Shown here in pieces: positions 1 to 64,000 of a stretch of DNA of 64,000 bases. The notes under the pieces are model-generated. The model ran no database searches. It was not told the DNA's origin and worked only from the letters and a program-made list of their open reading frames with translations. The stretch is taken from NCBI GenBank assembly GCA_031317595.1, contig JANCMB010000001.1, forward strand, positions 1,978,971-2,042,970. Direction: 5' to 3'. Origin of the DNA: Glutamicibacter sp. PS. Its GTDB lineage: Bacteria > Actinomycetota > Actinomycetes > Actinomycetales > Micrococcaceae. Both the position numbers and the translations under genes were made by a program. Position 1 is the stretch's first letter. Every line of letters begins with the position of its first letter.

Positions 1-1125
1 GATGGTCGCACGCCGCAAAGTTTCGCCCCGCTCTCAGGTTTTCGCCGAACCAACGATGGCTGGGTGCGGTTGCATGCCAACTACCCACACCACGAACGCG
101 CGTTGATGCGCGGACTAAGGCTCCGGGACGCTCGCGGCCTGGATGCCACCCTAAGCAGCCTGAGTGCGCAGGAGGCCGAAACCACCATCACTCAGGCGGG
201 TGGGATCGCCGCCGCAGTCCGCCGCAGGGAGGAGTTTTTAGCTACTCCGGCCGGAGGAGTCCTCGCGGCAGAACCATTGGTGAACCTGCAGTGGCACGAT
301 ACTCCCGGCCCGCGCCGAGCCTCTCCGGTGGGCAGCGACCCCACGTCCCTCCCCCTAGCAGGACTGCGCATCGTGGATCTTACCCGCGTCATCGCCGGTC
401 CCTGTGCCGGGCGGATCCTCGCCAGCCTCGGGGCCGATGTACTGCGCATCGACCCGCCCGATTTTCCGGAGTTACTCGATGCGCATATCGACACCTCGTT
501 CGGCAAACGCAGCGTGGTCGCCGACCTGTCGGCCAGCGACGTCGCACAGCAACTGCATGCCGCGCTGGATCAGGCCGACGCGGTATTGCTCGGGTACCGC
601 ACCGGCAGCCTCGATCGCTTCGGCTTAGCCAGCGATGAGTTGCTCGAGCGGCACCCACACTTGGCCGTACTCGAGCTCAACGCTTGGGGACACAGCGGGC
701 CGCGGCGCTCGATCCGCGGATTCGACAGCATCGTCCAGGCGGCCACCGGAATCTCCGTCGCTTATGGCACGGGCGACGACCCAGCGGCCCCTGACTTTAC
801 GCCCGGGGCACTGCCGGTCCAAGCGTTAGATCACGCCACCGGGGTCGTGGTGGCTGCCACGGCCATCGGCATCCTGCGGCATCGCGTCGACGGTCGCAGC
901 GCCCGGGCACGCTTCTCGCTGGCTCGAACGGCGCACGAACTCCTGTCCTTACCCACGCCGCCGGCAAGCGCCACCCAGCGGCAAAGCGCAGTCGAGCTAC
1001 GGGACACGGACAGCGCCTTCGGCGCGCTACGGTACGTGCCGCCGGCGCTACGCTGGGGAGGACGCCGACTGAATTACCTCACGCCCCCGCCTCCGGTCGG
1101 CTCTTCAGCACTCACCTGGCGCTAG
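1..1125 (+). CDS. CoA-transferase family III (CaiB/BaiF), 3' part
   Basis: The frame is open from base 1, so the N-terminus lies outside the window; 374 codons are visible. CaiB/BaiF enzymes move CoA between acyl groups through an aspartyl-CoA thioester. The entry motif GLRIVDLTRVIAGP (codons about 121-134) begins a CoA-transferase domain, and the region GFDSIVQAATGI carries the Asp expected to be the nucleophile. Before it lies FRRTNDGWVRLHANYPHH, which normally belongs to the later part of such a domain. This order (tail segment first, complete entry motif second) matches a 450-470 residue actinobacterial subfamily as I recall it. Substrate unknown. The last 14 bases overlap the convergent gene on the minus strand. 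Confidence 0.8.
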   Translation, partial: DGRTPQSFAPLSGFRRTNDGWVRLHANYPHHERALMRGLRLRDARGLDATLSSLSAQEAETTITQAGGIAAAVRRREEFLATPAGGVLAAEPLVNLQWHDTPGPRRASPVGSDPTSLPLAGLRIVDLTRVIAGPCAGRILASLGADVLRIDPPDFPELLDAHIDTSFGKRSVVADLSASDVAQQLHAALDQADAVLLGYRTGSLDRFGLASDELLERHPHLAVLELNAWGHSGPRRSIRGFDSIVQAATGISVAYGTGDDPAAPDFTPGALPVQALDHATGVVVAATAIGILRHRVDGRSARARFSLARTAHELLSLPTPPASATQRQSAVELRDTDSAFGALRYVPPALRWGGRRLNYLTPPPPVGSSALTWR

Positions 1126-2053
1126 CCGGTTCTCCAGCACCATCTCGCAATTTCAGGGCCCGATAAATGGTGTCGTGAATCGGTACCGCGATCCCATGGG
1201 GTCCGGCGAGACGTACTACGGCCCCCGATTGCTCCTCGATTTCCGAGTGGCGCCCAGCCGCTAGATCACGCTGCATCGATGCTGTGCTATCCGGTTCAAA
1301 CCTGTCGAACTGTGCCATGGCCGAAGCCACGTCGGCCTCCCCGAGCCGAGCCCCATAAGCGCCCGCGAGGTTGGCCACCTCGCGCATCGCATCACTGACC
1401 AGCGACCGGCTCAGCTCGTTGGTACGGGTACGGCCCACGGGCTCACCCGACAAGGCACCGACTCCCCCATAGGAGGTGATGAGCATGAATTTTCGCCACA
1501 TGTCGGTGACAATATCGTTAGAAATTTTGGCTTTGATTCCGGCGTCACCGAGCGCTTCCATGAGCTTTTGCACTCGCGGACTGGCTTCCCCATCCAGTTC
1601 TCCGGCAATCACCGCGGGACGTCCGCCCACATGATGCACCACGCCGGGCTCGGTCAAATAGGAAATGATCAGGCACACGCCACCCAAGGCGTGCCCTTTG
1701 CCCGCCGCAGCGGTGATCTGCTCGACCGCGGTGACTCCGTTCTGAAGGGGCAAAATCGCCGTCTCGGGCCCAACCATCGGTAGCGCATTCGAGACGACGT
1801 CGCACACTTGGTCGGCCTTGCAGGCAACGATCAGCGCATCGCATATGCCGATCTCATGCGGGTCCGTGCTAATGCCAGTCGGCTGGACCGTGTAGTTACC
1901 GTTCCCATCTCCGGTGGTGACCCGTAATCCCTTGTTTCGCACCGGCGCCACATGCCGCGCAGTACTCAGCAGATGAATCTCATGTCCGGCTCGGGTCAGC
2001 GCGGCTGCAAAGTAGGCTCCGACTCCCCCGGCACCCAACACACCAATCTTCAT
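1112..2053 (-). CDS. 2-dehydropantoate 2-reductase (PanE/ApbA) family oxidoreductase
   Basis: 313 residues, the usual length for ketopantoate reductases, which reduce 2-dehydropantoate to pantoate with NADPH in CoA synthesis. The N-terminus MKIGVLGAGGVGAYFAAAL is the Rossmann GxGxxG motif; a Lys in ACKAD and the stretch DMWRKFMLITSYGG fit the catalytic and helical C-terminal domain. The ATG is preceded by GAGGGA at good spacing. The family includes many paralogues acting on other 2-keto acids, so pantothenate synthesis is not proven; no panB or panC is nearby. Its stop overlaps the convergent CoA-transferase gene by 14 bp. Confidence 0.82.
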   Translation of the reverse strand: MKIGVLGAGGVGAYFAAALTRAGHEIHLLSTARHVAPVRNKGLRVTTGDGNGNYTVQPTGISTDPHEIGICDALIVACKADQVCDVVSNALPMVGPETAILPLQNGVTAVEQITAAAGKGHALGGVCLIISYLTEPGVVHHVGGRPAVIAGELDGEASPRVQKLMEALGDAGIKAKISNDIVTDMWRKFMLITSYGGVGALSGEPVGRTRTNELSRSLVSDAMREVANLAGAYGARLGEADVASAMAQFDRFEPDSTASMQRDLAAGRHSEIEEQSGAVVRLAGPHGIAVPIHDTIYRALKLRDGAGEPASAR

Positions 2054-2228
2054 GAATTTCCCTCGTCTTCTGTCAGTGGCGTCTTGTTCCAGCAGACCAC
2101 AGCGGAGCCAAATTGTGTTAATACGTTCTAGTCACCAGCCGCTAATCTGCCTGAAAAGATTAACAATCCGATGGCACTTTACTAGGGTGAATTAGACAAC
2201 CTTTTCTACAATTGACGGGAACGCCGCA

Positions 2229-2726
2229 ATGCTTCGGCTCATTTTTCGCACACTTACCGCCATGCTGCTTGCGGTCGCCTATATTTTTGCGGTCGGGTTC
2301 TTTGAAGGCGGCGGCCGGCTACTGACCAACGGGCTATTTGTTTCCTGGGATTTGGTATCGTCCGTTCCGGTTGACCCGCGCTGGCCGTTCGTTTATCAGT
2401 TATTGACAGCAGTGGCCGGACTATTTGTAATCTTCGGCTGTCATAAGCTGAGCTCTTTGCGCCAAAGTCCGCTGCCCGGTCTTGCCACCGCGGGTACACT
2501 CCTACTGTGCTGGGCGACGGTGAGCCGTAGCATCGAGTACCCGTTCAATCCCCTTCGCTGGGAACTATGGGGAACTTCTCAAGACGTCAACCCGCTACAG
2601 ATCTGGTTCAAATTTGGGGCGCTGTCCACCACGACCATTTCGCTCGCCGCCGTTCTTCTGGGCCTCGCCATCTGGCAGATCCGCGCCCGGCGTGCTCAGC
2701 GACAAATTCCGGCCATGGAGTACTAA
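2229..2726 (+). CDS. Hypothetical four-helix membrane protein
   Basis: 165 residues that I cannot assign to a family. Four hydrophobic segments are visible, roughly residues 5-25, 55-75, 82-100 and 130-150, with a basic C-terminal tail (IRARRAQRQ), so it is an integral membrane protein. GACGGGA lies 7 bases before the ATG. The upstream 170 bp and the gene itself are less GC-rich than the flanking genes, which could mean a recent acquisition. It is monocistronic: a strong hairpin follows 24 bp after the stop. Confidence 0.6.
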   Translation: MLRLIFRTLTAMLLAVAYIFAVGFFEGGGRLLTNGLFVSWDLVSSVPVDPRWPFVYQLLTAVAGLFVIFGCHKLSSLRQSPLPGLATAGTLLLCWATVSRSIEYPFNPLRWELWGTSQDVNPLQIWFKFGALSTTTISLAAVLLGLAIWQIRARRAQRQIPAMEY

Positions 2727-2750
2727 ACGACAACGGCTTTAAGGGCAAAG

Positions 2751-2785
2751 CAAAGGCCGCTACATCGATAATGTAGCGGCCTTTG
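2751..2785. terminator. Bidirectional terminator hairpin
   Basis: Perfect 15-bp stem (CAAAGGCCGCTACAT and its complement) around a 5-base loop, with short T or A runs on each side. It lies between the end of the membrane protein gene and the 3' end of the minus-strand tRNA-Leu, so it can serve both. Confidence 0.75.
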
Positions 2786-2793
2786 CCGGTTGT

Positions 2794-2874
2794 ACCTCCA
2801 GTGGGACTCGAACCCACAAGCCTTTCGGCAGCTGATTTTAAGTCAGCCGTGTATGCCAATTCCACCATGGAGGC
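2794..2874 (-). tRNA. tRNA-Leu (anticodon UAA)
   Basis: On the minus strand the acceptor arm GCCTCCA pairs with TGGAGGT (with a G-U closing pair). The anticodon stem GCTGA/TCAGC encloses loop CTTAAAA, giving anticodon UAA for Leu UUA codons. A long variable arm (TGCCGAAAGGCT) makes it class II, and the T-arm contains GGGTTCGAGTCCC. CCA is not encoded. Length 81 nt. Confidence 0.95.
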
Positions 2875-2929
2875 CTAACACCTCGATTTTACGCGAACCG
2901 GGCGGGTTCGGCGAAATCCCGAGGCAAAC

Positions 2930-2968
2930 GCCGATGGAACCGGGAGCAAGATTCCCGGTTCCATCGGC
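2930..2968 (-). terminator. Terminator after NDH-2 gene
   Basis: A 16-bp perfect stem with a 7-base loop lies 31 bp beyond the stop of the NADH dehydrogenase gene, followed on the minus strand by a short CGTTT run. A second small hairpin (ACGAGC-GAA-GCTCGT, 2982-2996) sits between the stop and this stem. Confidence 0.7.
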
Positions 2969-2999
2969 TAGTCAACCATCGACGAGCGAAGCTCGTACG

Positions 3000-4367
3000 T
3001 TACTTCTTCGGAGCCGCCGAGGCTTCGAATGCGGCGCGCGGCACGTCAAGGTTGTTCAGCTGCAACGCATCGCGGCTGTAGAACCAGGCAACCATCCAGT
3101 CGCCAAGCACGCGGAACTTGCGTTCGAAGGTCGGCATGGCCATGCCGTGGTAGCCACGGTGTGCCATCCAGGCCGGCCAGCCCTTGAGCTTGATACCAAG
3201 CACCTTAGCGACACCCTTGTTGCGGCCGAAGCCCGCCACGGCGCCGAGGTTCTTGTGCTTGTATTCCTTGACGCTGCCCACGCCGTAGCGTGCTGCGTAA
3301 AGGTTCTTGGCCAGCAACTTGGCCTGGCGCACGGCGTGCTGGGCGTTGGGTACGCAGGTACCGTCCGGCAGACCACCGGTAACGTCCTTGACGGCCGAGA
3401 TATCGCCGGCGGCCCATGCGCCGTCGAGCGCCTCGCCGTTTTCGTCCTTGATGCGCAGGTCGGTACGGGTGTCGATGCGGCCGCGACCCTCGATGATGAA
3501 GTCGGTGGAGCGCACCATCGGGTTGGCCATAACGCCGGCACACCAGATCAGGGTGTCGGTGCCGAATTCGCCGGCTGGGGACTTGTCGGCCATGTTGATC
3601 AGCTGCAGGTTACCGTCGGTGGCGTCGGCCAGCGAGGTGTTCAGCAGCACCTCGATGCCGCGGCTACGCAGGTGCTCAACGACCCACAGGGCCTGCTCTT
3701 CGGTCACCTCGGGCATGATGCGACCCATGGCCTCGACGAGGACGAAGCGCACCTCATCCTTGCTCACGCGATCGTTGAGCTGGACCAGGTGACGGGCCAT
3801 GTCCTCGAGTTCGGCGATGGTTTCGATGCCGGCGAAACCGCCACCCACCACAACGAAGGTCAGGGCGCGCTTGCGAGCTTCGGGATCGGTCATGTTGCTG
3901 GCCGATTCGATGCGCTGGGCGACCTGGTTACGCAGGGCCACGGCTTCTTCGATGGTCTTCAGGCCGATGCCGGTTTCGGCAAGCCCCGGGATGGGGAAGG
4001 TGCGGGTGATAGCACCGGCGCTCATGACGACGTCGGTGTACTCCAGTTCGAACTCTTCGCCATCGACCGGCCGGATCACGGCGGTCTTGTTGGCGTGGTT
4101 CACGCTGGTGACGGTGCCGTTGATCAGCTCCGAGTGCTTCAGGTGCTGGCGGTGCGAAACCACGGCATGGCGCGGTTCAATATTGCCACCGGCCACCTCG
4201 GGCAGGAACGGCTGGTAAGTCATGTAAGGGTTCGGGTCGACGACGGTGACGATACCGCCGTGCGCCTTGACCTTCTTCTGCAGTTTCAGCGCGACGTACA
4301 GGCCAACATAGCCACCGCCGACGACAAGAATGCGCGGACGCTTCTGGGAGCTTTCGATGATCGACAT
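3000..4367 (-). CDS. ndh: Type II NADH dehydrogenase (NDH-2), FAD-dependent
   Basis: Non-proton-pumping NADH:quinone oxidoreductase at the inner face of the membrane, passing electrons from NADH through FAD to menaquinone. At 455 residues it is the right size. RILVVGGGYVGLYVA is the FAD-binding dinucleotide fold, FVVVGGGFAGIE the NADH-binding fold, and the C-terminal region WMAHRGYHGMAMPTFERKFRVL fits the membrane-associating end of actinobacterial NDH-2. The open frame extends 24 codons upstream, but the conserved protein begins at MSIIESSQKRP (4367), with GGGAG very close to the ATG. Monocistronic, ending at a strong hairpin. Confidence 0.9.
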   Translation of the reverse strand: MSIIESSQKRPRILVVGGGYVGLYVALKLQKKVKAHGGIVTVVDPNPYMTYQPFLPEVAGGNIEPRHAVVSHRQHLKHSELINGTVTSVNHANKTAVIRPVDGEEFELEYTDVVMSAGAITRTFPIPGLAETGIGLKTIEEAVALRNQVAQRIESASNMTDPEARKRALTFVVVGGGFAGIETIAELEDMARHLVQLNDRVSKDEVRFVLVEAMGRIMPEVTEEQALWVVEHLRSRGIEVLLNTSLADATDGNLQLINMADKSPAGEFGTDTLIWCAGVMANPMVRSTDFIIEGRGRIDTRTDLRIKDENGEALDGAWAAGDISAVKDVTGGLPDGTCVPNAQHAVRQAKLLAKNLYAARYGVGSVKEYKHKNLGAVAGFGRNKGVAKVLGIKLKGWPAWMAHRGYHGMAMPTFERKFRVLGDWMVAWFYSRDALQLNNLDVPRAAFEASAAPKK

Positions 4368-4447
4368 ACTCCCGATTCTACGCGGAAAATCTGCATTAGT
4401 GAAAACATTCACTAACTCGTTCTGTGCAATCGCCCACACCGGGGCGG

Positions 4448-5968
4448 CTAGTCGCGCTCCTCGGGCAGGTCATCGAAGAAATCGCGGCCGTTGCGGCCGG
4501 GCTCATCCACCGGCAAGGTTCCGATGCTGGCTCCCGAGGCAATGGCCGCCGCGCGCTCCCGACGTGCAGCGGAAGCGATCTGTAGCCCACCAATGACAAG
4601 CACCAGCAGCACCAGCGCACCGCCGCCCATGACGATCGTCGCCTGCAGCCCGGTCATCGCAGGTTCCGGGGCCACCGGCGTGGGGGCCGCGATGGGCTTG
4701 ATCGTGGACTTCTCCACCGAGACGCCCGGGTCGGTGTTCACCGGCGGAGTCTGCTTGCCGCGCCGGTGCACCCGAATCCACTCGGTGATGGTGTCCATCG
4801 GATTCGCCTCGGCCACCGGAACCTGTGCGGTCAAGGCGGCCTGCGCATTGAGAATGCCGTAGCCGTAGAGGTTGTCCTGCCCCGGCTCCCCCACATCCCG
4901 TGCGGTCTGCAAAATCCGGTTGATGACCTGCGGGGCCTTCATCTCCGGGTACTTCGAACGAATCATGGCCACCACCCCGGAAACGATGGGGGCGGCACCC
5001 GAGGTACCCGACCAGCGGGCATAACCGCCCCCGGGCAAGCCACCAACCAGCTGCTCGGCATCGGCGGCGACACCAATGGAAATACCCTCGGTCGAGGAGT
5101 CCTGCGAGGCCTTATCCTGCGCATCCACGCCGGCGACCGTCAGCACACCGGGAATAGTGGCCGGCGCACCGACTTGGCTCATTCCGCCCGAGCGGTTACC
5201 CGCCGCGGCGACAATCACCACATCCTTGTCCTCGGCGTACTTAAATGCGTCGTCCCAGCTCTCGGGCCACGCCGGTGAGGTGGAGCCCAGAGACATGTTG
5301 ATGACCTTCGCCCCGTTATCCACCGCCCAACGCACGGCTTTCGGGATCTGTTCCTCCACCGACACCCCGGCCGGGTTGTTTCCGCCCATCCAGAGCGACA
5401 CCGAGAGCAAGTCAGCTTCCGGAGCGACGCCCAGCATGCCATCGGAGCCCGGCCCGAGCTCCGGAACCTCCTCATACTCGGGTTCCTTCGGTGGCTTGGT
5501 GTCCTCGTCGTCGTCCTCTTCGGCGCTCTTCTTGGCCCGCTCCCAGGCCTTTTTCAAGCGCTCGTTCTCCGAGGTGATGCGCTCGATCTCTGACTTATTG
5601 TTGCCACGTCCGGCCAGCATGGTCGCCACCAGAGTGCCGTGCTCGCTCATCGCACCGATCGGATTCTGTCCCTGAGCGGCCCCGGCGCCGGACATGTCGG
5701 CGCCACCGACCACGGCACCCTTCAGGTCGGGGTGCGTGGTGTCGATACCGGTGTCGATAATCGCGACCTTGACCCCGGCACCCTTACTGATCTTTTGTGC
5801 CTCGGTAATGCCCAGATCCTTCAGCCAGTGCTCGTCGCTACGCACATCGTCGGCCTGTGCCGGAACGGCGGTGCCAAGGCTCAGGCCGGTCGCCAGTAGC
5901 GCGCTACACAGCGCAGCAAGCAGACTGCGGCCGCGGCGCTGAAACGATGCCGGGGTTCTGGAACTCAC
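4448..5968 (-). CDS. Mycosin-like S8 serine protease, membrane-anchored
   Basis: 506-residue subtilase. A signal peptide ends near residue 39 (VPAQA-DD); the triad is D72 (IIDTGID), H110 (SEHGTLVA) and S323 (SGTSGAAP), with oxyanion-hole N258 (AAAGN). A hydrophobic helix at about 442-466 followed by an arginine-rich cytoplasmic tail gives the mycosin (MycP) architecture. Mycosins process or support ESX/type VII secretion, but no EccB-E or WXG100 genes lie nearby. A highly charged, coiled-coil-like insert (about 125-170, with a run EEDDDEDTKPPKEPE) sits just after the His motif. The gene precedes ndh with an 80-bp gap and follows ppx. Confidence 0.85.
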   Translation of the reverse strand: MSSRTPASFQRRGRSLLAALCSALLATGLSLGTAVPAQADDVRSDEHWLKDLGITEAQKISKGAGVKVAIIDTGIDTTHPDLKGAVVGGADMSGAGAAQGQNPIGAMSEHGTLVATMLAGRGNNKSEIERITSENERLKKAWERAKKSAEEDDDEDTKPPKEPEYEEVPELGPGSDGMLGVAPEADLLSVSLWMGGNNPAGVSVEEQIPKAVRWAVDNGAKVINMSLGSTSPAWPESWDDAFKYAEDKDVVIVAAAGNRSGGMSQVGAPATIPGVLTVAGVDAQDKASQDSSTEGISIGVAADAEQLVGGLPGGGYARWSGTSGAAPIVSGVVAMIRSKYPEMKAPQVINRILQTARDVGEPGQDNLYGYGILNAQAALTAQVPVAEANPMDTITEWIRVHRRGKQTPPVNTDPGVSVEKSTIKPIAAPTPVAPEPAMTGLQATIVMGGGALVLLVLVIGGLQIASAARRERAAAIASGASIGTLPVDEPGRNGRDFFDDLPEERD

Positions 5969-5989
5969 GCGTTACTCCTTAGTCACTGT

Positions 5990-6022
5990 CGTAGCCTGCG
6001 CCGTTATCGGCGGTTGGCTACG
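5990..6022 (-). terminator. Possible hairpin terminator after ppx
   Basis: Two nested inverted repeats (CGTAGCC/GGCTACG outside, GCCG/CGGC inside with loop TTAT) lie 13 bp beyond the ppx stop. There is no clear T-tract on the minus strand, so it may instead be a structure in the 5' leader of the protease gene. Confidence 0.35.
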
Positions 6023-6034
6023 CGCCACTGAAAG

Positions 6035-6979
6035 CTAGTCTCGGGTCAGCAACGCTGCCGAGCTGGCAATCCCGTCGAGAATGTCATGTTCCGAGGCGAT
6101 CAGCTCGCGCGGACCCTGCGGGTTGGCGTCCTCGAGCAACGCGAGGATGCGCTCGACGATCAGCGCACCGGCGCTGATCACATCCACCCGGCCCGGGTGC
6201 ATGTACCCCAGATCGGCACGCTGCTCGCGGGTGGAATCAAGCATCCATCCGGTAGCCCCACGCATCTGCTCGAAAGAAATCCGGGCACCATGGATGCGCT
6301 GGGAATCATAGCGGTCGAGCCCCAGCGCGCAGGCCGTGAGCGTGGTGAAGGTTCCAGCGACCACGAGCACCTGCTGCACGGAGCCCAGATCCAGCACCCC
6401 CTGCAGTTCCGCGAGCATCTGATCGACCATTTGCACGCACTCGACCGAGCGTAGCTGCGCCTCACCGAAGCGTTCGGTGACCCGCACGCACCCCACGTCG
6501 AGGCTCTTGGCCGCCTGCACGCCGGCGGAGGTGCCGATCACGAATTCGGTGGAGCCGCCACCAAGGTCGATCACCAGCGAGGTTCCGCTGCTTTCGGGCA
6601 GCACGCTGGTGGCGCCGGTGAAGGACAGGTTCGCCTCGACCTCGCCGCTAATGACCTCTGGGGCGATCCCCAGTATCTGGGTGATGCCCTCGATGAACTG
6701 CTCGCGGTTGCTGACATCGCGGGCGGCGCTGGTGGCCACGAACCGTAGCTGCTCGACCTCGTGCTCGTCGACCAGTTGCTTGTAATCACGCACCGCGGCA
6801 AAGGTTCGCTTCAGGGCCTCGTCGGAGAAGGCGCCGGTAGCGTCCACACCCTGCCCGAGGCGCACCACGCGCATGGTGCGCAGGCGTTCTTCGAGCCGCA
6901 CGTTGCCGTTGCTCAGATCGGCGTCGGCGATCAGCAGGCGGATCGAGTTGGTGCCGCAGTCAATTCCCGCCACTCGCAT
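6035..6979 (-). CDS. ppx: Exopolyphosphatase / pppGpp phosphatase family (Ppx/GppA)
   Basis: 314 residues of the ASKHA fold; the family releases orthophosphate from polyphosphate or hydrolyses pppGpp. Visible motifs are VAGIDCGTNSIRLLIAD at the N-terminus (phosphate 1), FVATSAARDVSNR, and VIDLGGGSTEFVIG (phosphate 2). The conserved protein begins at MRVAGIDCG; a longer open frame upstream lies inside the DUF501 gene. The ATG overlaps the DUF501 stop by one base (TGATG), suggesting translational coupling. The short Ppx form without the C-terminal HD domain is typical of actinobacteria. Confidence 0.9.
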   Translation of the reverse strand: MRVAGIDCGTNSIRLLIADADLSNGNVRLEERLRTMRVVRLGQGVDATGAFSDEALKRTFAAVRDYKQLVDEHEVEQLRFVATSAARDVSNREQFIEGITQILGIAPEVISGEVEANLSFTGATSVLPESSGTSLVIDLGGGSTEFVIGTSAGVQAAKSLDVGCVRVTERFGEAQLRSVECVQMVDQMLAELQGVLDLGSVQQVLVVAGTFTTLTACALGLDRYDSQRIHGARISFEQMRGATGWMLDSTREQRADLGYMHPGRVDVISAGALIVERILALLEDANPQGPRELIASEHDILDGIASSAALLTRD

Positions 6980-7683
6980 CAGTTGCGCTCCTCGCCGTTG
7001 GACGCGGCCTCGGTTTCGGCGCGACGCCGCGCGCGCTCGGCGCGTTTGGCCTGGGGGTCCTGCTTCTCTTGGGTCTTCACATGGCGCGAACGGTCGCGTT
7101 GCGGCACCGGCGCCTCGGTATCCCATGCACCGGCGCAGTAGCACCGATCGACCGTCCACCACTCGGCGATTCCAGCCAGCGCCTCATCGCCCAGCGGGTT
7201 CACACCCGGCCCGGCGGCCAGTGAGTGCCCCACGAGCACATGCAGGCACTTGACGCGGGTGGGCATGCCGCCAGCCGAGACCCCGGCGATCTCCGGCACC
7301 TCACCGGTGCCCGAGCGGGCACCGATGGCGTCGCGGTTAGCCAGGTAAGACTCGTGGGCGGACGCGTAGGCGGACGCCAGTTGTGGGTCGGCCCCGAGCC
7401 GTTCGTTCATCTCATTCATCAGCCCGGCAGCTTCGAGCCGGGAGACCGCTGAGGTAATCACCGGGTGGGTCAGGTAGTAGGTCGTCGGGAACGGGATGCC
7501 CGAGGACAGCCGCGGTGCGGTGGTGGCTACCAGCGGGTTTCCGCATACGCAGCGGGCACCGATCTCCACGACATCGCGCACCGGGCGGTTCAACTGCCGA
7601 CTGAGCGTCTCAAGGTCGGCTTCGCTGGGCACGCGGGCGTCGGCGTCCAACGCCTCGTGGACACTGTTAGGGGTTTCGTTCAT
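6979..7683 (-). CDS. DUF501 protein
   Basis: 234 residues. The conserved DUF501 core is seen as CVCGNPLVATTAPRL, PFPTTYYLT and GMPTRVKCLHVLVGHSLAAG, followed by NPLGDEAL and a CYCAG segment; the cysteines and histidine may bind metal. Function unknown. The tail after about residue 195 is rich in Arg, Lys and Glu and is probably disordered. It sits in the conserved actinobacterial series eno / ftsB / DUF501 / ppx, with a 32-bp gap after ftsB and a one-base overlap with ppx. Confidence 0.88.
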   Translation of the reverse strand: MNETPNSVHEALDADARVPSEADLETLSRQLNRPVRDVVEIGARCVCGNPLVATTAPRLSSGIPFPTTYYLTHPVITSAVSRLEAAGLMNEMNERLGADPQLASAYASAHESYLANRDAIGARSGTGEVPEIAGVSAGGMPTRVKCLHVLVGHSLAAGPGVNPLGDEALAGIAEWWTVDRCYCAGAWDTEAPVPQRDRSRHVKTQEKQDPQAKRAERARRRAETEAASNGEERN

Positions 7684-7715
7684 CAGTTCTTCCGCTGTCG
7701 GGGGTGCTGCGTCAT

Positions 7716-8579
7716 CTAGTCGGTGGCCGAGCGGCGCACGGAGTCGAGCAGGGCGTCGACCCAGGGCAGCTCCTGACGTACCTCGAAGGTACTGCCGTTG
7801 GCTTCCGATTCGGTCGTCTTCTCCTCGGGGACCGCCCCGACCACCTTGTAAACCTTTTCGCCGGGCTGCACCAAGTTTATCCGTTCCCGGGCCTGCTGTT
7901 TGATATACAGCGGATCGTCCCAGCGGGCGATCTCGTCCTTCAGCTCATCCTGCCGCGTCTGCAGCGAGGCAATGGTTTCACGCAGCTCGGTCAGTTCCTG
8001 GTTCTGCGTACGGTAATAGTTCACCGTCGGCACCAGCAGCACCGCGAAGAACACCAGCACCACTAACAAGCCGGCAAAGCGTCCGGAGAATTTGTGGGCG
8101 GCCACCGGGGCGGCGTCCACCTCATGGGTTTCGTCGATGGTCGCGGCCTCCGGGGTACGACGCACGGCCCCGGAGAACTTCATCCGGTCGGTGCGCCGCC
8201 GGGCGGACTGCTTTTCCTTGGCCCGCTGATGCATCGGCAGCTTGCTCTTCGCCGGCGTCGGCTCGTTGTAATCCGCGCGCTGCTCGGCGGCCCGGCGCCC
8301 CCGCTCGGTGACCGGTTCGCCGGCGACGGCGCTCGGCACTTCGGTTGCCGGATTCTCGGAATTAGTCGGGCGCGGACGGGCGCCCCCCGGACGTGGCAGG
8401 AGCGGAGCTACACGGCGCGGCTGAGCCTCGGAACGCGGCGCGTGCTGCTGGGCTTTCTCCCGGGCTTGAACCACATTGATCGCGTCGGTGGGTAGCTCGG
8501 TGGGTTCGGGAGCTGACGGCTGGGTGTGTTGACCCTCAGGTACGTTGGCGCGCGGCATGCGCGGCGGACGCTGAGCCAT
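7716..8579 (-). CDS. ftsB: FtsB/DivIC-family septum formation initiator
   Basis: 287 residues. A long basic, Pro/Glu-rich cytoplasmic N-terminus (about 1-165) is followed by one membrane helix (RFAGLLVVLVFFAVLLVPTV), an extracytoplasmic coiled coil (QNQELTELRETIASLQTRQ) and the DivIC motif DDPLYIKQQARERINLVQPGE. It would act in the divisome with FtsQ/DivIB and FtsL. The extended N-terminus is common in actinobacteria. The ATG follows GGGGGAT. Its position between eno and DUF501 is conserved in this group. Confidence 0.88.
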   Translation of the reverse strand: MAQRPPRMPRANVPEGQHTQPSAPEPTELPTDAINVVQAREKAQQHAPRSEAQPRRVAPLLPRPGGARPRPTNSENPATEVPSAVAGEPVTERGRRAAEQRADYNEPTPAKSKLPMHQRAKEKQSARRRTDRMKFSGAVRRTPEAATIDETHEVDAAPVAAHKFSGRFAGLLVVLVFFAVLLVPTVNYYRTQNQELTELRETIASLQTRQDELKDEIARWDDPLYIKQQARERINLVQPGEKVYKVVGAVPEEKTTESEANGSTFEVRQELPWVDALLDSVRRSATD

Positions 8580-8628
8580 GATCCCCCATTCGACGTCGTT
8601 CGGCGTTCGGTAATTCCATTAAATAACG

Positions 8629-8661
8629 AAAAGCCCGCCGGTATCCACTACCGACGAGCTT
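8629..8661 (-). terminator. Terminator after enolase
   Basis: A 13-bp stem (with two G-U pairs) and 5-base loop TCCAC lie 18 bp past the eno stop, ending in a TTTT run on the minus strand. It separates eno from ftsB, probably reducing rather than fully stopping read-through. Confidence 0.7.
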
Positions 8662-8679
8662 ATTCGTTCTAACTGAAGG

Positions 8680-9996
<1,317 letters not shown>

Positions 9997-10088
9997 TCAA
10001 TATATGCCGCGGAGGTAATCCGCTGGCGCCTTTGCCTACCCCTAGCCTATCGCTTTGCCCGTCGTGAGGGCGATCATATGAAGACATG

Positions 10089-10769
10089 TCATGGGCCATA
10101 GACTTCTGCCAACCGCGCCCGCAACACCGATTCGGCGTCCAAGCCCAGCTGCTGTGCCCGGGCCGTGAGCGCCAGAAGCGCATCGCCGAGACCCCGCTCA
10201 TCGTCCACTTGGCTCACCTCGAGCGCCGCCCCGTGATGCGCCTCTGGCAACGGGGTTTCGGAACGCTCGCGCCGCTCACGCAGCTTCTGCGCCAGGGCGA
10301 GCGCCGGTAGTCCTGCCGGCAAACCGTGGGCTCCATCAACCGGTTTGGTCTTGCCCTGCTCGGCCTTTTCCTCGGCTTTGGCCGCATCCCACAGGCGAAT
10401 AATTTCCTCGACGTCCTCGATGACGGTAGCCCGCTCGGTGCCATCGGATTCGAAGACGTGACGGTTGCGACGCACCAGCTTGTCGCGCAGGGTCTGCGCC
10501 ACCTCCCCCAACGTGAAGTATCCGTGCTCGGCTCCGATCTGTGCATGGAGCAACACCTGATAGAGCAGGTCACCCAGCTCTTCGCGCAAGGCCTCGGGAG
10601 CGCCGGCATCGATCGCTTCGAGCACCTCGTAGCTTTCCTCGAGCAGGTAGCCACGCAGGGATTCATGGGTCAGTGCCTGCGTCCACGCGCACCGTACCCG
10701 CAGGGTGGCTACCGTGTCGATGAGCTGTCGCAACTGTTCGGTATCCGTGGGCTTTGGGTGCGGGTTCAT
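10089..10769 (-). CDS. mazG: MazG-family nucleoside triphosphate pyrophosphohydrolase
   Basis: Hydrolyses NTPs or dNTPs to NMP and PPi as a housecleaning enzyme. 226 residues. The all-alpha metal-binding motif is present as EESYEVLEAI followed by EELGDLLYQVLLHAQI, and KLVRRNRHVF follows. Its start overlaps the stop of the upstream PNPOx-fold gene by 4 bp (ATGA), so the two are cotranscribed. mazG just before eno is common in actinobacteria. The second MazG-like half is degenerate, as in short actinobacterial members. Confidence 0.9.
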   Translation of the reverse strand: MNPHPKPTDTEQLRQLIDTVATLRVRCAWTQALTHESLRGYLLEESYEVLEAIDAGAPEALREELGDLLYQVLLHAQIGAEHGYFTLGEVAQTLRDKLVRRNRHVFESDGTERATVIEDVEEIIRLWDAAKAEEKAEQGKTKPVDGAHGLPAGLPALALAQKLRERRERSETPLPEAHHGAALEVSQVDDERGLGDALLALTARAQQLGLDAESVLRARLAEVYGP

Positions 10770-11335
10770 CGGCTCACCGGCAATCCAGGTAGTCCATCGA
10801 TACTCACCGCATTTTTCGTGGCCCGGTAGGCCTCCATGCCTTGTACGCCGCGTTTCTCGGCATGCTGACGTAGCAGGTCCCGCTCGCCGACGAATTCCAT
10901 CACCGGCACTCCCCAGCCGCAGGAATCGCTGATGCGGTGGACCTCGACGTTGATCACCGCGCGCGTACTGGGATGTTCGGGATGCAGGGCGGTGACCTCG
11001 TCGAACACGACGTCACCAGGCAGATGCACGGTGCCCTGTCCATGCAGGCGCACGATCCGCGGGCGGGCGCCAAAGGAATTGAACATCAAGCAGACCCGGC
11101 CATTTTCGCGTAGGTGGGCGATGGTTTCGACGCCGCTGCCCGAGTAGTCCACCCACGCCACCCGGTGCGGTCCGAGCACCGAGAGCGTGTCATGCCCGCG
11201 TGGCGAGAGATTGATATTTCCCTGCGCGCTGAGCGGCGCCGTCGCCACGAACCACACGGGTTGCTGCTCAATCCAGGCTTGTAGTTTCTGATCGATTTCC
11301 GCGAATACTTTGCCCACACCCCGAGCATAGTGCAC
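10766..11335 (-). CDS. Pyridoxamine 5'-phosphate oxidase-fold protein
   Basis: 189 residues with a split-barrel FMN-binding fold: PVWFVATAPLSAQGNINLSPRG, VAWVDYSGSGVETIAHLRENGRVCLMF and RLHGQGTVH. It resembles the family annotated as pyridoxamine phosphate oxidase-related FMN-binding proteins, usually of unknown substrate, rather than PdxH itself. The start is GTG; an alternative GTG lies six codons in. A 4-bp overlap couples it to mazG. Most likely an FMN- or F420-dependent redox enzyme. Confidence 0.78.
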   Translation of the reverse strand: MHYARGVGKVFAEIDQKLQAWIEQQPVWFVATAPLSAQGNINLSPRGHDTLSVLGPHRVAWVDYSGSGVETIAHLRENGRVCLMFNSFGARPRIVRLHGQGTVHLPGDVVFDEVTALHPEHPSTRAVINVEVHRISDSCGWGVPVMEFVGERDLLRQHAEKRGVQGMEAYRATKNAVSIDGLPGLPVSR

Positions 11336-11372
11336 CGAGTTTCTTCCCGGCCGGAGCGGCGGTTAAACGGCA

Positions 11373-11399
11373 CTGGGGCCACCGTTTCGGTGACCCCAG
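11373..11399 (-). terminator. Terminator after adenosine deaminase
   Basis: CTGGGG-C-CACCG pairs with CGGTG-A-CCCCAG around a TTT loop (one internal mismatch), 15 bp beyond the add stop. On the minus strand it is followed by GCCGTTTAA, only a weak T-tract. Confidence 0.6.
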
Positions 11400-11413
11400 C
11401 GCGCAGAGAGTGA

Positions 11414-12607
11414 CTAGATCTCTTCGAATTCTTCCTCATCGTCGACCGCCAGTTCGGCCTCCATAAGCTCTGCGTAGTAGTCGTTGATGTACTCCACCAA
11501 CAACTCTCGTAGCTCCAGGGGCACGAAGGCGGCCTCGGCGGCGTTCAGCGTCAGGTCCAGCAGATCCTCGAGATCGTAGTCGAAGGTTTCGACCAGCAGC
11601 TCGAACTCGTCGGAGAGCGTGGTGCCGGACATCAAACGGTTGTCCGGGGAAATGGTGACGTTAAACCCGGTCTGCACCAGCAGGTCCACCGGGTGTGCCT
11701 CAATGCCCTCACCAAACCCGGCGGTCGCCCCGGTCTGCAGGTTTGAGGATGGGCAGATTTCCAACGGGATGCCACGTTCGCGCACCCAGTTGGCCACCGG
11801 CCCGAGCTCGACCAGCCCGGTATCCTCGCTGACGGCTTCGCCTTCGTCGTCGACGCCACCGAACTCGATCTGGATGTCCTCGGCAATGCGTACGCCGTGG
11901 CCCAGACGCTGAGCACGACCGGTGAGGATCGCGTCCTTAATGGATTCCAGTCCGGCAGCCTCTCCGGCGTGCAGGGTGGTTGGGAACAGGTGCTGGGCCA
12001 ACAGGTCGAAGGCCTCGCTCAGACGCGAGGGAGGGTTGCCTTCCTCGGCGCCGGCAATGTCAAAGCCGACGACGCCGCGCCCGCGGTGACGCAGGGCCAA
12101 CTGGGCGATCTCCAGTCCACGGTCGGCATGGCGCATGGCGCTAAGAATCTGTGCCACCTGAATCGGGTGCCCCTCTTCGTTCAGAGCGGCGCACCCCTGA
12201 TCGAGTCCCTCCTGGACGGCGTCGACCACGTCATCCAGGCTCAGACCCTGTTGCTGGTGCTGCTCCGGCGCGTAGCGCACCTCGCCGTAAATCACCCCAT
12301 CCGCGGCCAGATCCTCGACGAATTCGCGCGCCACACGGATCAGTGCTTCGCGGGTCTGCATCACGGCAATCGTGTGGCCGAAGGTTTCTAAGTAGCGCGG
12401 CAGCGAGCCGGAATCGGCGGATTCACGGAACCATTCGCCCAGGGCCTCGGCATCGGTGGCGGGAAGCTCATGGCCAATTTCGGCGGCCAGCTCAATGATG
12501 GTCTGCGGGCGCAGGCCACCGTCCAAGTGATCGTGCAACGAAACTTTGGGAAGATCCCGGAAATCGAACTCGGGATCGTAGGCAAGATGAATCAATTCTT
12601 CAGTCAC
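11414..12607 (-). CDS. add: Adenosine deaminase
   Basis: Deaminates adenosine or deoxyadenosine to inosine or deoxyinosine. 397 residues. Zinc and catalytic residues are in place: H25 and H27 (SLHDHLDGG), H213 and E216 (HAGE), H237 (GHG) and D322 in SPDNRL. The C-terminus is very acidic (EDEEEFEE-like). Start is GTG with no strong Shine-Dalgarno. It lies downstream of the nucleoside importer, cytidine deaminase and thymidine phosphorylase genes and completes that salvage theme, although the DedA gene lies between. Confidence 0.95.
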   Translation of the reverse strand: MTEELIHLAYDPEFDFRDLPKVSLHDHLDGGLRPQTIIELAAEIGHELPATDAEALGEWFRESADSGSLPRYLETFGHTIAVMQTREALIRVAREFVEDLAADGVIYGEVRYAPEQHQQQGLSLDDVVDAVQEGLDQGCAALNEEGHPIQVAQILSAMRHADRGLEIAQLALRHRGRGVVGFDIAGAEEGNPPSRLSEAFDLLAQHLFPTTLHAGEAAGLESIKDAILTGRAQRLGHGVRIAEDIQIEFGGVDDEGEAVSEDTGLVELGPVANWVRERGIPLEICPSSNLQTGATAGFGEGIEAHPVDLLVQTGFNVTISPDNRLMSGTTLSDEFELLVETFDYDLEDLLDLTLNAAEAAFVPLELRELLVEYINDYYAELMEAELAVDDEEEFEEI

Positions 12608-12675
12608 ATCTGAAGCCTAGTCGCTATTGCCCGGCACTGATAGCCGTCTGCGGTTAAGATCGCGACGCCGCGAGG

Positions 12676-13389
12676 TTAATCTTCGTCACCCGGTGAGGTG
12701 GCCGGACGTGCACCGCCGGCCGTGCCGCAGGCCCGTTTACGCTCCGCCTCACGCCGATGAAACCACCCCAACGCCCGATTGACGATTTTGTCGAGGATGA
12801 GGCCGAGCCCCAGCGCGATAGCCACCGACAACACAATTCCGAGCAACTTGTTATGCGCCAGCCAGTTGCCAGCCAACGCACCGATACCCACCGAGTACAG
12901 GCCCCAGGTGAGGCAGCCGAGGGTGTCAAAAAACAAGAAACGACGATAGGAGAATCCCGAGGCACCGGCGCTGAGGTTCACCGCGACGCGTCCGATGGGA
13001 ATGTAGCGGGCCGTGAAAATCAACAGGGCGCCGGAGCTCTCGAGGCGGCGTGCCGCGAAGCTCAGCACCTTCTGCGCACGTGCCGAGCGCATCCACGCGA
13101 GTTGCCCATGACCGAGCCGGGTGCCCAGCCAGTAGGTGAATTGGTCACCGAGAATCGCCCCGGTCACGCCGAGAACCACCAACCACCAGAGGTTTGGCGC
13201 CCCCTGAGCCACACCGACGGCCGCCAAAGAGACCAAAAAGGTTTCGGAAGGGACCACGGGGAAAAATGCGTCGATGGCGCAAAAGGCAAACAGCAAAGGC
13301 AGAATCCACCACGCGCTGGCGGCCTGATTAATTGCCTCGTTGACCAAGTCGATCACGGTTACCGTCTTCTTCGTAGGTTCACACGCCAC
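12676..13389 (-). CDS. DedA-family membrane protein
   Basis: 237 residues. DedA proteins are polytopic membrane proteins linked to lipid flipping and envelope homeostasis. Motifs: FFPVVPSETFLVSLAAVG, GAILGDQFTYWLGTRLG, and RYIPIGRVAVNLSAGASGFSYRRF, which contains the conserved FxRxxPxxR-like arginine. The annotated GTG start has no clear ribosome site and overlaps a small hairpin (CGCCACCG/CGGTGGCG); another GTG at 13356 (before IDLVNEAINQ) has GAAGAAGACGG ahead and is equally likely. Its place inside the nucleoside block looks incidental. Confidence 0.85.
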   Translation of the reverse strand: MACEPTKKTVTVIDLVNEAINQAASAWWILPLLFAFCAIDAFFPVVPSETFLVSLAAVGVAQGAPNLWWLVVLGVTGAILGDQFTYWLGTRLGHGQLAWMRSARAQKVLSFAARRLESSGALLIFTARYIPIGRVAVNLSAGASGFSYRRFLFFDTLGCLTWGLYSVGIGALAGNWLAHNKLLGIVLSVAIALGLGLILDKIVNRALGWFHRREAERKRACGTAGGARPATSPGDED

Positions 13390-13594
13390 CGAACGGTGGC
13401 GTTAGTCTAGTTTCCCATTGGCACCGGCCGCCAAGCATCAGCCGTTCGACGGTCTTTGCGCTGAGCAAACCGACACCTAGGTCGTAGATCCACTTACCTC
13501 CAACGATGACGGCCACCGCGTGGTTCCAGTTACTGTGCGGATACGTCAACGCCGCCGCACTTAGCTTGGAGGCAGGTGCGGCGGCGGCGAGAGG
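13379..13594 (-). other. Unassigned open frame, possible small gene or gene remnant
   Basis: Between DedA and deoA one minus-strand frame is open for 72 codons with no ATG; the first usable start is a TTG at 13549, giving 56 residues. The reading contains NWNHAVAVIVGGKWIYDLGVGLL and AKTVERLMLGGR, which looks protein-like rather than random GC-rich translation, but I cannot match it to a family. No clear ribosome site is visible. The stop overlaps the longer DedA start. It could be a decayed gene end or a real short gene. Confidence 0.3.
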
Positions 13595-13618
13595 TCAGCC
13601 ATTTTGGAGAGTGTGAAC

Positions 13619-14932
13619 CTAGTTGGCGGCCACCCGGTCGATAATCAAACGGGTATCGGGACGGTCATTCTCCGTGCCGATCAGCATGGAACCTTCCACC
13701 AAGGCCGCGGCCCGCTCGAACTTCTCAGGAGTGTCGGTCAGTAACGTGGCGATCGGCTGACCGCGTCGCACCTGGGCGCCGGGCTTGGCGTGCAACCGCA
13801 CGCCGGCCCCGGCCTGCACGGCGTCCTCCTTGCGAGCACGTCCGGCCCCCAAGGTCCAGGCGGCCACGCCGATATCCATCGCATCGAGCTTGAGCAGGGT
13901 ACCGTCGGCCGGTGCGTAAATGGTCTGCGATTCGGCAGCCACCGGCAGGCTCGCATCCGGATCTCCACCCTGGGCGGAGATCATGCGGCGCCAATAATCC
14001 ATGGCTCGACCGTTGCGCAGGGCCTCGCGCACATCGACATCGTGCACCCCGGCACCGGCAAGCATTTCGGTGGCCAAGGCACAGGTCAGCTCCACCACAT
14101 CCTCGGGGCCTCCACCGGCGAGCACCTCCACGGACTCTTCGACCTCGATCGCATTGCCGGCGGTCAGCCCCAGCGGGGTATCCATATTAGTCAGCAGGGC
14201 CACCGTGTTCACTCCGGCGTCGGTGCCCAGGTTCACCATGGTTTCGGCCAGCTCGCGGGCGTTGACTTCGTCCTTCATGAAGGCTCCGGAACCGACCTTG
14301 ACATCCAAGACCAAGGTGCCGGTTCCTTCGGCAATCTTCTTACTCATAATGGAGGACGCGATCAGCGGAATCGACTCGACGGTGCCGGTCACATCACGCA
14401 GTGCGTAGAGCTTCTTATCGGCCGGGGCCAACCCGGCACCGGCAGCACAGATCACCGCCTGCAGCTCGGATAGCTGAGCGAACATTTCCTCGTTGCTCAA
14501 CTCAGCACGCCACCCCGGAATAGCTTCGAGCTTGTCCAGCGTGCCACCGGTGTGCCCGAGTCCGCGGCCCGAAAGCTGCGGAACGGCCACCCCGAAGCTC
14601 GCCACAAGCGGCGCCAGCGGGAGGGTGATCTTATCCCCCACCCCGCCGGTGGAGTGCTTATCGGCGGTGGCCAGCGGGCGTCCCTGCCGGTCGGTGAGCG
14701 TCGAGAAATCCATCCGTTCACCGCTGGCGATCATAGCCGCGGTCCAACGGGCGATCTCCGCCCGGTTCATCCCTTGGAAGAAGATCGCCATATTCAGCGC
14801 AGCCATCTGTTCTTCGGCGATCACCCCACGGGTGTAGGCATCGATGGTCCAGTCGATCAGTTCCGGGGACAGTGACTCGCCGGCCCGCTTGGTCCGGATG
14901 ACCTCGATGACGTCATAGGCTTCGGTTGCCAT
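13619..14932 (-). CDS. deoA: Thymidine phosphorylase
   Basis: Phosphorolysis of thymidine or deoxyuridine to base plus deoxyribose-1-phosphate. 437 residues of the glycosyltransferase family 3 / pyrimidine nucleoside phosphorylase family. DKHSTGGVGDKITL and SGRGLGHTGGTLDKLE are the phosphate-binding and family signatures, and SSIMSKKIAEGTGTLVLDVK is also diagnostic. A GAGGAG ribosome site precedes the ATG. It starts 5 bp after the cdd stop and is clearly in the same operon; cdd supplies deoxyuridine from deoxycytidine to it. Confidence 0.95.
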   Translation of the reverse strand: MATEAYDVIEVIRTKRAGESLSPELIDWTIDAYTRGVIAEEQMAALNMAIFFQGMNRAEIARWTAAMIASGERMDFSTLTDRQGRPLATADKHSTGGVGDKITLPLAPLVASFGVAVPQLSGRGLGHTGGTLDKLEAIPGWRAELSNEEMFAQLSELQAVICAAGAGLAPADKKLYALRDVTGTVESIPLIASSIMSKKIAEGTGTLVLDVKVGSGAFMKDEVNARELAETMVNLGTDAGVNTVALLTNMDTPLGLTAGNAIEVEESVEVLAGGGPEDVVELTCALATEMLAGAGVHDVDVREALRNGRAMDYWRRMISAQGGDPDASLPVAAESQTIYAPADGTLLKLDAMDIGVAAWTLGAGRARKEDAVQAGAGVRLHAKPGAQVRRGQPIATLLTDTPEKFERAAALVEGSMLIGTENDRPDTRLIIDRVAAN

Positions 14933-14937
14933 GGGAA

Positions 14938-15348
14938 TTAACTCCTCAGGTTGTCCGGCCCGAAGGCATCGGGCAGAAGGTCGGTGATGTCGGTGAGCCC
15001 GCGGGCCGTCTGAATGGTGAGCGTCGCGGCGCGGTGCTCGAAGAGCAATTGTCGGCAGCGCCCGCAGGGGGTAATGAGCTGCACCTGACCGTGATCCTGT
15101 TGCCCGAGGCAGAGGAAGTATTCAAGTTGCCCTCCGCCGGTGGCGAAGAGTTCTCCGATCAGCGCGCATTCGGCGCAGAGGGTGACCCCGTAGGCGGCAT
15201 TTTCCACATTGCACCCGGAAACGAGCCGGCCGTCGCTGCTGAGGGCCGCGGCGCCCACTCGAAAATTCGAGTAGGGCGCGTAGGCCTTCTCCAGTGCGAT
15301 CTGTGCCGCCTGACGTAGCTCGTCCCACTTCACATTGGCTTCGCTCAT
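14938..15348 (-). CDS. cdd: Cytidine deaminase
   Basis: Deaminates cytidine and deoxycytidine. 136 residues, the homotetrameric short form. Zinc ligands C58, C95 and C98 and catalytic E60 are seen in TLCAECA and PCGRCRQ; YSNFRVGAA and GCNVENAAYG bind the nucleoside. The frame is open 11 codons further upstream into the permease gene, but the ATG at 15348 with AAGGAG before it gives the normal length. It lies 7 bp downstream of the permease stop and 5 bp upstream of deoA. Confidence 0.95.
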   Translation of the reverse strand: MSEANVKWDELRQAAQIALEKAYAPYSNFRVGAAALSSDGRLVSGCNVENAAYGVTLCAECALIGELFATGGGQLEYFLCLGQQDHGQVQLITPCGRCRQLLFEHRAATLTIQTARGLTDITDLLPDAFGPDNLRS

Positions 15349-15355
15349 GGGTGCC

Positions 15356-16633
15356 TCACTCCTTGAGATAGGGTTCACCAACGGCGGCCGGACCGCGCGA
15401 GCGACCGACCAGACCCGCCACGGCGAAGATGGTGACCAAGTACGGCATCATGGCCATGAACTGGCTCGGTACCGGGGTACCGATAATAGTCAGGATGACC
15501 TGCAAGTTATCGGCAAAGCCGAAGAGCAAGGCGGCCAGGAAGGCCCCAATGGGATTCCATCGTCCGAAGATCACCGCGGCCAAGGCGATGAAGCCGCGGC
15601 CACCGGAGATTTCCTTGGTGAAGCTTTCGACGGCCACCAGGGTGAAGAAGGAACCACCAATACCGGCGATGATGCCGCCAAGGGTCACGTTCCAGAACCG
15701 GGTGGCGTTGACCTTGATGCCTAGCGTGTCGGCGGCCTTCGGGTGTTCACCCACGGCGCGCACGCGCAGGCCCCAGCGCGTCTTGAACAGGGCGTACCAG
15801 ACCACCGCGACGGCGATATACATCAGGTAACCGATCACCGACTGCTTGAACAGGATCGGCCCAAGAATCGGAATAGCGCTCAACCCGGGGATCTCGATGA
15901 TCGGCAGTCGCGGTGGATTGTTATACAGCTCCGCGTCGGCCTGCATCACAGTGGTGAACAGGAATCCGGTCAGCCCGGAGACCAGCACGTTGAGCACCAC
16001 ACCGACAATGATCTGGTTGACGACATATTTGATGGAGAACAGTGCCAGCACCAGTGAGACTAGCGCTCCGGCCACACCGGCTGCGATCAGCCCAAGGTAG
16101 GCATTCTGCGTCATGCTGCCGACCAGCGCGGCGGTGAAGGCACCGCCGAGCAGCTGACCCTCGATGGCGATGTTGACGACGCCGGCACGTTCACACATGA
16201 TCCCGGACAGCGAACCAAAGACCAAAGGGACCGCCAGCACCGCGGCGCCGGCCAGCAGGCCGGCCAACGAAATGCTCGGGGTTCGTGCGCCGGAAACCAC
16301 CCAGATCAGGAAGGAAAGGACAAAAAGAGCGGCAAAGGCGATGATCCACCCACGGCCCAGTGGCCTTGCCTGATTGCGGCGCACCCAGGCCAGCGCGGCG
16401 ATACCGGCCATGAACAGGCCGATGATCAGGTTGCTGATCCGGCCCGGCAAAACCAATTCCGGCAACGTGAAGGCGTCACCGGCCGAGGAGAGCCCAAAGT
16501 GCGCACTGGCAGTGGAGCCAAGGGCCCCGAAACACACCAGCACGATGGCGGCGAAAATGCTCAGCGTGAGCGGCACCTTCTTGCCCACGCTATGTGCCAC
16601 AACCGTGGTGGGGAGAACTGCTGGTTGAGTCAT
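15356..16633 (-). CDS. Nucleoside ABC transporter permease
   Basis: 425 residues with about ten hydrophobic segments. It belongs to the BPD_transp_2 (RbsC/LivH-like) permeases: the block GIMCERAGVVNIAIEGQLLGGAF is typical of the permease partner of BMP-type nucleoside importers, with EHPKAADTLGIKVNATRFWNV after it. It overlaps the preceding permease by one base (TAATG) and is followed closely by cdd and deoA, so the cargo is most likely nucleosides. Confidence 0.88.
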   Translation of the reverse strand: MTQPAVLPTTVVAHSVGKKVPLTLSIFAAIVLVCFGALGSTASAHFGLSSAGDAFTLPELVLPGRISNLIIGLFMAGIAALAWVRRNQARPLGRGWIIAFAALFVLSFLIWVVSGARTPSISLAGLLAGAAVLAVPLVFGSLSGIMCERAGVVNIAIEGQLLGGAFTAALVGSMTQNAYLGLIAAGVAGALVSLVLALFSIKYVVNQIIVGVVLNVLVSGLTGFLFTTVMQADAELYNNPPRLPIIEIPGLSAIPILGPILFKQSVIGYLMYIAVAVVWYALFKTRWGLRVRAVGEHPKAADTLGIKVNATRFWNVTLGGIIAGIGGSFFTLVAVESFTKEISGGRGFIALAAVIFGRWNPIGAFLAALLFGFADNLQVILTIIGTPVPSQFMAMMPYLVTIFAVAGLVGRSRGPAAVGEPYLKE

Positions 16634-17832
16634 TACTGTGCACCACCCTGGGTTGCGGCCGCGGCGGCCTGAATCTTCTTTTTCTTCGGGTTCAGCCCGA
16701 ACATCGCCTTAATCAGTGGCGGGGCGGCAATGAACAGCACGATCAGCGACTGCACCACCAGCACAATATCGATCGGGGTTCCGGTCGAGATCTGCATATT
16801 CACCGCACCGGCACGGAAGGCTCCGAAGAGCAGACCAGCAAAGAAGGTGCCCCACGGGGTCGAGCGCCCGAGCAGCGCCACCGTGATGGCGTCGAACCCG
16901 AGCGATCCGGCGATGCCGGCGGTCAGCACCTTTTCGGTGCCCGCCACCTGAGCGACGCCGGCCGCACCGGCCAGGGCACCGGCCAAGGCCATGGCCACAA
17001 TCATGGCCCGCTGCACATTCACACCGGCGGTCTGCGCCGCCAGTGGGTTGTGTCCCACGGCGCGCAGTTCAAAACCGAGTGTGGAGCGCTTCAGCAGCCA
17101 GCCCATGCCGAAGGTCAACAGCACCGCCAGCAAGAAGCCTACGTGTAGCCGCGAACCGGGCAGGGCCGGGAAGACCGCGGTGGTATCCAGAATCGGCGAA
17201 ATTGGGTTGGTCTCGCCGGGGCGGCGGAAGGCCTGGGTGTTCATCAAGAAGTCAAGCAGGTAGAGGGCCACGTAGTTGAACATGATCGTCAAGATCACTT
17301 CGTGGGCACCGGTACGTGCCTTGAGCAGACCAACCAGACCGCCCCAAAGGGCGCCACCGATAAGGCCAAAGACGATGACCAGCAGCAGGTGCAGCACCAC
17401 CGGCAGATGCCAGGCGAAGCCGACATAGCCGGCCATCGCGGCACCGATGATGATCTGTCCCTGGGCACCAATGTTAAACAGACCAGCCCGGAACGCCAGA
17501 CCCACACCTAGACCGGCGCAGATTAGCGGGGTGGACACGGTCAACGTTTCGAGGAACGGGGCAAAGCCCTGCGCCGAGTTGTAGATGGAGCCTTCGAACA
17601 GCGCCACATAGGAGGACGTGCCAGCTTCCCACAACGCGGAGAAGAAGTCCGACGGACGGGCGAATAGGTAGCCAGCCGTGGTGGCTACGCGCTCATCGGT
17701 GACCGCAATAAGCAGTCCGCCGACAATCAGTGCGACGATCACACCGAGCACCGAGACGAGACCCGGGCCCTGGGTGATCTGTTTGAATAGGTCGTTTTTC
17801 GCCGGTGCCGGCGCGGTTTTCTCAGCGCTCAC
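16633..17832 (-). CDS. Nucleoside ABC transporter permease
   Basis: 399 residues, second BPD_transp_2 permease of the importer. GLGVGLAFRAGLFNIGAQGQIIIG and ELRAVGHNPLAAQTAGVNVQRAM are characteristic. A long hydrophilic N-terminus precedes the first helix (about 28-48). Start is GTG with AAGGAG before it; it overlaps the ATPase gene by 4 bp (ATGA-type coupling) and the next permease by 1 bp. It would form the heterodimeric channel with that permease. Confidence 0.88.
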   Translation of the reverse strand: MSAEKTAPAPAKNDLFKQITQGPGLVSVLGVIVALIVGGLLIAVTDERVATTAGYLFARPSDFFSALWEAGTSSYVALFEGSIYNSAQGFAPFLETLTVSTPLICAGLGVGLAFRAGLFNIGAQGQIIIGAAMAGYVGFAWHLPVVLHLLLVIVFGLIGGALWGGLVGLLKARTGAHEVILTIMFNYVALYLLDFLMNTQAFRRPGETNPISPILDTTAVFPALPGSRLHVGFLLAVLLTFGMGWLLKRSTLGFELRAVGHNPLAAQTAGVNVQRAMIVAMALAGALAGAAGVAQVAGTEKVLTAGIAGSLGFDAITVALLGRSTPWGTFFAGLLFGAFRAGAVNMQISTGTPIDIVLVVQSLIVLFIAAPPLIKAMFGLNPKKKKIQAAAAATQGGAQ

Positions 17833-19370
17833 TGGCCTTCTCCTTGGTTCTTGTGCTGTGCGGCCGCCTCGTCGGCGCTGACCCCCGCCATCATCAGGCC
17901 GAGTACATCGCGCGGGGTATCGGCCGGGACGATGCCAATGATCGAGCCCTTGTAGAGGACCGCGATCCGGTCGGCCAGTTCGATCACCTCGTCGAGCTCG
18001 GTGGACACGATCATCACCGGGGTTCCGGTATCGCGCTCGGCCACGATGCGCCGGTGCAGGAATTCGATGGAGCCGACGTCCACGCCGCGCGTGGGCTGCG
18101 AGGCAATGAACAGCTTCAGCTCGCGGCCCAGTTCGCGGGCCATCACGACCTTCTGCTGGTTACCACCGGAAAGGCTCGAGGCCGGGTTCAACGCGTTATC
18201 CGTTCGCACGTCGAAGCGTTCGATCTGCTCGGCGGCGTTCTTGCGCACCTGCGCCAGATTCATCGACAGTCCCTTGGCAAAGGGCGCCCGATCGTACAGG
18301 TCCAGGATGAGGTTCTCTTCGATGCTGAACTGGCTGACCAGGCCGTGCACGCTACGGTCTTCGGGGACAAATCCGACGCCGGCGGCAAGAACCTGCTTGA
18401 CCGAGCGGCCCAGCAGTTCTTTGCCTTCGAGTTGGACCGATCCGCCGCTCACCGGCTGCGTACCCAAGATGGCCTCGGTCAGTTCGGTCTGGCCGTTGCC
18501 CTGTACACCGGCGACGGCGAGGATCTCGCCGCGGTGAATATCGAAGCTCACCTCGTTCAGCACCCGGGTGCCGGCCTCGTCGATTACCGACAGGTCGCGC
18601 ACCTGGAAGGTGGCCTCGCCGGGGGTGGCAGGCTCCTTGTTCAAGGACAGCGACACCGAACGGCCGACCATCATCGAGGCCAACTCGGTGGTATCGGCCT
18701 GCGGGGAAACCGTGCCGACGACTTCGCCTCGGCGAATCACGGTGATCTGATCGGAGACCGCCTTGACTTCGCGTAGCTTGTGGGAAATGAAGACGATGGA
18801 GGTGCCGTTGGCTTTGAGCTGACGCATGATGTCGAGCAGCTCGTCGGTCTCCTGCGGGGTGAGCACCGCGGTGGGCTCGTCGAGAATCAGCACACGGGCC
18901 CGGCGCACTAGGGCCTTGATGATTTCCACGCGCTGCTGCACGCCCACTGGGAGGTCTTCGACCAGCGCGTCGGGATCCACGTCGAAACCGTACTTCGCGG
19001 AGATCTCACGAATTTTGCGGCGGGTGGTTTCAAGATCGAGGCGGCCGCCGGCCTTGGTGCTTTCGGCACCGAGGGCCACGTTCTCGGCCACCGTGAACAC
19101 CGGGATGAGCATGAAGTGCTGGTGCACCATGCCGATGCCGGCCGCCATGGCGTCGCCGGGACCGGAAAAGTCGACGACCTGATCGTCGACGAGAATTTGG
19201 CCCTCGGTGGGCTGGTACAGCCCGTAGAGCACATTCATCAAGGTGGACTTTCCCGCGCCATTTTCACCGAGTAGACAGTGAATTTCGGCATCGTCAACCA
19301 CGAGGTCGATGCCCTTATTGGCGTAGAAAGTACCGAAAGCTTTCGAGATTCCCCGCAGTTCGAGTTTCAC
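17829..19370 (-). CDS. Nucleoside ABC transporter ATP-binding protein (tandem domains)
   Basis: 513 residues with two nucleotide-binding domains, as in RbsA/MglA and BMP-type importers. Domain 1: Walker A GENGAGKST, signature region LPVGVQQRVEI, Walker B LILDEPTAVLT. Domain 2: a degenerate Walker A (GVQGNGQTE), signature LSGGNQQKVVMAREL, and a degenerate Walker B region LFIASQPTRGVD. The second site is therefore probably a weak or non-hydrolytic ATPase, normal for this family. GTG start with poor ribosome site; it is separated from the lipoprotein gene by 109 bp containing a stem-loop. Confidence 0.92.
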   Translation of the reverse strand: MKLELRGISKAFGTFYANKGIDLVVDDAEIHCLLGENGAGKSTLMNVLYGLYQPTEGQILVDDQVVDFSGPGDAMAAGIGMVHQHFMLIPVFTVAENVALGAESTKAGGRLDLETTRRKIREISAKYGFDVDPDALVEDLPVGVQQRVEIIKALVRRARVLILDEPTAVLTPQETDELLDIMRQLKANGTSIVFISHKLREVKAVSDQITVIRRGEVVGTVSPQADTTELASMMVGRSVSLSLNKEPATPGEATFQVRDLSVIDEAGTRVLNEVSFDIHRGEILAVAGVQGNGQTELTEAILGTQPVSGGSVQLEGKELLGRSVKQVLAAGVGFVPEDRSVHGLVSQFSIEENLILDLYDRAPFAKGLSMNLAQVRKNAAEQIERFDVRTDNALNPASSLSGGNQQKVVMARELGRELKLFIASQPTRGVDVGSIEFLHRRIVAERDTGTPVMIVSTELDEVIELADRIAVLYKGSIIGIVPADTPRDVLGLMMAGVSADEAAAQHKNQGEGQ

Positions 19371-19426
19371 GATGGTACCGTTTCGTTTGTTCGGTGGGCT
19401 GTAGTTAAGATTCTGTGCTCACAGGC

Positions 19427-19463
19427 GCGCCCCCACCCACCGACAGGCGGTGTGCAGGGGCGC
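19427..19463 (-). terminator. Intra-operon stem-loop between binding protein and ATPase genes
   Basis: GCGCCCC pairs with GGGGCGC, with an internal CACC/GGTG pairing possible in the 23-base interior, in the gap after the lipoprotein gene. No strong T-run follows. Such structures commonly act as partial terminators or 3' stabilisers that keep the binding-protein mRNA more abundant than the transporter mRNA. Confidence 0.5.
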
Positions 19464-19479
19464 GGCATCTGAGCGGCGA

Positions 19480-20571
19480 CTAGTGCTTCGGGCTTGCGTC
19501 CGATTCAACCTTCAGCTCGCCGGAAATGATCTGCTCCTTGAGCTTGGCGACCTCAGCCTTGGTCTCCTCGCTCACCTCGGACTCTAGGTCGTGGAACGGG
19601 GCGATGTCGACACCGCCGTTCTCCAGGGTTCCGACGTACGGGGTGGCATCGAAGTTGCCCTCAATATCGCTCTTGATGACCTCTTCCACCGCGGCGTCCA
19701 TGGTCTTGATCACCGAGGTGAGCATGACCTTCTTGTAGTCCGGGGCGGTCAGGAAGCCGTCGGAGTCAACCCAGATCAGCTTGACGTCCTTGCCGGCCTT
19801 GACGGCGTCGGTGACGGCCACGGCCGCGCCCTTACCCACTGGGCCGGCCACCGGCATGACCACGTCGGCGCCCTGATCGATCAGGTTCTTGGTGGTCTGC
19901 TTACCCTTATCCTGCTTCTCGAAGTCACCGGTGAAGGTGCCGTCCTGGCTCTTCTTATCCCAGCCCAGAACCTTGACGTCCTTGCCCTTGTCTTCGTTGT
20001 ACTTGGCCACACCGTCGGCGAAACCGTCCATGAAGATGGTCACGGTCGGCAGCTTGATGCCGCCGAAGGTGGCGACCTTGCCGGTCTTGCTGGTGGCGGC
20101 GGCGACATAGCCGGCGAGGTAAGCAGCCTGAGCCGTGTCGTAGATGATGGGCTTGACGTTGTCGGCCGGCTCCTTGGTGGTGGCATCCACCAGTGCGAAG
20201 TGCGCGTCCGGGTTGGCCTTGGCCGCGGCTTCGGTGCCGTCGGCCAGCAGGAAGCCAACAGTCACGGTCAGGTCGCAGCCGGCGTTCATCATGCCCTGCA
20301 GGTTGGTGGCGTAATCCGAGTTGGACTTGGATTCTGCCTCTTTGATCTGAATGCCCAGGTCCTTCTTGGCGTTCTGCAGACCACGGTAGGAGGACTCGTT
20401 GAAGGACTGGTCGTCGAATCCGCCGGAGTCGGAAACGATGCAGCCGGTGAAGTCGGAGTTGGCGCTCGCTGCGCCACCCTCCTCGGGAGCGGCGCCGCAG
20501 GCGCTCAGTGCCAATGCCGAAATACCCAACATGGCAGTTGCCACGCCGGCCTTGCGCGATAGCATGCGCAT
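19480..20571 (-). CDS. BMP-family nucleoside-binding lipoprotein
   Basis: 363 residues. A lipoprotein signal with lipobox LALSAC-G makes it a membrane-tethered substrate receptor. The body is the Bmp/Med type-1 binding fold: GGFDDQSFNESSYRGL, VGFLLADGTEAAAKANPD, and AYLAGYVAAATSKTGKVATFGG match PnrA/TmpC-like nucleoside receptors. The frame extends 37 codons upstream, but ATG 20571 has GGAGG six bases ahead and gives a proper signal peptide. First gene of the importer operon, followed by ATPase, two permeases, cdd and deoA. Confidence 0.92.
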   Translation of the reverse strand: MRMLSRKAGVATAMLGISALALSACGAAPEEGGAASANSDFTGCIVSDSGGFDDQSFNESSYRGLQNAKKDLGIQIKEAESKSNSDYATNLQGMMNAGCDLTVTVGFLLADGTEAAAKANPDAHFALVDATTKEPADNVKPIIYDTAQAAYLAGYVAAATSKTGKVATFGGIKLPTVTIFMDGFADGVAKYNEDKGKDVKVLGWDKKSQDGTFTGDFEKQDKGKQTTKNLIDQGADVVMPVAGPVGKGAAVAVTDAVKAGKDVKLIWVDSDGFLTAPDYKKVMLTSVIKTMDAAVEEVIKSDIEGNFDATPYVGTLENGGVDIAPFHDLESEVSEETKAEVAKLKEQIISGELKVESDASPKH

Positions 20572-20831
20572 GAAATCCTCCAAGGTCCGTTGCGAGATTA
20601 TCGGGGAGCGAAAGTGGCGCCTCCCGTCGACGGATCCCCTCGTCGGGCACGGCGAATGTGCGATCATTCCCACTGTGTCCATAGCCTATCGGAGATTACC
20701 CGCGCGTAAAGTGCCAAAACATGACAATCCGGTAACGCTTCGGCCACCAACGGCAAGCGCTTAACGTTTTGCGCCAAGTCACCGGCCAAGTAGCCGCTGA
20801 CCTCAACGGCAAGAAAAATTTTTGCGGCTTT

Positions 20832-22112
20832 TTAGTTGCCGTTCATCTCCGCGATGGCCTGCAGGCAGGCAGCGGCCATCACTCGCACACCGGTGGGAAT
20901 GGCACGCTCGTCGGGAATATAATCCCCACGATGCAGATCGTAGGTCTCCCCGCCCGGGGTCCGCGTCCCCAAACGGAACATGGCGCCGGGGATCATATTG
21001 GTCATCCAGGCAAAGTCTTCCCCGCCCATGGACTGCGGGGTCAGCACCACCGAGGCCGAGCCGATTTCGGCCCGTGCCGCGTTCTCAATCAGCTCGGTCT
21101 CCGAGGCGGCATTGACCACCGGCGGCACCCCGCGCGTGTGCTCGAGCTTGACCTCGACCCCATAAGGGGCGGCGACCTGGCGTACCGTGGCGTCTAATAG
21201 CTCGCCCGCCGCATGCCACGCGTCGCCATCTAGACAACGCATGGTCCCGGCCAGATAACCGGTGCCCGGAATCGCATTCGGGGCGCTACCTGCGTGGATC
21301 TGTCCCCACACCACCGAGACGGCCGAACGCACGTCCACCTTGCGGGTGAGAATCGCCGGAACCTGGGTGACAATCTGACTCATCGCGAAGACCACGTCCT
21401 CGGTCAGATGCGGGCGGGAGGTGTGTCCACCGCGACCGGTCAACTCGATCTTGATCGTGTCGCTGGCCGAAGTGATGGCACCGATACGCGTGCCCACGCT
21501 CCCGGCGTCGATCCGTGGTTCGCAGTGCAACGCCAAAATGCGCGGCACCTCGTCGAGCACACCGGCGGCGATCACCGCTTGGGCGCCGCCGGGCATCTTC
21601 TCCTCGGCGGGCTGGAAAATCACGCGCACGCGACCGTGTAGCTCGCCGGCCTCCTCGAGCCGACGCAACAAAAGCGCCACACCGAGCATCACGGTGGTGT
21701 GAATGTCATGGCCGCAGGAGTGCGCGACGCCCTCAACCTGTGAGGCGTACTCCAGCCCGGTTTCTTCGATAATCGGCAGCGCGTCGATGTCGGCGCGCAG
21801 CCCAATTGCGATCGGCCCGCTGCCTACGTCCACATAGGCGCCGGTGCCTTCCAGCGCCACCGGATTCAGGCCCGCGGCCCGCAGGGTGGTCAGAATCCGC
21901 TCGGTGGTCTGGTGTTCGGCAAAGGAAAGTTCCGGGTTGCGGTGCACCGTGCGCCGAAAGTCGATCAGTTCGGGCAACAGCACGTCAACGAGCTGCCCCA
22001 CGGGGCTCCGGTCGGGTCTGCGGTCGTTCACATGATGCACAGTCTCGAGCTTACTTGTACGTAGCGACTCATCCCAGTTATGAGCGTCATCTTCGGCCCC
22101 ACGGTGAAACAC
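20832..22112 (-). CDS. M20 family amidohydrolase (hippurate / N-acyl amino acid hydrolase type)
   Basis: 426 residues in the longest reading. Di-metal M20D peptidase fold: FRRTVHRNPELSFAEHQT, LRADIDALPI, HSCGHDIHTTVMLG (Cys and His ligands), IFQPAEEKMPGGA and SMGGEDFAWM. Such enzymes release amino acids from N-acyl or conjugated forms. The GTG at 22112 has no ribosome site; GTG codons at 22040 or 22031, just before NDRRPDRSP, are plausible starts. It ends with the repeat AACGGCAA/TTGCCGTT around its stop (20834-20842 region). It is divergent from the dioxygenase-like gene. Confidence 0.85.
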   Translation of the reverse strand: MFHRGAEDDAHNWDESLRTSKLETVHHVNDRRPDRSPVGQLVDVLLPELIDFRRTVHRNPELSFAEHQTTERILTTLRAAGLNPVALEGTGAYVDVGSGPIAIGLRADIDALPIIEETGLEYASQVEGVAHSCGHDIHTTVMLGVALLLRRLEEAGELHGRVRVIFQPAEEKMPGGAQAVIAAGVLDEVPRILALHCEPRIDAGSVGTRIGAITSASDTIKIELTGRGGHTSRPHLTEDVVFAMSQIVTQVPAILTRKVDVRSAVSVVWGQIHAGSAPNAIPGTGYLAGTMRCLDGDAWHAAGELLDATVRQVAAPYGVEVKLEHTRGVPPVVNAASETELIENAARAEIGSASVVLTPQSMGGEDFAWMTNMIPGAMFRLGTRTPGGETYDLHRGDYIPDERAIPTGVRVMAAACLQAIAEMNGN

Positions 22113-22237
22113 TACGACGCGCCAGCGCCGCCGGCGGCCGGTAGCTCATACCCGGCACAGGAGAAGAGCCCAGAACCGCCACAGACTAGCTCCTTACGCT
22201 AAAGTCCAGCGCCACACCGTGACGAAAGGACCACATA

Positions 22238-23188
22238 ATGGATGGACAACCCACCCGCAAATGGGTTGGAGACCGGCCCCTAGCCCAGCCCGCCGAAGAC
22301 CTCGAAGATCAGGGTCTGGGCTTCGATATCGGCACAGTGCTCGAACGCCGCAAGGTACTCTCGGCGATGGGCCTTGGGGCGCTGAGTCTCGGGCTGGCCG
22401 CCTGCACACCCCAATCATCACCGTCGAACGGCACGAGCTCCAACGCCGCGAGCGACGCCCTCACCGAGATCCCCGACGAGACCGCCGGCCCCTACCCCGG
22501 CGACGGCTCTAATGGACCCGACGTCTTAGAAGAGTCCGGGATTGTCCGTCGCGATATCACCTCGAGCTTCGGCGACGCCCACGGCACCGCCGCAGGGGTC
22601 CCGATGACTCTAGAACTGAACATTCTCGACTTGGCCAATTCTGGGGCGGGTTTCGCCTCGGTGGCCGTCTACGTGTGGCACTGCGATGCCCAGGGCCGCT
22701 ACTCGATGTACACCCAAGGGGTGGAAGACGAGAACTTCTTGCGCGGGGTGCAGCTGGCCGACGCCGACGGGAAGGTCAGTTTCACCTCCATCGTCCCGGC
22801 CTGCTACACCGGTCGCTGGCCGCATATCCACTTTGAGGTCTACCCGGACCGCGTTTCCATCGACGATGCCAGCAACGCGATCGCCACCAGCCAGGTCGCG
22901 TTGCCCAAGAATATGTGCGACGCCGTCTATGCCACCGACGGCTACGAGTCCTCGGTGGCCAACTTGGCACGCCTCTCGCTGGATACCGATAACGTCTTTG
23001 GCGACGACTCCGGCGCTAGGCAGTTGGCCACCGTCACCGGCGATGTCACGAACGGCTTCACGGTGGCGCTCACCGTCCCGGTCGATACCCGCACCACGCC
23101 CAGCGGCGGGGCCGAACCCGCGGGCCACGGCCCGGGCACCGCACCACCGGCCGGCCCTCGGCCCTCGGAGGCACCGGCAGCACCCTAA
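22238..23188 (+). CDS. Exported intradiol dioxygenase-like lipoprotein
   Basis: 316 residues. After a 36-residue hydrophilic lead comes ERRKVLSAMGLGALSLGLAAC, a twin-arginine-like signal ending in a lipobox Cys56, so the protein is probably exported by Tat and lipid-anchored. The body is a protocatechuate/catechol 1,2-type dioxygenase fold: ETAGPYPGDG (Y86) and VPACYTGRWPHIHFEVYP (Y190, H196, H198) provide the usual two Tyr and two His iron ligands. The C-terminal 35 residues are Pro/Gly/Ala-rich. Ribosome site AAAGGA. Substrate unknown; no aromatic pathway genes are adjacent. Confidence 0.8.
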   Translation: MDGQPTRKWVGDRPLAQPAEDLEDQGLGFDIGTVLERRKVLSAMGLGALSLGLAACTPQSSPSNGTSSNAASDALTEIPDETAGPYPGDGSNGPDVLEESGIVRRDITSSFGDAHGTAAGVPMTLELNILDLANSGAGFASVAVYVWHCDAQGRYSMYTQGVEDENFLRGVQLADADGKVSFTSIVPACYTGRWPHIHFEVYPDRVSIDDASNAIATSQVALPKNMCDAVYATDGYESSVANLARLSLDTDNVFGDDSGARQLATVTGDVTNGFTVALTVPVDTRTTPSGGAEPAGHGPGTAPPAGPRPSEAPAAP

Positions 23189-23218
23189 CCACCCACTAGG
23201 CACCAGGCGGAAATGCCC

Positions 23219-23271
23219 AAGGGGCGCCGCGTCCACCCACCGCCATGAGGTGGATGGACGCGACGCCCCTT
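23219..23271. terminator. Bidirectional terminator
   Basis: Long hairpin (outer arm AAGGGGCG, then CGCGTCCA against TGGACGCG, inner CCACC against GGTGG) in the gap between the convergent dioxygenase-like and choline oxidase genes; it can end transcripts from both sides. Confidence 0.75.
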
Positions 23272-23306
23272 CAGAGTTTCACCGGTGTACCCGGTGCGCG
23301 CCGAAA

Positions 23307-24881
23307 CTACTGCTCCTCGGCCACCAGTTCAGCGCAACGTTCGCCGATCATCATGGTGGTGATGTTCGGGTTCACGGTCACCAACTCCGGCATCACCGAG
23401 GCATCGGCCACGCGGAGGCCGCTGACGCCCTTGACGCGCAGCTTCGGATCCAACGGGCTCATCTCGTCCTGCTCGGACCCCATACGCACCGTGCCAGCCG
23501 GGTGATACACGGTGTTGTGGGTGCGCTTGAGGTAATCGAAGATCTCCTCATCGCTCTGCGCCTGGGCACCCGGGAACTGTTCCTCGCCGGCCCACTCGGC
23601 CATCGGCGACTGCGCCACAATCTCACGGGCCTTGCGAATACCGTAGGTCATCACGCGGGCGTCATGTCCCTCGGGGTCGGTGAAGTAGCGTGGGTCGACC
23701 TTAGGCTTATCGCGGAAGTCACAGCTGCGCAGGCGCACGGTACCGCGCGACTTGGCGTGCGTGACATTCGGGGTCAGGCAGAAGGTGTTCTCCCCGGTCG
23801 GGTAGCCCTGACGCAAGGTGTGCATATCAAAGGGCACCGAGCCGTAGTGCATCATCAGATCCGGACGGTCCAGCCCCTCTTGGGTCGGGGTGAAAATGCC
23901 GATCTCCCACCACTGGGTCGAGGAGGTCACCATCGGCTTCTTAGCCTCCCACTGGATCACGCCTTCCGGGTGATCCTGCAGGTGCTCGCCCACGCCCGGG
24001 GAGTCGACCAGCACGTCGATGCCGACCTCGGACAGGTGCTCGGCCGGGCCGATCCCGGAGAGCATCAGCAGTTTCGGCGAGTCGATGGCACCGGCCGAGA
24101 CAATCACCTCGCGGGCCGCGTTCAGCGTGGTGGTGCGCCCGAAGGCACCGTCGACCACGTCCACACCGGTGCACCGCTTCGCCTCATCAAAGTTCAGCTT
24201 GCGCGCCTGCAGGCCGGTGAGCAGGAAGAAGTTCTCCCGCTCCATAATCGGGTGAATGTAGGAGACCGACGAGGAGGCTCGGGTGCCATCGGCCTGGCGG
24301 TTGATCTGGAAGAAGTTCGCACCGTTAATGACGGTCTCGTTGTTGTTGAACTTCGCCCGTGGGATCCCGGCCTGCTCACAGGCATCAAGCAGGGCCACAC
24401 CGCAGGGGTCGACCGCCGGCACGTTCATCAGGTGCACCGGACCGGAATCCCCGTGGTGCGGGGCGTCGGGCCCAGCATCCTCATTGGTTTCCAGCTTCTT
24501 GTAGAGCCGGTAGGCCATCTCGGCATTCCAGCCGGTGGCACCGAATTTGCTCTCCCACTCGTCGATGTCTTCACGCGGGGCCCAGAAGGCGATGCAGGAG
24601 TTGTGGCTCGAGCAGCCGCCCATCACCTTGGCACGCGCGTGACGCATGAAGGAGTTGCCGTTTTCCTGTTCTTCGATGGGGTAATCCCAGTCGTAGCCGG
24701 ACTCCAGCAGCTCCATCCAGCGGTTCAACTGCAGGATTTCGTCGATCCCGCGGTCATCCGGGCCGGCCTCAACCAGCGCGACGGTCACCTCGGGGTTCTC
24801 GCTCAGCCGCGAGGCCACCGCGGCACCGGCCGAGCCGCCACCGATAACGATGTAGTCGAAGTCTTTCTTCTCAATGCTCAA
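23307..24881 (-). CDS. codA: Choline oxidase (GMC oxidoreductase)
   Basis: 524 residues. Oxidises choline to betaine aldehyde and on to glycine betaine using O2, making H2O2. DYIVIGGGSAGAAVASRLSE binds FAD. KVMGGCSSHNSC carries H93, equivalent to the His that covalently holds FAD in Arthrobacter globiformis choline oxidase, and S95. QWWEIGIFTP, THNTVYHPAGTVRMG and VTVNPNIT contain the substrate Glu and catalytic His/Asn. Long stretches (MELLESGYDWDYPIE, ETNEDAGPDAPHHGDSGPV) agree with the Arthrobacter enzyme as I remember it, so I call choline oxidase, not membrane BetA dehydrogenase. Last gene of the betT-betB-codA operon. Confidence 0.88.
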   Translation of the reverse strand: MSIEKKDFDYIVIGGGSAGAAVASRLSENPEVTVALVEAGPDDRGIDEILQLNRWMELLESGYDWDYPIEEQENGNSFMRHARAKVMGGCSSHNSCIAFWAPREDIDEWESKFGATGWNAEMAYRLYKKLETNEDAGPDAPHHGDSGPVHLMNVPAVDPCGVALLDACEQAGIPRAKFNNNETVINGANFFQINRQADGTRASSSVSYIHPIMERENFFLLTGLQARKLNFDEAKRCTGVDVVDGAFGRTTTLNAAREVIVSAGAIDSPKLLMLSGIGPAEHLSEVGIDVLVDSPGVGEHLQDHPEGVIQWEAKKPMVTSSTQWWEIGIFTPTQEGLDRPDLMMHYGSVPFDMHTLRQGYPTGENTFCLTPNVTHAKSRGTVRLRSCDFRDKPKVDPRYFTDPEGHDARVMTYGIRKAREIVAQSPMAEWAGEEQFPGAQAQSDEEIFDYLKRTHNTVYHPAGTVRMGSEQDEMSPLDPKLRVKGVSGLRVADASVMPELVTVNPNITTMMIGERCAELVAEEQ

Positions 24882-24899
24882 CGTATGCGCCCTTTCTCG

Positions 24900-26423
24900 T
24901 TACTTCTCGGCAAACCAGCCGGTGACCTGCGGGTCAAGGTTTTGGTAGATGTGCTTGGCTTCCTGGTACTCACCTAAACCGGTGGGACCCAGTTCGCGTC
25001 CGACGCCGGACTGGCCGAATCCACCCCACTCGGCCTGCGGCAGGTACGGGTGGTAGTCGTTGATCCAGATGGTGCCGTGGCGCAGACGCCTGGCCACCCG
25101 CTGAGCACGACCGGCGTCTTGGCTCCACACCGCACCGGCCAAACCGTAGACAGTGTCATTGGCAATAGCCACGGCCTCGTCCTCGGTGCGGAAGGTCTCC
25201 ACGGTCACCGTCGGACCGAAGGCCTCATCCTGCGCCACCGACATGCCCGAGGTGACCTGATCGATGACCGTGGGCAGGTAGAAGTGCCCGGCACCCAAAC
25301 CGGCACCGTCCTCCTTCCTGGCCGGCCGGCCGCCGCAGCGCACGCGGGCGCCCTCGGCGATACCGGCCTGCACATAGGCGTCGACCTTGGCCAGGTGCGC
25401 GGCGGAAATCAACGCGCCGGTCTCTGCGTTCTCATCGAAAGGACCGCCCAGGGTGATCTTCTCGGCGCGGCTAACCAAGGCGTCGACGAACTTCTCGGCG
25501 ATGGATTCCTCCACCACCAAACGGGCACCGGCGGAGCACACCTGACCGGAATGCACGAACGCTGCGTTCAGCGCGTTGTCCACGGCGGCATCAAAGTCGG
25601 CGTCGGCAAAGATCACGTTTGGGTTCTTACCGCCCAGCTCCAAGGCCACCTTCTTCACGGTGCCCGCGGCGGCCGCGGCAATCTTCCGCCCGGTAATCAG
25701 GCCTCCGGTGAAGGACACCAAATCCACGTCCGGGTGCTCGGAAAGCACCGCACCGGCCTTGGCCCCGGCACCGGTGACCAGGTTGGCCACCCCATCGGGC
25801 AGACCCAGTTCGCGCAGCACGTCCATCATCAGAATCGCGGTGGACGGGGTCAGCTCGGCGGGCTTGAGCACGAAGGAGCAACCGGCGGCCAGCGCAGGGG
25901 CAATCTTCCATGCCGCCTGCAGCAGCGGGTAGTTCCACGGGGTGATCATCGCGGCCACACCCACCGGTTCGTAGGCGATCCGGCTGAGCACGTTGGCATC
26001 CCCGGCGTCGACCAGACGTCCGGCGTCCTGACCGGCCAGCTTCCCGAAGTACTCGAAGCAGGCAATGATGTCATCCATGTCGATACGCGACTCGATGATC
26101 CGCTTACCGGTATCCAGGGTTTCGGCCAGCGCGAATTCTTCCTTGCGCTCGGTCAGTTTGGCTGCCACCTGAAGCAGGAAGCTGCCGCGCTGCGGGGCCT
26201 GCACCGAGGACCACACCCCGGAGTCGAAGGCCTTGCGGGCCGCGGCGATGGCGCGCAGCGAGTCGGCCTCGCCGGCTTCGGAGACCAAGGCCACCTTCTC
26301 GCCTGTTGCCGGGCAGTGGATTTCACGGGTTTCGCCCGAGGCGGCCGGAGCGAAACGCCCATCGATGAAGATGGAGGTCCCAGCCAATAGCAGGTCCGGA
26401 TTGGGGCTGCTGGGCAATGTCAT
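24900..26423 (-). CDS. betB: Betaine aldehyde dehydrogenase
   Basis: 507 residues, ALDH superfamily; converts betaine aldehyde to glycine betaine with NAD. MITPWNYPLLQAAWKIAPALAAG, VALELGGKNPN (general base Glu) and SGQVCSAGARL (catalytic Cys) are intact. The ATG is preceded by AAGGAG and overlaps the betT stop by 4 bp, so it is translationally coupled. Choline oxidase can perform both oxidations, so this enzyme presumably speeds removal of the aldehyde; an aminoaldehyde dehydrogenase role is the alternative. Confidence 0.9.
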   Translation of the reverse strand: MTLPSSPNPDLLLAGTSIFIDGRFAPAASGETREIHCPATGEKVALVSEAGEADSLRAIAAARKAFDSGVWSSVQAPQRGSFLLQVAAKLTERKEEFALAETLDTGKRIIESRIDMDDIIACFEYFGKLAGQDAGRLVDAGDANVLSRIAYEPVGVAAMITPWNYPLLQAAWKIAPALAAGCSFVLKPAELTPSTAILMMDVLRELGLPDGVANLVTGAGAKAGAVLSEHPDVDLVSFTGGLITGRKIAAAAAGTVKKVALELGGKNPNVIFADADFDAAVDNALNAAFVHSGQVCSAGARLVVEESIAEKFVDALVSRAEKITLGGPFDENAETGALISAAHLAKVDAYVQAGIAEGARVRCGGRPARKEDGAGLGAGHFYLPTVIDQVTSGMSVAQDEAFGPTVTVETFRTEDEAVAIANDTVYGLAGAVWSQDAGRAQRVARRLRHGTIWINDYHPYLPQAEWGGFGQSGVGRELGPTGLGEYQEAKHIYQNLDPQVTGWFAEK

Positions 26424-28639
26424 GATTTCTCCTTGGTTGTTTCGGTCTCGTCATACGCATCGATGTCATCGTCAATGCTTCCGGCATCCGCTTGGGCACC
26501 GACAATCGGCATCATTCCGGTATCGAAGTCGCGCTCCCAGTCGGTCTTTGATCCCACTTCGTCGTTAATAAGGCTGCGTGAGTCGTGCTGCGACTGGTGG
26601 TGCATGAAGGCCATATAGGTTTCGTACTGGTCAAGCACGTCGGCGATCACTTGTTCTTTCCCCAATCCCATCAGGTCAAAGCCGTGGCTACCTTCCTGGT
26701 TGAATACCTCCAAGCGATAGTAGACATCCGAGCTCGACTGCACTCTCGCGTAGGTCGGCAGATCCACGCGCACGGGGTATACCTGGTACTTGAACGGACG
26801 TTCCGCGGGGTGGGTGAGCACTAACAGATCCACCGAATCCAGCTCCATCCCCGGTACCCGCTCCACCTGCAGCTCAACCTGAACGCCCTGCGCCATAAAT
26901 TCATCATGGACTTCTTGCAGGGCTGGCTTGATGATCTCTTCAATACTGCGGCGCGTTTGTCGGCGGCCCGGGTAGCTCATGACCCGCGAGAGTCGTTGGC
27001 GCCAGTTGCGTCGGTCGCTTAGTGAACTACTGCGACTGGAGATCACCGAATGCAGCGATTCGTCATAGCTCTTGGCCAATGCGTTCTCCACACGCAGGGA
27101 TTTCCATAGCCCCAACATCACGAAGACCAGCACCACCGAGAACGGCAGACCCATGATCACCGTAGCGCCCTGCAGGGTCGGCACTCCGCCGACGAGCAGC
27201 ATGGCCAGGGTCAGAATACCGATGGCCAGCGACCAGAACAGACGCACCGGCTTCGACCCATCGGACTCGGCATCCTTCAAATGCGAGGTGAAGTTGGCCA
27301 TCACCAGGGCGCCGGAGTCGGCGCTGGTGACGTAGAACAGCAGACCGGTAAAGGTGGCAATACCGGCGACCAGTGGGACCCCTGGATACTGTTCAAGCAT
27401 TGTGTAGAAGGCTTGTTCCGGCGTGTTCATCGCGACCTCGCCGAAGGCGGAGTTACCGCCGATCACCAGCGACAGGGCACTGTTACCGAAGATCGAGATC
27501 CACAATAGAATGAAGGCCATCGGCACGAAGAGCACACCGAAAACGAACTGTCGGATGGTGCGGCCGCGTGAAATGCGCGCCAAGAAGAGCCCAACGAACG
27601 GTGCCCATGCGATCCACCAGGCCCAGAAAAACAGCGTCCAGGCGTTCAGCCAGTCGTCGGGACGGTCATAGGCGAAGGTGTCCATGGCCATGAAGGGGAA
27701 CTGCGCGATCATATCGCCGACGTTGCCGATGATCGTGTCCATCAAGAAGGCGGTCTTGCCGGTCACCAGCACGTAGAGCATCAGCACCACGCACAAGATC
27801 ACGTTCAGCTCGGAAAGCCGGCGAATACCCTTCTCCACACCGGTGAGCACCGAAATGGTTGCCATCACGACGGACAGCGCGATCAAAGCGATCTTCCACG
27901 TCGTGTTGACCGGGATGCCGAACATGAAGTGCAGGCCGTAGTTCAGCTGCGCGACGCCGATACCCAGCGAGGTGGCGATGCCGAAGATCGTTCCCATCAC
28001 CGCGGCGATGTCCACGCCGTGTCCGATCGGACCGTTGATCTTCTTGCCGAAAATCGGGTACAGGGCCGATCGAATGCTCAATGGCAGGTTGTGGCGGTAG
28101 GCAAAGTAGCCCAGGGCCATGCCGACCAGCGCATAAAGCCCCCAGCCGATCAGGCCATAGTGGAACAGCGTCCACACCACGGCTTGGCGTGCGGCCTCCA
28201 CGGTCGAACCGTCGCCACGTGGCGGAGCCAAGTACTGGGTGACCGGCTCCGACACCGAAAAGAACATCAGGTCGATGCCGATGCCGGCGGCGAAGAGCAT
28301 CGCCGTCCAGGTGAAGAGGCTGAAGGTGGGGCGTGCGTGATCGGGACCCAGGCGGGTCCTACCCACCTTAGATGAGGCCACGAAGATTACGAAGAACAGA
28401 ACGGCGACCACGATCAGGGTGTAATACCACCCCAGATTCTTGCCCACCCAGCCCACGGTGGCGTTGATGACGAGGTCGGCCGATTCCTGGTCCAGGATCG
28501 CCCAAAGGGCAATGGCCAGGACGCCGATGGCGGAGCCGTAGAAAACGACCTTGTTTACTCTTGTACGGCGCTCGGGATGATTAGTTGGATGATCCGCTGA
28601 TGATCCGGGGCCTGCCCCGGATTTTGTCTCGGTACTCAT
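26420..28639 (-). CDS. betT: BCCT-family choline transporter
   Basis: 739 residues, twelve predicted helices and a long cytoplasmic C-terminus (about residue 520 onward) like E. coli BetT. The family signature is in FWAWWIAWAPFVGLFLARISRGRTIR. The glycine-rich stretch reads GIGIDLMFF; an Asp here is associated with choline rather than betaine transport in the BCCT family. Start chosen at MSTETKSG (28639). The acidic tail probably participates in osmotic control. First gene of the choline operon, just downstream of a palindromic operator candidate. Confidence 0.92.
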   Translation of the reverse strand: MSTETKSGAGPGSSADHPTNHPERRTRVNKVVFYGSAIGVLAIALWAILDQESADLVINATVGWVGKNLGWYYTLIVVAVLFFVIFVASSKVGRTRLGPDHARPTFSLFTWTAMLFAAGIGIDLMFFSVSEPVTQYLAPPRGDGSTVEAARQAVVWTLFHYGLIGWGLYALVGMALGYFAYRHNLPLSIRSALYPIFGKKINGPIGHGVDIAAVMGTIFGIATSLGIGVAQLNYGLHFMFGIPVNTTWKIALIALSVVMATISVLTGVEKGIRRLSELNVILCVVLMLYVLVTGKTAFLMDTIIGNVGDMIAQFPFMAMDTFAYDRPDDWLNAWTLFFWAWWIAWAPFVGLFLARISRGRTIRQFVFGVLFVPMAFILLWISIFGNSALSLVIGGNSAFGEVAMNTPEQAFYTMLEQYPGVPLVAGIATFTGLLFYVTSADSGALVMANFTSHLKDAESDGSKPVRLFWSLAIGILTLAMLLVGGVPTLQGATVIMGLPFSVVLVFVMLGLWKSLRVENALAKSYDESLHSVISSRSSSLSDRRNWRQRLSRVMSYPGRRQTRRSIEEIIKPALQEVHDEFMAQGVQVELQVERVPGMELDSVDLLVLTHPAERPFKYQVYPVRVDLPTYARVQSSSDVYYRLEVFNQEGSHGFDLMGLGKEQVIADVLDQYETYMAFMHHQSQHDSRSLINDEVGSKTDWERDFDTGMMPIVGAQADAGSIDDDIDAYDETETTKEKS

Positions 28640-28670
28640 GGCGCTCGAGCCTAGCAACGTCCTTCAACAG

Positions 28671-28708
28671 ATATCAAGGTCTTGATATATTATTGATATA
28701 CGGTATAT
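28671..28708 (-). promoter_or_regulatory. Operator/promoter candidate of the choline operon
   Basis: An 18-bp perfect palindrome ATATCAAG-GT-CTTGATAT (28671-28688) is followed 11 bp on by a repeat of TTGATAT (28693-28699) and a second palindrome ATATAC-G-GTATAT (28696-28708). This AT-rich block lies 32-69 bp upstream of the betT start, where a promoter is expected, and stands out from GC-rich surroundings. A dimeric repressor, such as a BetI/TetR or GntR-type protein, would fit; no regulator gene is adjacent. Confidence 0.55.
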
Positions 28709-28769
28709 GTGGTGGACATCACACGGACAACTTGCATTAAATCCCAAGTCAAGTGCTGTTAACGCAAAA

Positions 28770-28794
28770 CGCCCGCGCTGTTAAAGCGCGGGCG
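28770..28794 (-). terminator. Terminator after mannose-1-phosphate guanylyltransferase
   Basis: CGCCCGCGCT and AGCGCGGGCG form a 10-bp stem with loop GTTAA, followed on the minus strand by TTTTG, 7 bp past the gene's stop. Confidence 0.8.
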
Positions 28795-28800
28795 CGTGTA

Positions 28801-29913
28801 TCACAATACGTCGACTCTACCCTCTTCTTTAAGGGTTTCGACCGCTTGTTTCACACGTTGAGCATGCTCCTTTGTGGTCACGAGCAATGCGTCCGCGGTG
28901 TCCACCACGATGACATCGTCGATGCCGATCAGCGCCACCACGCGTGGTACATCTCCGTAGACCACCCCGGAGGCCTGGTCGGAGTAAACCCGCGCCTTAT
29001 CCCCCAGGATCGTGATGCCACTTTCCTCGCTGGCCTTGTTCAGTCGTCCGATGGCGGCAAAGTCTCCGACGTCGTCCCAGTTAAAGACACCGGGCACCAC
29101 AGCCACATCCCCGGCGGCGGCCGCCGGTTCGGCCACGGCGTAGTCAATGGCGATCTTCGGCAACTGCGGCCAGACCCGCGCCATCACCTCATCGCGTCGC
29201 GGGCCATCCCACGCTTCGGCGATCTCCATCAACCCGTCATGCAGTTGCGGCTGGTTGGCGCGCAGGTGCTCGAGCATCAGCGCCACCGGGGCGACGAACA
29301 TCCCGGCGTTCCAGAGGAAGCCACCGCGGGCCAAGTAGCCACGGGCCGTATCCTCATCGGGCTTCTCCACGAATTGCACGACGCCACGGGCGCTCGGTGC
29401 ACCCTCAACACCGAGCAGCTCGCCGGTCTGAATGTAGCCAAAACCGGTCGACGGGTGCGTCGGGTGAATACCAATGGTCACGATCTTGCCGGTAGCGGCG
29501 GTCAGAACCGCCTCGCGGACCGCCTCGAGGAACACATCCACCGGGCCGATGACCTGGTCGGCCGCAAAGGAGCCCATGATGGTCTGCGGGTCGCGCAGAT
29601 ACAAAATGGCCGCGGCCAGCCCAATGGCGGCGGCCGAGTCCTTCGGCTCGGGCTCCAGCACCAAGTTGGCGTCGGCCAACTCCGGCAGCTGGGAGAGGAC
29701 CGCCTTACGGTGCGCCTGACCGGTCACCACCATGACCCGCTCGTCGGCCAGTGGGCACAGGCGGTCATAGGTGGCGCGAATCAGTGTCGATCCCGACCCG
29801 GTGAGGTCGTGCAGGAACTTCGGGGCCGAGGCGCGCGAGAGCGGCCACAGCCGCGACCCGACGCCGCCAGCGGGGATGACACCATAAAAACGCGAAAAAA
29901 TGTCTGCATTCAC
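28801..29913 (-). CDS. manC: Mannose-1-phosphate guanylyltransferase
   Basis: 370 residues; makes GDP-mannose from mannose-1-phosphate and GTP for glycolipids, glycans or protein mannosylation. The nucleotidyltransferase signature is VIPAGGVGSRLWPLSRASAPKFL, then EPEPKDSAAAIGLAA, FVEKPDEDTARGYL (Lys motif), LWNAGMF and FNWDDVGDF. It lacks the C-terminal isomerase domain of bifunctional AlgA-type enzymes, as in other actinobacteria. Monocistronic, with its own terminator, divergent from the sdh operon. Confidence 0.93.
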   Translation of the reverse strand: MNADIFSRFYGVIPAGGVGSRLWPLSRASAPKFLHDLTGSGSTLIRATYDRLCPLADERVMVVTGQAHRKAVLSQLPELADANLVLEPEPKDSAAAIGLAAAILYLRDPQTIMGSFAADQVIGPVDVFLEAVREAVLTAATGKIVTIGIHPTHPSTGFGYIQTGELLGVEGAPSARGVVQFVEKPDEDTARGYLARGGFLWNAGMFVAPVALMLEHLRANQPQLHDGLMEIAEAWDGPRRDEVMARVWPQLPKIAIDYAVAEPAAAAGDVAVVPGVFNWDDVGDFAAIGRLNKASEESGITILGDKARVYSDQASGVVYGDVPRVVALIGIDDVIVVDTADALLVTTKEHAQRVKQAVETLKEEGRVDVL

Positions 29914-30203
29914 GTTTGCAATCCTAATTGAGAATTCTTATTTTCTGCTGTTAGCCGGTGCTTCGCGCCCCGCTCGGCACCCTCAAATACGCAAGCGGTT
30001 CATGAGCTAATTTCCGCGGATTTTCGCCCTTTTATCGTAATGATGGTGCCGTTCGGTGAACATGCTCACAGGAAATGGATGCAGGATAGGAGTGAGCTCG
30101 CCAATTGGTTTAGACTCGCACAAGGAACGCTCGCACAAGTGCGTCAAATCTCATTGTGTGCAAGATACACATGCGCCGTTGCGAGTCTTGGAGGTTTAGT
30201 TCA

Positions 30204-30584
30204 GTGTCGAAGACTTCGTCAGGCACCCTATACCGCGGCCGTGAAGGCATGTGGTCATGGGTGGGACACCGAGTCACCGGTGTCGTTATTTTCCTTTTTC
30301 TCTTAGTGCACGTCCTTGATACTGCACTCGTGCGTGTCAACGCCGATGCTTACAACGCAGTGATCGCGACCTACCAGAACCCGCTGATGGCGCTGGGTGA
30401 AACCGCGCTGGTCGCGGCGATCCTCTTCCACGCCTTCAACGGCCTGCGCCTGATTCTGGTGGACTTCTGGAAGCAGGGCACCAAGTACCAGCGTCAGCTG
30501 CTGTGGGGTGTGCTGGGCGTCTGGATCGTCGTCTTCGCCGCCTTCGCCATCCGTCACCTCTCGCTTGCCTTCGGAGGACACTAA
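30204..30584 (+). CDS. sdhC: Succinate dehydrogenase cytochrome b556 subunit
   Basis: 126 residues, three membrane helices; binds haem b and menaquinone in complex II. GMWSWVGHRVTGVVIFLFLLVHVLD contains the SdhC signature HRxTG and a candidate haem-ligating His. The GTG start at 30204 follows GGAGG at 9-base spacing; an upstream ATG in frame lacks this. First gene of sdhCDAB. The 290-bp region before it (29914-30203) holds the divergent promoters for manC and sdh; I see no clear regulator site beyond a small inverted repeat (TGTGT-N7-ACACA near 30156). Confidence 0.92.
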   Translation: MSKTSSGTLYRGREGMWSWVGHRVTGVVIFLFLLVHVLDTALVRVNADAYNAVIATYQNPLMALGETALVAAILFHAFNGLRLILVDFWKQGTKYQRQLLWGVLGVWIVVFAAFAIRHLSLAFGGH

Positions 30585-30587
30585 ACC

Positions 30588-31034
30588 ATGAGCGTCAATA
30601 TTGCTGCCCCTCGTAGCCAGCGTCTGGACCCGAAGTACGTACGCGGTCCGAAGTCTCGCGGCAACTTCGAGATGCTCGCCTGGCTGTTCATGCGACTGTC
30701 CGGCGTGGTGCTCGTCGTGCTCATCTTCGGGCACCTGTTCGCCAACCTGATGACCGGTACCGGCATCAACGCCCTGTCCTTCGGTTTCGTCGCCGGCAAG
30801 TGGGCCAACCCGGTCTGGCAGTTCTGGGATCTGGCCCTGCTGTGGCTCTCGATGTTGCACGGCACCAACGGTGTGCGCACCATCATCAACGACTACGCCG
30901 AAAAGCACGCCACCCGCGCTTGGCTCAAGGGCATTCTGTACGTAGCCACCATCTTCATCGTGGTGCTGGGCTCGCTGGTGATCTTCACCTTCGACCCCTG
31001 CGTAGCCGGTAGCGACCTGGCACAGTGCCGCTAA
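30588..31034 (+). CDS. sdhD: Succinate dehydrogenase hydrophobic membrane anchor subunit
   Basis: 148 residues, three membrane helices, 3 bp after sdhC. FEMLAWLFMRLSGVVLVVLIFGHLFANLM and LHGTNGVRTIINDYAEKHA are the SdhD features, with conserved His residues for haem or quinone. It anchors the SdhAB catalytic part to the cytoplasmic membrane together with SdhC. Confidence 0.92.
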   Translation: MSVNIAAPRSQRLDPKYVRGPKSRGNFEMLAWLFMRLSGVVLVVLIFGHLFANLMTGTGINALSFGFVAGKWANPVWQFWDLALLWLSMLHGTNGVRTIINDYAEKHATRAWLKGILYVATIFIVVLGSLVIFTFDPCVAGSDLAQCR

Positions 31035-31069
31035 ATTCGAGCAGACTTCAAGAAAAGAGAGCATCAAGA

Positions 31070-32857
31070 ATGCAGGTACATCAGTACGACGTCGTCATCG
31101 TCGGTGCCGGCGGTGCAGGTATGCGTGCCGCGATCGAATCCGGTCAGCGTGCACGCACCGCAGTGCTAACCAAGCTTTACCCCACTCGCTCGCACACCGG
31201 TGCGGCCCAGGGCGGCATGTGCGCCGCCTTGGCCAACGTCGAGGAAGACAACTGGGAGTGGCACACCTTCGACACCATTAAGGGTGGCGACTACATCGTC
31301 GACCAGGACGCCGCCGAAGTCATGGCCAAGGAAGCCATCAACGCGGTGCTGGACCTCGAAAAGATGGGTCTGCCCTTCAACCGCACCCCCGAGGGCAAGA
31401 TCGACCAGCGTCGCTTCGGTGGACACACCCGCGATCACGGCAAGGCCGCCGTGCGCCGCGCCTGCTACGCCGCCGACCGCACCGGTCACATGATCCTGCA
31501 GACCCTCTACCAAAACTGCGTCAAGCACAACGTCGAGTTCTACAACGAGTACTACGTGCTGGACCTGCTGCTGGTCGAGGAAGACGCCTACCGTGAGGAC
31601 GGCACCGCCTACAAGCAGAAGCGCGTAGCCGGCGTGGTCTCCTACGACCTGGCCACCGGCGAACTGCACGTCTTCCAGGCCAAGTCCGTGGTCTTCGCCT
31701 CCGGCGGCGCCGGCAAGGTCTTCAAGACCACCTCGAACGCACACACCCTGACCGGTGACGGCATGGGCATCGCCTTCCGCTCCGGTCTGCCGCTGGAGGA
31801 CATGGAATTCTTCCAGTTCCACCCGACGGGTCTGGCCGGTCTGGGCATTCTGCTGACCGAAGGCGCCCGCGGTGAAGGCGCGATCCTGCGTAACTCCGAC
31901 GGTGAGCGCTTCATGGAGCGCTACGCACCGACCATTAAGGACCTGGCGCCGCGCGATATCGTCGCCCGCGCCATGGCCAACGAGGTCCGTGAAGGCCGCG
32001 GTTGCGGCCCGAACAAGGACTACGTGCTGCTGGATTTGACGCACCTCGAGCCCGAGCATATCGAATCGAAGCTGCCGGACATCACCGAGTTCGCCCGCAC
32101 CTACCTGGGTGTGGAACCGTTCACCGATCCGGTGCCGGTCTACCCGACCGCGCACTACGCCATGGGCGGTGTGCCGACCAACATCGAGACCGAGGTGCTG
32201 CAGGACAACGACACCACCATCCCGGGTCTTTTCGCCGCCGGTGAGGTCGCCTGCGTGTCGGTGCACGGCGCCAACCGTCTGGGCACCAACTCGCTGCTGG
32301 ACATCAACGTCTTCGGTCGTCGCGCCGGTATCGCCGCTGCGAAGTACGCCGCGGACGCCGACTACGTCGAGCTACCGGAAGCACCAGAGGCCCTGGTGAC
32401 CGAGCAGCTGAACAACCTGCTCTCCTCCACTGGTACCGAAAAGGTCGCCGAGCTGCGCAAGAGCCTGCAGGAGATCATGGACGCTAACGTTCAGGTGTTC
32501 CGCGATGAGAAGTCGCTGAAGGAAGCGCTGAACGTCATCGCCGATCTGCGCAAGCGCTACAAGAATGTGTCCGTTCAGGACAAGGGCAAGCGCTTCAACC
32601 TCGACCTGCTCGAAGCCGTTGAGCTCGGCTTCCTGCTGGATCTGGCCGAGGTTATGACCGCCGCCGCCCTGCACCGCAAGGAATCGCGTGGTGGACACTA
32701 CCGCGAGGACTTCCCGGATCGTGACGACGAGAACTTCATGGTTCACTCGATGTCCTACCGCGACTACAACGCCACCACCGAGGGGATTGCCGGCATCCGC
32801 ATGGAGACCAAGCCGGTGGTCTTCACCCGTTACCAGCCAATGGAGCGTAAGTACTAA
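31070..32857 (+). CDS. sdhA: Succinate dehydrogenase flavoprotein subunit
   Basis: 595 residues. Oxidises succinate to fumarate at covalently bound FAD. YDVVIVGAGGAGMRAAIE binds FAD; the His in TRSHTGAAQGGM is the flavin attachment site. GGHTRDHGKAAVRRACYAADRTGH and the active-site region TAHYAMGGVPTN plus GANRLGTNSLLDINVFGRRAG are complete. MQVHQYDVV is the conserved start, with AAAGAGAG before it; the frame is open 15 codons further upstream. The stop overlaps the sdhB ATG (TAATG). Confidence 0.98.
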   Translation: MQVHQYDVVIVGAGGAGMRAAIESGQRARTAVLTKLYPTRSHTGAAQGGMCAALANVEEDNWEWHTFDTIKGGDYIVDQDAAEVMAKEAINAVLDLEKMGLPFNRTPEGKIDQRRFGGHTRDHGKAAVRRACYAADRTGHMILQTLYQNCVKHNVEFYNEYYVLDLLLVEEDAYREDGTAYKQKRVAGVVSYDLATGELHVFQAKSVVFASGGAGKVFKTTSNAHTLTGDGMGIAFRSGLPLEDMEFFQFHPTGLAGLGILLTEGARGEGAILRNSDGERFMERYAPTIKDLAPRDIVARAMANEVREGRGCGPNKDYVLLDLTHLEPEHIESKLPDITEFARTYLGVEPFTDPVPVYPTAHYAMGGVPTNIETEVLQDNDTTIPGLFAAGEVACVSVHGANRLGTNSLLDINVFGRRAGIAAAKYAADADYVELPEAPEALVTEQLNNLLSSTGTEKVAELRKSLQEIMDANVQVFRDEKSLKEALNVIADLRKRYKNVSVQDKGKRFNLDLLEAVELGFLLDLAEVMTAAALHRKESRGGHYREDFPDRDDENFMVHSMSYRDYNATTEGIAGIRMETKPVVFTRYQPMERKY

Positions 32858-33639
32858 TGAGCACCGAAATGCCAGAACCAGCATCGAAGATTGAGCTGAA
32901 GCCAGGCGTCGGCGGCGGCGGAGAAATCCCAACGTTCAACATCACCCTGCGGGTGCGCCGCTACCTTCCGGAAGCCAGCTCCGATGCCTACTGGGAAGAC
33001 TTCCAGCTAACCATGTACGGCACGGACCGTGTGCTGGACGCCCTGCACAAGGTCAAGTGGGAGCACGACGGTTCACTGTCCTTCCGCCGCTCCTGCGCCC
33101 ACGGTATTTGCGGTTCCGATGCCATGCGCATCAACGGCCGCAACCGCCTGGCCTGCAAGACCCTGCTCAAGGACCTGGACACATCCAAGCCGATCACCGT
33201 GGAGGCCATCAAGGGCCTGCCGCTGGAGAAGGACTTGATCGTGGACATGGAGCCGTTCTTCCAGTCCTACCGCGAGATCATGCCGTTCTTGATCTCCAAG
33301 GGTCACGAGCCGACCAAGGAACGCTACCAGTCCGCCGAGGACCGTGAGCGTTTCGACGACACCACCAAGTGCATCCTCTGCGCCGCGTGCACCAGCTCTT
33401 GCCCGGTGTTCTGGACCGACGGCCAGTACTTCGGTCCGGCTGCCATCGTCAACGCGCACCGTTTCATTTTCGATTCGCGTGACGACGCCGGCGACATGCG
33501 CCTGGAGATCCTGAATGACAAGGAAGGTGTCTGGCGCTGCCGCACCACCTTCAACTGCTCCGAGGCATGCCCCCGTGGCATCCAGGTGACCAAGGCAATC
33601 GCCGAGGTCAAGCAGGCAATCCTGTCGCGCACCGTGTAA
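32857..33639 (+). CDS. sdhB: Succinate dehydrogenase iron-sulfur subunit
   Basis: 260 residues. Carries electrons from FAD to quinone. The 2Fe-2S ligands are in SCAHGICGSDAM and LACKTL; the 4Fe-4S and 3Fe-4S ligands are in CILCAACTSSCPVF and CSEACPRGIQVTKAI. It overlaps sdhA by one base and ends the operon, followed 14 bp later by a strong terminator. Confidence 0.98.
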   Translation: MSTEMPEPASKIELKPGVGGGGEIPTFNITLRVRRYLPEASSDAYWEDFQLTMYGTDRVLDALHKVKWEHDGSLSFRRSCAHGICGSDAMRINGRNRLACKTLLKDLDTSKPITVEAIKGLPLEKDLIVDMEPFFQSYREIMPFLISKGHEPTKERYQSAEDRERFDDTTKCILCAACTSSCPVFWTDGQYFGPAAIVNAHRFIFDSRDDAGDMRLEILNDKEGVWRCRTTFNCSEACPRGIQVTKAIAEVKQAILSRTV

Positions 33640-33652
33640 TTACCACGCGCAG

Positions 33653-33687
33653 CAATGGGCCGCTTCCCACCGGGAAGCGGCCCATTG
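33653..33687 (+). terminator. Terminator of sdhCDAB
   Basis: Perfect 16-bp stem (CAATGGGCCGCTTCCC and complement) with a 3-base ACC loop, followed by a T-rich stretch (TCGTTTCTT). Confidence 0.88.
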
Positions 33688-33802
33688 TCGTTTCTTGGCG
33701 AAGGATCGGTACCTTCCCACGCTCGGCTCGCTGCACCCTTGGCAGGAACTATGGATGACGCTAGCCTCGGGATCACCGGACACTAACCGAAAGGACCCAC
33801 CC

Positions 33803-34357
33803 GTGAGCCTGATGCCCCCGCCCTTCGCCAGCGATGAAGACTTCCCAGAGTTGATCATTCACGAACTGACGCAGCTGCGTGCGGCGCTACAGGGGCTCTC
33901 CACCGCCCAAGCCGCTAGCCGCCCCACCGTCAGCGCGCTGTCTCTCTCCGGGCTCGCGCTGCACAGTGCCCAGGTGGTCCACGGGTGGCTCCTGGCCGCC
34001 GAACGCGCCCCGGAACCGGTGGCCGCGCAGGAGATTCCGCAGCTCAGCGCCCACATCGGCTTTAGCCAAATGTATGCGGGTAGCGAGGATCTAGGGCACA
34101 TGCCGGTCGACGAGGTACTCGCACAGCTCGATAGGGTGATCGACTTTGTGCGCACCGAAGGCCCGGGGCTTTTCGAGCTGAGCGTCGAAATCCCGCTCGG
34201 CGATCATCAGTGGCCCGGCAGCGGCCCTTTTGTCACCGGACGTTGGGTCTGGCAACATTTGGCCACGGAGGTCGCCCGGCACGCTGGCCACGCCGATATC
34301 CTCCGTGAGTCCATCGACGGGGCCAGCGCGGCGGAACTGACCGCCGCCGAGGGCTAG
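33803..34357 (+). CDS. DUF664/DinB-family protein
   Basis: 184 residues. RWVWQHLATEVARHAGHADILRESIDG is the DUF664 signature: the DinB/YfiT four-helix fold with a His triad for a divalent metal. Actinobacterial members include mycothiol-dependent transferases, so a thiol S-transferase role is possible but not proven. GTG start at 33803 with AAAGGA in front; the longer frame starting at 33695 would run back toward the sdh terminator. Convergent with the aminotransferase gene, with 2 bp between the stops. Confidence 0.82.
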   Translation: MSLMPPPFASDEDFPELIIHELTQLRAALQGLSTAQAASRPTVSALSLSGLALHSAQVVHGWLLAAERAPEPVAAQEIPQLSAHIGFSQMYAGSEDLGHMPVDEVLAQLDRVIDFVRTEGPGLFELSVEIPLGDHQWPGSGPFVTGRWVWQHLATEVARHAGHADILRESIDGASAAELTAAEG

Positions 34358-34359
34358 CC

Positions 34360-35490
34360 CTACAGCCCGGCGCGCTCCAGCCCCTGTGCCAAGCGTTGCA
34401 CCGTGCCGGCCACATCGGTGAGCTTATCCAAGCCGAACAGGCCAACGCGGAAGCTCGAGAAGTCCTCGCCCTCCCCCACCTGGAGCGGCACCCCGGCCGC
34501 GACCTGCAGGCCGGCCTGTTTGAAGGCCGCCCCGGTGCGTACCGCCGGGTCGTTGGTGTAGCTCACCACCACGCTGGGCGCGGCGAAACCATCGGCCGCC
34601 ACCGAACGGAATCCATGGGCCGCAAGGAGCTTGCGCACTTCAGTACCCAGCTCCTGCTGTGCCTCGCGCAACCGCTCCAGCCCGATCGTCTTGGCTTCCT
34701 GCATCAGTTTCGCGTTATGCGCCAGCGAGTCGGTGGGCATGGTGGCGTGATAGGCGGCGCGCCCGTCCCGATACTCCTCGGCGATGGACAACCACTTCCC
34801 CAGATCGAGGGCGAAGCTCGTGGACTGCGCGGCTTTCACGGCCCGCTCCGCGGCTTCGGAGAGCATCACGTAGCCGGCACACGGGGTGCCGCTCCAGCCC
34901 TTCTGCGGGGCCGAAATAAGCACGTCCACACCGGTGTCTGCCATTGATACCCAGGAGGCCCCGGAGGCGATGCAATCCAGCACCAGAAGCCCGTCGACCT
35001 CATGTACGGCCGCGGCCAACTCACGCAGGTAGTCCGCAGGCAGCTGCAGCCCGGCCGCGGTCTCCACATGCGGGGCGAAGACCACCGCGGGACGCTGGGT
35101 GCGAATCTGCTCGGTTACCTCGGCAATCGGCACCGGTGCGTAGGCCGGCTGGGCCGCATCCTCGACCGGTCGTGCCGCGGCAACCTGCACTCGGTCGGTG
35201 ATACCGCCACTTTGCAGGATCTGCGACCAGCGGAAGGAAAAGAGCCCGTTGCGTACCACCAGCACCTGCTTGTCGGTGGCCAATTGACGGGCGACGGACT
35301 CCATCGCATAGGTTCCGCCGCCGGGGACGATCGCCACCGAGTGAGCCTGATAGGTCTCACGGAAGTCGGCGAGCAGCTGCTGCATCACGCCAATAAACCG
35401 GGCCGACATGTGGTTCAGCGAGCGGTCGGTAAACACCACCGAAAACTCGAGCAGTCCCTCGGGGTCGATATTCTCATGGGGCAAGGTCAT
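34360..35490 (-). CDS. Class V aminotransferase
   Basis: 376 residues of the alanine-glyoxylate / serine-pyruvate aminotransferase group (fold type I). VPGGGTYAMESVARQL binds PLP phosphate, LDCIASGAS carries the Asp that contacts the pyridine ring, and SAPQKGWSGTPCAGYVM contains the Schiff-base Lys. It likely transfers amino groups from small amino acids such as alanine or serine to glyoxylate or pyruvate. Substrate cannot be told from the sequence alone. Single gene. Confidence 0.85.
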   Translation of the reverse strand: MTLPHENIDPEGLLEFSVVFTDRSLNHMSARFIGVMQQLLADFRETYQAHSVAIVPGGGTYAMESVARQLATDKQVLVVRNGLFSFRWSQILQSGGITDRVQVAAARPVEDAAQPAYAPVPIAEVTEQIRTQRPAVVFAPHVETAAGLQLPADYLRELAAAVHEVDGLLVLDCIASGASWVSMADTGVDVLISAPQKGWSGTPCAGYVMLSEAAERAVKAAQSTSFALDLGKWLSIAEEYRDGRAAYHATMPTDSLAHNAKLMQEAKTIGLERLREAQQELGTEVRKLLAAHGFRSVAADGFAAPSVVVSYTNDPAVRTGAAFKQAGLQVAAGVPLQVGEGEDFSSFRVGLFGLDKLTDVAGTVQRLAQGLERAGL

Positions 35491-35602
35491 CTACGGGCCT
35501 CCAACGCTCGGTACGGATTCGAAGAATGTCACGGGTCGGGCCCGTACTCTTAGATTCTGCCAAATCTTTCGTCCGGGCGCGGCACGGCGCGAGAAATCCG
35601 GA

Positions 35603-36142
35603 TTAGTGCCCCAACTGCAGACGCTGCACCAGGGACCAGTGCCCCACCCCGGTGTCGAACAGGTCGATATGTTCCACCGTGAAACTCATGCGCACCCCCC
35701 GCAAGGCCTGGAGCGCGGCATCGAGGCGCTCGTCGGGCACATTCTGGGCAATGGTCAGATGCGGGTGGTAGGCGAAGGCCGAGGTGTGTTGCAGATAGTC
35801 GCCCACCAGCCGACGATGCAAGGCGCGGCACTGCTCCGCCCCACCGGAGAGCGGCAAGTACACCACCTGGCTGGCCGGGCGGAAACTGGCGGCCCCGGGC
35901 CCCAGCTGCACCTCAAAGCCGGCGGTCTGCGCCGCGACCTGTTGCACATGCGCGGCCGCTGGCCCCCACCCGGCGGTGTGCACTCCGGAGATCAGGGTGA
36001 TATGCGGGGCGATGGGTTCGGTGGCCGGTCCCCCGAATTCGCGGCGCCACGCGCGCAACTCGGCCAACTGTGGTTCGGGCACACCGATAACGACCCCCAG
36101 CGTAAACCGGGGGTCGTCGACGGTATGCTCCGGTGCGCTCAC
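35603..36142 (-). CDS. 2'-5' RNA ligase family (2H phosphoesterase) protein
   Basis: 179 residues with the two HxT motifs of the 2H superfamily: APHITLISG and YHPHLTIAQ. Members act on 2',3'-cyclic phosphate or 2'-5' linkages in RNA or small nucleotides. It begins 2 bp after the trpS stop, so it is in the xthA-trpS transcript; this linkage suggests an RNA-end function, by inference only. Confidence 0.8.
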   Translation of the reverse strand: MSAPEHTVDDPRFTLGVVIGVPEPQLAELRAWRREFGGPATEPIAPHITLISGVHTAGWGPAAAHVQQVAAQTAGFEVQLGPGAASFRPASQVVYLPLSGGAEQCRALHRRLVGDYLQHTSAFAYHPHLTIAQNVPDERLDAALQALRGVRMSFTVEHIDLFDTGVGHWSLVQRLQLGH

Positions 36143-36144
36143 GC

Positions 36145-37170
<1,026 letters not shown>

Positions 37171-38013
37171 TTAGAACTGGTAGTCGACGACCAGCGGTGC
37201 GTGGTCGGAGAAGCGCAGGTCATAGGCCGACGCCCGGTCGACATGCGACTTAATGGCCTTGGCGGCAAGCTCGGGTGTGGCCATCTGATAGTCGATGCGC
37301 CAGCCAGCGTTGTTATCGAAGGCCTGCCCGCGGAAGGACCACCAGGTGTAGGGGCCCTGCACATCGCCGGCCAGCTCTCGGGCCACGTCCTTGTAACCGA
37401 TCTCGTCGCCGAAGAAGCGATCGAAGTAGGCGATCTCTTCATCCATCACGCCGGCCCGCTTATTGTGGTTCGGCTTCCAGTTCTTAATGTCTTTCTCGGT
37501 GTGCACGACGTTCAAGTCGCCCACGACCACCACATGATCCTTCTCGGTCTTCAGCTCGGCCAATCGTACGATCATCCGGTCCAGGAAACGGTACTTATCC
37601 ACCTGCTTGTCGGTGCCCAGCTCCCCGGAGTGCACATAGGCCGACACCACGCAAAGAGTCGAGCCGTCCGGCATGGCGAAGTCTGCTTCCACCCATCGCC
37701 CGGCGTCGGCGAAGTACTCATCACCGATGTCGCCGCGGGTAGCTACCGGCTCGTTGCGGGAGAGAATCGCAACCCCGGCGCGGCCCTTGGCGGCGGCTTC
37801 GGCGTGCAGAATATGCCAGCCCTCGCCGATCAGCTCGCGCACCACGGCGTCGGGGGCGCGCACCTCCTGCAAGCACAGCACGTCCACGTCACGCGCAGCC
37901 ACCCAGTCGGCCATATTGCGCTTATAGGCGGCACGGATGCCGTTGACGTTCACCGAGGCCACGCGCACCGCGCCGTCGAGCTTGCCCAAAATTTCCACGC
38001 TGGTAGGTATCAC
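37171..38013 (-). CDS. xthA: Exodeoxyribonuclease III / AP endonuclease
   Basis: 280 residues; removes 3' blocks and incises abasic sites in base excision repair. VASVNVNGIRAA, CLQEVRAP (metal Glu), VVGDLNVVHTEKDIKNW and FSDHAPLVV (catalytic Asp-His) are all present. GTG start with GGTGGAG close by; a second GTG is five codons in. First gene of xthA-trpS-2H. Confidence 0.95.
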   Translation of the reverse strand: MIPTSVEILGKLDGAVRVASVNVNGIRAAYKRNMADWVAARDVDVLCLQEVRAPDAVVRELIGEGWHILHAEAAAKGRAGVAILSRNEPVATRGDIGDEYFADAGRWVEADFAMPDGSTLCVVSAYVHSGELGTDKQVDKYRFLDRMIVRLAELKTEKDHVVVVGDLNVVHTEKDIKNWKPNHNKRAGVMDEEIAYFDRFFGDEIGYKDVARELAGDVQGPYTWWSFRGQAFDNNAGWRIDYQMATPELAAKAIKSHVDRASAYDLRFSDHAPLVVDYQF

Positions 38014-38034
38014 GTCTCCACCTTACAAAACAGT

Positions 38035-38065
38035 CGACGCAACGTCCGTGCAGAACGTTGCGTCG
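38035..38065 (-). terminator. Terminator after small membrane protein gene
   Basis: CGACGCAACGT and its complement form an 11-bp stem with a 9-base loop, followed on the minus strand by CTGTTTTG. It ends the gene at 38083 and insulates xthA. Confidence 0.75.
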
Positions 38066-38082
38066 AGGGGTAATAAACAGGA

Positions 38083-38586
38083 TTAGTTAATAATTTCGCC
38101 GTCGATCGGGTTCGACTGCGGCTTGAGCATATCTCGGGCGTTCGACGCGGTCATCGCAATGGTGTCCAGCGCGCGGTCGATCATCTCCGCCGAACCGTCC
38201 TCGCCCTTGGCGCGCTCATCGGCAATGACCTTCGCCTGCACCTGGACGATCTTGAAGGAGTGATCCAACTTCATATCGCGCTGGCTGGTGGCCTCGTCAA
38301 TGACGACGGTGCTGGCCGGCTGGGCCCGTCCGGCCGCGGCCGCGGTGGCTTCCCTCAGCGAGGAGTTGATCTTATCGGCGCCGCGCTTGAGTCCGAACAC
38401 CAAAAAGAGCGAGAGCAAGAGCCAGCCGGCGGAGATCGCCACCACAAACCAACCAACCACCTGATTGGAGTTGGCCGCGAACACCACGGCCACCAATAGC
38501 ACGATGACCATGACGGCCATAGCCAAGCTCGATGCATTCAGGGTGATTTTGCGGTCCTTCGACGCGCCGCTGCCAAGTGGTTCCAT
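38083..38586 (-). CDS. Conserved hypothetical membrane protein
   Basis: 167 residues; two adjacent membrane helices near residues 22-41 and 46-66, then a soluble C-terminal half with helical, heptad-like stretches (EATSQRDMKLDHSFKIVQVQAKVI). I do not recognise the family, though small proteins of this layout are common in Micrococcaceae. The ATG at 38586 has GGGAG before it. Single gene ending in a clear terminator. Confidence 0.65.
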   Translation of the reverse strand: MEPLGSGASKDRKITLNASSLAMAVMVIVLLVAVVFAANSNQVVGWFVVAISAGWLLLSLFLVFGLKRGADKINSSLREATAAAAGRAQPASTVVIDEATSQRDMKLDHSFKIVQVQAKVIADERAKGEDGSAEMIDRALDTIAMTASNARDMLKPQSNPIDGEIIN

Positions 38587-38695
38587 GCTCCCGATTATCT
38601 CACCGCCGCGCCACCACTGGCTAATTGCCGCGGTGCTGGTTCGCCCACAGCTCAGCGCCCGTCCTCGACCAGTGCGTAGGCGTCCTCTGGCTTGC

Positions 38696-39547
38696 TCAGA
38701 GGCCCACCCGATCGAGTAGCTCACCGATGTCTACCCCGTTCAACGCCCAACGCAGCAGGAAGAAGCCGGCGATCCCAACGATCCACGGCAACGACTCCCG
38801 CGCCATCCGGCTCAACTTCGCACCCCAGCGGCGCAACGGCGCCTCCAGTTTCGCCCCCAACATCTGGCGGGCCAGGGTGAGTACGACGGCCGGCATCACC
38901 ATCACCACGCAGTAGCCGCCCAGGGCCAGAATCTGTGTGGCGTCTGCCCATCCACTGTGCGCAAGCGCCGACATGGCCCCCAGATAGGGCAACATCGTCG
39001 GCAGTTCCAGCACTCCGGCCACCACCGCGAGGATAAGCAGGCCGAGTTTACTATCCAGCGCCAGATCCACCCGGTGCCGCAACCTCCGGGGTAGCTCCAC
39101 GTCCTGTTGCAGCACCCCCTCACGCTGCCCGCCGGCGAAGATCCCGCGCTGCTGCGCGTGGTCGGTGTCCAGCTTCAATGTGCCGTTCTCACCTGATCGT
39201 CGCTCGGCGTGCGCCGATGCCTCATCCTTCGCCGGATCCCGCACCGTCAGGGACCACGCCAACATGCTGGCGCCGAGGATGACGGCCAAAATTCGTAGCG
39301 CAGGCGAGTCGAGCACCGACTCCGGAAGGGCGTTTAGGCCCAAGCGCACCCCGGAGCGAAGAAGCAATCCGACGCACCAATAAAATACGGCAATCATCCC
39401 CAGGTAGAGCAGCACCCGCGGCACGGCCCGGCGGTAATCCCGACGTAACAGCAACCAGATCGGAATGATCAAGGTGCCGATGCTCGTGGCATCAATCAGC
39501 GCGAGTAACACCAAGGTGAGCGGGGTTGCCTGATTCAAAACGTCCAT
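38696..39547 (-). CDS. GAP-family (Sap, LysE-like) membrane protein
   Basis: 283 residues with six likely helices in two sets of three separated by a charged cytoplasmic loop (about 115-165). The pattern TPLTLVLLALIDATSIGTLIIPIWLLL and VAGVLELPTMLPYLGAM resembles the GAP/Sap family, which includes mycobacterial proteins for surface glycolipid export. Start chosen at MDVLNQATP. It is divergent from the adjacent histidine kinase gene, with a long palindrome in the 108-bp gap, so it may be a target of that system. Confidence 0.7.
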   Translation of the reverse strand: MDVLNQATPLTLVLLALIDATSIGTLIIPIWLLLRRDYRRAVPRVLLYLGMIAVFYWCVGLLLRSGVRLGLNALPESVLDSPALRILAVILGASMLAWSLTVRDPAKDEASAHAERRSGENGTLKLDTDHAQQRGIFAGGQREGVLQQDVELPRRLRHRVDLALDSKLGLLILAVVAGVLELPTMLPYLGAMSALAHSGWADATQILALGGYCVVMVMPAVVLTLARQMLGAKLEAPLRRWGAKLSRMARESLPWIVGIAGFFLLRWALNGVDIGELLDRVGL

Positions 39548-39598
39548 AGCCCCAGCTTCTGACAGCTTTAGACGCGGCACATCCGGCATTCGTCCACC

Positions 39599-39626
39599 AG
39601 CGCGTCCTACTTAAGGAGGACGCGCT
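39599..39626. promoter_or_regulatory. 28-bp palindrome between divergent GAP gene and two-component operon
   Basis: AGCGCGTCCT and AGGACGCGCT are perfect 10-bp arms around an 8-bp centre that itself contains CTTAAG. It lies 52 bp upstream of the GAP-protein start and 30 bp upstream of the kinase start. The size and symmetry suit a response-regulator or repressor dimer site. It is not a convincing terminator because no gene ends here. Confidence 0.55.
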
Positions 39627-39655
39627 CACCTGCACACTTACGGCATGCTGGGCAC

Positions 39656-40936
39656 GTGTCCAGCTTCAGCTCCGCCACCAAACTCCGCACGCGGCTAGCC
39701 AGTAGCGGCCAGGAACCCCAGGCTGCGTTGCTTTATGTGCTCCTTACCGCGCTGCTGCAGCTCAGCGGGCTGGTGAATTCACCCCAGACCGGATACGAAT
39801 GGTTGAGCCCGTGGTGGCCGGTGTTGATTCTTGGTGGTTCCGCGGCGATTCTGGTGCGCCGCCGTTACGTGCTACTCAGCGCCCTGCTGCAACTTCTCGC
39901 GGCCGCCCTGCTGCTGCTTGGCGGTAGCATCGGTGGCTATTTCCTCGTCTTCGAATCCATCTTCAGTGTTTTTCTGCTCGGTGGCCGTCGGCTACGTCGC
40001 TGGACACTGGTGTTGGGCATTATCGGCTCCACGTCGCTGGCGGCGTTGGCCTTCTCCGAAACCCAGCGCGCCGACGCCCCGGTGCTGGCGCTACTAACCT
40101 CAGGTTTTTTGGTGTTCACCCCGATGACCTGGGCCGAAAGCGTGCGGACGGCCACCGAGCTGGCGCGCGCCGAAGGTGAGCGGGCCGCAGCGCTTGAAAC
40201 AGCCGCGCAGGCCCGCGAGCATATGCTGACCGCGGAGCATCGGGCCACCGTCACGGCCGAACGCACCGCGCTGGCCCGCGAAATGCACGACGTGCTCTCC
40301 GCCAGGTTTTCGGCCATCGCTTTGCTCTCGGCGGCGTTGCTACCGGCTGCACGCGACACGAAACTCGACGGGTCATCCGCCGCCGCAAAAGGTACCGAGC
40401 AGGAACACGCGCTGCAGACCATCCGTCAGGAGGCGGTGGCTGGGTTGGAGGAGATGACCGCGATGGTGCGGATGCTGCATTCCGGCTCCTCCTCGGCCCT
40501 GCGCAGTACTCTGGCCGACACGGCCGGGCTCGTCGAGTCGTATCGGGCGGCCGGGCAGCGCATCGACTTTGAACAATCCGGCGACCCCGGTGACGGTCTT
40601 GACCCGGCGGTGCAAAGCGCAGCTCAACGAACCCTGCGCGAGTTGCTCGTCAACCACGCCAAGCATGCCCCAGATACGCTGCTGCAGCTGCGCCTGCACG
40701 TCGAGGGTCCGCGCATCTACCTAAAGGCGAGCAACGAACTATCTACTGCGGATGGCTCGTCCGCAGCCGCCAGTGCCCTGCAAACGCCGTCCAGCACGAG
40801 CGTCGGAGCCGGCACCGGTCTGGCGAATATCCGCACCCGGGCACGGGCACTATCCGGATCCGTGCAGGTGCTCACCGGCGAGCGCTTTAGCGTTCGGGTG
40901 GAACTTGGCAGCCCCCACCTGGAGGAGGAACGATGA
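39656..40936 (+). CDS. NarL-type sensor histidine kinase
   Basis: 426 residues. Five or six N-terminal membrane helices up to about residue 155 and no large external domain suggest membrane-stress sensing. A coiled linker leads to the HisKA_3 motif ALAREMHDVLSARFSAIA with phospho-acceptor H211; the ATPase domain has RTLRELLVNHAKHA and GTGLANIRTRARALSG. GTG start without a good ribosome site. It overlaps the response regulator gene by 4 bp. Confidence 0.88.
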   Translation: MSSFSSATKLRTRLASSGQEPQAALLYVLLTALLQLSGLVNSPQTGYEWLSPWWPVLILGGSAAILVRRRYVLLSALLQLLAAALLLLGGSIGGYFLVFESIFSVFLLGGRRLRRWTLVLGIIGSTSLAALAFSETQRADAPVLALLTSGFLVFTPMTWAESVRTATELARAEGERAAALETAAQAREHMLTAEHRATVTAERTALAREMHDVLSARFSAIALLSAALLPAARDTKLDGSSAAAKGTEQEHALQTIRQEAVAGLEEMTAMVRMLHSGSSSALRSTLADTAGLVESYRAAGQRIDFEQSGDPGDGLDPAVQSAAQRTLRELLVNHAKHAPDTLLQLRLHVEGPRIYLKASNELSTADGSSAAASALQTPSSTSVGAGTGLANIRTRARALSGSVQVLTGERFSVRVELGSPHLEEER

Positions 40937-41586
40937 GCGCCGACGGGGTACTGATCGTTGATGATCACAGCACGGTCCGCATGGGGCTACGCCTGATCGT
41001 GCAGGGCGCCGCGGACCTGAGTGTGCTGGGCGAAGCCGCCGACGGACGTCAGGCCATTGCCATGGCCGCGGCCCTGCGTCCCGCGGTGGTACTGATGGAC
41101 CTGCGCATGCCGGTGCTTGACGGTATCGCAGCCACCCGGGCCATCATCGCCGCCGAAACCGCTCGGGTGCTCGTGCTGACCACCTTCGATGACGACGAGT
41201 ATCTCTTCGGCGCGTTACAGGCCGGCGCGCACGGCTTCGTGCTCAAAAGCGCCGCGCCGGAGCACATCCTCGACGCGCTACGTCGTGCGGCCCGTGGCCA
41301 ATCGGTGCTGGCCCCCGAGGTCACCGCCCGAGTGGTGGCGCAGGCCATGGGCAATCTCCCGGCCACCGGTGAGCACTCTGCTCCCACCGAATCGCTTGAA
41401 ACTTTGACCGAGCGGGAGCTCGAGGTACTGCGTGGATTGGGTGAGGGCTTGAGCAACCCACAGTTGGCCCAGCGGCTGGGCATCGGTGAAAGCACCGTCA
41501 AAACCCATGTGTCGCGCGTGATGGCCAAACTGCATGTCGACTCACGATTGCAAGCCGCACGTATCGCCTTCACGCAGCTTCGTTAG
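40933..41586 (+). CDS. NarL/LuxR-family response regulator
   Basis: 217 residues. Receiver domain with phospho-acceptor D56 (VLMDLRMP), acidic pocket VDDH and switch residues LTTFDDDEYL and LKSAAP; C-terminal LuxR HTH in LTERELEVLRGLGEGLSNPQLAQRLGI. ATGA overlap with the kinase gene shows they form one system. Probable targets are the divergent GAP-protein gene and its own promoter. Confidence 0.93.
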   Translation: MSADGVLIVDDHSTVRMGLRLIVQGAADLSVLGEAADGRQAIAMAAALRPAVVLMDLRMPVLDGIAATRAIIAAETARVLVLTTFDDDEYLFGALQAGAHGFVLKSAAPEHILDALRRAARGQSVLAPEVTARVVAQAMGNLPATGEHSAPTESLETLTERELEVLRGLGEGLSNPQLAQRLGIGESTVKTHVSRVMAKLHVDSRLQAARIAFTQLR

Positions 41587-41601
41587 GTGCCCCGTTGCGT
41601 C

Positions 41602-41633
41602 GATCGTGGGCTGGGCTTACCCAGCCCACGATC
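41602..41633. terminator. Bidirectional terminator
   Basis: Perfect 14-bp stem (GATCGTGGGCTGGG and complement) with loop CTTA, between the convergent response regulator and VOC genes. Confidence 0.8.
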
Positions 41634-41639
41634 CTGGCG

Positions 41640-41996
41640 TTACCAACTGACGAGACAGAACGGGTGGTTCTGCGGATCGAGGTACACCCGGAAGGTCTTA
41701 TTCCCCTCGCCGGTGGCGCGGGCACCGAGCGCCAACACCTCGGTTTCGGCGATATCCAGGTCCTTGACCCGCACGTCGATATGGGCCTGCTGCGGGTGTA
41801 GGTGTCCGGGCCATTCGGGGGCCACATAGGGGCTGACGGCTTGGAACGCCAGCGCGGGCCGGTCCGGGGCATCGCCGATGCTCACCCATTCGGGCTCATT
41901 GTCCACCCTGATCATGCCCAGCAGGGACTCGTAGAACCTTGCCAGCCGATCCGGGTCTTCACAGTCGATTACCAGTGCATGCCATGTGCCGATCAT
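41640..41996 (-). CDS. VOC-family (glyoxalase-like) protein
   Basis: 118 residues: WHALVIDCEDPDRLARFYESLLG, then HLHPQQAHIDVRVKDLDIAETEVLALGA and YLDPQNHPFCLVSW, the beta-alpha-beta repeats of the glyoxalase_6 type often found in actinobacteria. Metal-type ligands (His, His, Glu/Cys) are partly present. Function unknown; some relatives confer drug resistance or act as dioxygenases. The ATG at 41996 has GGTGGAG ahead; two earlier in-frame ATGs would add 6 or 27 residues. Confidence 0.78.
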   Translation of the reverse strand: MIGTWHALVIDCEDPDRLARFYESLLGMIRVDNEPEWVSIGDAPDRPALAFQAVSPYVAPEWPGHLHPQQAHIDVRVKDLDIAETEVLALGARATGEGNKTFRVYLDPQNHPFCLVSW

Positions 41997-42083
41997 GTTC
42001 TCCACCTTTGCCATCGAGCGCGGTGTTGCGGTGCTACCCATTATGCCCATCGTCACCGTTGGGCGATAGGCCCTCACAGGGAA

Positions 42084-42119
42084 CGCACCGCCGACGGGTC
42101 GTCGCCCGCCGTCGGTGCG
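42084..42119 (-). terminator. Probable terminator after SHOCT protein gene
   Basis: CGCACCG plus ACGG pair with CCGT plus CGGTGCG (3-base bulge), 12 bp beyond the stop at 42131. No T-run is seen, so confidence is moderate. Confidence 0.45.
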
Positions 42120-42130
42120 GATCTGGTGGG

Positions 42131-42415
42131 CTAGCGGCGCGGGGCGCGGAGCACTTCTAGGCGCTGCCGGTACTCGGTTTCGTCGACCTCGCCGCGGGCA
42201 TAGCGTTCACGCAACACGCCTTCGGCCGAAGCGGCGGCCTGATGCAGGTCGCGGCGAAAGCCACTACGGCGAATCAGAAACACCACCGTGCCGATGATCA
42301 AGATCCACAGCAACGGCATGAACAGGAAGAACCAGCCCGGGCCCCCGGCTGGGCCGCCCACATAGGGGTGGGCCAGCGGCAGGGCTTGTGCAAAGGTGCT
42401 GATCATGATGGACAT
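42131..42415 (-). CDS. Small membrane protein with SHOCT domain
   Basis: 94 residues. One membrane helix (about 28-48: WFFLFMPLLWILIIGTVVFLI) followed by the short C-terminal SHOCT motif GVLRERYARGEVDETEYRQRLEVL, thought to be an oligomerisation element. It is encoded 158 bp downstream of the two-component genes on the same strand; such proteins are often linked to envelope-stress regulators. Function not known. Confidence 0.75.
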   Translation of the reverse strand: MSIMISTFAQALPLAHPYVGGPAGGPGWFFLFMPLLWILIIGTVVFLIRRSGFRRDLHQAAASAEGVLRERYARGEVDETEYRQRLEVLRAPRR

Positions 42416-42573
42416 CGTCTCTCACTCCTTGAGTTATCGCTCGGCCGCCGTCCGGTCGAGCGTTAACTCCACTGTGCGCTTCAGAGCCGGCGACCCGCGT
42501 CGGCCGTGAGGAGACAATCTGATCGGCTCCGCTACTCCGCTGGCAGACCCTGCCGGTTCGCACGGACGTAGTC

Positions 42574-43278
42574 TCAGCTCTCGTCGCCCTGCCCCGGGGT
42601 GACCAGACCACTCTCGTAGGCCAGCACCACCAACCCGGTGCGGTCACGTATCCCGGTTTTCCCGAGGATCCGCGAGACATGGGTTTTCGCGGTCAGCGGG
42701 GTGATGAACAGTGCCGCGGCGATCTCCGCGTTGGTGCGCCCGGTACCCACCAGCGCCAACACCTCCCGCTCCCGCTCGGTGAGCGCATCCAACTGCTGCG
42801 CGGCCTGCGGTGCCTGCGGTTCGCGGGAGGCCGCCACCTGGGCCAACAGGGTGCGGGTCACCGACGGGGAGAGCAAGGAATCGCCGCCTGCGACCACCCG
42901 CACGGCCTGGATCAAGTCCTCCGGTTCGGTGTCTTTCACGAGGAAACCGCTGGCCCCGGCCCGGATCGCGGCGAGAATGTACTCTTCATGTTCGAAGGTG
43001 GTGAGCATGAGGATGCGGGTCTGCGACAGGGTCGGGTCGGCGCTGATCGTTGCGGCCGCGGTAATCCCGTCGGTGCCGGGCATCCGTATGTCCATGAGCA
43101 CGATCTGCGGGTGCAATGCCCGGGCCATGCGCACCGCTTGGGCCCCATCGGCGGCCTGACCCAGGACGCGCATATCGTCTTCCGCGTCGAGCAGCGCGGC
43201 GAACCCGGCGCGGATGAGTGACTGATCGTCGACGACCAGCACCCCGAGCGGTGCGTGAGCCGTGGGCTGTTCACTCAT
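42574..43278 (-). CDS. NarL/LuxR-family response regulator
   Basis: 234 residues. Receiver with D63 (VLMDIRMPG) and LTTFEHEEYI; LuxR HTH in LTEREREVLALVGTGRTNAEIAAALF. Its start lies inside the last codons of the kinase gene (8-bp overlap). The C-terminus carries an extra short acidic tail (GQGDES). Confidence 0.93.
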   Translation of the reverse strand: MSEQPTAHAPLGVLVVDDQSLIRAGFAALLDAEDDMRVLGQAADGAQAVRMARALHPQIVLMDIRMPGTDGITAAATISADPTLSQTRILMLTTFEHEEYILAAIRAGASGFLVKDTEPEDLIQAVRVVAGGDSLLSPSVTRTLLAQVAASREPQAPQAAQQLDALTEREREVLALVGTGRTNAEIAAALFITPLTAKTHVSRILGKTGIRDRTGLVVLAYESGLVTPGQGDES

Positions 43279-44401
43279 CGGGCAGTTCCTTCCGGGTCAG
43301 GCGCACATGTAGTAGCGTACCGGGGTCCGTCGAGGTCAGCTCGACCTCCCCGCCGAGGGCGCGGACACGTTCGCCCAGCCCACGCAGGCCGTTGCCCGGG
43401 ACACTGTCGCCGAGCCCGATGCCGTCATCGCGCACCTCAAGGAGCGCCCGATGCTCATCGACGCTCAACTGCACTCGGGCGTGGCCGGCCTTAGCATGAC
43501 GCAGCACGTTGGTCAGCCCCTCCTGCACTGCCCGATACAGGGCGTGCTCGGCGCGCTCATCGAGCCAGTCGGCACGGGGTTCGGTCGGCATCTCAAGCTG
43601 TACCTCGAGCCATTCGCCACGTACCGACTCGACCAGCTCGGGCAACTGCCGTAGTCGTCCACCCGGGGCCAGCGGGGCATCCTGCCGCAACACCGCCAGC
43701 ACCTGCCGTACCTCGGCGAGCGCCTGACTGGATCCGGCCTTGATCTCGCGTAAGGCCTGGGCCATGCGCTGCGGATCCGGGTCCTTGCCGGCTAAGTGCA
43801 GCGCCACCGAGGCTTGGACGTGAATCATCGACAGGCTGTGGGCGACGACGTCGTGAATATCGCGGGCCAGCATCAGTCGTTGCTCGTCACGCTGGTGTTC
43901 CACGCGGGCGATGGCAGCCGCCGCGGACTGCCGTCGCCGCATCCGTGCGCTGCGCGCCAACTCGGCCGCCAATAGGATCAGCAGAATCCAGATCACCGCG
44001 AACCAGGCGCCGACCGGTGCCCCATGCAGGCCGGCCATGATCCCCACCAGTAGGGCGCATCCGGCGCCGGTCCCCCAGGCCCACCAGCGTGCCCCGGCGT
44101 GGATGGCCAGTACCAGAGCGATGATCAGCGGCAAGGCGAAAGGACCGTAGACAAATCCACTATCGGGTCCGGCGCTACTGGCCGCCACCAGATATGCGCC
44201 GGTGAGTACCCCAATTGCGGCCACCATATATCCGGGGGCGCGACGTCGGGCGGCGAGTAGCCCAGCACTGGCCAGCAAGATAAGGACGGCCGGGAGCGAG
44301 AGCTCCGCGTCCTGTCGTCGGGCAGCGAAGAAACTTCCGGTCAGCACGATGCTGAGGATCAGCAGCGGTAGCCACCACACGGCGCGTTGACGGGTGCTCA
44401 T
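43271..44401 (-). CDS. NarL-type sensor histidine kinase
   Basis: 376 residues from the ATG at 44401 (frame open 10 codons further). About six hydrophobic segments to residue 150, then HisKA_3 motif MLARDIHDVVAHSLSMIHVQ with H183, and ATPase region YRAVQEGLTNVLRHAKA and GNGLRGLGERVRALGG. Classic DesK/LiaS-like layout; partner of the overlapping response regulator. Small SHOCT protein downstream may be regulated by it. Confidence 0.9.
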   Translation of the reverse strand: MSTRQRAVWWLPLLILSIVLTGSFFAARRQDAELSLPAVLILLASAGLLAARRRAPGYMVAAIGVLTGAYLVAASSAGPDSGFVYGPFALPLIIALVLAIHAGARWWAWGTGAGCALLVGIMAGLHGAPVGAWFAVIWILLILLAAELARSARMRRRQSAAAAIARVEHQRDEQRLMLARDIHDVVAHSLSMIHVQASVALHLAGKDPDPQRMAQALREIKAGSSQALAEVRQVLAVLRQDAPLAPGGRLRQLPELVESVRGEWLEVQLEMPTEPRADWLDERAEHALYRAVQEGLTNVLRHAKAGHARVQLSVDEHRALLEVRDDGIGLGDSVPGNGLRGLGERVRALGGEVELTSTDPGTLLHVRLTRKELPDE

Positions 44402-44463
44402 GCCCCGAAGACTACCGTTCCCGCGGCGCAACGGGCAGTGCCCGGCGGGTGCAGATATACGAA

Positions 44464-44493
44464 GGCGGCGTACTCCCCGAGGAGTACGCCGCC
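44464..44493 (-). terminator. Terminator after folD
   Basis: GGCGGCGTACTCC and GGAGTACGCCGCC form a 13-bp perfect stem with loop CCGA, 41 bp past the folD stop, followed by TTCGTAT on the minus strand. Confidence 0.7.
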
Positions 44494-44534
44494 ATCAAAT
44501 CATCACGTCCGCGCGAGAGCGCGGCGAAAGGCTC

Positions 44535-45413
44535 TTACTGGTGGACCACCAGGCCGGCGGTGCGTTCGGCGGCCTGCACCACGTTAGCCAGCAGCATCGC
44601 GCGGGTCATCGGTCCCACACCGCCGGGGTTCGGCGACAGCCAGGAGGCCACCTCGCGTGCGGTCGGCTCCACATCGCCGGTCACCTTCCCGTCCACGCGC
44701 GAAACACCTACGTCGAGCACGATGGCTCCGGGCTTCAGATCTGCGGCCTTAACCATGTGCGCGCTGCCGGCGGCGGCGATGACGACGTCGGCCTCGCCCA
44801 GTAGCTCGGGCAGGTTGGTGGTGCCAGTGTGGGCCAGGGTGACGGTGGCGTTGACCGCACGTCGGGTGAGCAGCAGACCCACCGGACGGCCGATGGTCAC
44901 ACCGCGACCGATCACCAGCACATGCTTGCCCTTGAGGTCGATATCGTGGCGCGCCAGCAGTTCGACGCAGCCGGCCGGGGTGCAGGGCGCGGGGCTGGTC
45001 AGCGGCTTATTCACGTTGGCCACGAGGCGGCCGAGGTTCATCGGGTGTAGCCCGTCGGCGTCCTTCTCCGGATCCATGGCCTCGAGGACTGCATCGGTGT
45101 CGATATGGGCCGGTAGCGGCAGCTGGACGATGTACCCGGTACAGGCCGGGTCCTCGTTCAATTCGCGCACCTTGGCCAGCAGTTCTTCCTGCGTGGTTTC
45201 TTCGGGCAGGTCGACGCGGATGGAGTTGATGCCCACCTCGGCGCAGTCCTTGTGTTTCCCGCCGACGTACCATGCCGACCCGGGATCGTTGCCGACCAGG
45301 ATGGTGCCCAGTCCTGGGGTGGCGCCGGCCGCGGTCAGGGCCGCGACACGTTCGGTCAGTTCCTGCTTGATGGCGGCCGCGGTGGCCTTGCCGTCCAAAA
45401 TCTGTGCTGTCAT
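44535..45413 (-). CDS. folD: Bifunctional methylene-THF dehydrogenase / methenyl-THF cyclohydrolase
   Basis: 292 residues. Interconverts 5,10-methylene-, methenyl- and 10-formyl-tetrahydrofolate with [21 protein letters not shown] carries the catalytic Tyr and Lys (YxxxK); [36 protein letters not shown] and [16 protein letters not shown] are the family blocks (the last binding NADP). Usually the Rossmann motif reads GRSxxVGxP; here GRGVTIGRP, so Gly replaces Ser. The cofactor may be used in the purU reaction nearby. Confidence 0.94.
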
Positions 45414-45563
45414 ATCTCACCCGTGGTTTGTGGCCCGGACCCAGGCGGGCGGTCCGCGCGGCCATGTGATTCGCTCCCCGGTGGTGGCTCCACCTCACGC
45501 CAGTCACGCTGTCCAGATCATTCTATCGGGAATGCCCGGCCCCGTCCCGATGTTGTAATAGAC

Positions 45564-46676
45564 GTGTCAACTTTTCCGGTGATTGTGATCGGCGCCGGCC
45601 AGGCCGGACTCTCCGCGGCCTGGCATTTGCGGCGCAAGGGACTACGTCCATATCTCGACTTTTTGGTGCTCGATGCCAACGCTCGCCCCGGCGGCGCCTG
45701 GCAACACCGCTGGGAGGAGCTACGCCTCGGCGATGCCCACGGCATCCACCCGCTGCCCGGCCTGCCGCTGAGCGACCCGGATCCAAGCCGTCCGGCCGCC
45801 GAAGTAGTCTCCGAATATTACGCCGACTATGAGCGCCGCTTTGAGCTGCCGGTATTACACGGGGTGCCCGTCCGCTCGGTCACCCGAAGCGTCGACGGCG
45901 GCTTCGAGCTACACACCGACACACGCAACTACACGGCGGTGTCGCTCATCAACGCCACCGGAACCTGGGACCGCCCCTTCTGGCCAAGCTACCCAGGGCA
46001 CTTCGCGGGCCGCCAACTGCACACCCACGATTTCGTCTCCTCCACCGAATTCACCGGGCAGCGGGTGCTCGTCGTCGGAGGCGGAGCCAGCGCCACCCAA
46101 TTCATCCTGTCCCTGCGCGACGCCGGGGCACAGACGATCCTCTCCACGCGACGCCCACTGGACTGGCGAGAATTCACCGGGCAATGGGGACTGCGCGTGG
46201 AGGCCGACGTACGGGCTCGGACCCGGCGCGGGCTACCGGCCGGCTCGGTCGTCTCACACACCGGACTGGCGCTGACCGGACCCATGCGCCAAGCGATCGA
46301 CGCCGGGTGGATGGACAGCCGCGGCCGCATCGACCATTTCGATGCCGACGGGGTGTATTTTGCCGATGGCAGCTATGAGCCTCTCGACGCGGTACTCTGG
46401 GCCACCGGTTTCCGTCCGGCGCTCGAACATCTCAAGGAGTTGCATCTGCGCACCGAACACGGAGGCATCGCGGTAGATACCGTTCAGGCATTCGAAGCCC
46501 CGGGGCTCTACTTCGTCGGCTATGGGGCCTCGGCGTCGACACTGGGTGCGACGCGGGCTGGCCGGCAGGCCGCGCTTGCCGCCTTTGCGCAGTTGCGCGA
46601 CGGCGGGTTGCTACCCGACGATCCGCACACCCCGTACGGCGAGCGACTGGCGGTACCCGCCGGCGTCGGCGACTAA
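45564..46676 (+). CDS. Flavoprotein monooxygenase-like oxidoreductase
   Basis: 370 residues. VIVIGAGQAGLSAAWHL binds FAD and VLVVGGGASATQFILSL binds NAD(P)H; LDANARPGGAWQHRW and LWATGFRPALEHL fit flavin-containing monooxygenase or trimethylamine/Baeyer-Villiger-like proteins, often called NAD(P)-binding oxidoreductases. Start chosen at a GTG (45564) just before the FAD motif; no Shine-Dalgarno is visible, so it may be leaderless. The upstream open frame overlaps folD and is ignored. Substrate unknown. Confidence 0.8.
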   Translation: MSTFPVIVIGAGQAGLSAAWHLRRKGLRPYLDFLVLDANARPGGAWQHRWEELRLGDAHGIHPLPGLPLSDPDPSRPAAEVVSEYYADYERRFELPVLHGVPVRSVTRSVDGGFELHTDTRNYTAVSLINATGTWDRPFWPSYPGHFAGRQLHTHDFVSSTEFTGQRVLVVGGGASATQFILSLRDAGAQTILSTRRPLDWREFTGQWGLRVEADVRARTRRGLPAGSVVSHTGLALTGPMRQAIDAGWMDSRGRIDHFDADGVYFADGSYEPLDAVLWATGFRPALEHLKELHLRTEHGGIAVDTVQAFEAPGLYFVGYGASASTLGATRAGRQAALAAFAQLRDGGLLPDDPHTPYGERLAVPAGVGD

Positions 46677-46772
46677 AACCGCGGCGCCTGATGCGCACCA
46701 AGGGAGCGCCTGCATTGTGATCTTCGGCAACCAAGTGGCGCCCGCGCACCGGGATGCGTACCTTTAGAAACC

Positions 46773-47618
46773 ATGAGCAATCAGTACATCGTGACCCTGT
46801 CCTGCCAAGATCGACCCGGCATTGTGCATGCCATCTCCGGCGGTCTACTCGGCGCAGGATGCAATATCACCGAGTCACAACAGTACGAATCGCCCGATTC
46901 AAACACCTTCTTCATGCGTATCGAGGTGGCCACCGAACAGTCGCTCGAGCAGGTGCGGGCCGCGCTGGCCCCCACGCGCGACGAGTTCGCCATGAGCCTG
47001 CAGGTCAACGACGCAAGCGCGCGCACCCGCACGATGATCATGTGCTCCAAGGCCGGGCATGCGCTCAACGATCTACTCTTCGCCCAGCGCGCCGGCACAC
47101 TGGCCATCGACGTGCCGGTCATCGTTTCCAACCACCTGGACTTGCAGCCGATGGCCGAGTTCTATGGTGTGGACTTCGTGCACCTGCCGGTCACGCCGCA
47201 AAACAAGCAGCAGGCGGAGGCCGAACTGCTAAAGCTGGCCGACGACTACCAAATCGAACTGGTGGTGCTCGCCCGCTACATGCAGATTCTCTCCGACGGG
47301 CTCTGCGAACGCATGGCCGGTCGCGTGATCAACATTCACCATTCCTTCCTACCCTCCTTTAAGGGGGCAAAGCCCTACCATCAGGCCCACGCACGCGGTG
47401 TGAAGCTCATCGGAGCCACCGCCCACTATGTCACCGCCGACCTCGACGAGGGCCCAATTATCGACCAGGAAGTCACCTCTGTGACCCATCAGCGCACCCC
47501 GGCGCAGCTCGTCGCGTTGGGCCGCAGCGTCGAGGGCCGCACCCTGACCCGCGCCGTACAGTGGCATGCCGAACACCGGGTGATGCTCGACGGTCAGCGC
47601 ACCATCGTGTTCTCCTGA
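46773..47618 (+). CDS. purU: Formyltetrahydrofolate deformylase
   Basis: 281 residues; hydrolyses 10-formyl-THF to formate and THF, balancing C1 pools. N-terminal ACT domain (YIVTLSCQDRPGIVHAISGGLL) and C-terminal formyltransferase-like domain with ARYMQILSD, INIHHSFLPSFKGAKPYHQA (catalytic Asn/His) and GATAHYVTADLDEGPII (Asp). Weak ribosome site. Convergent with the next gene at 7-bp distance. folD lies 1.4 kb upstream, so both handle the 10-formyl-THF pool, although they are not in one operon. Confidence 0.93.
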   Translation: MSNQYIVTLSCQDRPGIVHAISGGLLGAGCNITESQQYESPDSNTFFMRIEVATEQSLEQVRAALAPTRDEFAMSLQVNDASARTRTMIMCSKAGHALNDLLFAQRAGTLAIDVPVIVSNHLDLQPMAEFYGVDFVHLPVTPQNKQQAEAELLKLADDYQIELVVLARYMQILSDGLCERMAGRVINIHHSFLPSFKGAKPYHQAHARGVKLIGATAHYVTADLDEGPIIDQEVTSVTHQRTPAQLVALGRSVEGRTLTRAVQWHAEHRVMLDGQRTIVFS

Positions 47619-47625
47619 ACGAATT

Positions 47626-48231
47626 TCACCCGTCGTTATCTGATGCGTTGCGGCGTTGTAGGCTGCGCCACAGCCGCTGTTCGTCGTCGCGGTACCGCCG
47701 AAGCTCCTCAGCCAAATGGCTACGCAATTTTTCGTTCGACGCCGTCTGCGAGGTCCCAGCGAGTTCCGCTTCGGCCTGCTCCGCGGCCGAGAGCGCACCG
47801 TACCAACGCAAGAGTAGCTTCGGTTCTTCTTCCACCCAGTCGGCGGGAACTCGAACCGCCGGGCGGACGAATCCCTGCACCGCGACGGGCATGAAGTACT
47901 CGGCCTGCTCCACCGCGCCTAGCGCGGAACGCTGAGCCCTTCCGGATAACGCGATCCAACCTGCACCCAATACCATCACGCCGAACCCAATAAGCGCAGC
48001 CGTCATGATTTGCGGGTCGCCCCTGAAAGCGGGCAAGAGGAGCGAGACAATCAAGCCAGCCAGACCGCCGAGGATTAGCCGGATCGGCACTCCGATGCGG
48101 CTAATCCCTCCGGAGATTCGTCGAAGTCGGTCTATTTCGGGCCCGCTTTGTGGACCTACCAGCACGCAGGAGGCCGCTCCCCATGGCAAAACCCTAGTCC
48201 GGGTATCATCGTAGATTTTGTCGTTGCTCAT
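47626..48231 (-). CDS. Hypothetical two-helix membrane protein
   Basis: 201 residues. Two hydrophobic segments around residues 45-65 and 72-95, followed by a soluble, Glu/Arg-rich helical C-terminus (LRSHLAEELRRYRDDEQRLWRSLQ). No family recognised. The ATG at 48231 has GGGAGG six bases before it. It is divergent from the small Cys-rich protein gene and its upstream region is AT-richer than average. Confidence 0.6.
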   Translation of the reverse strand: MSNDKIYDDTRTRVLPWGAASCVLVGPQSGPEIDRLRRISGGISRIGVPIRLILGGLAGLIVSLLLPAFRGDPQIMTAALIGFGVMVLGAGWIALSGRAQRSALGAVEQAEYFMPVAVQGFVRPAVRVPADWVEEEPKLLLRWYGALSAAEQAEAELAGTSQTASNEKLRSHLAEELRRYRDDEQRLWRSLQRRNASDNDG

Positions 48232-48378
48232 GATCCTCCCAGCATCCATCGGCGGTATTTGTTACACCCTACCGAGCTTTGGGAGCTCATTTACAGGTCA
48301 TTCACCTGCTAGTCACGTTGCTTACATAGGCTAAAAGTCAATGGAACGGAGAGAAAACGCCGTGAAGGGGCGGACACA

Positions 48379-48687
48379 GTGACTCCTGGCGCGCTCACGC
48401 TGATTCTCGGCGCACTTGCTGCGGTAGTGCTTATCGTCGGCGCCTTCGCGGTCATTAGCTATGAGCCGCCGAGTCACTATGCCTGCGGTTGCTGCTCACG
48501 TTGCTTGGCTCTGGGTTCCGAATTCGAACGTTACCAGCATTCGATGTGCGACGATCCCCGGCCCATTCACTATGACGACCTGCGCGCTGCTCGGCGCACC
48601 GGGCAACGGCGAATTGCTGTTATATACGCAGCACTGCTCGGCTCCCTCCTCGCGGTGGCTTGGTGCGTGCTGCGCGTCGTATCGTAG
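48379..48687 (+). CDS. Small membrane protein with cysteine cluster
   Basis: 102 residues, two membrane helices (about 6-27 and 80-100). Between them lies the motif YACGCCSRCLALGSEFERYQHSMC, with a CxCCxxC cluster plus a later Cys, suggesting a metal site or disulfides. GTG start with GAAGGGG ahead. No family recognised. One of three small orphan genes in 47626-49103. Confidence 0.5.
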   Translation: MTPGALTLILGALAAVVLIVGAFAVISYEPPSHYACGCCSRCLALGSEFERYQHSMCDDPRPIHYDDLRAARRTGQRRIAVIYAALLGSLLAVAWCVLRVVS

Positions 48688-48815
48688 AGCACCAAGGCCC
48701 ACCGGGCGGAATTCAAAATACCAACGGTTCGACACGCGCCGTGAACCCCAGCACCTTCACTCGCCTCATGATCTGATGGACTCACCGCATAAATACCATG
48801 TGACAAGGAGTTGTA

Positions 48816-49103
48816 ATGCGCAGCAGCTGGAAAAGATGGGTCGCGCTAGTTGCCGTACCGATGGCGGGTCTGGCACTGGTCGCCGCCCCGGCAGGGGCGG
48901 TTCCCTGGCAGTCGGAACCGATGAAGCACGCGCCACTCGAGTCGCTCTTTATCCCCGAGACCGTATCGAACTCGCAGAGCACGGCGACGTTGAATCTCAC
49001 CGCCGAAGAGCGAGAGCTACTGAATTCCGGCGCGCCGGCCACCCTCTACATGGAGGTCGGCACGGGTAAGCTCCTGTCAGTTGTGCCCGGCGCCGATTTC
49101 TAA
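48816..49103 (+). CDS. Small secreted protein
   Basis: 95 residues. A clear signal peptide (basic MRSSWKRW, hydrophobic core, cleavage near APAGA-VP) leaves a mature protein of about 65 residues with LTAEERELLNSGAPATLYMEVGTGKLLSVVPG. AAGGAG lies 8 bases before the ATG. No family recognised; convergent with gtrA-like gene. Confidence 0.6.
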   Translation: MRSSWKRWVALVAVPMAGLALVAAPAGAVPWQSEPMKHAPLESLFIPETVSNSQSTATLNLTAEERELLNSGAPATLYMEVGTGKLLSVVPGADF

Positions 49104-49109
49104 CCGGAG

Positions 49110-49604
49110 TTAGGCCGGTAGGTCGGCCCGCGGCGTCGGCGTCCCGGCCAGCTGCTCGGGGAAAACGAAACGGTGTAGTGCCCACCAGCGAAAGACCATC
49201 GCCAGCAGGGTGCCGATGATCGGCCCGGCAAGAAAGTCTGCGGTTTCCTGCACCCAGAGACTCACCCGTGGGGTATGAAAGCCGAACACCCATCGTGAGA
49301 GGTAGAGGGGCGCCGAATTGATCACCACGGCCAACGCCGAGACGATTACGAAAGCCGGGGCCTGGTAGCGCTTGGCGAGGGCGCTGTTGCGCCCCTGGAA
49401 GGTGTAGTGCCGCGAAAGAAGAAAAGACACCACGGTGGCTACGCAGTTGGCAATCAGAAAGGCGGTGGTGGGATGCGTCCCCAACACGGTCAGCTTCAGA
49501 CCGTAGTTCACCGCGAGGGTGAGCACGAAGCAGAAACCTCCGACGCCGGCGAAACGTATCAGCCGCCTCAGTACGTCATTTTCTGCCGCCACAACACCCC
49601 TCAT
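49110..49604 (-). CDS. GtrA-family membrane protein
   Basis: 164 residues with four helices, fitting GtrA/DPMS-type flippases: RFAGVGGFCFVLTLAVNYGLKL, ANCVATVVSFLLSRHYTF and FRWWALHRFVF. These proteins assist transfer of lipid-linked sugars for glycan or teichoic acid decoration. Alternative start: the next in-frame codons are not ATG, and VLRRLIRFAGVGG fits the family start. No glycosyltransferase is adjacent. Confidence 0.85.
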   Translation of the reverse strand: MRGVVAAENDVLRRLIRFAGVGGFCFVLTLAVNYGLKLTVLGTHPTTAFLIANCVATVVSFLLSRHYTFQGRNSALAKRYQAPAFVIVSALAVVINSAPLYLSRWVFGFHTPRVSLWVQETADFLAGPIIGTLLAMVFRWWALHRFVFPEQLAGTPTPRADLPA

Positions 49605-49721
49605 CTTTCGTCCAGCGGATAAATTCCCATGTCAGCCTAGCAGTCATCGGCTCGTCGGGTATCGGCGACATGCGTTGGCACGGATTGACCAGCGGGCCCC
49701 GGCGGCGCCTACAGTAGTGCT

Positions 49722-50240
49722 ATGGCTCACCTCATTACCATCAATAACCACACCCCAACCGTCGGTCAGGACGTATTCCTCGCCGTCACCGCGGTTCTCA
49801 GCGGCGACGTGCAACTAGGCGACGAGGCCAGCGCCTTCTACGGCGTGTCCGTTCGCGGAGACTCCGCCCCCATCCGGGTCGGGGCCGGCGCCAATCTGCA
49901 AGACAACGTCGTACTCCACGCCGACGCCGGTTTCCCGTGCACCCTGGGCGACCGGGTGTCGGTGGGTCACTCGGCAGTGGTGCATGGGGCCACCATCGGC
50001 GACGGATGCCTGATCGGCATGAGCGCCACCGTGATGAACGGTGCTGTTGTGGGCGAACAGTCACTCATCGCCGCCGGCGCGCTCGTGCTGGAAGGCACGC
50101 AGATTCCGCCACGCTCTCTGGTCGCCGGGGTGCCGGCGAAGGTGCGCCGCGAGCTGACCGACGAGGAAGTGGCCGGCTTGGCGCAGAACTCGGCGACCTA
50201 TCTGCACCTGCAGGCGAAGCACCGCGCCGCGCAGAGCTAG
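49722..50240 (+). CDS. Gamma-class carbonic anhydrase family protein
   Basis: 172 residues of left-handed beta-helix hexapeptide repeats. Metal-binding histidines are in VVLHADAGFP, VSVGHSAVVHGATIGDGCLIGM; the family converts CO2 and bicarbonate, but many homologues (YrdA/PaaY type) lack proven activity. ATG at 49722; convergent with the DUF222-HNH gene. Confidence 0.88.
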   Translation: MAHLITINNHTPTVGQDVFLAVTAVLSGDVQLGDEASAFYGVSVRGDSAPIRVGAGANLQDNVVLHADAGFPCTLGDRVSVGHSAVVHGATIGDGCLIGMSATVMNGAVVGEQSLIAAGALVLEGTQIPPRSLVAGVPAKVRRELTDEEVAGLAQNSATYLHLQAKHRAAQS

Positions 50241-50261
50241 GCACTACCCACTCCATCTGCA

Positions 50262-51929
50262 TTAGGCGGCGAACCAGTAACTGTTGCGCACCGGCGGGGA
50301 ACCACGCCCCAAATAGTCCGGGAGTACCACCGCCGGCGGCGATCCGTCCTCATAGGTAACGATCTTAAACAGTCCGGCGTGCACCGCAATATGGTGCATC
50401 GGGCAGAGCAGACAACCATTATCCGTTGAGGTTTCTCCGCCGTCTTCCCAGTGCTTGATGTGATGCGCCTCGGTGCGCCCGGCGGGCATATGACAGCCCG
50501 GGTAGATGCAACCACGGTCGCGGGCCGCTAACGCCCGGCGCATATGCGGTGGGAAGAGACGTTGTGCGCGACCCACGTCGAGCGCTTGGCCCTGGCCGCC
50601 GAAGACCACCGGGTAGATTCCGGACCGGCACAGTTCAAGCCGTAGCTCCTCCGCGGTCAACGGCAACCCGTGTTCGGTCACCGCGGCCCCGGGGTGGCAG
50701 GCGCGCATCTTCTCGTAGTCCAGGTGCACGATCACGCTGGCGCCGGGCAGGCTGCCGGTTCCGCGGCGGCCGCCGCGGGTCCGCAGTGCGGTGACCAGCG
50801 CGGTCAGTCGGCGTAGTTCTACGGTCAGCTCGGGGAGTTCGGTCAGCGGCTCATTCTGTGCCGTCGGTGAGCTGGCCTCGGGTTTATCTATCTCGGTGCC
50901 CGTCGGCTCGGGGCCGGGATCGGTCGCGCCAGCGTCGAAAGCCGCGGGGTTCGCGTCGCGGGCCCAGTCCGGCATCGATTCCTCGTCGTCCCACGAGGGC
51001 GCGGCGAGGGCACCGGTAGCCTGGGCGACGCTATCGAGCGCCTGCGAGGCCAACTCGAGCCGGTTTCCGACCCCTGTGCGCGGGTTATCGCCCTCGTCGA
51101 CGGTTCGCTCGAATACCTCGGCCTGGTCCGGCAGCATCTTCAGCGTGTAGTACATCAGCCCATTGCGCAGACCCCGTTTAAATAGACCGGCTTCGGCCAG
51201 TAGCGCGCGCATGCTGCGCTGTTGCGCCACCCGGGCGGCCCCCTCGTCGCGCAGCCGTTTGGATGCGGTGCTCGGGTCTTCGGCAATCAGCCGCAGGGCG
51301 GTGTGCTCAAGCTCGGTACGCTGCACAGCGGCGTCGGTCTCGGGAAGGTCGATGGATATCCGCTCCAGCGTGCTGGCCGCGGTGCGTAGCGTGCGCGGAT
51401 CCGCCGAGGGTGCCGCGCCCGCGTTGGGGGTCGCGCCGGAACCGGGTGTGGCGGCGGCGGTCAGCGTTGCAAACCGTTCGGCTAGCAGTGGGAAGCGCGG
51501 GGCGCGGCGGGTGCCGTCCGCGGCGACGGAGCCAATCAGCGCGCGGGCCGAGGCCTGACGGCCCCGGGCCACACCGACGGAAACACCCAGCCAAGATGTG
51601 AGCATGTCGATGCTGTTCGCATAAGCGCCGCGGCCGTCGGCCCGGGTGCCGGCGATCGCGCGAAGTTCTTGGGGCGACGGGGCCGGTGGCAGCGCGGCCA
51701 GGCGATCCAGCGAGGCGGTGGTGAGCCGATGCGCGGCGCTGCGCTCCAGTGCGTCGAGCACCACCGGGTAAGTACGGGACAACGCCGCCTCGGCACGGTC
51801 GGTGAGCGCGGCGAGGTAAGCCGCATGCCCGGGGGCCATCGCGCGCCCCAGCAGCTCAAGACTCGCCTGCTCGAGGGTGCTGACCGCGGTGGCCAGCTGG
51901 GCCAGAACGGTCGCGTCGTCGGTACTCAT
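50262..51929 (-). CDS. DUF222 protein with C-terminal HNH endonuclease domain
   Basis: 555 residues from ATG 51929 (MSTDDATVLAQ). A long helical DUF222 region is followed by a Pro/Glu-rich linker and a C-terminal HNH motif: RDRGCIYPGCHMPAGRTEAHHIKHWEDGGETSTDNGCLLCPMHHIAVH, with four Cys for zinc and AHHI as the first His element. The family is highly multiplied in Micrococcales and mycobacteria; function unknown, and sometimes compared with 13E12 repeat proteins. The open frame upstream reaching 52193 lies against metB on the same strand and shows no ribosome site. Confidence 0.85.
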   Translation of the reverse strand: MSTDDATVLAQLATAVSTLEQASLELLGRAMAPGHAAYLAALTDRAEAALSRTYPVVLDALERSAAHRLTTASLDRLAALPPAPSPQELRAIAGTRADGRGAYANSIDMLTSWLGVSVGVARGRQASARALIGSVAADGTRRAPRFPLLAERFATLTAAATPGSGATPNAGAAPSADPRTLRTAASTLERISIDLPETDAAVQRTELEHTALRLIAEDPSTASKRLRDEGAARVAQQRSMRALLAEAGLFKRGLRNGLMYYTLKMLPDQAEVFERTVDEGDNPRTGVGNRLELASQALDSVAQATGALAAPSWDDEESMPDWARDANPAAFDAGATDPGPEPTGTEIDKPEASSPTAQNEPLTELPELTVELRRLTALVTALRTRGGRRGTGSLPGASVIVHLDYEKMRACHPGAAVTEHGLPLTAEELRLELCRSGIYPVVFGGQGQALDVGRAQRLFPPHMRRALAARDRGCIYPGCHMPAGRTEAHHIKHWEDGGETSTDNGCLLCPMHHIAVHAGLFKIVTYEDGSPPAVVLPDYLGRGSPPVRNSYWFAA

Positions 51930-52018
51930 AACCACAAGGCTGCGCCCCGACACCGTGACCGGTATCGGGGCGCGAGCGAGCTGTGGACAACGCCGGTGCG
52001 GCGTGTCTGGGTGGCGTG

Positions 52019-53221
52019 TTAGACGGTGAGCACGGCGCCTTGATCCGCGCGTTCGGCCAGTGCCAGCCCACGTTCGAGGTCGGCCAGCAGATCCTCGGTA
52101 TCCTCGATTCCCACCGACAGGCGCACGAGTTCGCCGGAGATTTCCAGCGGGGTGCCAATCAGGCTGGCGTGGGTCATCTCGCGCGGGTAGCACACGAGCG
52201 ATTCCACCCCGCCAAGCGAAACGGAGAGCTGGAACAGTTCCATCGACTCGGCCAGCGCCCGCGCGGCGGGTTCGCTGTGCAGCCGCAGCGAGACGATTCC
52301 GCCGAAACCGCGCTGCTGGCTGGCGGCCAGCTCGTGGCCCGGGTGGTCGGCCAGTCCCGGGTAATAGACCTCGGCCACCTGCGGTTGTTCGGTGAGCCAG
52401 TGCGCAATGCGGACGGCGGTGGCGCAGTGCCGTTCCATGCGCAACCCCAGGGTTTTCAGCCCGCGGGCGGCCAGATAGTTATCCTGCGGCCCGGAGACCG
52501 CGCCGCCGGCGAATTGCTGGTAGCCCACGGCCTCGGCCAGCGACTGTCCGCGGTGCAGATAGTCGGCGACGATGACCGCACCGCCGAGCACGTCGGAATG
52601 CCCGCCAATGTATTTGGTGGTGGAGTGCACCACCGCGTGCGCCCCAAAGTCCAGCGGGCGCTGCAGGTAGGGGGTGGCGAAGGTGTTATCGACGACGAGC
52701 AGTGCCCCGGCTTCGTGGGCCAACGCGGCCCACCCGGCGATGTCGGCGATGCCCAGCAGCGGGTTGGAGGGGGTTTCCAGCCAGAGCAGGGCGGTGTTTG
52801 GACGCAGCGCGCCGCGCACCTCGTCGAGGTTGGTGATATCCACCGTGCTGGCGCTGATCCCCCACTTGTGGTGCAGCCGGGTGATCAGCCGGTTGGTGCC
52901 GCCGTAGCCGTCGGCGCCGAGCACAATGTGATCGCCCGGGGCGAGCACGGCGCGCAGCAGGGCGTCTTCGGCGGCGATGCCGGAGGCGAAGGAGAAGCCC
53001 GCGGCCCCGCCTTCGAGGGCGGACAGCTGCTCTTCGAAGCCGCCACGGGTGGGGTTCGAGCCGCGCGAGTATTCATGTCCGGCGCGCAGCACGTTGATGC
53101 CGTCTTGGATGAAGGTGCTGGTTTGGTAGATGGGCGGGATGACCGCCCCGGTGTGCGGGTCTTTGCCTTGGCCGGCGTGGACGGCCAGGGTGTTGAATCC
53201 GTGGCGTGCTGAGGTGCTCAT
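52019..53221 (-). CDS. metB: Cystathionine gamma-synthase / gamma-lyase-type enzyme
   Basis: 400 residues of the Cys/Met PLP family. FNTLAVHAGQGKDPHTGAV, YSRGSNPTRGGFEEQLSALEGG, WLETPSNPLLGI, VVDNTFATPYLQRPLDFGA and HSTTKYIGGHSDVLGG (Schiff-base Lys). In actinobacteria this branch acts as cystathionine gamma-synthase or reverse gamma-lyase; sequence alone does not decide. Its ATG overlaps the metY stop by 4 bp, so it is under the same SAM-responsive leader. Confidence 0.88.
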   Translation of the reverse strand: MSTSARHGFNTLAVHAGQGKDPHTGAVIPPIYQTSTFIQDGINVLRAGHEYSRGSNPTRGGFEEQLSALEGGAAGFSFASGIAAEDALLRAVLAPGDHIVLGADGYGGTNRLITRLHHKWGISASTVDITNLDEVRGALRPNTALLWLETPSNPLLGIADIAGWAALAHEAGALLVVDNTFATPYLQRPLDFGAHAVVHSTTKYIGGHSDVLGGAVIVADYLHRGQSLAEAVGYQQFAGGAVSGPQDNYLAARGLKTLGLRMERHCATAVRIAHWLTEQPQVAEVYYPGLADHPGHELAASQQRGFGGIVSLRLHSEPAARALAESMELFQLSVSLGGVESLVCYPREMTHASLIGTPLEISGELVRLSVGIEDTEDLLADLERGLALAERADQGAVLTV

Positions 53222-54543
53222 GCGAAGGCTCCTTCCGGGGCGAGGGTGATCTGTGCGGCGGCGTGATCCAGGGCCTGGAACAGGTCGGCGATGAGGTCGG
53301 CCGGCTCCTCGAGACCGATGGATAGGCGCAGCGTTGCCTTGGATAGTCCGGCGGCCGCCAGTTGTTCGTCGTTGAGTCGGCAGTGGGTCATGGTGGCCGG
53401 GTGGACCACCATCGAGCGCACGTCGCCGATGTTTGCGGCCAGAGTGAAGAGCTGCAAGGCGTCGAGCACCGGGGAGACCAGGGAGGCGTCGGCTAGTTCG
53501 ATGGCCAGCACGCAGCCGGTGCCGCGCGGGGCCACGCGCGCGGCCAGCTCGTGGTCCTGATGTCCCGGCTGGCTCGGGTGGTGCACCCGGCGCACCAGCG
53601 CGTGCCCGGCGGCGGCCTCGGCAAGTTCCAGCACGGTACGCTGTACCCGTTCGGTGCGCACGTTGAGCGTTTCGATGCCGGTGAGAATGCCGGAGGCGGC
53701 GGCCGGCGACAGCGAGGGACCGAGGTCGTGCAGGAACTTGGAGCGCACCAGCATGGCGTAGGCGGCGCTGCCGTAGCGTTCGAGCAGGGAGTACTGCCCG
53801 TAGCGCGGACGCGGCGCGGCGATCTGCGGCCAGCGTGCGGCGTCGGAGAAATCGAAGGTGCCCGCGTCGACGACCAGCCCGCCGAGTACCTGACCGTGTC
53901 CGGCGAGCGCCTTGGTGGCCGAGTGCACGACGATATCGGCCCCGTGCTCGATTGGGCGGTAGTTCGCGGGGGTGGCCAGGGTGTTGTCGACGACCACCGG
54001 AATGTTGTGGCGGTGGGCCAGCTCGGAGAGTCCCTGTAGGTCAAGTAGCGTGCACAGCGGGTTGGAGACCGATTCGACGAAGAAGGCGCGGGTGTCCTCT
54101 TCGATGGCCTCCGCCCAGGCGCCCAGGTCTTCCGGGTCGACGAAGCTCACGCGGATTCCGAAGTCGTTGAAGGAGTCGGTGAACAGGTCCACGGTGCCGC
54201 CGTAGAGCTTATTCGAGGCCACGATGTGCTTCGCGCCCTGGGTCAGCGCCAGCAGCGAGAGGGCGACGGCGGCCTGCCCGGTGGCGGTGGCCACCGCTTG
54301 GGCCCCGCCTTCCAGGGTGGCGACGCGCGCCTCGAGGGCGGCGACCGTGGGATTGCCGGTGCGGGAGTAAGTGAATCCGGGTTCGCGCAACGCAAATTTT
54401 TCGATGGCCTCGGCATGCGAGCCGAATTCGTAGGCCGCGGCGGCGTAGACCGGGACGGTGAGTGGACGGTAGGGGCCCTCGGGCGAGTATCCGGCGTGGA
54501 CTGCTGAGGTGGCCCCGTGCCAGGTGCTGTTCGGCTGTGACAT
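53218..54543 (-). CDS. metY: O-acetylhomoserine sulfhydrylase (MetY)
   Basis: 441 residues; makes homocysteine from O-acetylhomoserine and sulfide. Long form typical of MetY. PVYAAAAYEFGSHAEAIEKFALREPGFTYSRTGNP, SNKLYGGTVDLF, ESVSNPLCTLLDL, VDNTLATPANYRPIEHGAD and HSATKALAGHGQVLGG (PLP Lys). The ATG has AAGGAA 10 bases before it. It is the first gene after the SAM riboswitch and 33-codon leader ORF. Confidence 0.9.
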   Translation of the reverse strand: MSQPNSTWHGATSAVHAGYSPEGPYRPLTVPVYAAAAYEFGSHAEAIEKFALREPGFTYSRTGNPTVAALEARVATLEGGAQAVATATGQAAVALSLLALTQGAKHIVASNKLYGGTVDLFTDSFNDFGIRVSFVDPEDLGAWAEAIEEDTRAFFVESVSNPLCTLLDLQGLSELAHRHNIPVVVDNTLATPANYRPIEHGADIVVHSATKALAGHGQVLGGLVVDAGTFDFSDAARWPQIAAPRPRYGQYSLLERYGSAAYAMLVRSKFLHDLGPSLSPAAASGILTGIETLNVRTERVQRTVLELAEAAAGHALVRRVHHPSQPGHQDHELAARVAPRGTGCVLAIELADASLVSPVLDALQLFTLAANIGDVRSMVVHPATMTHCRLNDEQLAAAGLSKATLRLSIGLEEPADLIADLFQALDHAAAQITLAPEGAFA

Positions 54544-54590
54544 ATGTGCGTGTTCCTTGCCGGTTGGATGTCGGGTGGGGTGGGCGGAGA

Positions 54591-54692
54591 TCAGGCGTGG
54601 GCGCTGATGCGCAGGCCGGTACGTTGCATACTGGTGGCGACGTGGCGCACCGGTGCGTGTTGGCCCGGTGGCGATGCCATTGCTTCGCTCAT
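54591..54692 (-). CDS. 33-residue leader ORF between riboswitch and metY
   Basis: An ATG at 54692 has an unusually strong Shine-Dalgarno (GAGGAGGAG, 4 bases before it) and opens a 33-codon frame ending 47 bp before metY. The peptide (start MSEAMASPPGQHAPV, end GLRISAHA) contains His and Arg but no Met or Cys cluster, apart from an internal Met, so simple attenuation is not obvious. The good ribosome site suggests it is translated; it might couple riboswitch control to metY. No match known to me. Confidence 0.45.
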   Translation of the reverse strand: MSEAMASPPGQHAPVRHVATSMQRTGLRISAHA

Positions 54693-54748
54693 GTCTCCTC
54701 CTCGTTTCTCGTCACACGAGGGAGTGCACCGATCGGCGTCTATGCGAG

Positions 54749-54789
54749 GTACCTAGTGAGGAGGGTTGCTGCCCTCCCCTTCACGGTAC
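54749..54789 (-). other. Stable hairpin in metY leader
   Basis: On the minus strand GTACC, GTGA and GGAGGG pair with CCCTCC, TCAC and GGTAC around loop CAGCAA, downstream of the SAM aptamer. No T-run follows, so it is not a standard terminator; it may be part of the expression platform. Just after it, CCTCGT (54701-54725 region) can pair with ACGAGG of the leader ORF ribosome site. Confidence 0.5.
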
Positions 54790-54828
54790 GAGGCACAGCG
54801 CAACGTCCAAGGGCGTTGTCGGAACTGC

Positions 54829-54916
54829 TCCATCGTTCCTGGCGGTAGCACCTTTCGGTTTCCCGATGGTTGCTGCGACGTCGACGAGCCAGATCTCTCG
54901 GTCGCTCTTGATGGGG
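54829..54916 (-). ncRNA. SAM-I (S-box) riboswitch upstream of metY-metB
   Basis: On the minus strand the S-box core is visible in order: CCATCAAGAG, CTGGC, GCAGCAACC, AAGGTGCTACC and a closing GATGG that pairs with the opening CCATC (P1). This is the conserved SAM-I layout: kink-turn region, CAACC after P2, AGGTGCTA between P3 and P4. When SAM binds, metY-metB expression should drop. The platform seems translational or uses the GC-rich hairpin rather than a U-run terminator. Identification is from motif reading only. Confidence 0.8.
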
Positions 54917-55150
54917 TGTTGTATTTCCATGGTTCGGCATGGGCGCCCGACGAGGCAAACGGCACCGAACCCCGTGCTTCACACAACGCCAATCCGCGTC
55001 ATATGTCGCAGTGTCGTCACAATGACGGCCCGGTTAACGCCTCTTTATGACATGTTCGATGAGCCCAAATCCACGGAATTCCGGGGTTTAAGCGCCAAAA
55101 GATGTCGCGGCAGGTCGCCCGATGACAGTTCATGACGCGCAGGGAAGACG
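54917..55150 (-). other. Intergenic region upstream of the SAM riboswitch
   Basis: The stretch from the LysR stop to the aptamer must contain the metY promoter. I see no convincing -35/-10 pair, no coding frame with protein-like sequence on either strand, and no terminator for the LysR gene. Several AT-rich spots (CATATGAC, TCATAAAG on the minus strand) are the only promoter candidates. Confidence 0.4.
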
Positions 55151-56092
55151 TCAGCCGAGCAGGCGAACTCCGAAGCTCGCGACCACCGAACGCACCTCGT
55201 CGAGGTAGCGCTGGGCCTGATCGGTGAGCGGGACCGCGGCGTGGTCGATCCAGCCGATCTCAATGCGTTCGTCCACATCCAGCGGGATGGCCACGATCGA
55301 GGGGTCGAGTTCGTCGCTGATGATGCCCGTCGAGATCGTGTATCCGCCGAGTCCGATCATCAGGTTGAAGATGGTTGCACGATCGGAGACCCGGATTTCG
55401 CGTTTGCTCGAGAGCGTGGAGAGGATTTCCTCAGCGAAGTAGAAGGAGTTGCTCGCCCCTTGGTCGAAGGTGAGCCGCGGTAGCTCCTCGAGATCTTCGA
55501 GGGTCGCCCGCTCCCGCGAGGCCAGCGGGTTGCTACGCGAGATGAAGATGTGCGGGTCGGCGAGGAATAGCGGGTGGAACACCAGCCGGGACTCGCGCAG
55601 CAGTTTGTCGATGACCTTCCGGTTGAAGTCGTTGCGGTAGAGAATGCCGATTTCACTGCGTAGTGTGCGGACATCTTCGATGATGTCCTCGGTGCGCGTT
55701 TCGCGCAGCGAGAACTCGTACTGCTCGGCCCCACTGGCCTGGACCATCTTCACGAAAGCATCGACGGCGAAGGAATAGTGCTGGGTGGAGATCCCGAGTA
55801 GGCGGGGGGCCGGCGGCCGGTCGAGATAGCGCTGTTCGAGCAGTTCGACCTGTTCGAGCACCTGCCGGGCGTAGCCGAGGAATTCACCGCCCTCGACGGT
55901 CAGTGCCACGCCCCGCGCGGAGCGGACCAGAAGCCTGCGCCCAACCCGGGTTTCGAGTTCCTTCATCGCCGCGGACATCGTTGGCTGTGCGACGTAGAGC
56001 AGGTCGGCGGCCGCGGAGATCGACCCCTCGGAGGCAACCGTGAGGAAATAGCGCAGCTGCTGCAGCGTGAGACCGTTCACTCCTTGAGCCAT
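55151..56092 (-). CDS. LysR-family transcriptional regulator
   Basis: 313 residues. Winged HTH in LTLQQLRYFLTVASEGSISAAADLLYVAQPTMSAAMKELETRVGRRLLVRSARGVALTVEGGEFL, then a periplasmic-binding-like effector domain (FDQGASNSFYFAEEI, GLGGYTISTGIISDELDPSIVAIPLD). Divergent from the mesX operon with 123 bp between, the classic LysR arrangement, so the mes operon is its likely target. Effector could be a methionine-pathway metabolite such as homocysteine, by analogy with MetR; this is inference. Confidence 0.9.
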   Translation of the reverse strand: MAQGVNGLTLQQLRYFLTVASEGSISAAADLLYVAQPTMSAAMKELETRVGRRLLVRSARGVALTVEGGEFLGYARQVLEQVELLEQRYLDRPPAPRLLGISTQHYSFAVDAFVKMVQASGAEQYEFSLRETRTEDIIEDVRTLRSEIGILYRNDFNRKVIDKLLRESRLVFHPLFLADPHIFISRSNPLASRERATLEDLEELPRLTFDQGASNSFYFAEEILSTLSSKREIRVSDRATIFNLMIGLGGYTISTGIISDELDPSIVAIPLDVDERIEIGWIDHAAVPLTDQAQRYLDEVRSVVASFGVRLLG

Positions 56093-56100
56093 AGATTTAG

Positions 56101-56118
56101 TCTATACGAATCCATAGT
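56101..56118. promoter_or_regulatory. Candidate LysR operator
   Basis: TCTATACGAATCCATAGT contains an inverted repeat CTAT-N8-ATAG of LysR T-N11-A type, 8 bp upstream of the lysR start and about 100 bp before mesX. It fits an autoregulatory site. A second hairpin-like repeat, GGCCT-N6-AGGCC, lies at 56178-56193, close to the mesX start. Confidence 0.4.
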
Positions 56119-56215
56119 CACGTCGAGTTACCTGATATCCGACAATTCCCTGCATGATTGACGAAACGACTTCCCCCGGCCTTACTTCAGGCCCCCTAGC
56201 ACCAGATTGGCCGCC

Positions 56216-57208
56216 ATGGCACACGCGTTTACCTTTAGCATCAGCACCACTGACTTCGACGAGCACTACACCCCGTCGGCGAGCTCGCGCATTACGACGA
56301 ACTTCGCCAACCTGGCCCGCGGCGAGAACCGCCAAGAGAACCTGCGCAACGCGTTGACGATGATCAACCGCCGCTTCAACGCGCTGGCACACTGGGACAA
56401 CCCGGACGGGGACCGCTACGCCCTCGAACTGAAGATCATCTCGGCCAATGTGCACTTCACCTCCAACGACGGGCCGCAGCAGTTCCCGCTGCTCGAGGTG
56501 CTCGATACCTGGATTCTCGATAAGCAGACCGGCACCCGGAGCCACGGCATCGTCGGAAATAACTTCTCCTCCTACGTACGTGACTATGACTTCAGTGTGG
56601 TCCTGCCCGCCGCGGTCGACGAGTCGGGCACTCCGGCGCTCCCGCAAGATTTCGGTGACCTGCACGGTCAGCTCTTCCAGCACTTCCTCGACTCCGAGGC
56701 CTACCAGGAGCGCTTCGCGCAGCTACCGGTGATTTGCATCAGCGTCTCCACCTCCAAGACCTACCGTCGCACGGGCAATAGCCATCCGGTATTGGGTCTT
56801 GAGTACCAGCAGGAGGACTACTCGCTCACCGACGCGTACTTCGCGAAGATGGGTCTGCGCGTGCGCTACTTCATGCCGACCGGCAGCGTCGCACCACTGG
56901 CCTTCTACTTCCGTGGCGACCTGCTGGGCGACTACACCAACCTGCAGCTGATCAGCACCATCAGCACCATGGAGACGTTCCAGAAGATCTACCGCCCCGA
57001 GATCTACAATGCGAACTCGGCCGCACCGGCGGTTTACCGCCCCAGCCTGAGCGCACATGATTTCTCGCGAACCCTGATCTCCTACGATCGCGAGGAGCGC
57101 ACCCGTCTCGGAGCGACGCAGGGCCGATACACCGAGGAGCACTTCATCACCCCGAACCGCGAACTACTCGAGCAGTGGGCCGCCACCTACCCGACTCCCG
57201 TCGCCTAA
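56216..57208 (+). CDS. mesX: DUF1852 protein, putative MesX
   Basis: 330 residues from ATG 56216 (a TTG three codons earlier is possible; neither has a good ribosome site). FTFSISTTDFDEHYTPSASSRITTNFANLARGENRQENLRNAL is the DUF1852 start, and the body has YALELKIISANVHFTS and VICISVSTSKTYRRTGNSHP. DUF1852 proteins are partners of the MesD methionine synthases and are needed for that oxygen-dependent, folate-independent reaction; what MesX does chemically is not known to me. It is immediately followed by the MetE-like gene (17-bp gap). Confidence 0.82.
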   Translation: MAHAFTFSISTTDFDEHYTPSASSRITTNFANLARGENRQENLRNALTMINRRFNALAHWDNPDGDRYALELKIISANVHFTSNDGPQQFPLLEVLDTWILDKQTGTRSHGIVGNNFSSYVRDYDFSVVLPAAVDESGTPALPQDFGDLHGQLFQHFLDSEAYQERFAQLPVICISVSTSKTYRRTGNSHPVLGLEYQQEDYSLTDAYFAKMGLRVRYFMPTGSVAPLAFYFRGDLLGDYTNLQLISTISTMETFQKIYRPEIYNANSAAPAVYRPSLSAHDFSRTLISYDREERTRLGATQGRYTEEHFITPNRELLEQWAATYPTPVA

Positions 57209-57225
57209 AGACCCAAGGACGCACC

Positions 57226-58266
57226 ATGACGAATAAGTTACTTCCGACCTCGATCGTCGGCAGCCTGCCCAAGCCCTCCTGGTTGGCTCAGCCCGAGACG
57301 CTCTGGTCCCCATGGAAACTCGAGGGTAGCGAACTGCGCGAAGGCAAGTACGATGCCATGCGCGCGGCCGTGCTGGAGCAGACCCACCGCGGCATCGACA
57401 TCATCAGCGACGGCGAGCAAAGCCGCCAGCACTTCGTCACGACCTTCATCGAGCACCTCTCCGGGGTTGATTTCGACAAGCGCGAGACCGTGCGCATCCG
57501 CGACCGCTATGACGCGAGCGTGCCCAGCGTCGTCGGCGCCGTCGAGCGCGAGAAGCCGGTGTTCGTCCAGGACGCGGCCTTCCTGCGGTCCTGTACCGAC
57601 CGCCAGATCAAGTGGACCCTTCCCGGCCCGATGACGATGGTCGACACACTCTACGACGCGCACTACCGCAGCCGCGAGAAATTGGCGTGGGAATTCGCAA
57701 CGATCCTGAATCAGGAGGCGAAGGAGCTCGAGGCAGCCGGCGTCGACATCATCCAGTTCGACGAGCCAGCGTTCAATGTATTCTTCGACGAGGTCGCCGA
57801 CTGGGGCGTCGCGGCGCTGGAACGTGCCTGCCAGGGACTGAAGGCCGAGACCGTGGTGCACATCTGCTTCGGTTACGGCATTAAGGCAAATAACGATTGG
57901 AAGGCGACCCTCGGCACCCAGTGGCGCCACTACGAGAAGTCCTTCCCGCTGCTGCAGCGCTCCTCAATCGACACCGTTTCCTTGGAGTCGCATCACTCGA
58001 ACGTTCCGCTCGAGGTTGTCGAGCTCGTGCGCGGCAAGAAGGTCATGCTCGGCGCGATCGACGTGGCCAACGCGGAGATCGAAACCCCGGACGAGGTCGC
58101 CGGCACGCTGCGGGCGGCGCTTGAGTACGTCGACGCGGACAAGCTGATCCCAAGCACCAATTGCGGTATGGCACCGTTCCCCCGGGATGTTGCGCTGGCC
58201 AAGCTGAGCGCACTGAGCGCGGGCGCCTCCATCCTCCGCGAGGAGCTTGTCGGTGCCCACGTCTGA
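57226..58266 (+). CDS. mesD: Short MetE-like methionine synthase, putative MesD
   Basis: 346 residues, matching only the C-terminal catalytic barrel of MetE (full MetE is about 760). Zinc and homocysteine ligands are intact: H212 and C214 (VVHICFGYG), E254 (SLESHHSN), C313 (STNCGMAPFP). LPTSIVGSLPKP at the start and GIDIISDGEQSRQHF, QFDEPAFNVF are core-MetE motifs. The N-terminal MetE half that helps bind methyl-THF-triglutamate is absent, so folate is unlikely to be the methyl donor. AAGGA before ATG. Linked to MesX and a flavin reductase-type protein. Confidence 0.85.
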   Translation: MTNKLLPTSIVGSLPKPSWLAQPETLWSPWKLEGSELREGKYDAMRAAVLEQTHRGIDIISDGEQSRQHFVTTFIEHLSGVDFDKRETVRIRDRYDASVPSVVGAVEREKPVFVQDAAFLRSCTDRQIKWTLPGPMTMVDTLYDAHYRSREKLAWEFATILNQEAKELEAAGVDIIQFDEPAFNVFFDEVADWGVAALERACQGLKAETVVHICFGYGIKANNDWKATLGTQWRHYEKSFPLLQRSSIDTVSLESHHSNVPLEVVELVRGKKVMLGAIDVANAEIETPDEVAGTLRAALEYVDADKLIPSTNCGMAPFPRDVALAKLSALSAGASILREELVGAHV

Positions 58267-58831
58267 AATTACGACCACCGAGGCACCGACCGGTGACGCT
58301 ATGCACGCTTCGGCGTCCTCCCTGGCCGCCGAGGACTTCAAGGCCGTCTTTCGCGGACACCCCAGCGGCGTCACGGTCATCACGGCCGATGCCGGCGACG
58401 GGCCGGTGGCCCTAACCGCCTCATCGGTCGCCTCGGTGAGCGCCGAGCCTCCACTGCTCGTATTCTCGATCTCGTCGCTCTCCTCGACCGCCGAAGCCCT
58501 TTTGCGGGCCGAGAGCGTTGTGGTGCATTTCCTCGACGGCAACGACGTGGAGGTAGCGAAGCTGGGTGCCACCAGCGGCATCGACCGCTTCGCGCAGGCC
58601 CAGACCTGGACGCGTCTGGAGACCGGCGAACCGGTGTTTGACGGGGTTCGCGCCTGGGTGCGCTGCGTGATCGTCGATCGGATGCAGGCCGGAACCTCGA
58701 CGATTGTGGTCGCCCGTGCCGTGGAATCGCAGATTGCGCGCGACGCCCAGCCGGGCGGGTCCGGAGATGCACTGGTTTACCACAACCGCACCTGGCACCG
58801 CCTGGGCGATCACTCCCGGCTGGAGGGCTGA
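58253..58831 (+). CDS. Flavin reductase-domain protein of the mes operon
   Basis: 192 residues from GTG 58253, which has GAGGAG before it and overlaps mesD by 14 bp. Split-barrel flavin reductase-like domain: FKAVFRGHPSGVTVITA, ALTASSVASVSAEPPLLVFSISSLSSTAEALL, VVVHFLDGNDVEVAKLGA and RFAQAQTWTRL, the pattern of FMN/FAD reductases (HpaC/RutF-like). A reduced-flavin supply would fit the oxygen dependence reported for MesX/MesD; alternatively it is the methyl-donor-generating enzyme. Overlap with mesD supports functional linkage. Confidence 0.85.
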   Translation: MPTSEITTTEAPTGDAMHASASSLAAEDFKAVFRGHPSGVTVITADAGDGPVALTASSVASVSAEPPLLVFSISSLSSTAEALLRAESVVVHFLDGNDVEVAKLGATSGIDRFAQAQTWTRLETGEPVFDGVRAWVRCVIVDRMQAGTSTIVVARAVESQIARDAQPGGSGDALVYHNRTWHRLGDHSRLEG

Positions 58832-58942
58832 GACCACGCTACTGACGTGAGCAGAGTGATCAACTCCCGCAGCCGTGGTGGTCTGGAACGTCTACCTTTG
58901 ATTACTCAGTTTCCGAATGCGGCTTAATGTTCACCTAATTTA

Positions 58943-59566
58943 CTAGGCGCGAATGATGCGTCGCTCGATGGCCGCGGCCACTGCCCCGGCACGGGTGTCG
59001 GTGCCCAGCTTCGTATAGATGTGCGCCAGATGTGATTTCACGGTGCCTTCGGAGACGAACAGCGCCTTGGCAATCTCCTTATTGCCCATGCCCTTGGCCA
59101 ACAGTTCCAGCACGTCTACCTCGCGGGCGGTGATGCTTGGGGCCGGGTTGGCGCTACGACGGACCAGGGTGGCGGCCACCGTCGGAGCCAGCACGGTATC
59201 GCCCTTGGCGACCTGCCGCACGGCGGCGAAGAGCTCGGCCGGTGGAGCGTCCTTGAGCAGGTAGCCCAGCGCGCCGGCGTCGAGCGCCTTGAGAATGTCC
59301 GACTCCGTGTCGTAGGTGGTCAGCACGAGCACCTGCGGGGCCTCGGGCAGGGCACGCACCCGTGTGGTGGTCTCGATGCCACCGGGACCAGTTCCTAGGT
59401 GCAGGTCCATGAGCACAACGTCCGGGGCCTGCTCGGCGACCACCTGCAGCGCGCTGTCGGCGTCCTGGGCCTCGCCGACGACCGTGAGGTCCTCTGCCCC
59501 CTCCAAAAGGGCTTTAATTCCGGCGCGGACCACCGGGTGATCGTCGACCAAAACTACGCGAATCAT
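58943..59566 (-). CDS. NarL/LuxR-family response regulator
   Basis: 207 residues. Receiver with D54 (VLMDLHLGTGPGG), acidic VDDH and LTTYDTESDIL; LuxR HTH in ITAREVDVLELLAKGMGNKEIAKALFVSEGTVKSHLAHI. Overlaps the kinase gene by 4 bp. Convergent with the mes operon; no evidence they are functionally tied. Confidence 0.93.
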   Translation of the reverse strand: MIRVVLVDDHPVVRAGIKALLEGAEDLTVVGEAQDADSALQVVAEQAPDVVLMDLHLGTGPGGIETTTRVRALPEAPQVLVLTTYDTESDILKALDAGALGYLLKDAPPAELFAAVRQVAKGDTVLAPTVAATLVRRSANPAPSITAREVDVLELLAKGMGNKEIAKALFVSEGTVKSHLAHIYTKLGTDTRAGAVAAAIERRIIRA

Positions 59567-60753
59567 GAAGCCTCCAGCGGGAAAACGGCCGAGAGGGTGG
59601 TCCCCTCGCCCGGGGAACTATCTAGTTCGAGGGTACCGCCCAAGGCACTGACGCGTTGGCGCAGTCCGGCCAGCCCGTGTCCGCGCAAGCTTCCGCTGCG
59701 CGGGGCCCGGAGCATGGCGGGCTGAAAGCCGCAACCGTCGTCGCGCACGTCGAGGCGTAGCCGGTCATCATCGTAGGTCAGGGTGACCATGGCCCGTTCG
59801 GCCCGCGCGTGATCGCGCACATTGGCCAGCGCCCCGCGCACGGTGAAGATCACTGCCTCGGCTAAGGTGGCCGAGAGCGGGCGGCTGGCCCCGTCCACGC
59901 GCAGCTGCACCCGGGTACCGCCGCAGGGTTGCTCGGCGATCTGCTGGAGCCGGCGGGTGATTTCCGGTGCGGCGGCCCCTGCCAGTCGTTCATCGGCAAG
60001 GTCGTGCACGACGCGGCGCACCGCGTCCAAGGCACCACGGGCGGTGCGCGCGGCGGTGTGCACCCGCTCGCGGGATTGCGGCTCGCCCCAGGACTGCTCG
60101 GCAGCCTGCAGGAAGAGGTTGATGCTGGACAGGTCCTGCCCGATGGAGTCGTGGATATCGCGGGAGAGGCGGGCACGTTCGGCCAGAGCCCCGGCTCGAC
60201 GTTCGGCCTCGGCTAGGCGTTCCTGGGCCCGTAACAGGTCATCGACCAGCCGTTGCCGGGCGGCGGCTTCGCGTTCCAGGGCCCGGTAGGCAATCAGGGT
60301 GAGTAGGCCAATGCCCACCGGCCCGGCCACCAGCGTCGGATCCACATCGTTGCTCACGCGTAGCCACCCCACGCTCACGGTGAGCATCATGGCCACCACG
60401 ATGCCGGCGGCCACCCGAAAGCGGAGCACCTGCAGCACCGCGAAGGCGATGGGCACCGCGCACCAGGCGAAACTGGGGGCCTTGAGCGTCAGCGCGGCCC
60501 AGAGCAGCACCACCGACAGGCTCCACACCACCGTCAGGTGGTGCGCTGCCGCCACCGGGCGAAGCAGGTAGCCGATCACCAGGGCCAGCGCGCCGGCAAG
60601 AATCAACCAGCCGTCGGCCAACAGGTCGTGCCGGGCGTGATAGCGCAGCGCACTGGTGGTCACCAATATAAGGAAAATCAGGTGTAGCCAGCCGTCGAGC
60701 CGGGAGAACTGCCCGAGGATGCCGCGCCGCGCGGACCGGTGTTCGTTGTCCAT
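59563..60753 (-). CDS. NarL-type sensor histidine kinase
   Basis: 396 residues. About five membrane helices up to residue 155, a coiled linker (RQRLVDDLLRAQERLAEAERRAGALAE), phospho-acceptor H201 in SRDIHDSIGQDLSSI, and ATPase region RDDGCGFQPA with GLAGLRQRVSALGGTL. Overlaps its response regulator by 4 bp. It is divergent from the secreted propeller gene. Confidence 0.9.
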   Translation of the reverse strand: MDNEHRSARRGILGQFSRLDGWLHLIFLILVTTSALRYHARHDLLADGWLILAGALALVIGYLLRPVAAAHHLTVVWSLSVVLLWAALTLKAPSFAWCAVPIAFAVLQVLRFRVAAGIVVAMMLTVSVGWLRVSNDVDPTLVAGPVGIGLLTLIAYRALEREAAARQRLVDDLLRAQERLAEAERRAGALAERARLSRDIHDSIGQDLSSINLFLQAAEQSWGEPQSRERVHTAARTARGALDAVRRVVHDLADERLAGAAAPEITRRLQQIAEQPCGGTRVQLRVDGASRPLSATLAEAVIFTVRGALANVRDHARAERAMVTLTYDDDRLRLDVRDDGCGFQPAMLRAPRSGSLRGHGLAGLRQRVSALGGTLELDSSPGEGTTLSAVFPLEAS

Positions 60754-60890
60754 AACTTCCTAGATTACGTCCCGGGACCGGCGGCACACTATCGTCCGAT
60801 CGGCTAGTTACCGGTGGCCGCTTGCCCGATGCCGCCGCGGTGCCGCACGGGGAGGATAGAAAGTAGTTCACCAAGCGACAGGAGCGCACC

Positions 60891-61868
60891 ATGCGTATTT
60901 CACCGAAGGCCCTTCTGGCCTCCAGCATCCTCAGCAGCACGCTACTGGCCGGCGGCATCGCCAGCTCGGCCCTCGCCGCACCGGCCGCGGCTAAGGAGCG
61001 GGTGGCCAACTACGAGCTGACCAGCACCGAGGGCAATTCGAAGTTTGAAGGCATCGGCGCCGATGAGCGCCGTGGCCGCTTCTACGTCTCCGAGGTCACC
61101 GGCGGGGAAATTCACCGCGGTTTCTCCGGGGTGGAGCAGACCGAGGAATGGTTGGCCGGGGACGGTACCGACGGTCGCTACACCGCCCGCGGCATCGCCG
61201 TGGATGCCCAGGGCAACGTCTATATCGCCGGTGGCCCCAACGGTTTGGGCAATGAGCGTCCGGACTTGTGGGTCTACAGCCCGGCCGGTGAGCTGTTGGC
61301 CGCGCTGAAGGCCCCCGGTGACGACGTGTTCCTCAACGATGTGACCATCGGGGCCGATGGGGCGGCCTACTTCACCAATTCCAACGACCCGCAGATCTTC
61401 CGGGTGGCGGCCAGCGACGGGGAGTACTCCGTCGAGCTTTGGGCCGACGCCGGCGAGCTGGTCGAACGCCGCGAGGGTTTTAATCTGGGCGGGATCGTGC
61501 TCAGCGCCGATCAGTCGGCTTTCATCGTCGCCCAGGGCAACACCGGCAAGCTCTTCCGGTTCGAGGCGCGCACCGGGAAGGTCAGCGAAATCGACACCAC
61601 GGGCCTGAACCTGGTCAACGCCGATGGGCTACTGCGCGAGGGGAACCGGTTGAGCGTGGTGCAAAACTTCAGCCGTTTGCTCACCGAACTGCAGGTCAGC
61701 GCCGATGGCACCGAGGTACGGCAGATCAGTCAGCGGGCCACCGACCCGCAGCGCGTGTTGACCACCGTGGCGAAGCTCCGCGGGCAAAACTTGTATGTGG
61801 ATTCGAAGTTCGACGAAACCGTAGCCACCGGGCCCTTCCAGGTCATCACCGAACCGCTGGCCGACTAA
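60891..61868 (+). CDS. Secreted SMP-30/gluconolactonase-like beta-propeller protein
   Basis: 325 residues. Signal peptide with cleavage near residues 29-34 (ALAAPAAA-KE). The mature part has six-bladed propeller features: FEGIGADERRGRFYVSEVTGGEIHR, ARGIAVDAQGNVYIAGGPNG, FLNDVTIGADGAAYFTNS, FNLGGIVLSADQSAFIVAQGNTGKLFRF. Related to SMP-30/strictosidine synthase-like lactonases; catalytic metal ligands (Glu, Asn, Asp) plausible but not all traced. ACAGGAG before ATG. Convergent with a gene whose stop it overlaps by 23 bp. Confidence 0.82.
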   Translation: MRISPKALLASSILSSTLLAGGIASSALAAPAAAKERVANYELTSTEGNSKFEGIGADERRGRFYVSEVTGGEIHRGFSGVEQTEEWLAGDGTDGRYTARGIAVDAQGNVYIAGGPNGLGNERPDLWVYSPAGELLAALKAPGDDVFLNDVTIGADGAAYFTNSNDPQIFRVAASDGEYSVELWADAGELVERREGFNLGGIVLSADQSAFIVAQGNTGKLFRFEARTGKVSEIDTTGLNLVNADGLLREGNRLSVVQNFSRLLTELQVSADGTEVRQISQRATDPQRVLTTVAKLRGQNLYVDSKFDETVATGPFQVITEPLAD

Positions 61869-62313
61869 GGTCGCTGGCCGAAAGCTTGTTTCCCGCCGCG
61901 CCTTGGGGGCGCGGCGGGTTCGGCATGGTGGGCTGCGACAGTTCCGCGGCCACGACGATCTGGAACTCGTCCTCGTAGAGAATCGGCCCGGGGTCCGAGC
62001 TAACGAGTTTCTCGCAGGGCACCTCGTGGGCCGCTAGCAGCCGCAGATAGGGTTCGACCCGGCGAATCAAATGCTCCGCGCTGTCTTTAAACCAGGCCAC
62101 CGCCCCGGGGTTATGCGCCGGGTCATAAATCGTCGGGTCGCACGAGCTTGGGTTCGGATAGGCCTGGTTGTACCAATCGTTCATGGCCCGCCACTGCTGG
62201 TACTCCTCCGCGCTGAGCTCACCATCGTGCGCCAGCTTGTTGGCTAGAGCGAACACTCCTAGGTGGACACCGCGATGACTAGGCTGCGGCGCCTGAAAAC
62301 GAATATAGGCCAA
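61846..62313 (-). CDS. Conserved hypothetical protein
   Basis: 155 residues. MAYIRFQAPQPSHRGVHLGVFALANKLAHDG, DPTIYDPAHNPGAVAWFKDSAEHLIRRVEPYLRLLAAH and GPILYEDEFQIVV belong to a widespread actinobacterial family of unknown function as I recall it. The last 35 residues (Pro-rich) appear variable. Its 3' end overlaps the propeller gene, so a GC-rich hairpin at 61892-61918 lies inside this coding region. Confidence 0.75.
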   Translation of the reverse strand: MAYIRFQAPQPSHRGVHLGVFALANKLAHDGELSAEEYQQWRAMNDWYNQAYPNPSSCDPTIYDPAHNPGAVAWFKDSAEHLIRRVEPYLRLLAAHEVPCEKLVSSDPGPILYEDEFQIVVAAELSQPTMPNPPRPQGAAGNKLSASDLSRPAVR

Positions 62314-62466
62314 CGGTGCCAGCTCCCCTCACTGCGAATCTTGGCCTACTGGCATGTCGCGCAGGCCCGCCACGGAGCAGTCTAGCGCGATGCAATAGGC
62401 GACCCGTTGATTGGCGTGCCAGGCCCACCGATGGCTTTATCCACGCCGTCGGGTGACAATGTGCCC

Positions 62467-63042
62467 ATGGTCGAGATTGCGGAAATGATCCTGCCCGACG
62501 TCGCCGCGTGGCGCGCGTGGCTGGACGAACACGAGGAATCCAACGACGGGGTGTGGCTCGTCGTCGCGAAAAAGGGCACCACCACCCCGACAACTCTGCG
62601 GGTGGATCAGGCGCTTCCCGAGGCCCTGTGCAGCGGCTGGATCGACGGGCGCCGTCGCAGCCGTGACGAAGCGACCTTCCTGCAGCATTACACGCCGCGT
62701 CGGGCCCGATCGGTGTGGTCCGAACGCAACACCCAGCTCGTCGAAGAACTCATCGCACAGGGGCGGATGCGTCCGCGCGGAATGGCCGAAGTTGCCAAGG
62801 CAAAAGCCGACGGCCGCTGGGAGCAGGCCTATCAGGGGCAGGCCACCGCCACGGTCCCGGAGGATCTGCGGGCCGCCTTGGATGCTTCCCCGACGGCGGC
62901 GGCCGCGTTCGCCGCGCTGAAGTCGCAGCCCCGGTATCACATCTTGCATCAGCTGATGATTGCCCGCACCGAACGCACCCGCAAGGCCAGACTGCAGAAG
63001 TTCCTCGCCGAATTGGAGCAGGGGCAGGATCCCGCGGGATAG
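62467..63042 (+). CDS. YdeI/OmpD-associated family protein
   Basis: 191 residues from the ATG at 62467; earlier in-frame starts (TTG 62407, ATG 62431) are possible. DVAAWRAWLDEHEESNDGVWLVVAKKGT, ALCSGWIDGRRRSRDEATFLQHYTPRRARSVWSERN and RPRGMAEVAKAKADGRWEQAY are the YdeI-like blocks, followed by the C-terminal OmdA-type helical segment ALKSQPRYHILHQLMIARTERTRKARLQKFL. Function unknown; some members relate to polymyxin or stress resistance. Confidence 0.82.
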   Translation: MVEIAEMILPDVAAWRAWLDEHEESNDGVWLVVAKKGTTTPTTLRVDQALPEALCSGWIDGRRRSRDEATFLQHYTPRRARSVWSERNTQLVEELIAQGRMRPRGMAEVAKAKADGRWEQAYQGQATATVPEDLRAALDASPTAAAAFAALKSQPRYHILHQLMIARTERTRKARLQKFLAELEQGQDPAG

Positions 63043-63109
63043 ACCGTCGAGCACAAATATGGCGTTGTTCCTGCTTGCACGGGCAGGCGTCGCATAGGCT
63101 GAAGGCACT

Positions 63110-64000
63110 ATGAGCAGCAGTAGGCAGATGAACCACACCACCGGTGGCCGCGATCGGACGATCCCCGAGGCCGCGCAGCCCGGAGCGGATGAATTCCGTG
63201 TCGATGTTGAACGCATCCGTTTTTCCCCCTATTTTTCGCGGCTGTCCGCGGTTACCCAGGTGATCCCGCAGGCTGGCTCCGGGGCGTTGATTCATAACCG
63301 GTTGACTCATTCGCTGAAGGTTTCCGCGGTGGCGCGCACCATTGCCATCGCGTTGAACAACGCCGATGAGCGCACCGTGGCGCTGGTGCGCGAGCTCGGC
63401 GGTTGTGACCCGGTGGTGGTGCAGGCAGCGGCGGCCGCCCACGATCTGGGGCACCCGCCCTTCGGTCATCTGGGCGAGCAGGAGCTGGACCGGGTTGCCC
63501 GCGGAATGCTGGGGCTCCCGGACGGGTTCGAAGGCAATGCGCAGAGCTTCCGGATTCTCACCGCGTTGGATAGCTGTGATGCCACCGCGCGCGGTTTGAA
63601 TCTGAGCCGCGCGGTGCGTGCCGCGGTACTGAAGTACCCATGGACCCGCCACGAGTTCGCCGGCTCCCGCGCCGAACCGCACGACCTGCCGCGTGGGGTG
63701 GGGATCACCCCGCAGATCGGGGCGGCGAAATTCTCGGCCTACGCCATTGAGGCGGCCGAAATGGCCGATGCGCGTTCGGTCTTCGGTGCCATCGCGCCGC
63801 ACCAGCAAACGCTTGAGTGCTCGGTAATGGATTTGGCCGATGATATTGCCTACGCGGTGCACGATCTCGATGATTTTTATCGTGCAGGGATTCTGCAGTA
63901 CACCCAAATTTCGCAGGAGTTCCGCGGTTGGCTCGAGCACGGTCGTGAACTGGCGGCGTTGGATACCACCGCGTTGGATCTGCGTCGCCCGGGCCATGCC
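63110..64000 (+). CDS. dgt: dGTP triphosphohydrolase-like HD protein, 5' part
   Basis: 297 codons are visible; the frame is open to the last base, so the C-terminus is outside. RIRFSPYFSRLSAVTQVI, NRLTHSLKVSAVARTIA (first His), AAAHDLGHPPFGHLGEQEL (HD motif) and MDLADDIAYAVHDLDDF (Asp) are the dGTPase signature. It would hydrolyse dGTP or other dNTPs to deoxynucleoside and triphosphate. Start ATG 63110 after GAAGG. In actinobacteria dgt often precedes dnaG, which would lie beyond the window. Confidence 0.93.
   Translation, partial: MSSSRQMNHTTGGRDRTIPEAAQPGADEFRVDVERIRFSPYFSRLSAVTQVIPQAGSGALIHNRLTHSLKVSAVARTIAIALNNADERTVALVRELGGCDPVVVQAAAAAHDLGHPPFGHLGEQELDRVARGMLGLPDGFEGNAQSFRILTALDSCDATARGLNLSRAVRAAVLKYPWTRHEFAGSRAEPHDLPRGVGITPQIGAAKFSAYAIEAAEMADARSVFGAIAPHQQTLECSVMDLADDIAYAVHDLDDFYRAGILQYTQISQEFRGWLEHGRELAALDTTALDLRRPGHA

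Follow-up and report, generated by a model that had tools for sequence, protein, structure and literature searches.

How bacteria that carry MesX and MesD make the methyl group of methionine without folate or B12 is a question of central metabolism; what part does the flavin reductase gene that lies beside mesX and mesD in some of them play? In the sections of their 2021 paper that treat these genes, Price et al. (PMC7857596) showed that MesX and oxygen are required and methyl-folate is not, found that the Sphingomonas koreensis mesXD proteins alone complement E. coli, with oxygen only, and, from flavin reductases near mesXD, predicted that MesX uses flavin, so this last idea is not new. In the open, non-preprint literature searched, we found no paper that settles the source of the methyl group. 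Here we analyse the window, a 64,000-nucleotide stretch of the Glutamicibacter sp. PS genome, for which a first-pass annotation had proposed a mesX-mesD-reductase cassette with a flavin- and oxygen-dependent step. The cassette itself is confirmed by the sequence comparisons below (Table 1), and the earlier interpretation as a whole is partly supported.

Table 1. Features in and around the mesXD operon of the window.
Feature	Coordinates	Strand	Basis
metB-type cystathionine gamma-synthase	52019..53221	-	NF005871 561.3 bits, cut-off 513
metY-type O-acetylhomoserine sulfhydrylase (family level)	53218..54543	-	TIGR01326 443.4 bits, below cut-off 495.1; PF01053 370.8 bits
SAM riboswitch (S box) ahead of metY-metB	54827..54917	-	RF00162 59.3 bits, gathering 44.4
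LysR-type regulator, divergent from mesX	55151..56092	-	PF00126, PF03466
Predicted LysR operator CATAG-N7-CTAT-N8-ATAG, LysR/mesX intergenic	56090..56117		Conservation across loci
mesX (DUF1852, PF08908)	56216..57208	+	Full-length PF08908 match, AlphaFold2 model; predicted oxygenase-type partner
mesD, core methionine synthase	57226..58266	+	NF006589 627.2 bits; 3RPD 563 bits; zinc/homocysteine residues
Flavin reductase (PF01613)	58253..58831	+	PF01613 114.7 bits; overlaps mesD 3' end

The three genes were identified as follows: The mesX product matches PF08908 at 561.6 bits (cut-off 25) over residues 1-323 of 323 and is a full-length DUF1852 protein, as had been proposed. The mesD gene begins after a gap of 17 bases, and NF006589 (cut-off 392) is the sole NCBIfam model that its product exceeds; nine further models match it, each below its own cut-off (the next being PRK04326, 226.9 against 406 bits), in a class test made with NF006589 and MesD relatives and not with models named MesA, MesB or MesC. 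It is 75.6% identical to Acinetobacter baumannii MesD (locus L036, 593 phmmer bits), and its top PDB match, 3RPD, is classed as a MesD in Price et al. 2021 (PMC7857596). MesD corresponds, as claimed, to the C-terminal catalytic half (PF01717) of the cobalamin-independent synthase MetE, whose folate-binding N-terminal half would not fit into the 346 residues of MesD. Its zinc and homocysteine residues are S13, E64, D179, H212, C214, E254 and C313 (placed by motif, not by structure), so all four zinc ligands (H212, C214, E254, C313) are kept, E254 being the least certain as counterpart of E. coli E665. The third gene, which carries a flavin reductase domain, does overlap mesD, by 14-20 bases; of its two candidate starts, GTG 58253, which has GGAG ahead, is likelier than TTG 58247. 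A structural model of its product matches FerA, DszD, HpaC and BorF in the PDB (E about 1e-12 to 1e-10), and the protein lies under the equivalog cut-offs of the RutF, HsaB, FerA and HpaC subfamilies: its best scores are 66-67 bits against cut-offs of 230-260, and HpaC_Thermus gives 63.3 bits (cut-off 200). The model with the lowest E-value is FerA, at a sub-cut-off 66.7 bits against 260.

Folate independence was also borne out, by gene content: the organism's own genome has no match to the MetF model PF02219, which, according to Price et al. (PMC7857596), misses the mycobacterial flavin-independent type of MetF, and the MetF absences given here are to be read with that coverage. All but one of the 18 genomes of the genus carry MesX, and these 17 lack MetF, MetH and full-length MetE (the last called from PF01717 in a long open frame). 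The only genome without MesX, G403, holds the single MetF and the single full-length MetE of the 18; MetH occurs in none. Weak second PF01717 matches were seen in G397 (31.7 bits) and G401 (33.1 bits), and a second, mesD-like one in G399, G407 and G409.

Does the tight overlap mean that the reductase is a fixed partner, as the first-pass annotation took it? Our main locus set, the best 80 of 592 matches found for the window's own family, is skewed to Actinobacteria, and it counts as found a locus titled Bacillus subtilis (L087) that clusters with Pseudochrobactrum L092 on a branch of near-zero length and is probably contamination. Among these best 80 of 592, mesD adjoins mesX in all 80, a reductase stands beside mesXD in 45, and neither of the two reductase types described below is present in the stretch examined in 34. 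In an even draw of Pseudomonadota, mesD adjoins mesX in 43 of 44 loci (msuE lies in between in the remaining one), and an adjoining reductase is found in 7 of the 44 MesX genomes and absent in 37; without the hand-picked centre genome G476, which has one, the count is 6 of 43. All three MesX genomes in an even sample of 396 Actinomycetota genomes, one of which is the window's own, have an adjoining reductase. In the window's genus an intact copy is missing from 5 of the 17 MesX genomes, three of which carry broken remnants; strains of Glutamicibacter soli and G. protophormiae are among those with a remnant. The expected co-occurrence is therefore seen in the Actinomycetota draw but not in most Pseudomonadota, and the reductase is not a fixed partner of mesXD, a result that we present as new. 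Loci without a reductase gave no recurring co-directional candidate for a third reductase kind (clusters were judged by eye); in the window's genus their recurring co-directional neighbour is metY-metB. The open reading frame behind mesD in a Rhodococcus locus (L032) has no family match.

These counts also bear on the idea, suggested by the wording of the first-pass annotation, of a reductase that serves as a dedicated and obligatory third subunit. The overlapping frames in the window, its presence in all three MesX genomes of the Actinomycetota draw and the single clade that the linked actinobacterial reductases form would fit such a subunit, but the 37 of 44 Pseudomonadota loci and the 34 of the best 80 of 592 loci with no reductase of either type argue against it, as does the ability of mesXD to complement E. 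coli on their own (Price et al., PMC7857596). In the genus, G398 and G402 have only broken reductase remnants, and no full-length MetE, MetH, MetF or PF02574 gene was found in them, yet their MesX and MesD (pairwise dN/dS 0.19 and 0.044) are kept under selection despite the reductase decay. We regard an obligatory subunit as extremely improbable.

Among genus pairs, MesX dN/dS is 0.17-0.19 where no intact reductase adjoins (four pairs), 0.03-0.07 where one does (five pairs) and 0.066 in a mixed pair. Over all loci the MesX medians are 0.126 without (20 pairs) and 0.085 with a reductase (23 pairs; p = 0.019), and those of MesD do not differ (0.058 and 0.056; p = 0.32). The pairs are unbalanced in phyla and variable in dS, and we put no weight on the MesX difference, which could reflect weaker constraint on MesX after reductase loss.

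Is the reductase then a selfish neighbour, or one there by chance, without a part in methionine synthesis? It is missing from most Pseudomonadota loci, it decays in the genus, and mesXD function in E. coli without it (Price et al., PMC7857596). However, in 149 loci (at least two repeats, L187/L099 and L198/L107, are inside this set; L128, L130 and L133 were left out as repeats) reductases of two types stand beside mesXD 46 and 21 times, against 3 times at other places in the 1,365 kb of flanking sequence. The second type, an MsuE-type FMN reductase, is upstream of mesX in 16 of the best 80 of 592 loci; in L229 it separates mesX from mesD. The two proteins tested (L034, L229) score above the TIGR03566 cut-off and match PF03358, a family unrelated to the PF01613 reductases, and none of the best 80 of 592 loci has both types. 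The linked PF01613 reductases themselves fall into five separate groups (5 label changes, at least 4 being required by branches with strong support), and their union as a single clade is rejected (p-AU 9.2e-5, lnL lower by 364); those of Acinetobacter and of Sphingomonas/Brevundimonas lie in clades other than the window's. This count of recruitments hinges on a short-protein tree of 164 columns and on its row selection, from which 5 long-branch rows were dropped and in which the unlinked set was chosen by similarity to two queries. Published A. baumannii expression values, as given in the source, show B12 lowering both DUF1852 (log2 -8.3) and ABUW_3196, the flavin reductase (log2 -2.5). That two unrelated families were repeatedly recruited directly beside mesXD, together with this co-repression, makes a chance neighbour unlikely.

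Judged from these trees and neighbourhoods, the reductases beside mesXD were recruited independently several times and also lost, which we present as new. Such repeated recruitment of different reductases lends support to a co-substrate role of free reduced flavin, which any reductase can supply, and it is here that the proposed flavin/oxygen step gains support, although that step has been in print since 2021 (PMC7857596). The top NCBIfam models of the linked reductases tested are RutF, HsaB, FerA and MsuE. Of these, RutF, HsaB and MsuE serve flavin monooxygenases of the two-component kind, in which the pairings are HpaB/HpaC, HsaA/HsaB, RutA/RutF and MsuD/MsuE. The mesXD loci resemble those systems in that the gene of an oxygen-dependent protein is paired with a free-flavin reductase of common families; they differ in that MesX has no PDB match at E 0.001 and is outside those oxygenase families by the tests run.

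The latter point was examined with an AlphaFold2 model of MesX (pLDDT 91.6), which gave no match at E <= 0.001 among 350,542 PDB chains searched with Foldseek, at a threshold at which the window's reductase model gave 100. MesX therefore shows no likeness to a known flavin oxygenase, and no recognisable fold of the known flavin-dependent oxygenase classes was found in it; we also present as new a confidently predicted MesX model with no PDB counterpart. Remotely, its sequence matches 2GRK (E 0.045). The lack of a PDB match and the 37 Pseudomonadota loci without a reductase speak against a flavin-using MesX, and free reduced flavin may serve a metal site of MesX instead.

The last of these would make MesX a non-haem iron (or other metal) oxygenase whose metal is kept reduced by the reductases, free flavin being an electron shuttle and not the oxygen-activating cofactor. 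H150 and H190 are invariant in all 142 MesX sequences, as are the acids E94, D102, D123, D125, E196, E262, D291 and E294, as a 2-His-1-carboxylate site would require; flavin reductases are able to reduce ferric iron, FerA is the best, if sub-cut-off, model of the window's reductase, and the interchangeability of the reductases is accounted for. Foldseek found no metal protein of similar fold in the PDB, and we hold this reading to be possible but doubtful.

Price et al. (PMC7857596) raised, among other options, a methyl group borne covalently on a conserved MesX side chain. C174, the only cysteine of the window's MesX and conserved in 141 of 142 sequences, would be such a carrier, but it is alanine in L040 (Arthrobacter sp. 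S41), whose genome, taken to be G405, has no MetF, MetH or full-length MetE. This natural C174A weakens the case for C174, not for H150 or H190, and a covalent carrier seems to us very unlikely. G405 does have a PF02574 gene.

The surroundings are as the first-pass annotation described them, a SAM-riboswitch metY-metB pair (metY at family level) and a LysR gene. Within the best 80 of 592 matches, a divergent LysR gene is present in 39 of 42 actinobacterial loci and CTAT-N8-ATAG precedes mesX in 38 of 42, against a background of 1 site per 517,534 bases in the remaining sequence of those loci. CATAG stands at constant spacing in 52 of 52 operator sites from 61 loci (the CAT in it is the reverse complement of the LysR start codon), and the 64-kb window holds one site of the full type only, before mesX. 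We present this predicted LysR-type operator of actinobacterial mesX as new. A wider regulon was not shown: the own genome has 6 sites, against 11 for a reversed control pattern. Nor does the regulator appear to be MetR, since the MetR site ATGAA-N5-TTCAT is absent from the window and from within 220 bases of mesX in the actinobacterial loci (non-actinobacterial loci gave 4 matches); no MetR protein model is among the 25 NCBIfam matches listed of 54 for the LysR protein.

In the parts of Price et al. (PMC7857596) that describe Sphingomonas koreensis and Acinetobacter baylyi MesD/MesX, those systems share with the window the two families, the adjacent genes, the residues, a nearby flavin reductase and MetF-independence; the window differs in its actinobacterial operon, the mesD-reductase overlap, the divergent LysR gene with its own operator and the adjoining SAM-riboswitch metY-metB. 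On balance, and with slightly better than even confidence, we read the window's operon as one for de novo methionine synthesis in a soil, Glutamicibacter-like actinobacterium, in which MesX runs on oxygen and free reduced flavin from an exchangeable reductase. MesX, with no recognisable known fold, would use the two to obtain an activated methyl group from a common metabolite, either making or releasing it, and MesD would transfer this group to zinc-bound homocysteine. The reductase would deliver reduced flavin by diffusion and be exchangeable, which would account for the repeated recruitment of its gene from different families and for its loss in cells whose other reductases meet the need. 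The LysR protein would act at the operator before mesX.

A bolder version, which we consider highly improbable, is that MesX represents a new structural class of oxygenase in which the methyl is carried by reduced flavin in place of folate. By general flavin chemistry, a one-carbon unit would be bound at N5 of reduced flavin, oxygen would convert the N5-methyl flavin into a strong donor, N5-methyl flavinium, for the zinc-bound homocysteine of MesD, and the oxidised flavin released after transfer would return to the reductase. If true, this would account for the oxygen requirement, the independence of folate and B12, and why any reductase serves.

Recruited and lost reductases point to a methyl-making step fuelled by reduced flavin, and their repeated capture narrows the question to a testable claim, that reduced flavin and oxygen should drive MesX with any reductase. 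The confident MesX model makes the protein a worthwhile structural target, and the genus supplies natural strains with and without the reductase, plus one genome with MetE and MetF instead. MesD seems to let bacteria evade nitrous oxide poisoning of MetH, as the relevant part of PMC13059711 has it, and the system would therefore have ecological weight.

The three genes of the mesX-mesD-flavin reductase cassette proposed in the first-pass annotation are present and correctly named. A PF08908 profile match spans the entire MesX protein (561.6 bits), and the third product carries a Flavin_Reduct domain, its gene probably starting at the GTG at 58253, within the 3' end of mesD. MesD has all of the zinc and homocysteine residues, shares 75.6% identity with a MesD from Acinetobacter and, alone among the three proteins, passes the cut-off of a curated equivalog model (NF006589, 627.2 bits). 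The neighborhood described there also holds: metY-metB is preceded by a SAM riboswitch and the LysR gene is divergent from mesX. The window also contains a ZMP/ZTP riboswitch (table).

The annotation's main idea, a flavin- and oxygen-dependent step that makes the methyl group or an activated intermediate, is already in the literature. Price et al. (2021, PMC7857596) report that MesD requires MesX and oxygen but not methyl-folate, that a putative flavin reductase is often close to both genes, that MesX is predicted to use flavin, and that MetF is absent from many genomes that have only MesD (e.g. Paenarthrobacter aurescens); others have shown that mesXD are enough in E. coli if oxygen is present. 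A 2014 regulon paper assigns PF08908-metE2 of Proteobacteria to the MetR regulon (PMC4239095), B12 represses DUF1852 and the flavin reductase ABUW_3196 in A. baumannii (2026, PMC12892962), and strains with MesD are reported to withstand nitrous oxide (PMC13059711).

How constant is the reductase neighbor? In the 80 loci (of 592) that best match the window's MesX family, mesD adjoins mesX in all 80, and 29 loci have a PF01613 reductase after mesD, 16 have one of the MsuE type ahead of mesX, one has its reductase past the LysR gene, no locus has both types and 34 have neither. MesX occurs in 44 of 398 evenly drawn Pseudomonadota genomes, of which seven have a reductase beside mesXD (3 PF01613, 4 MsuE) and 37 have none; one MsuE case (locus L229, genome G568) has the order mesX-msuE-mesD, and that genome also holds broken pieces of a second MesX elsewhere (table). 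An even draw of 396 Actinomycetota gave only three MesX genomes, the window's own included, and all three have a reductase. On a 142-row MesX tree, reductase presence or absence switches at least 17 times, and strongly supported branches alone force at least 11 switches. Nine Pseudomonadota loci (L193, L194, L201, L204-L206, L211, L218, L219) share an opposite-strand gene close to mesXD for a membrane protein, a putative TauE/SafE-type permease.

The reductases beside mesXD (linked) do not form one lineage. Linked PF01613 proteins fall into five groups (Actinobacteria; Acinetobacter; Rhizobiales; Sphingomonas plus Brevundimonas; Pseudomonas plus Achromobacter) with unlinked relatives interspersed, and a careful tree takes five label changes, of which strong branches force at least four. 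A single clade of the 39 linked rows is rejected (p-AU 9.2e-5, a cost of 364 log-likelihood units) in a test that excluded five long-branch unlinked rows and whose linked label was set in advance, though after a quick tree had been viewed. The nearest NCBIfam models are RutF-like for Acinetobacter and Rhizobium and HsaB-like for Pseudomonas and Brevundimonas, and the two MsuE-type proteins that were examined are members of a separate Pfam family, PF03358. Across 149 loci, reductases lie beside mesXD 67 times, compared with three in the rest of the flanking sequence (1,365 kb); of those three, one (L053) falls in the actinobacterial linked clade and one (L124) is a decaying second copy. Because of the five groups, the rejected single clade, the differing families and this placement, we read the sequences as pointing to repeated, independent recruitment of free-flavin reductases beside mesXD, of which we found no earlier report in the literature searched. 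A contig titled Bacillus subtilis SK6B4 (L087) carries a mesXD-reductase set almost identical to that of Pseudochrobactrum (L092), and is probably contamination of that assembly.

The reductase can also be lost. MesX occurs in 21 of 58 relatives, 12 of which have an intact reductase beside mesD; within the window's genus the figure is 12 of 17 MesX genomes. Three of the other five retain remnants: one covers the whole gene but has four stops, another is a short fragment interrupted by a stop, and the third consists of two short pieces in different frames. On the genus tree this pattern takes three changes, two of them forced by strong branches. MesX and MesD remain under constraint in the genus genomes without an intact reductase (pairwise dN/dS no higher than 0.19 for MesX and 0.087 for MesD), with MesX constraint weaker than in intact pairs. 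In two such genomes (G398 and G402) no full-length MetE, MetH, MetF or PF02574 gene was found. Three genomes within the genus (G399, G407, G409) carry, a few kb downstream of an intact operon, an extra, seemingly decaying mesD copy and then a fragment of a second reductase (table).

Positions of features in the window and at compared loci
Feature	Locus	Position	Strand
Predicted operator CATAG-N7-CTAT-N8-ATAG, between LysR gene and mesX	window	56090-56117
ZMP/ZTP riboswitch RF01750 (45.9 bits)	window	45432-45517	minus
Second mesD / reductase-fragment region	L124	+4355..5577 from mesX
Second mesD / reductase-fragment region	L125	+4362..5480 from mesX
Second mesD / reductase-fragment region	L123	+6384..6951 from mesX
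MetF adjoining MetE, genome G403	L140	G403:C1:590000-606000
Second MesX, broken pieces, genome G568		G568:C1:2175963-2176446

In the window's genus, which is Glutamicibacter-like, MesX is present in 17 of 18 genomes; contigs of G. protophormiae and G. soli bear this locus too. The sole exception, G403, is also the only one with MetF and the only one with full-length MetE (PF01717 within a 786-residue frame); its folate route is either regained or retained. MetH (PF02965) was sought and found in none of the 18. A stand-alone PF02574 gene, possibly a salvage methyltransferase, occurs once in the window's own genome, one of nine with such a gene among 15 genus genomes examined. Of 38 other MesX genomes, 32 match MetF to some degree: the 26 from outside the Actinobacteria all score at least 276 bits, and of the 12 actinobacterial ones three reach at least 218 bits, three have weak partial matches (below 50 bits) and six have none.

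In Actinobacteria the LysR gene is a more faithful companion of mesX than the reductase is, being divergent from mesX at 39 of 42 loci. CTAT-N8-ATAG lies between the two genes at 38 of these 42 loci, versus one occurrence in the remaining 517,534 bases of those loci, and CATAG stands at identical spacing in 52 of 52 sites. MsuE-type loci have a different palindrome, TGAANTAA-N7-TTA[CT]NTCA, in 16 of 19 (raw count).

A confident MesX structure model (pLDDT 91.6, pTM 0.90; 54 sequences) matched nothing in the PDB at E 0.001, nor any viral model at that threshold. The less well modeled window reductase (pLDDT 80.0) gave 100 PDB matches at E 0.001, so the search itself works. H150, H190 and E196 are among the residues invariant in 142 of 142 MesX sequences; C174 is absent from one. 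RxTTNFANLAR (about residues 25-35), one of the most conserved stretches, spans the model's least certain block (mean 60 for residues 21-30 and 83 for 31-40), as would a loop that becomes ordered on binding.

By these comparisons, the operon has been joined several times by reductases of unrelated families, which can also be lost. On the simplest account, the pathway would draw on reduced flavin in free form, and reductases already present in the host could provide it. MesX may use this flavin for oxygen activation or, alternatively, for holding a metal in its reduced state.
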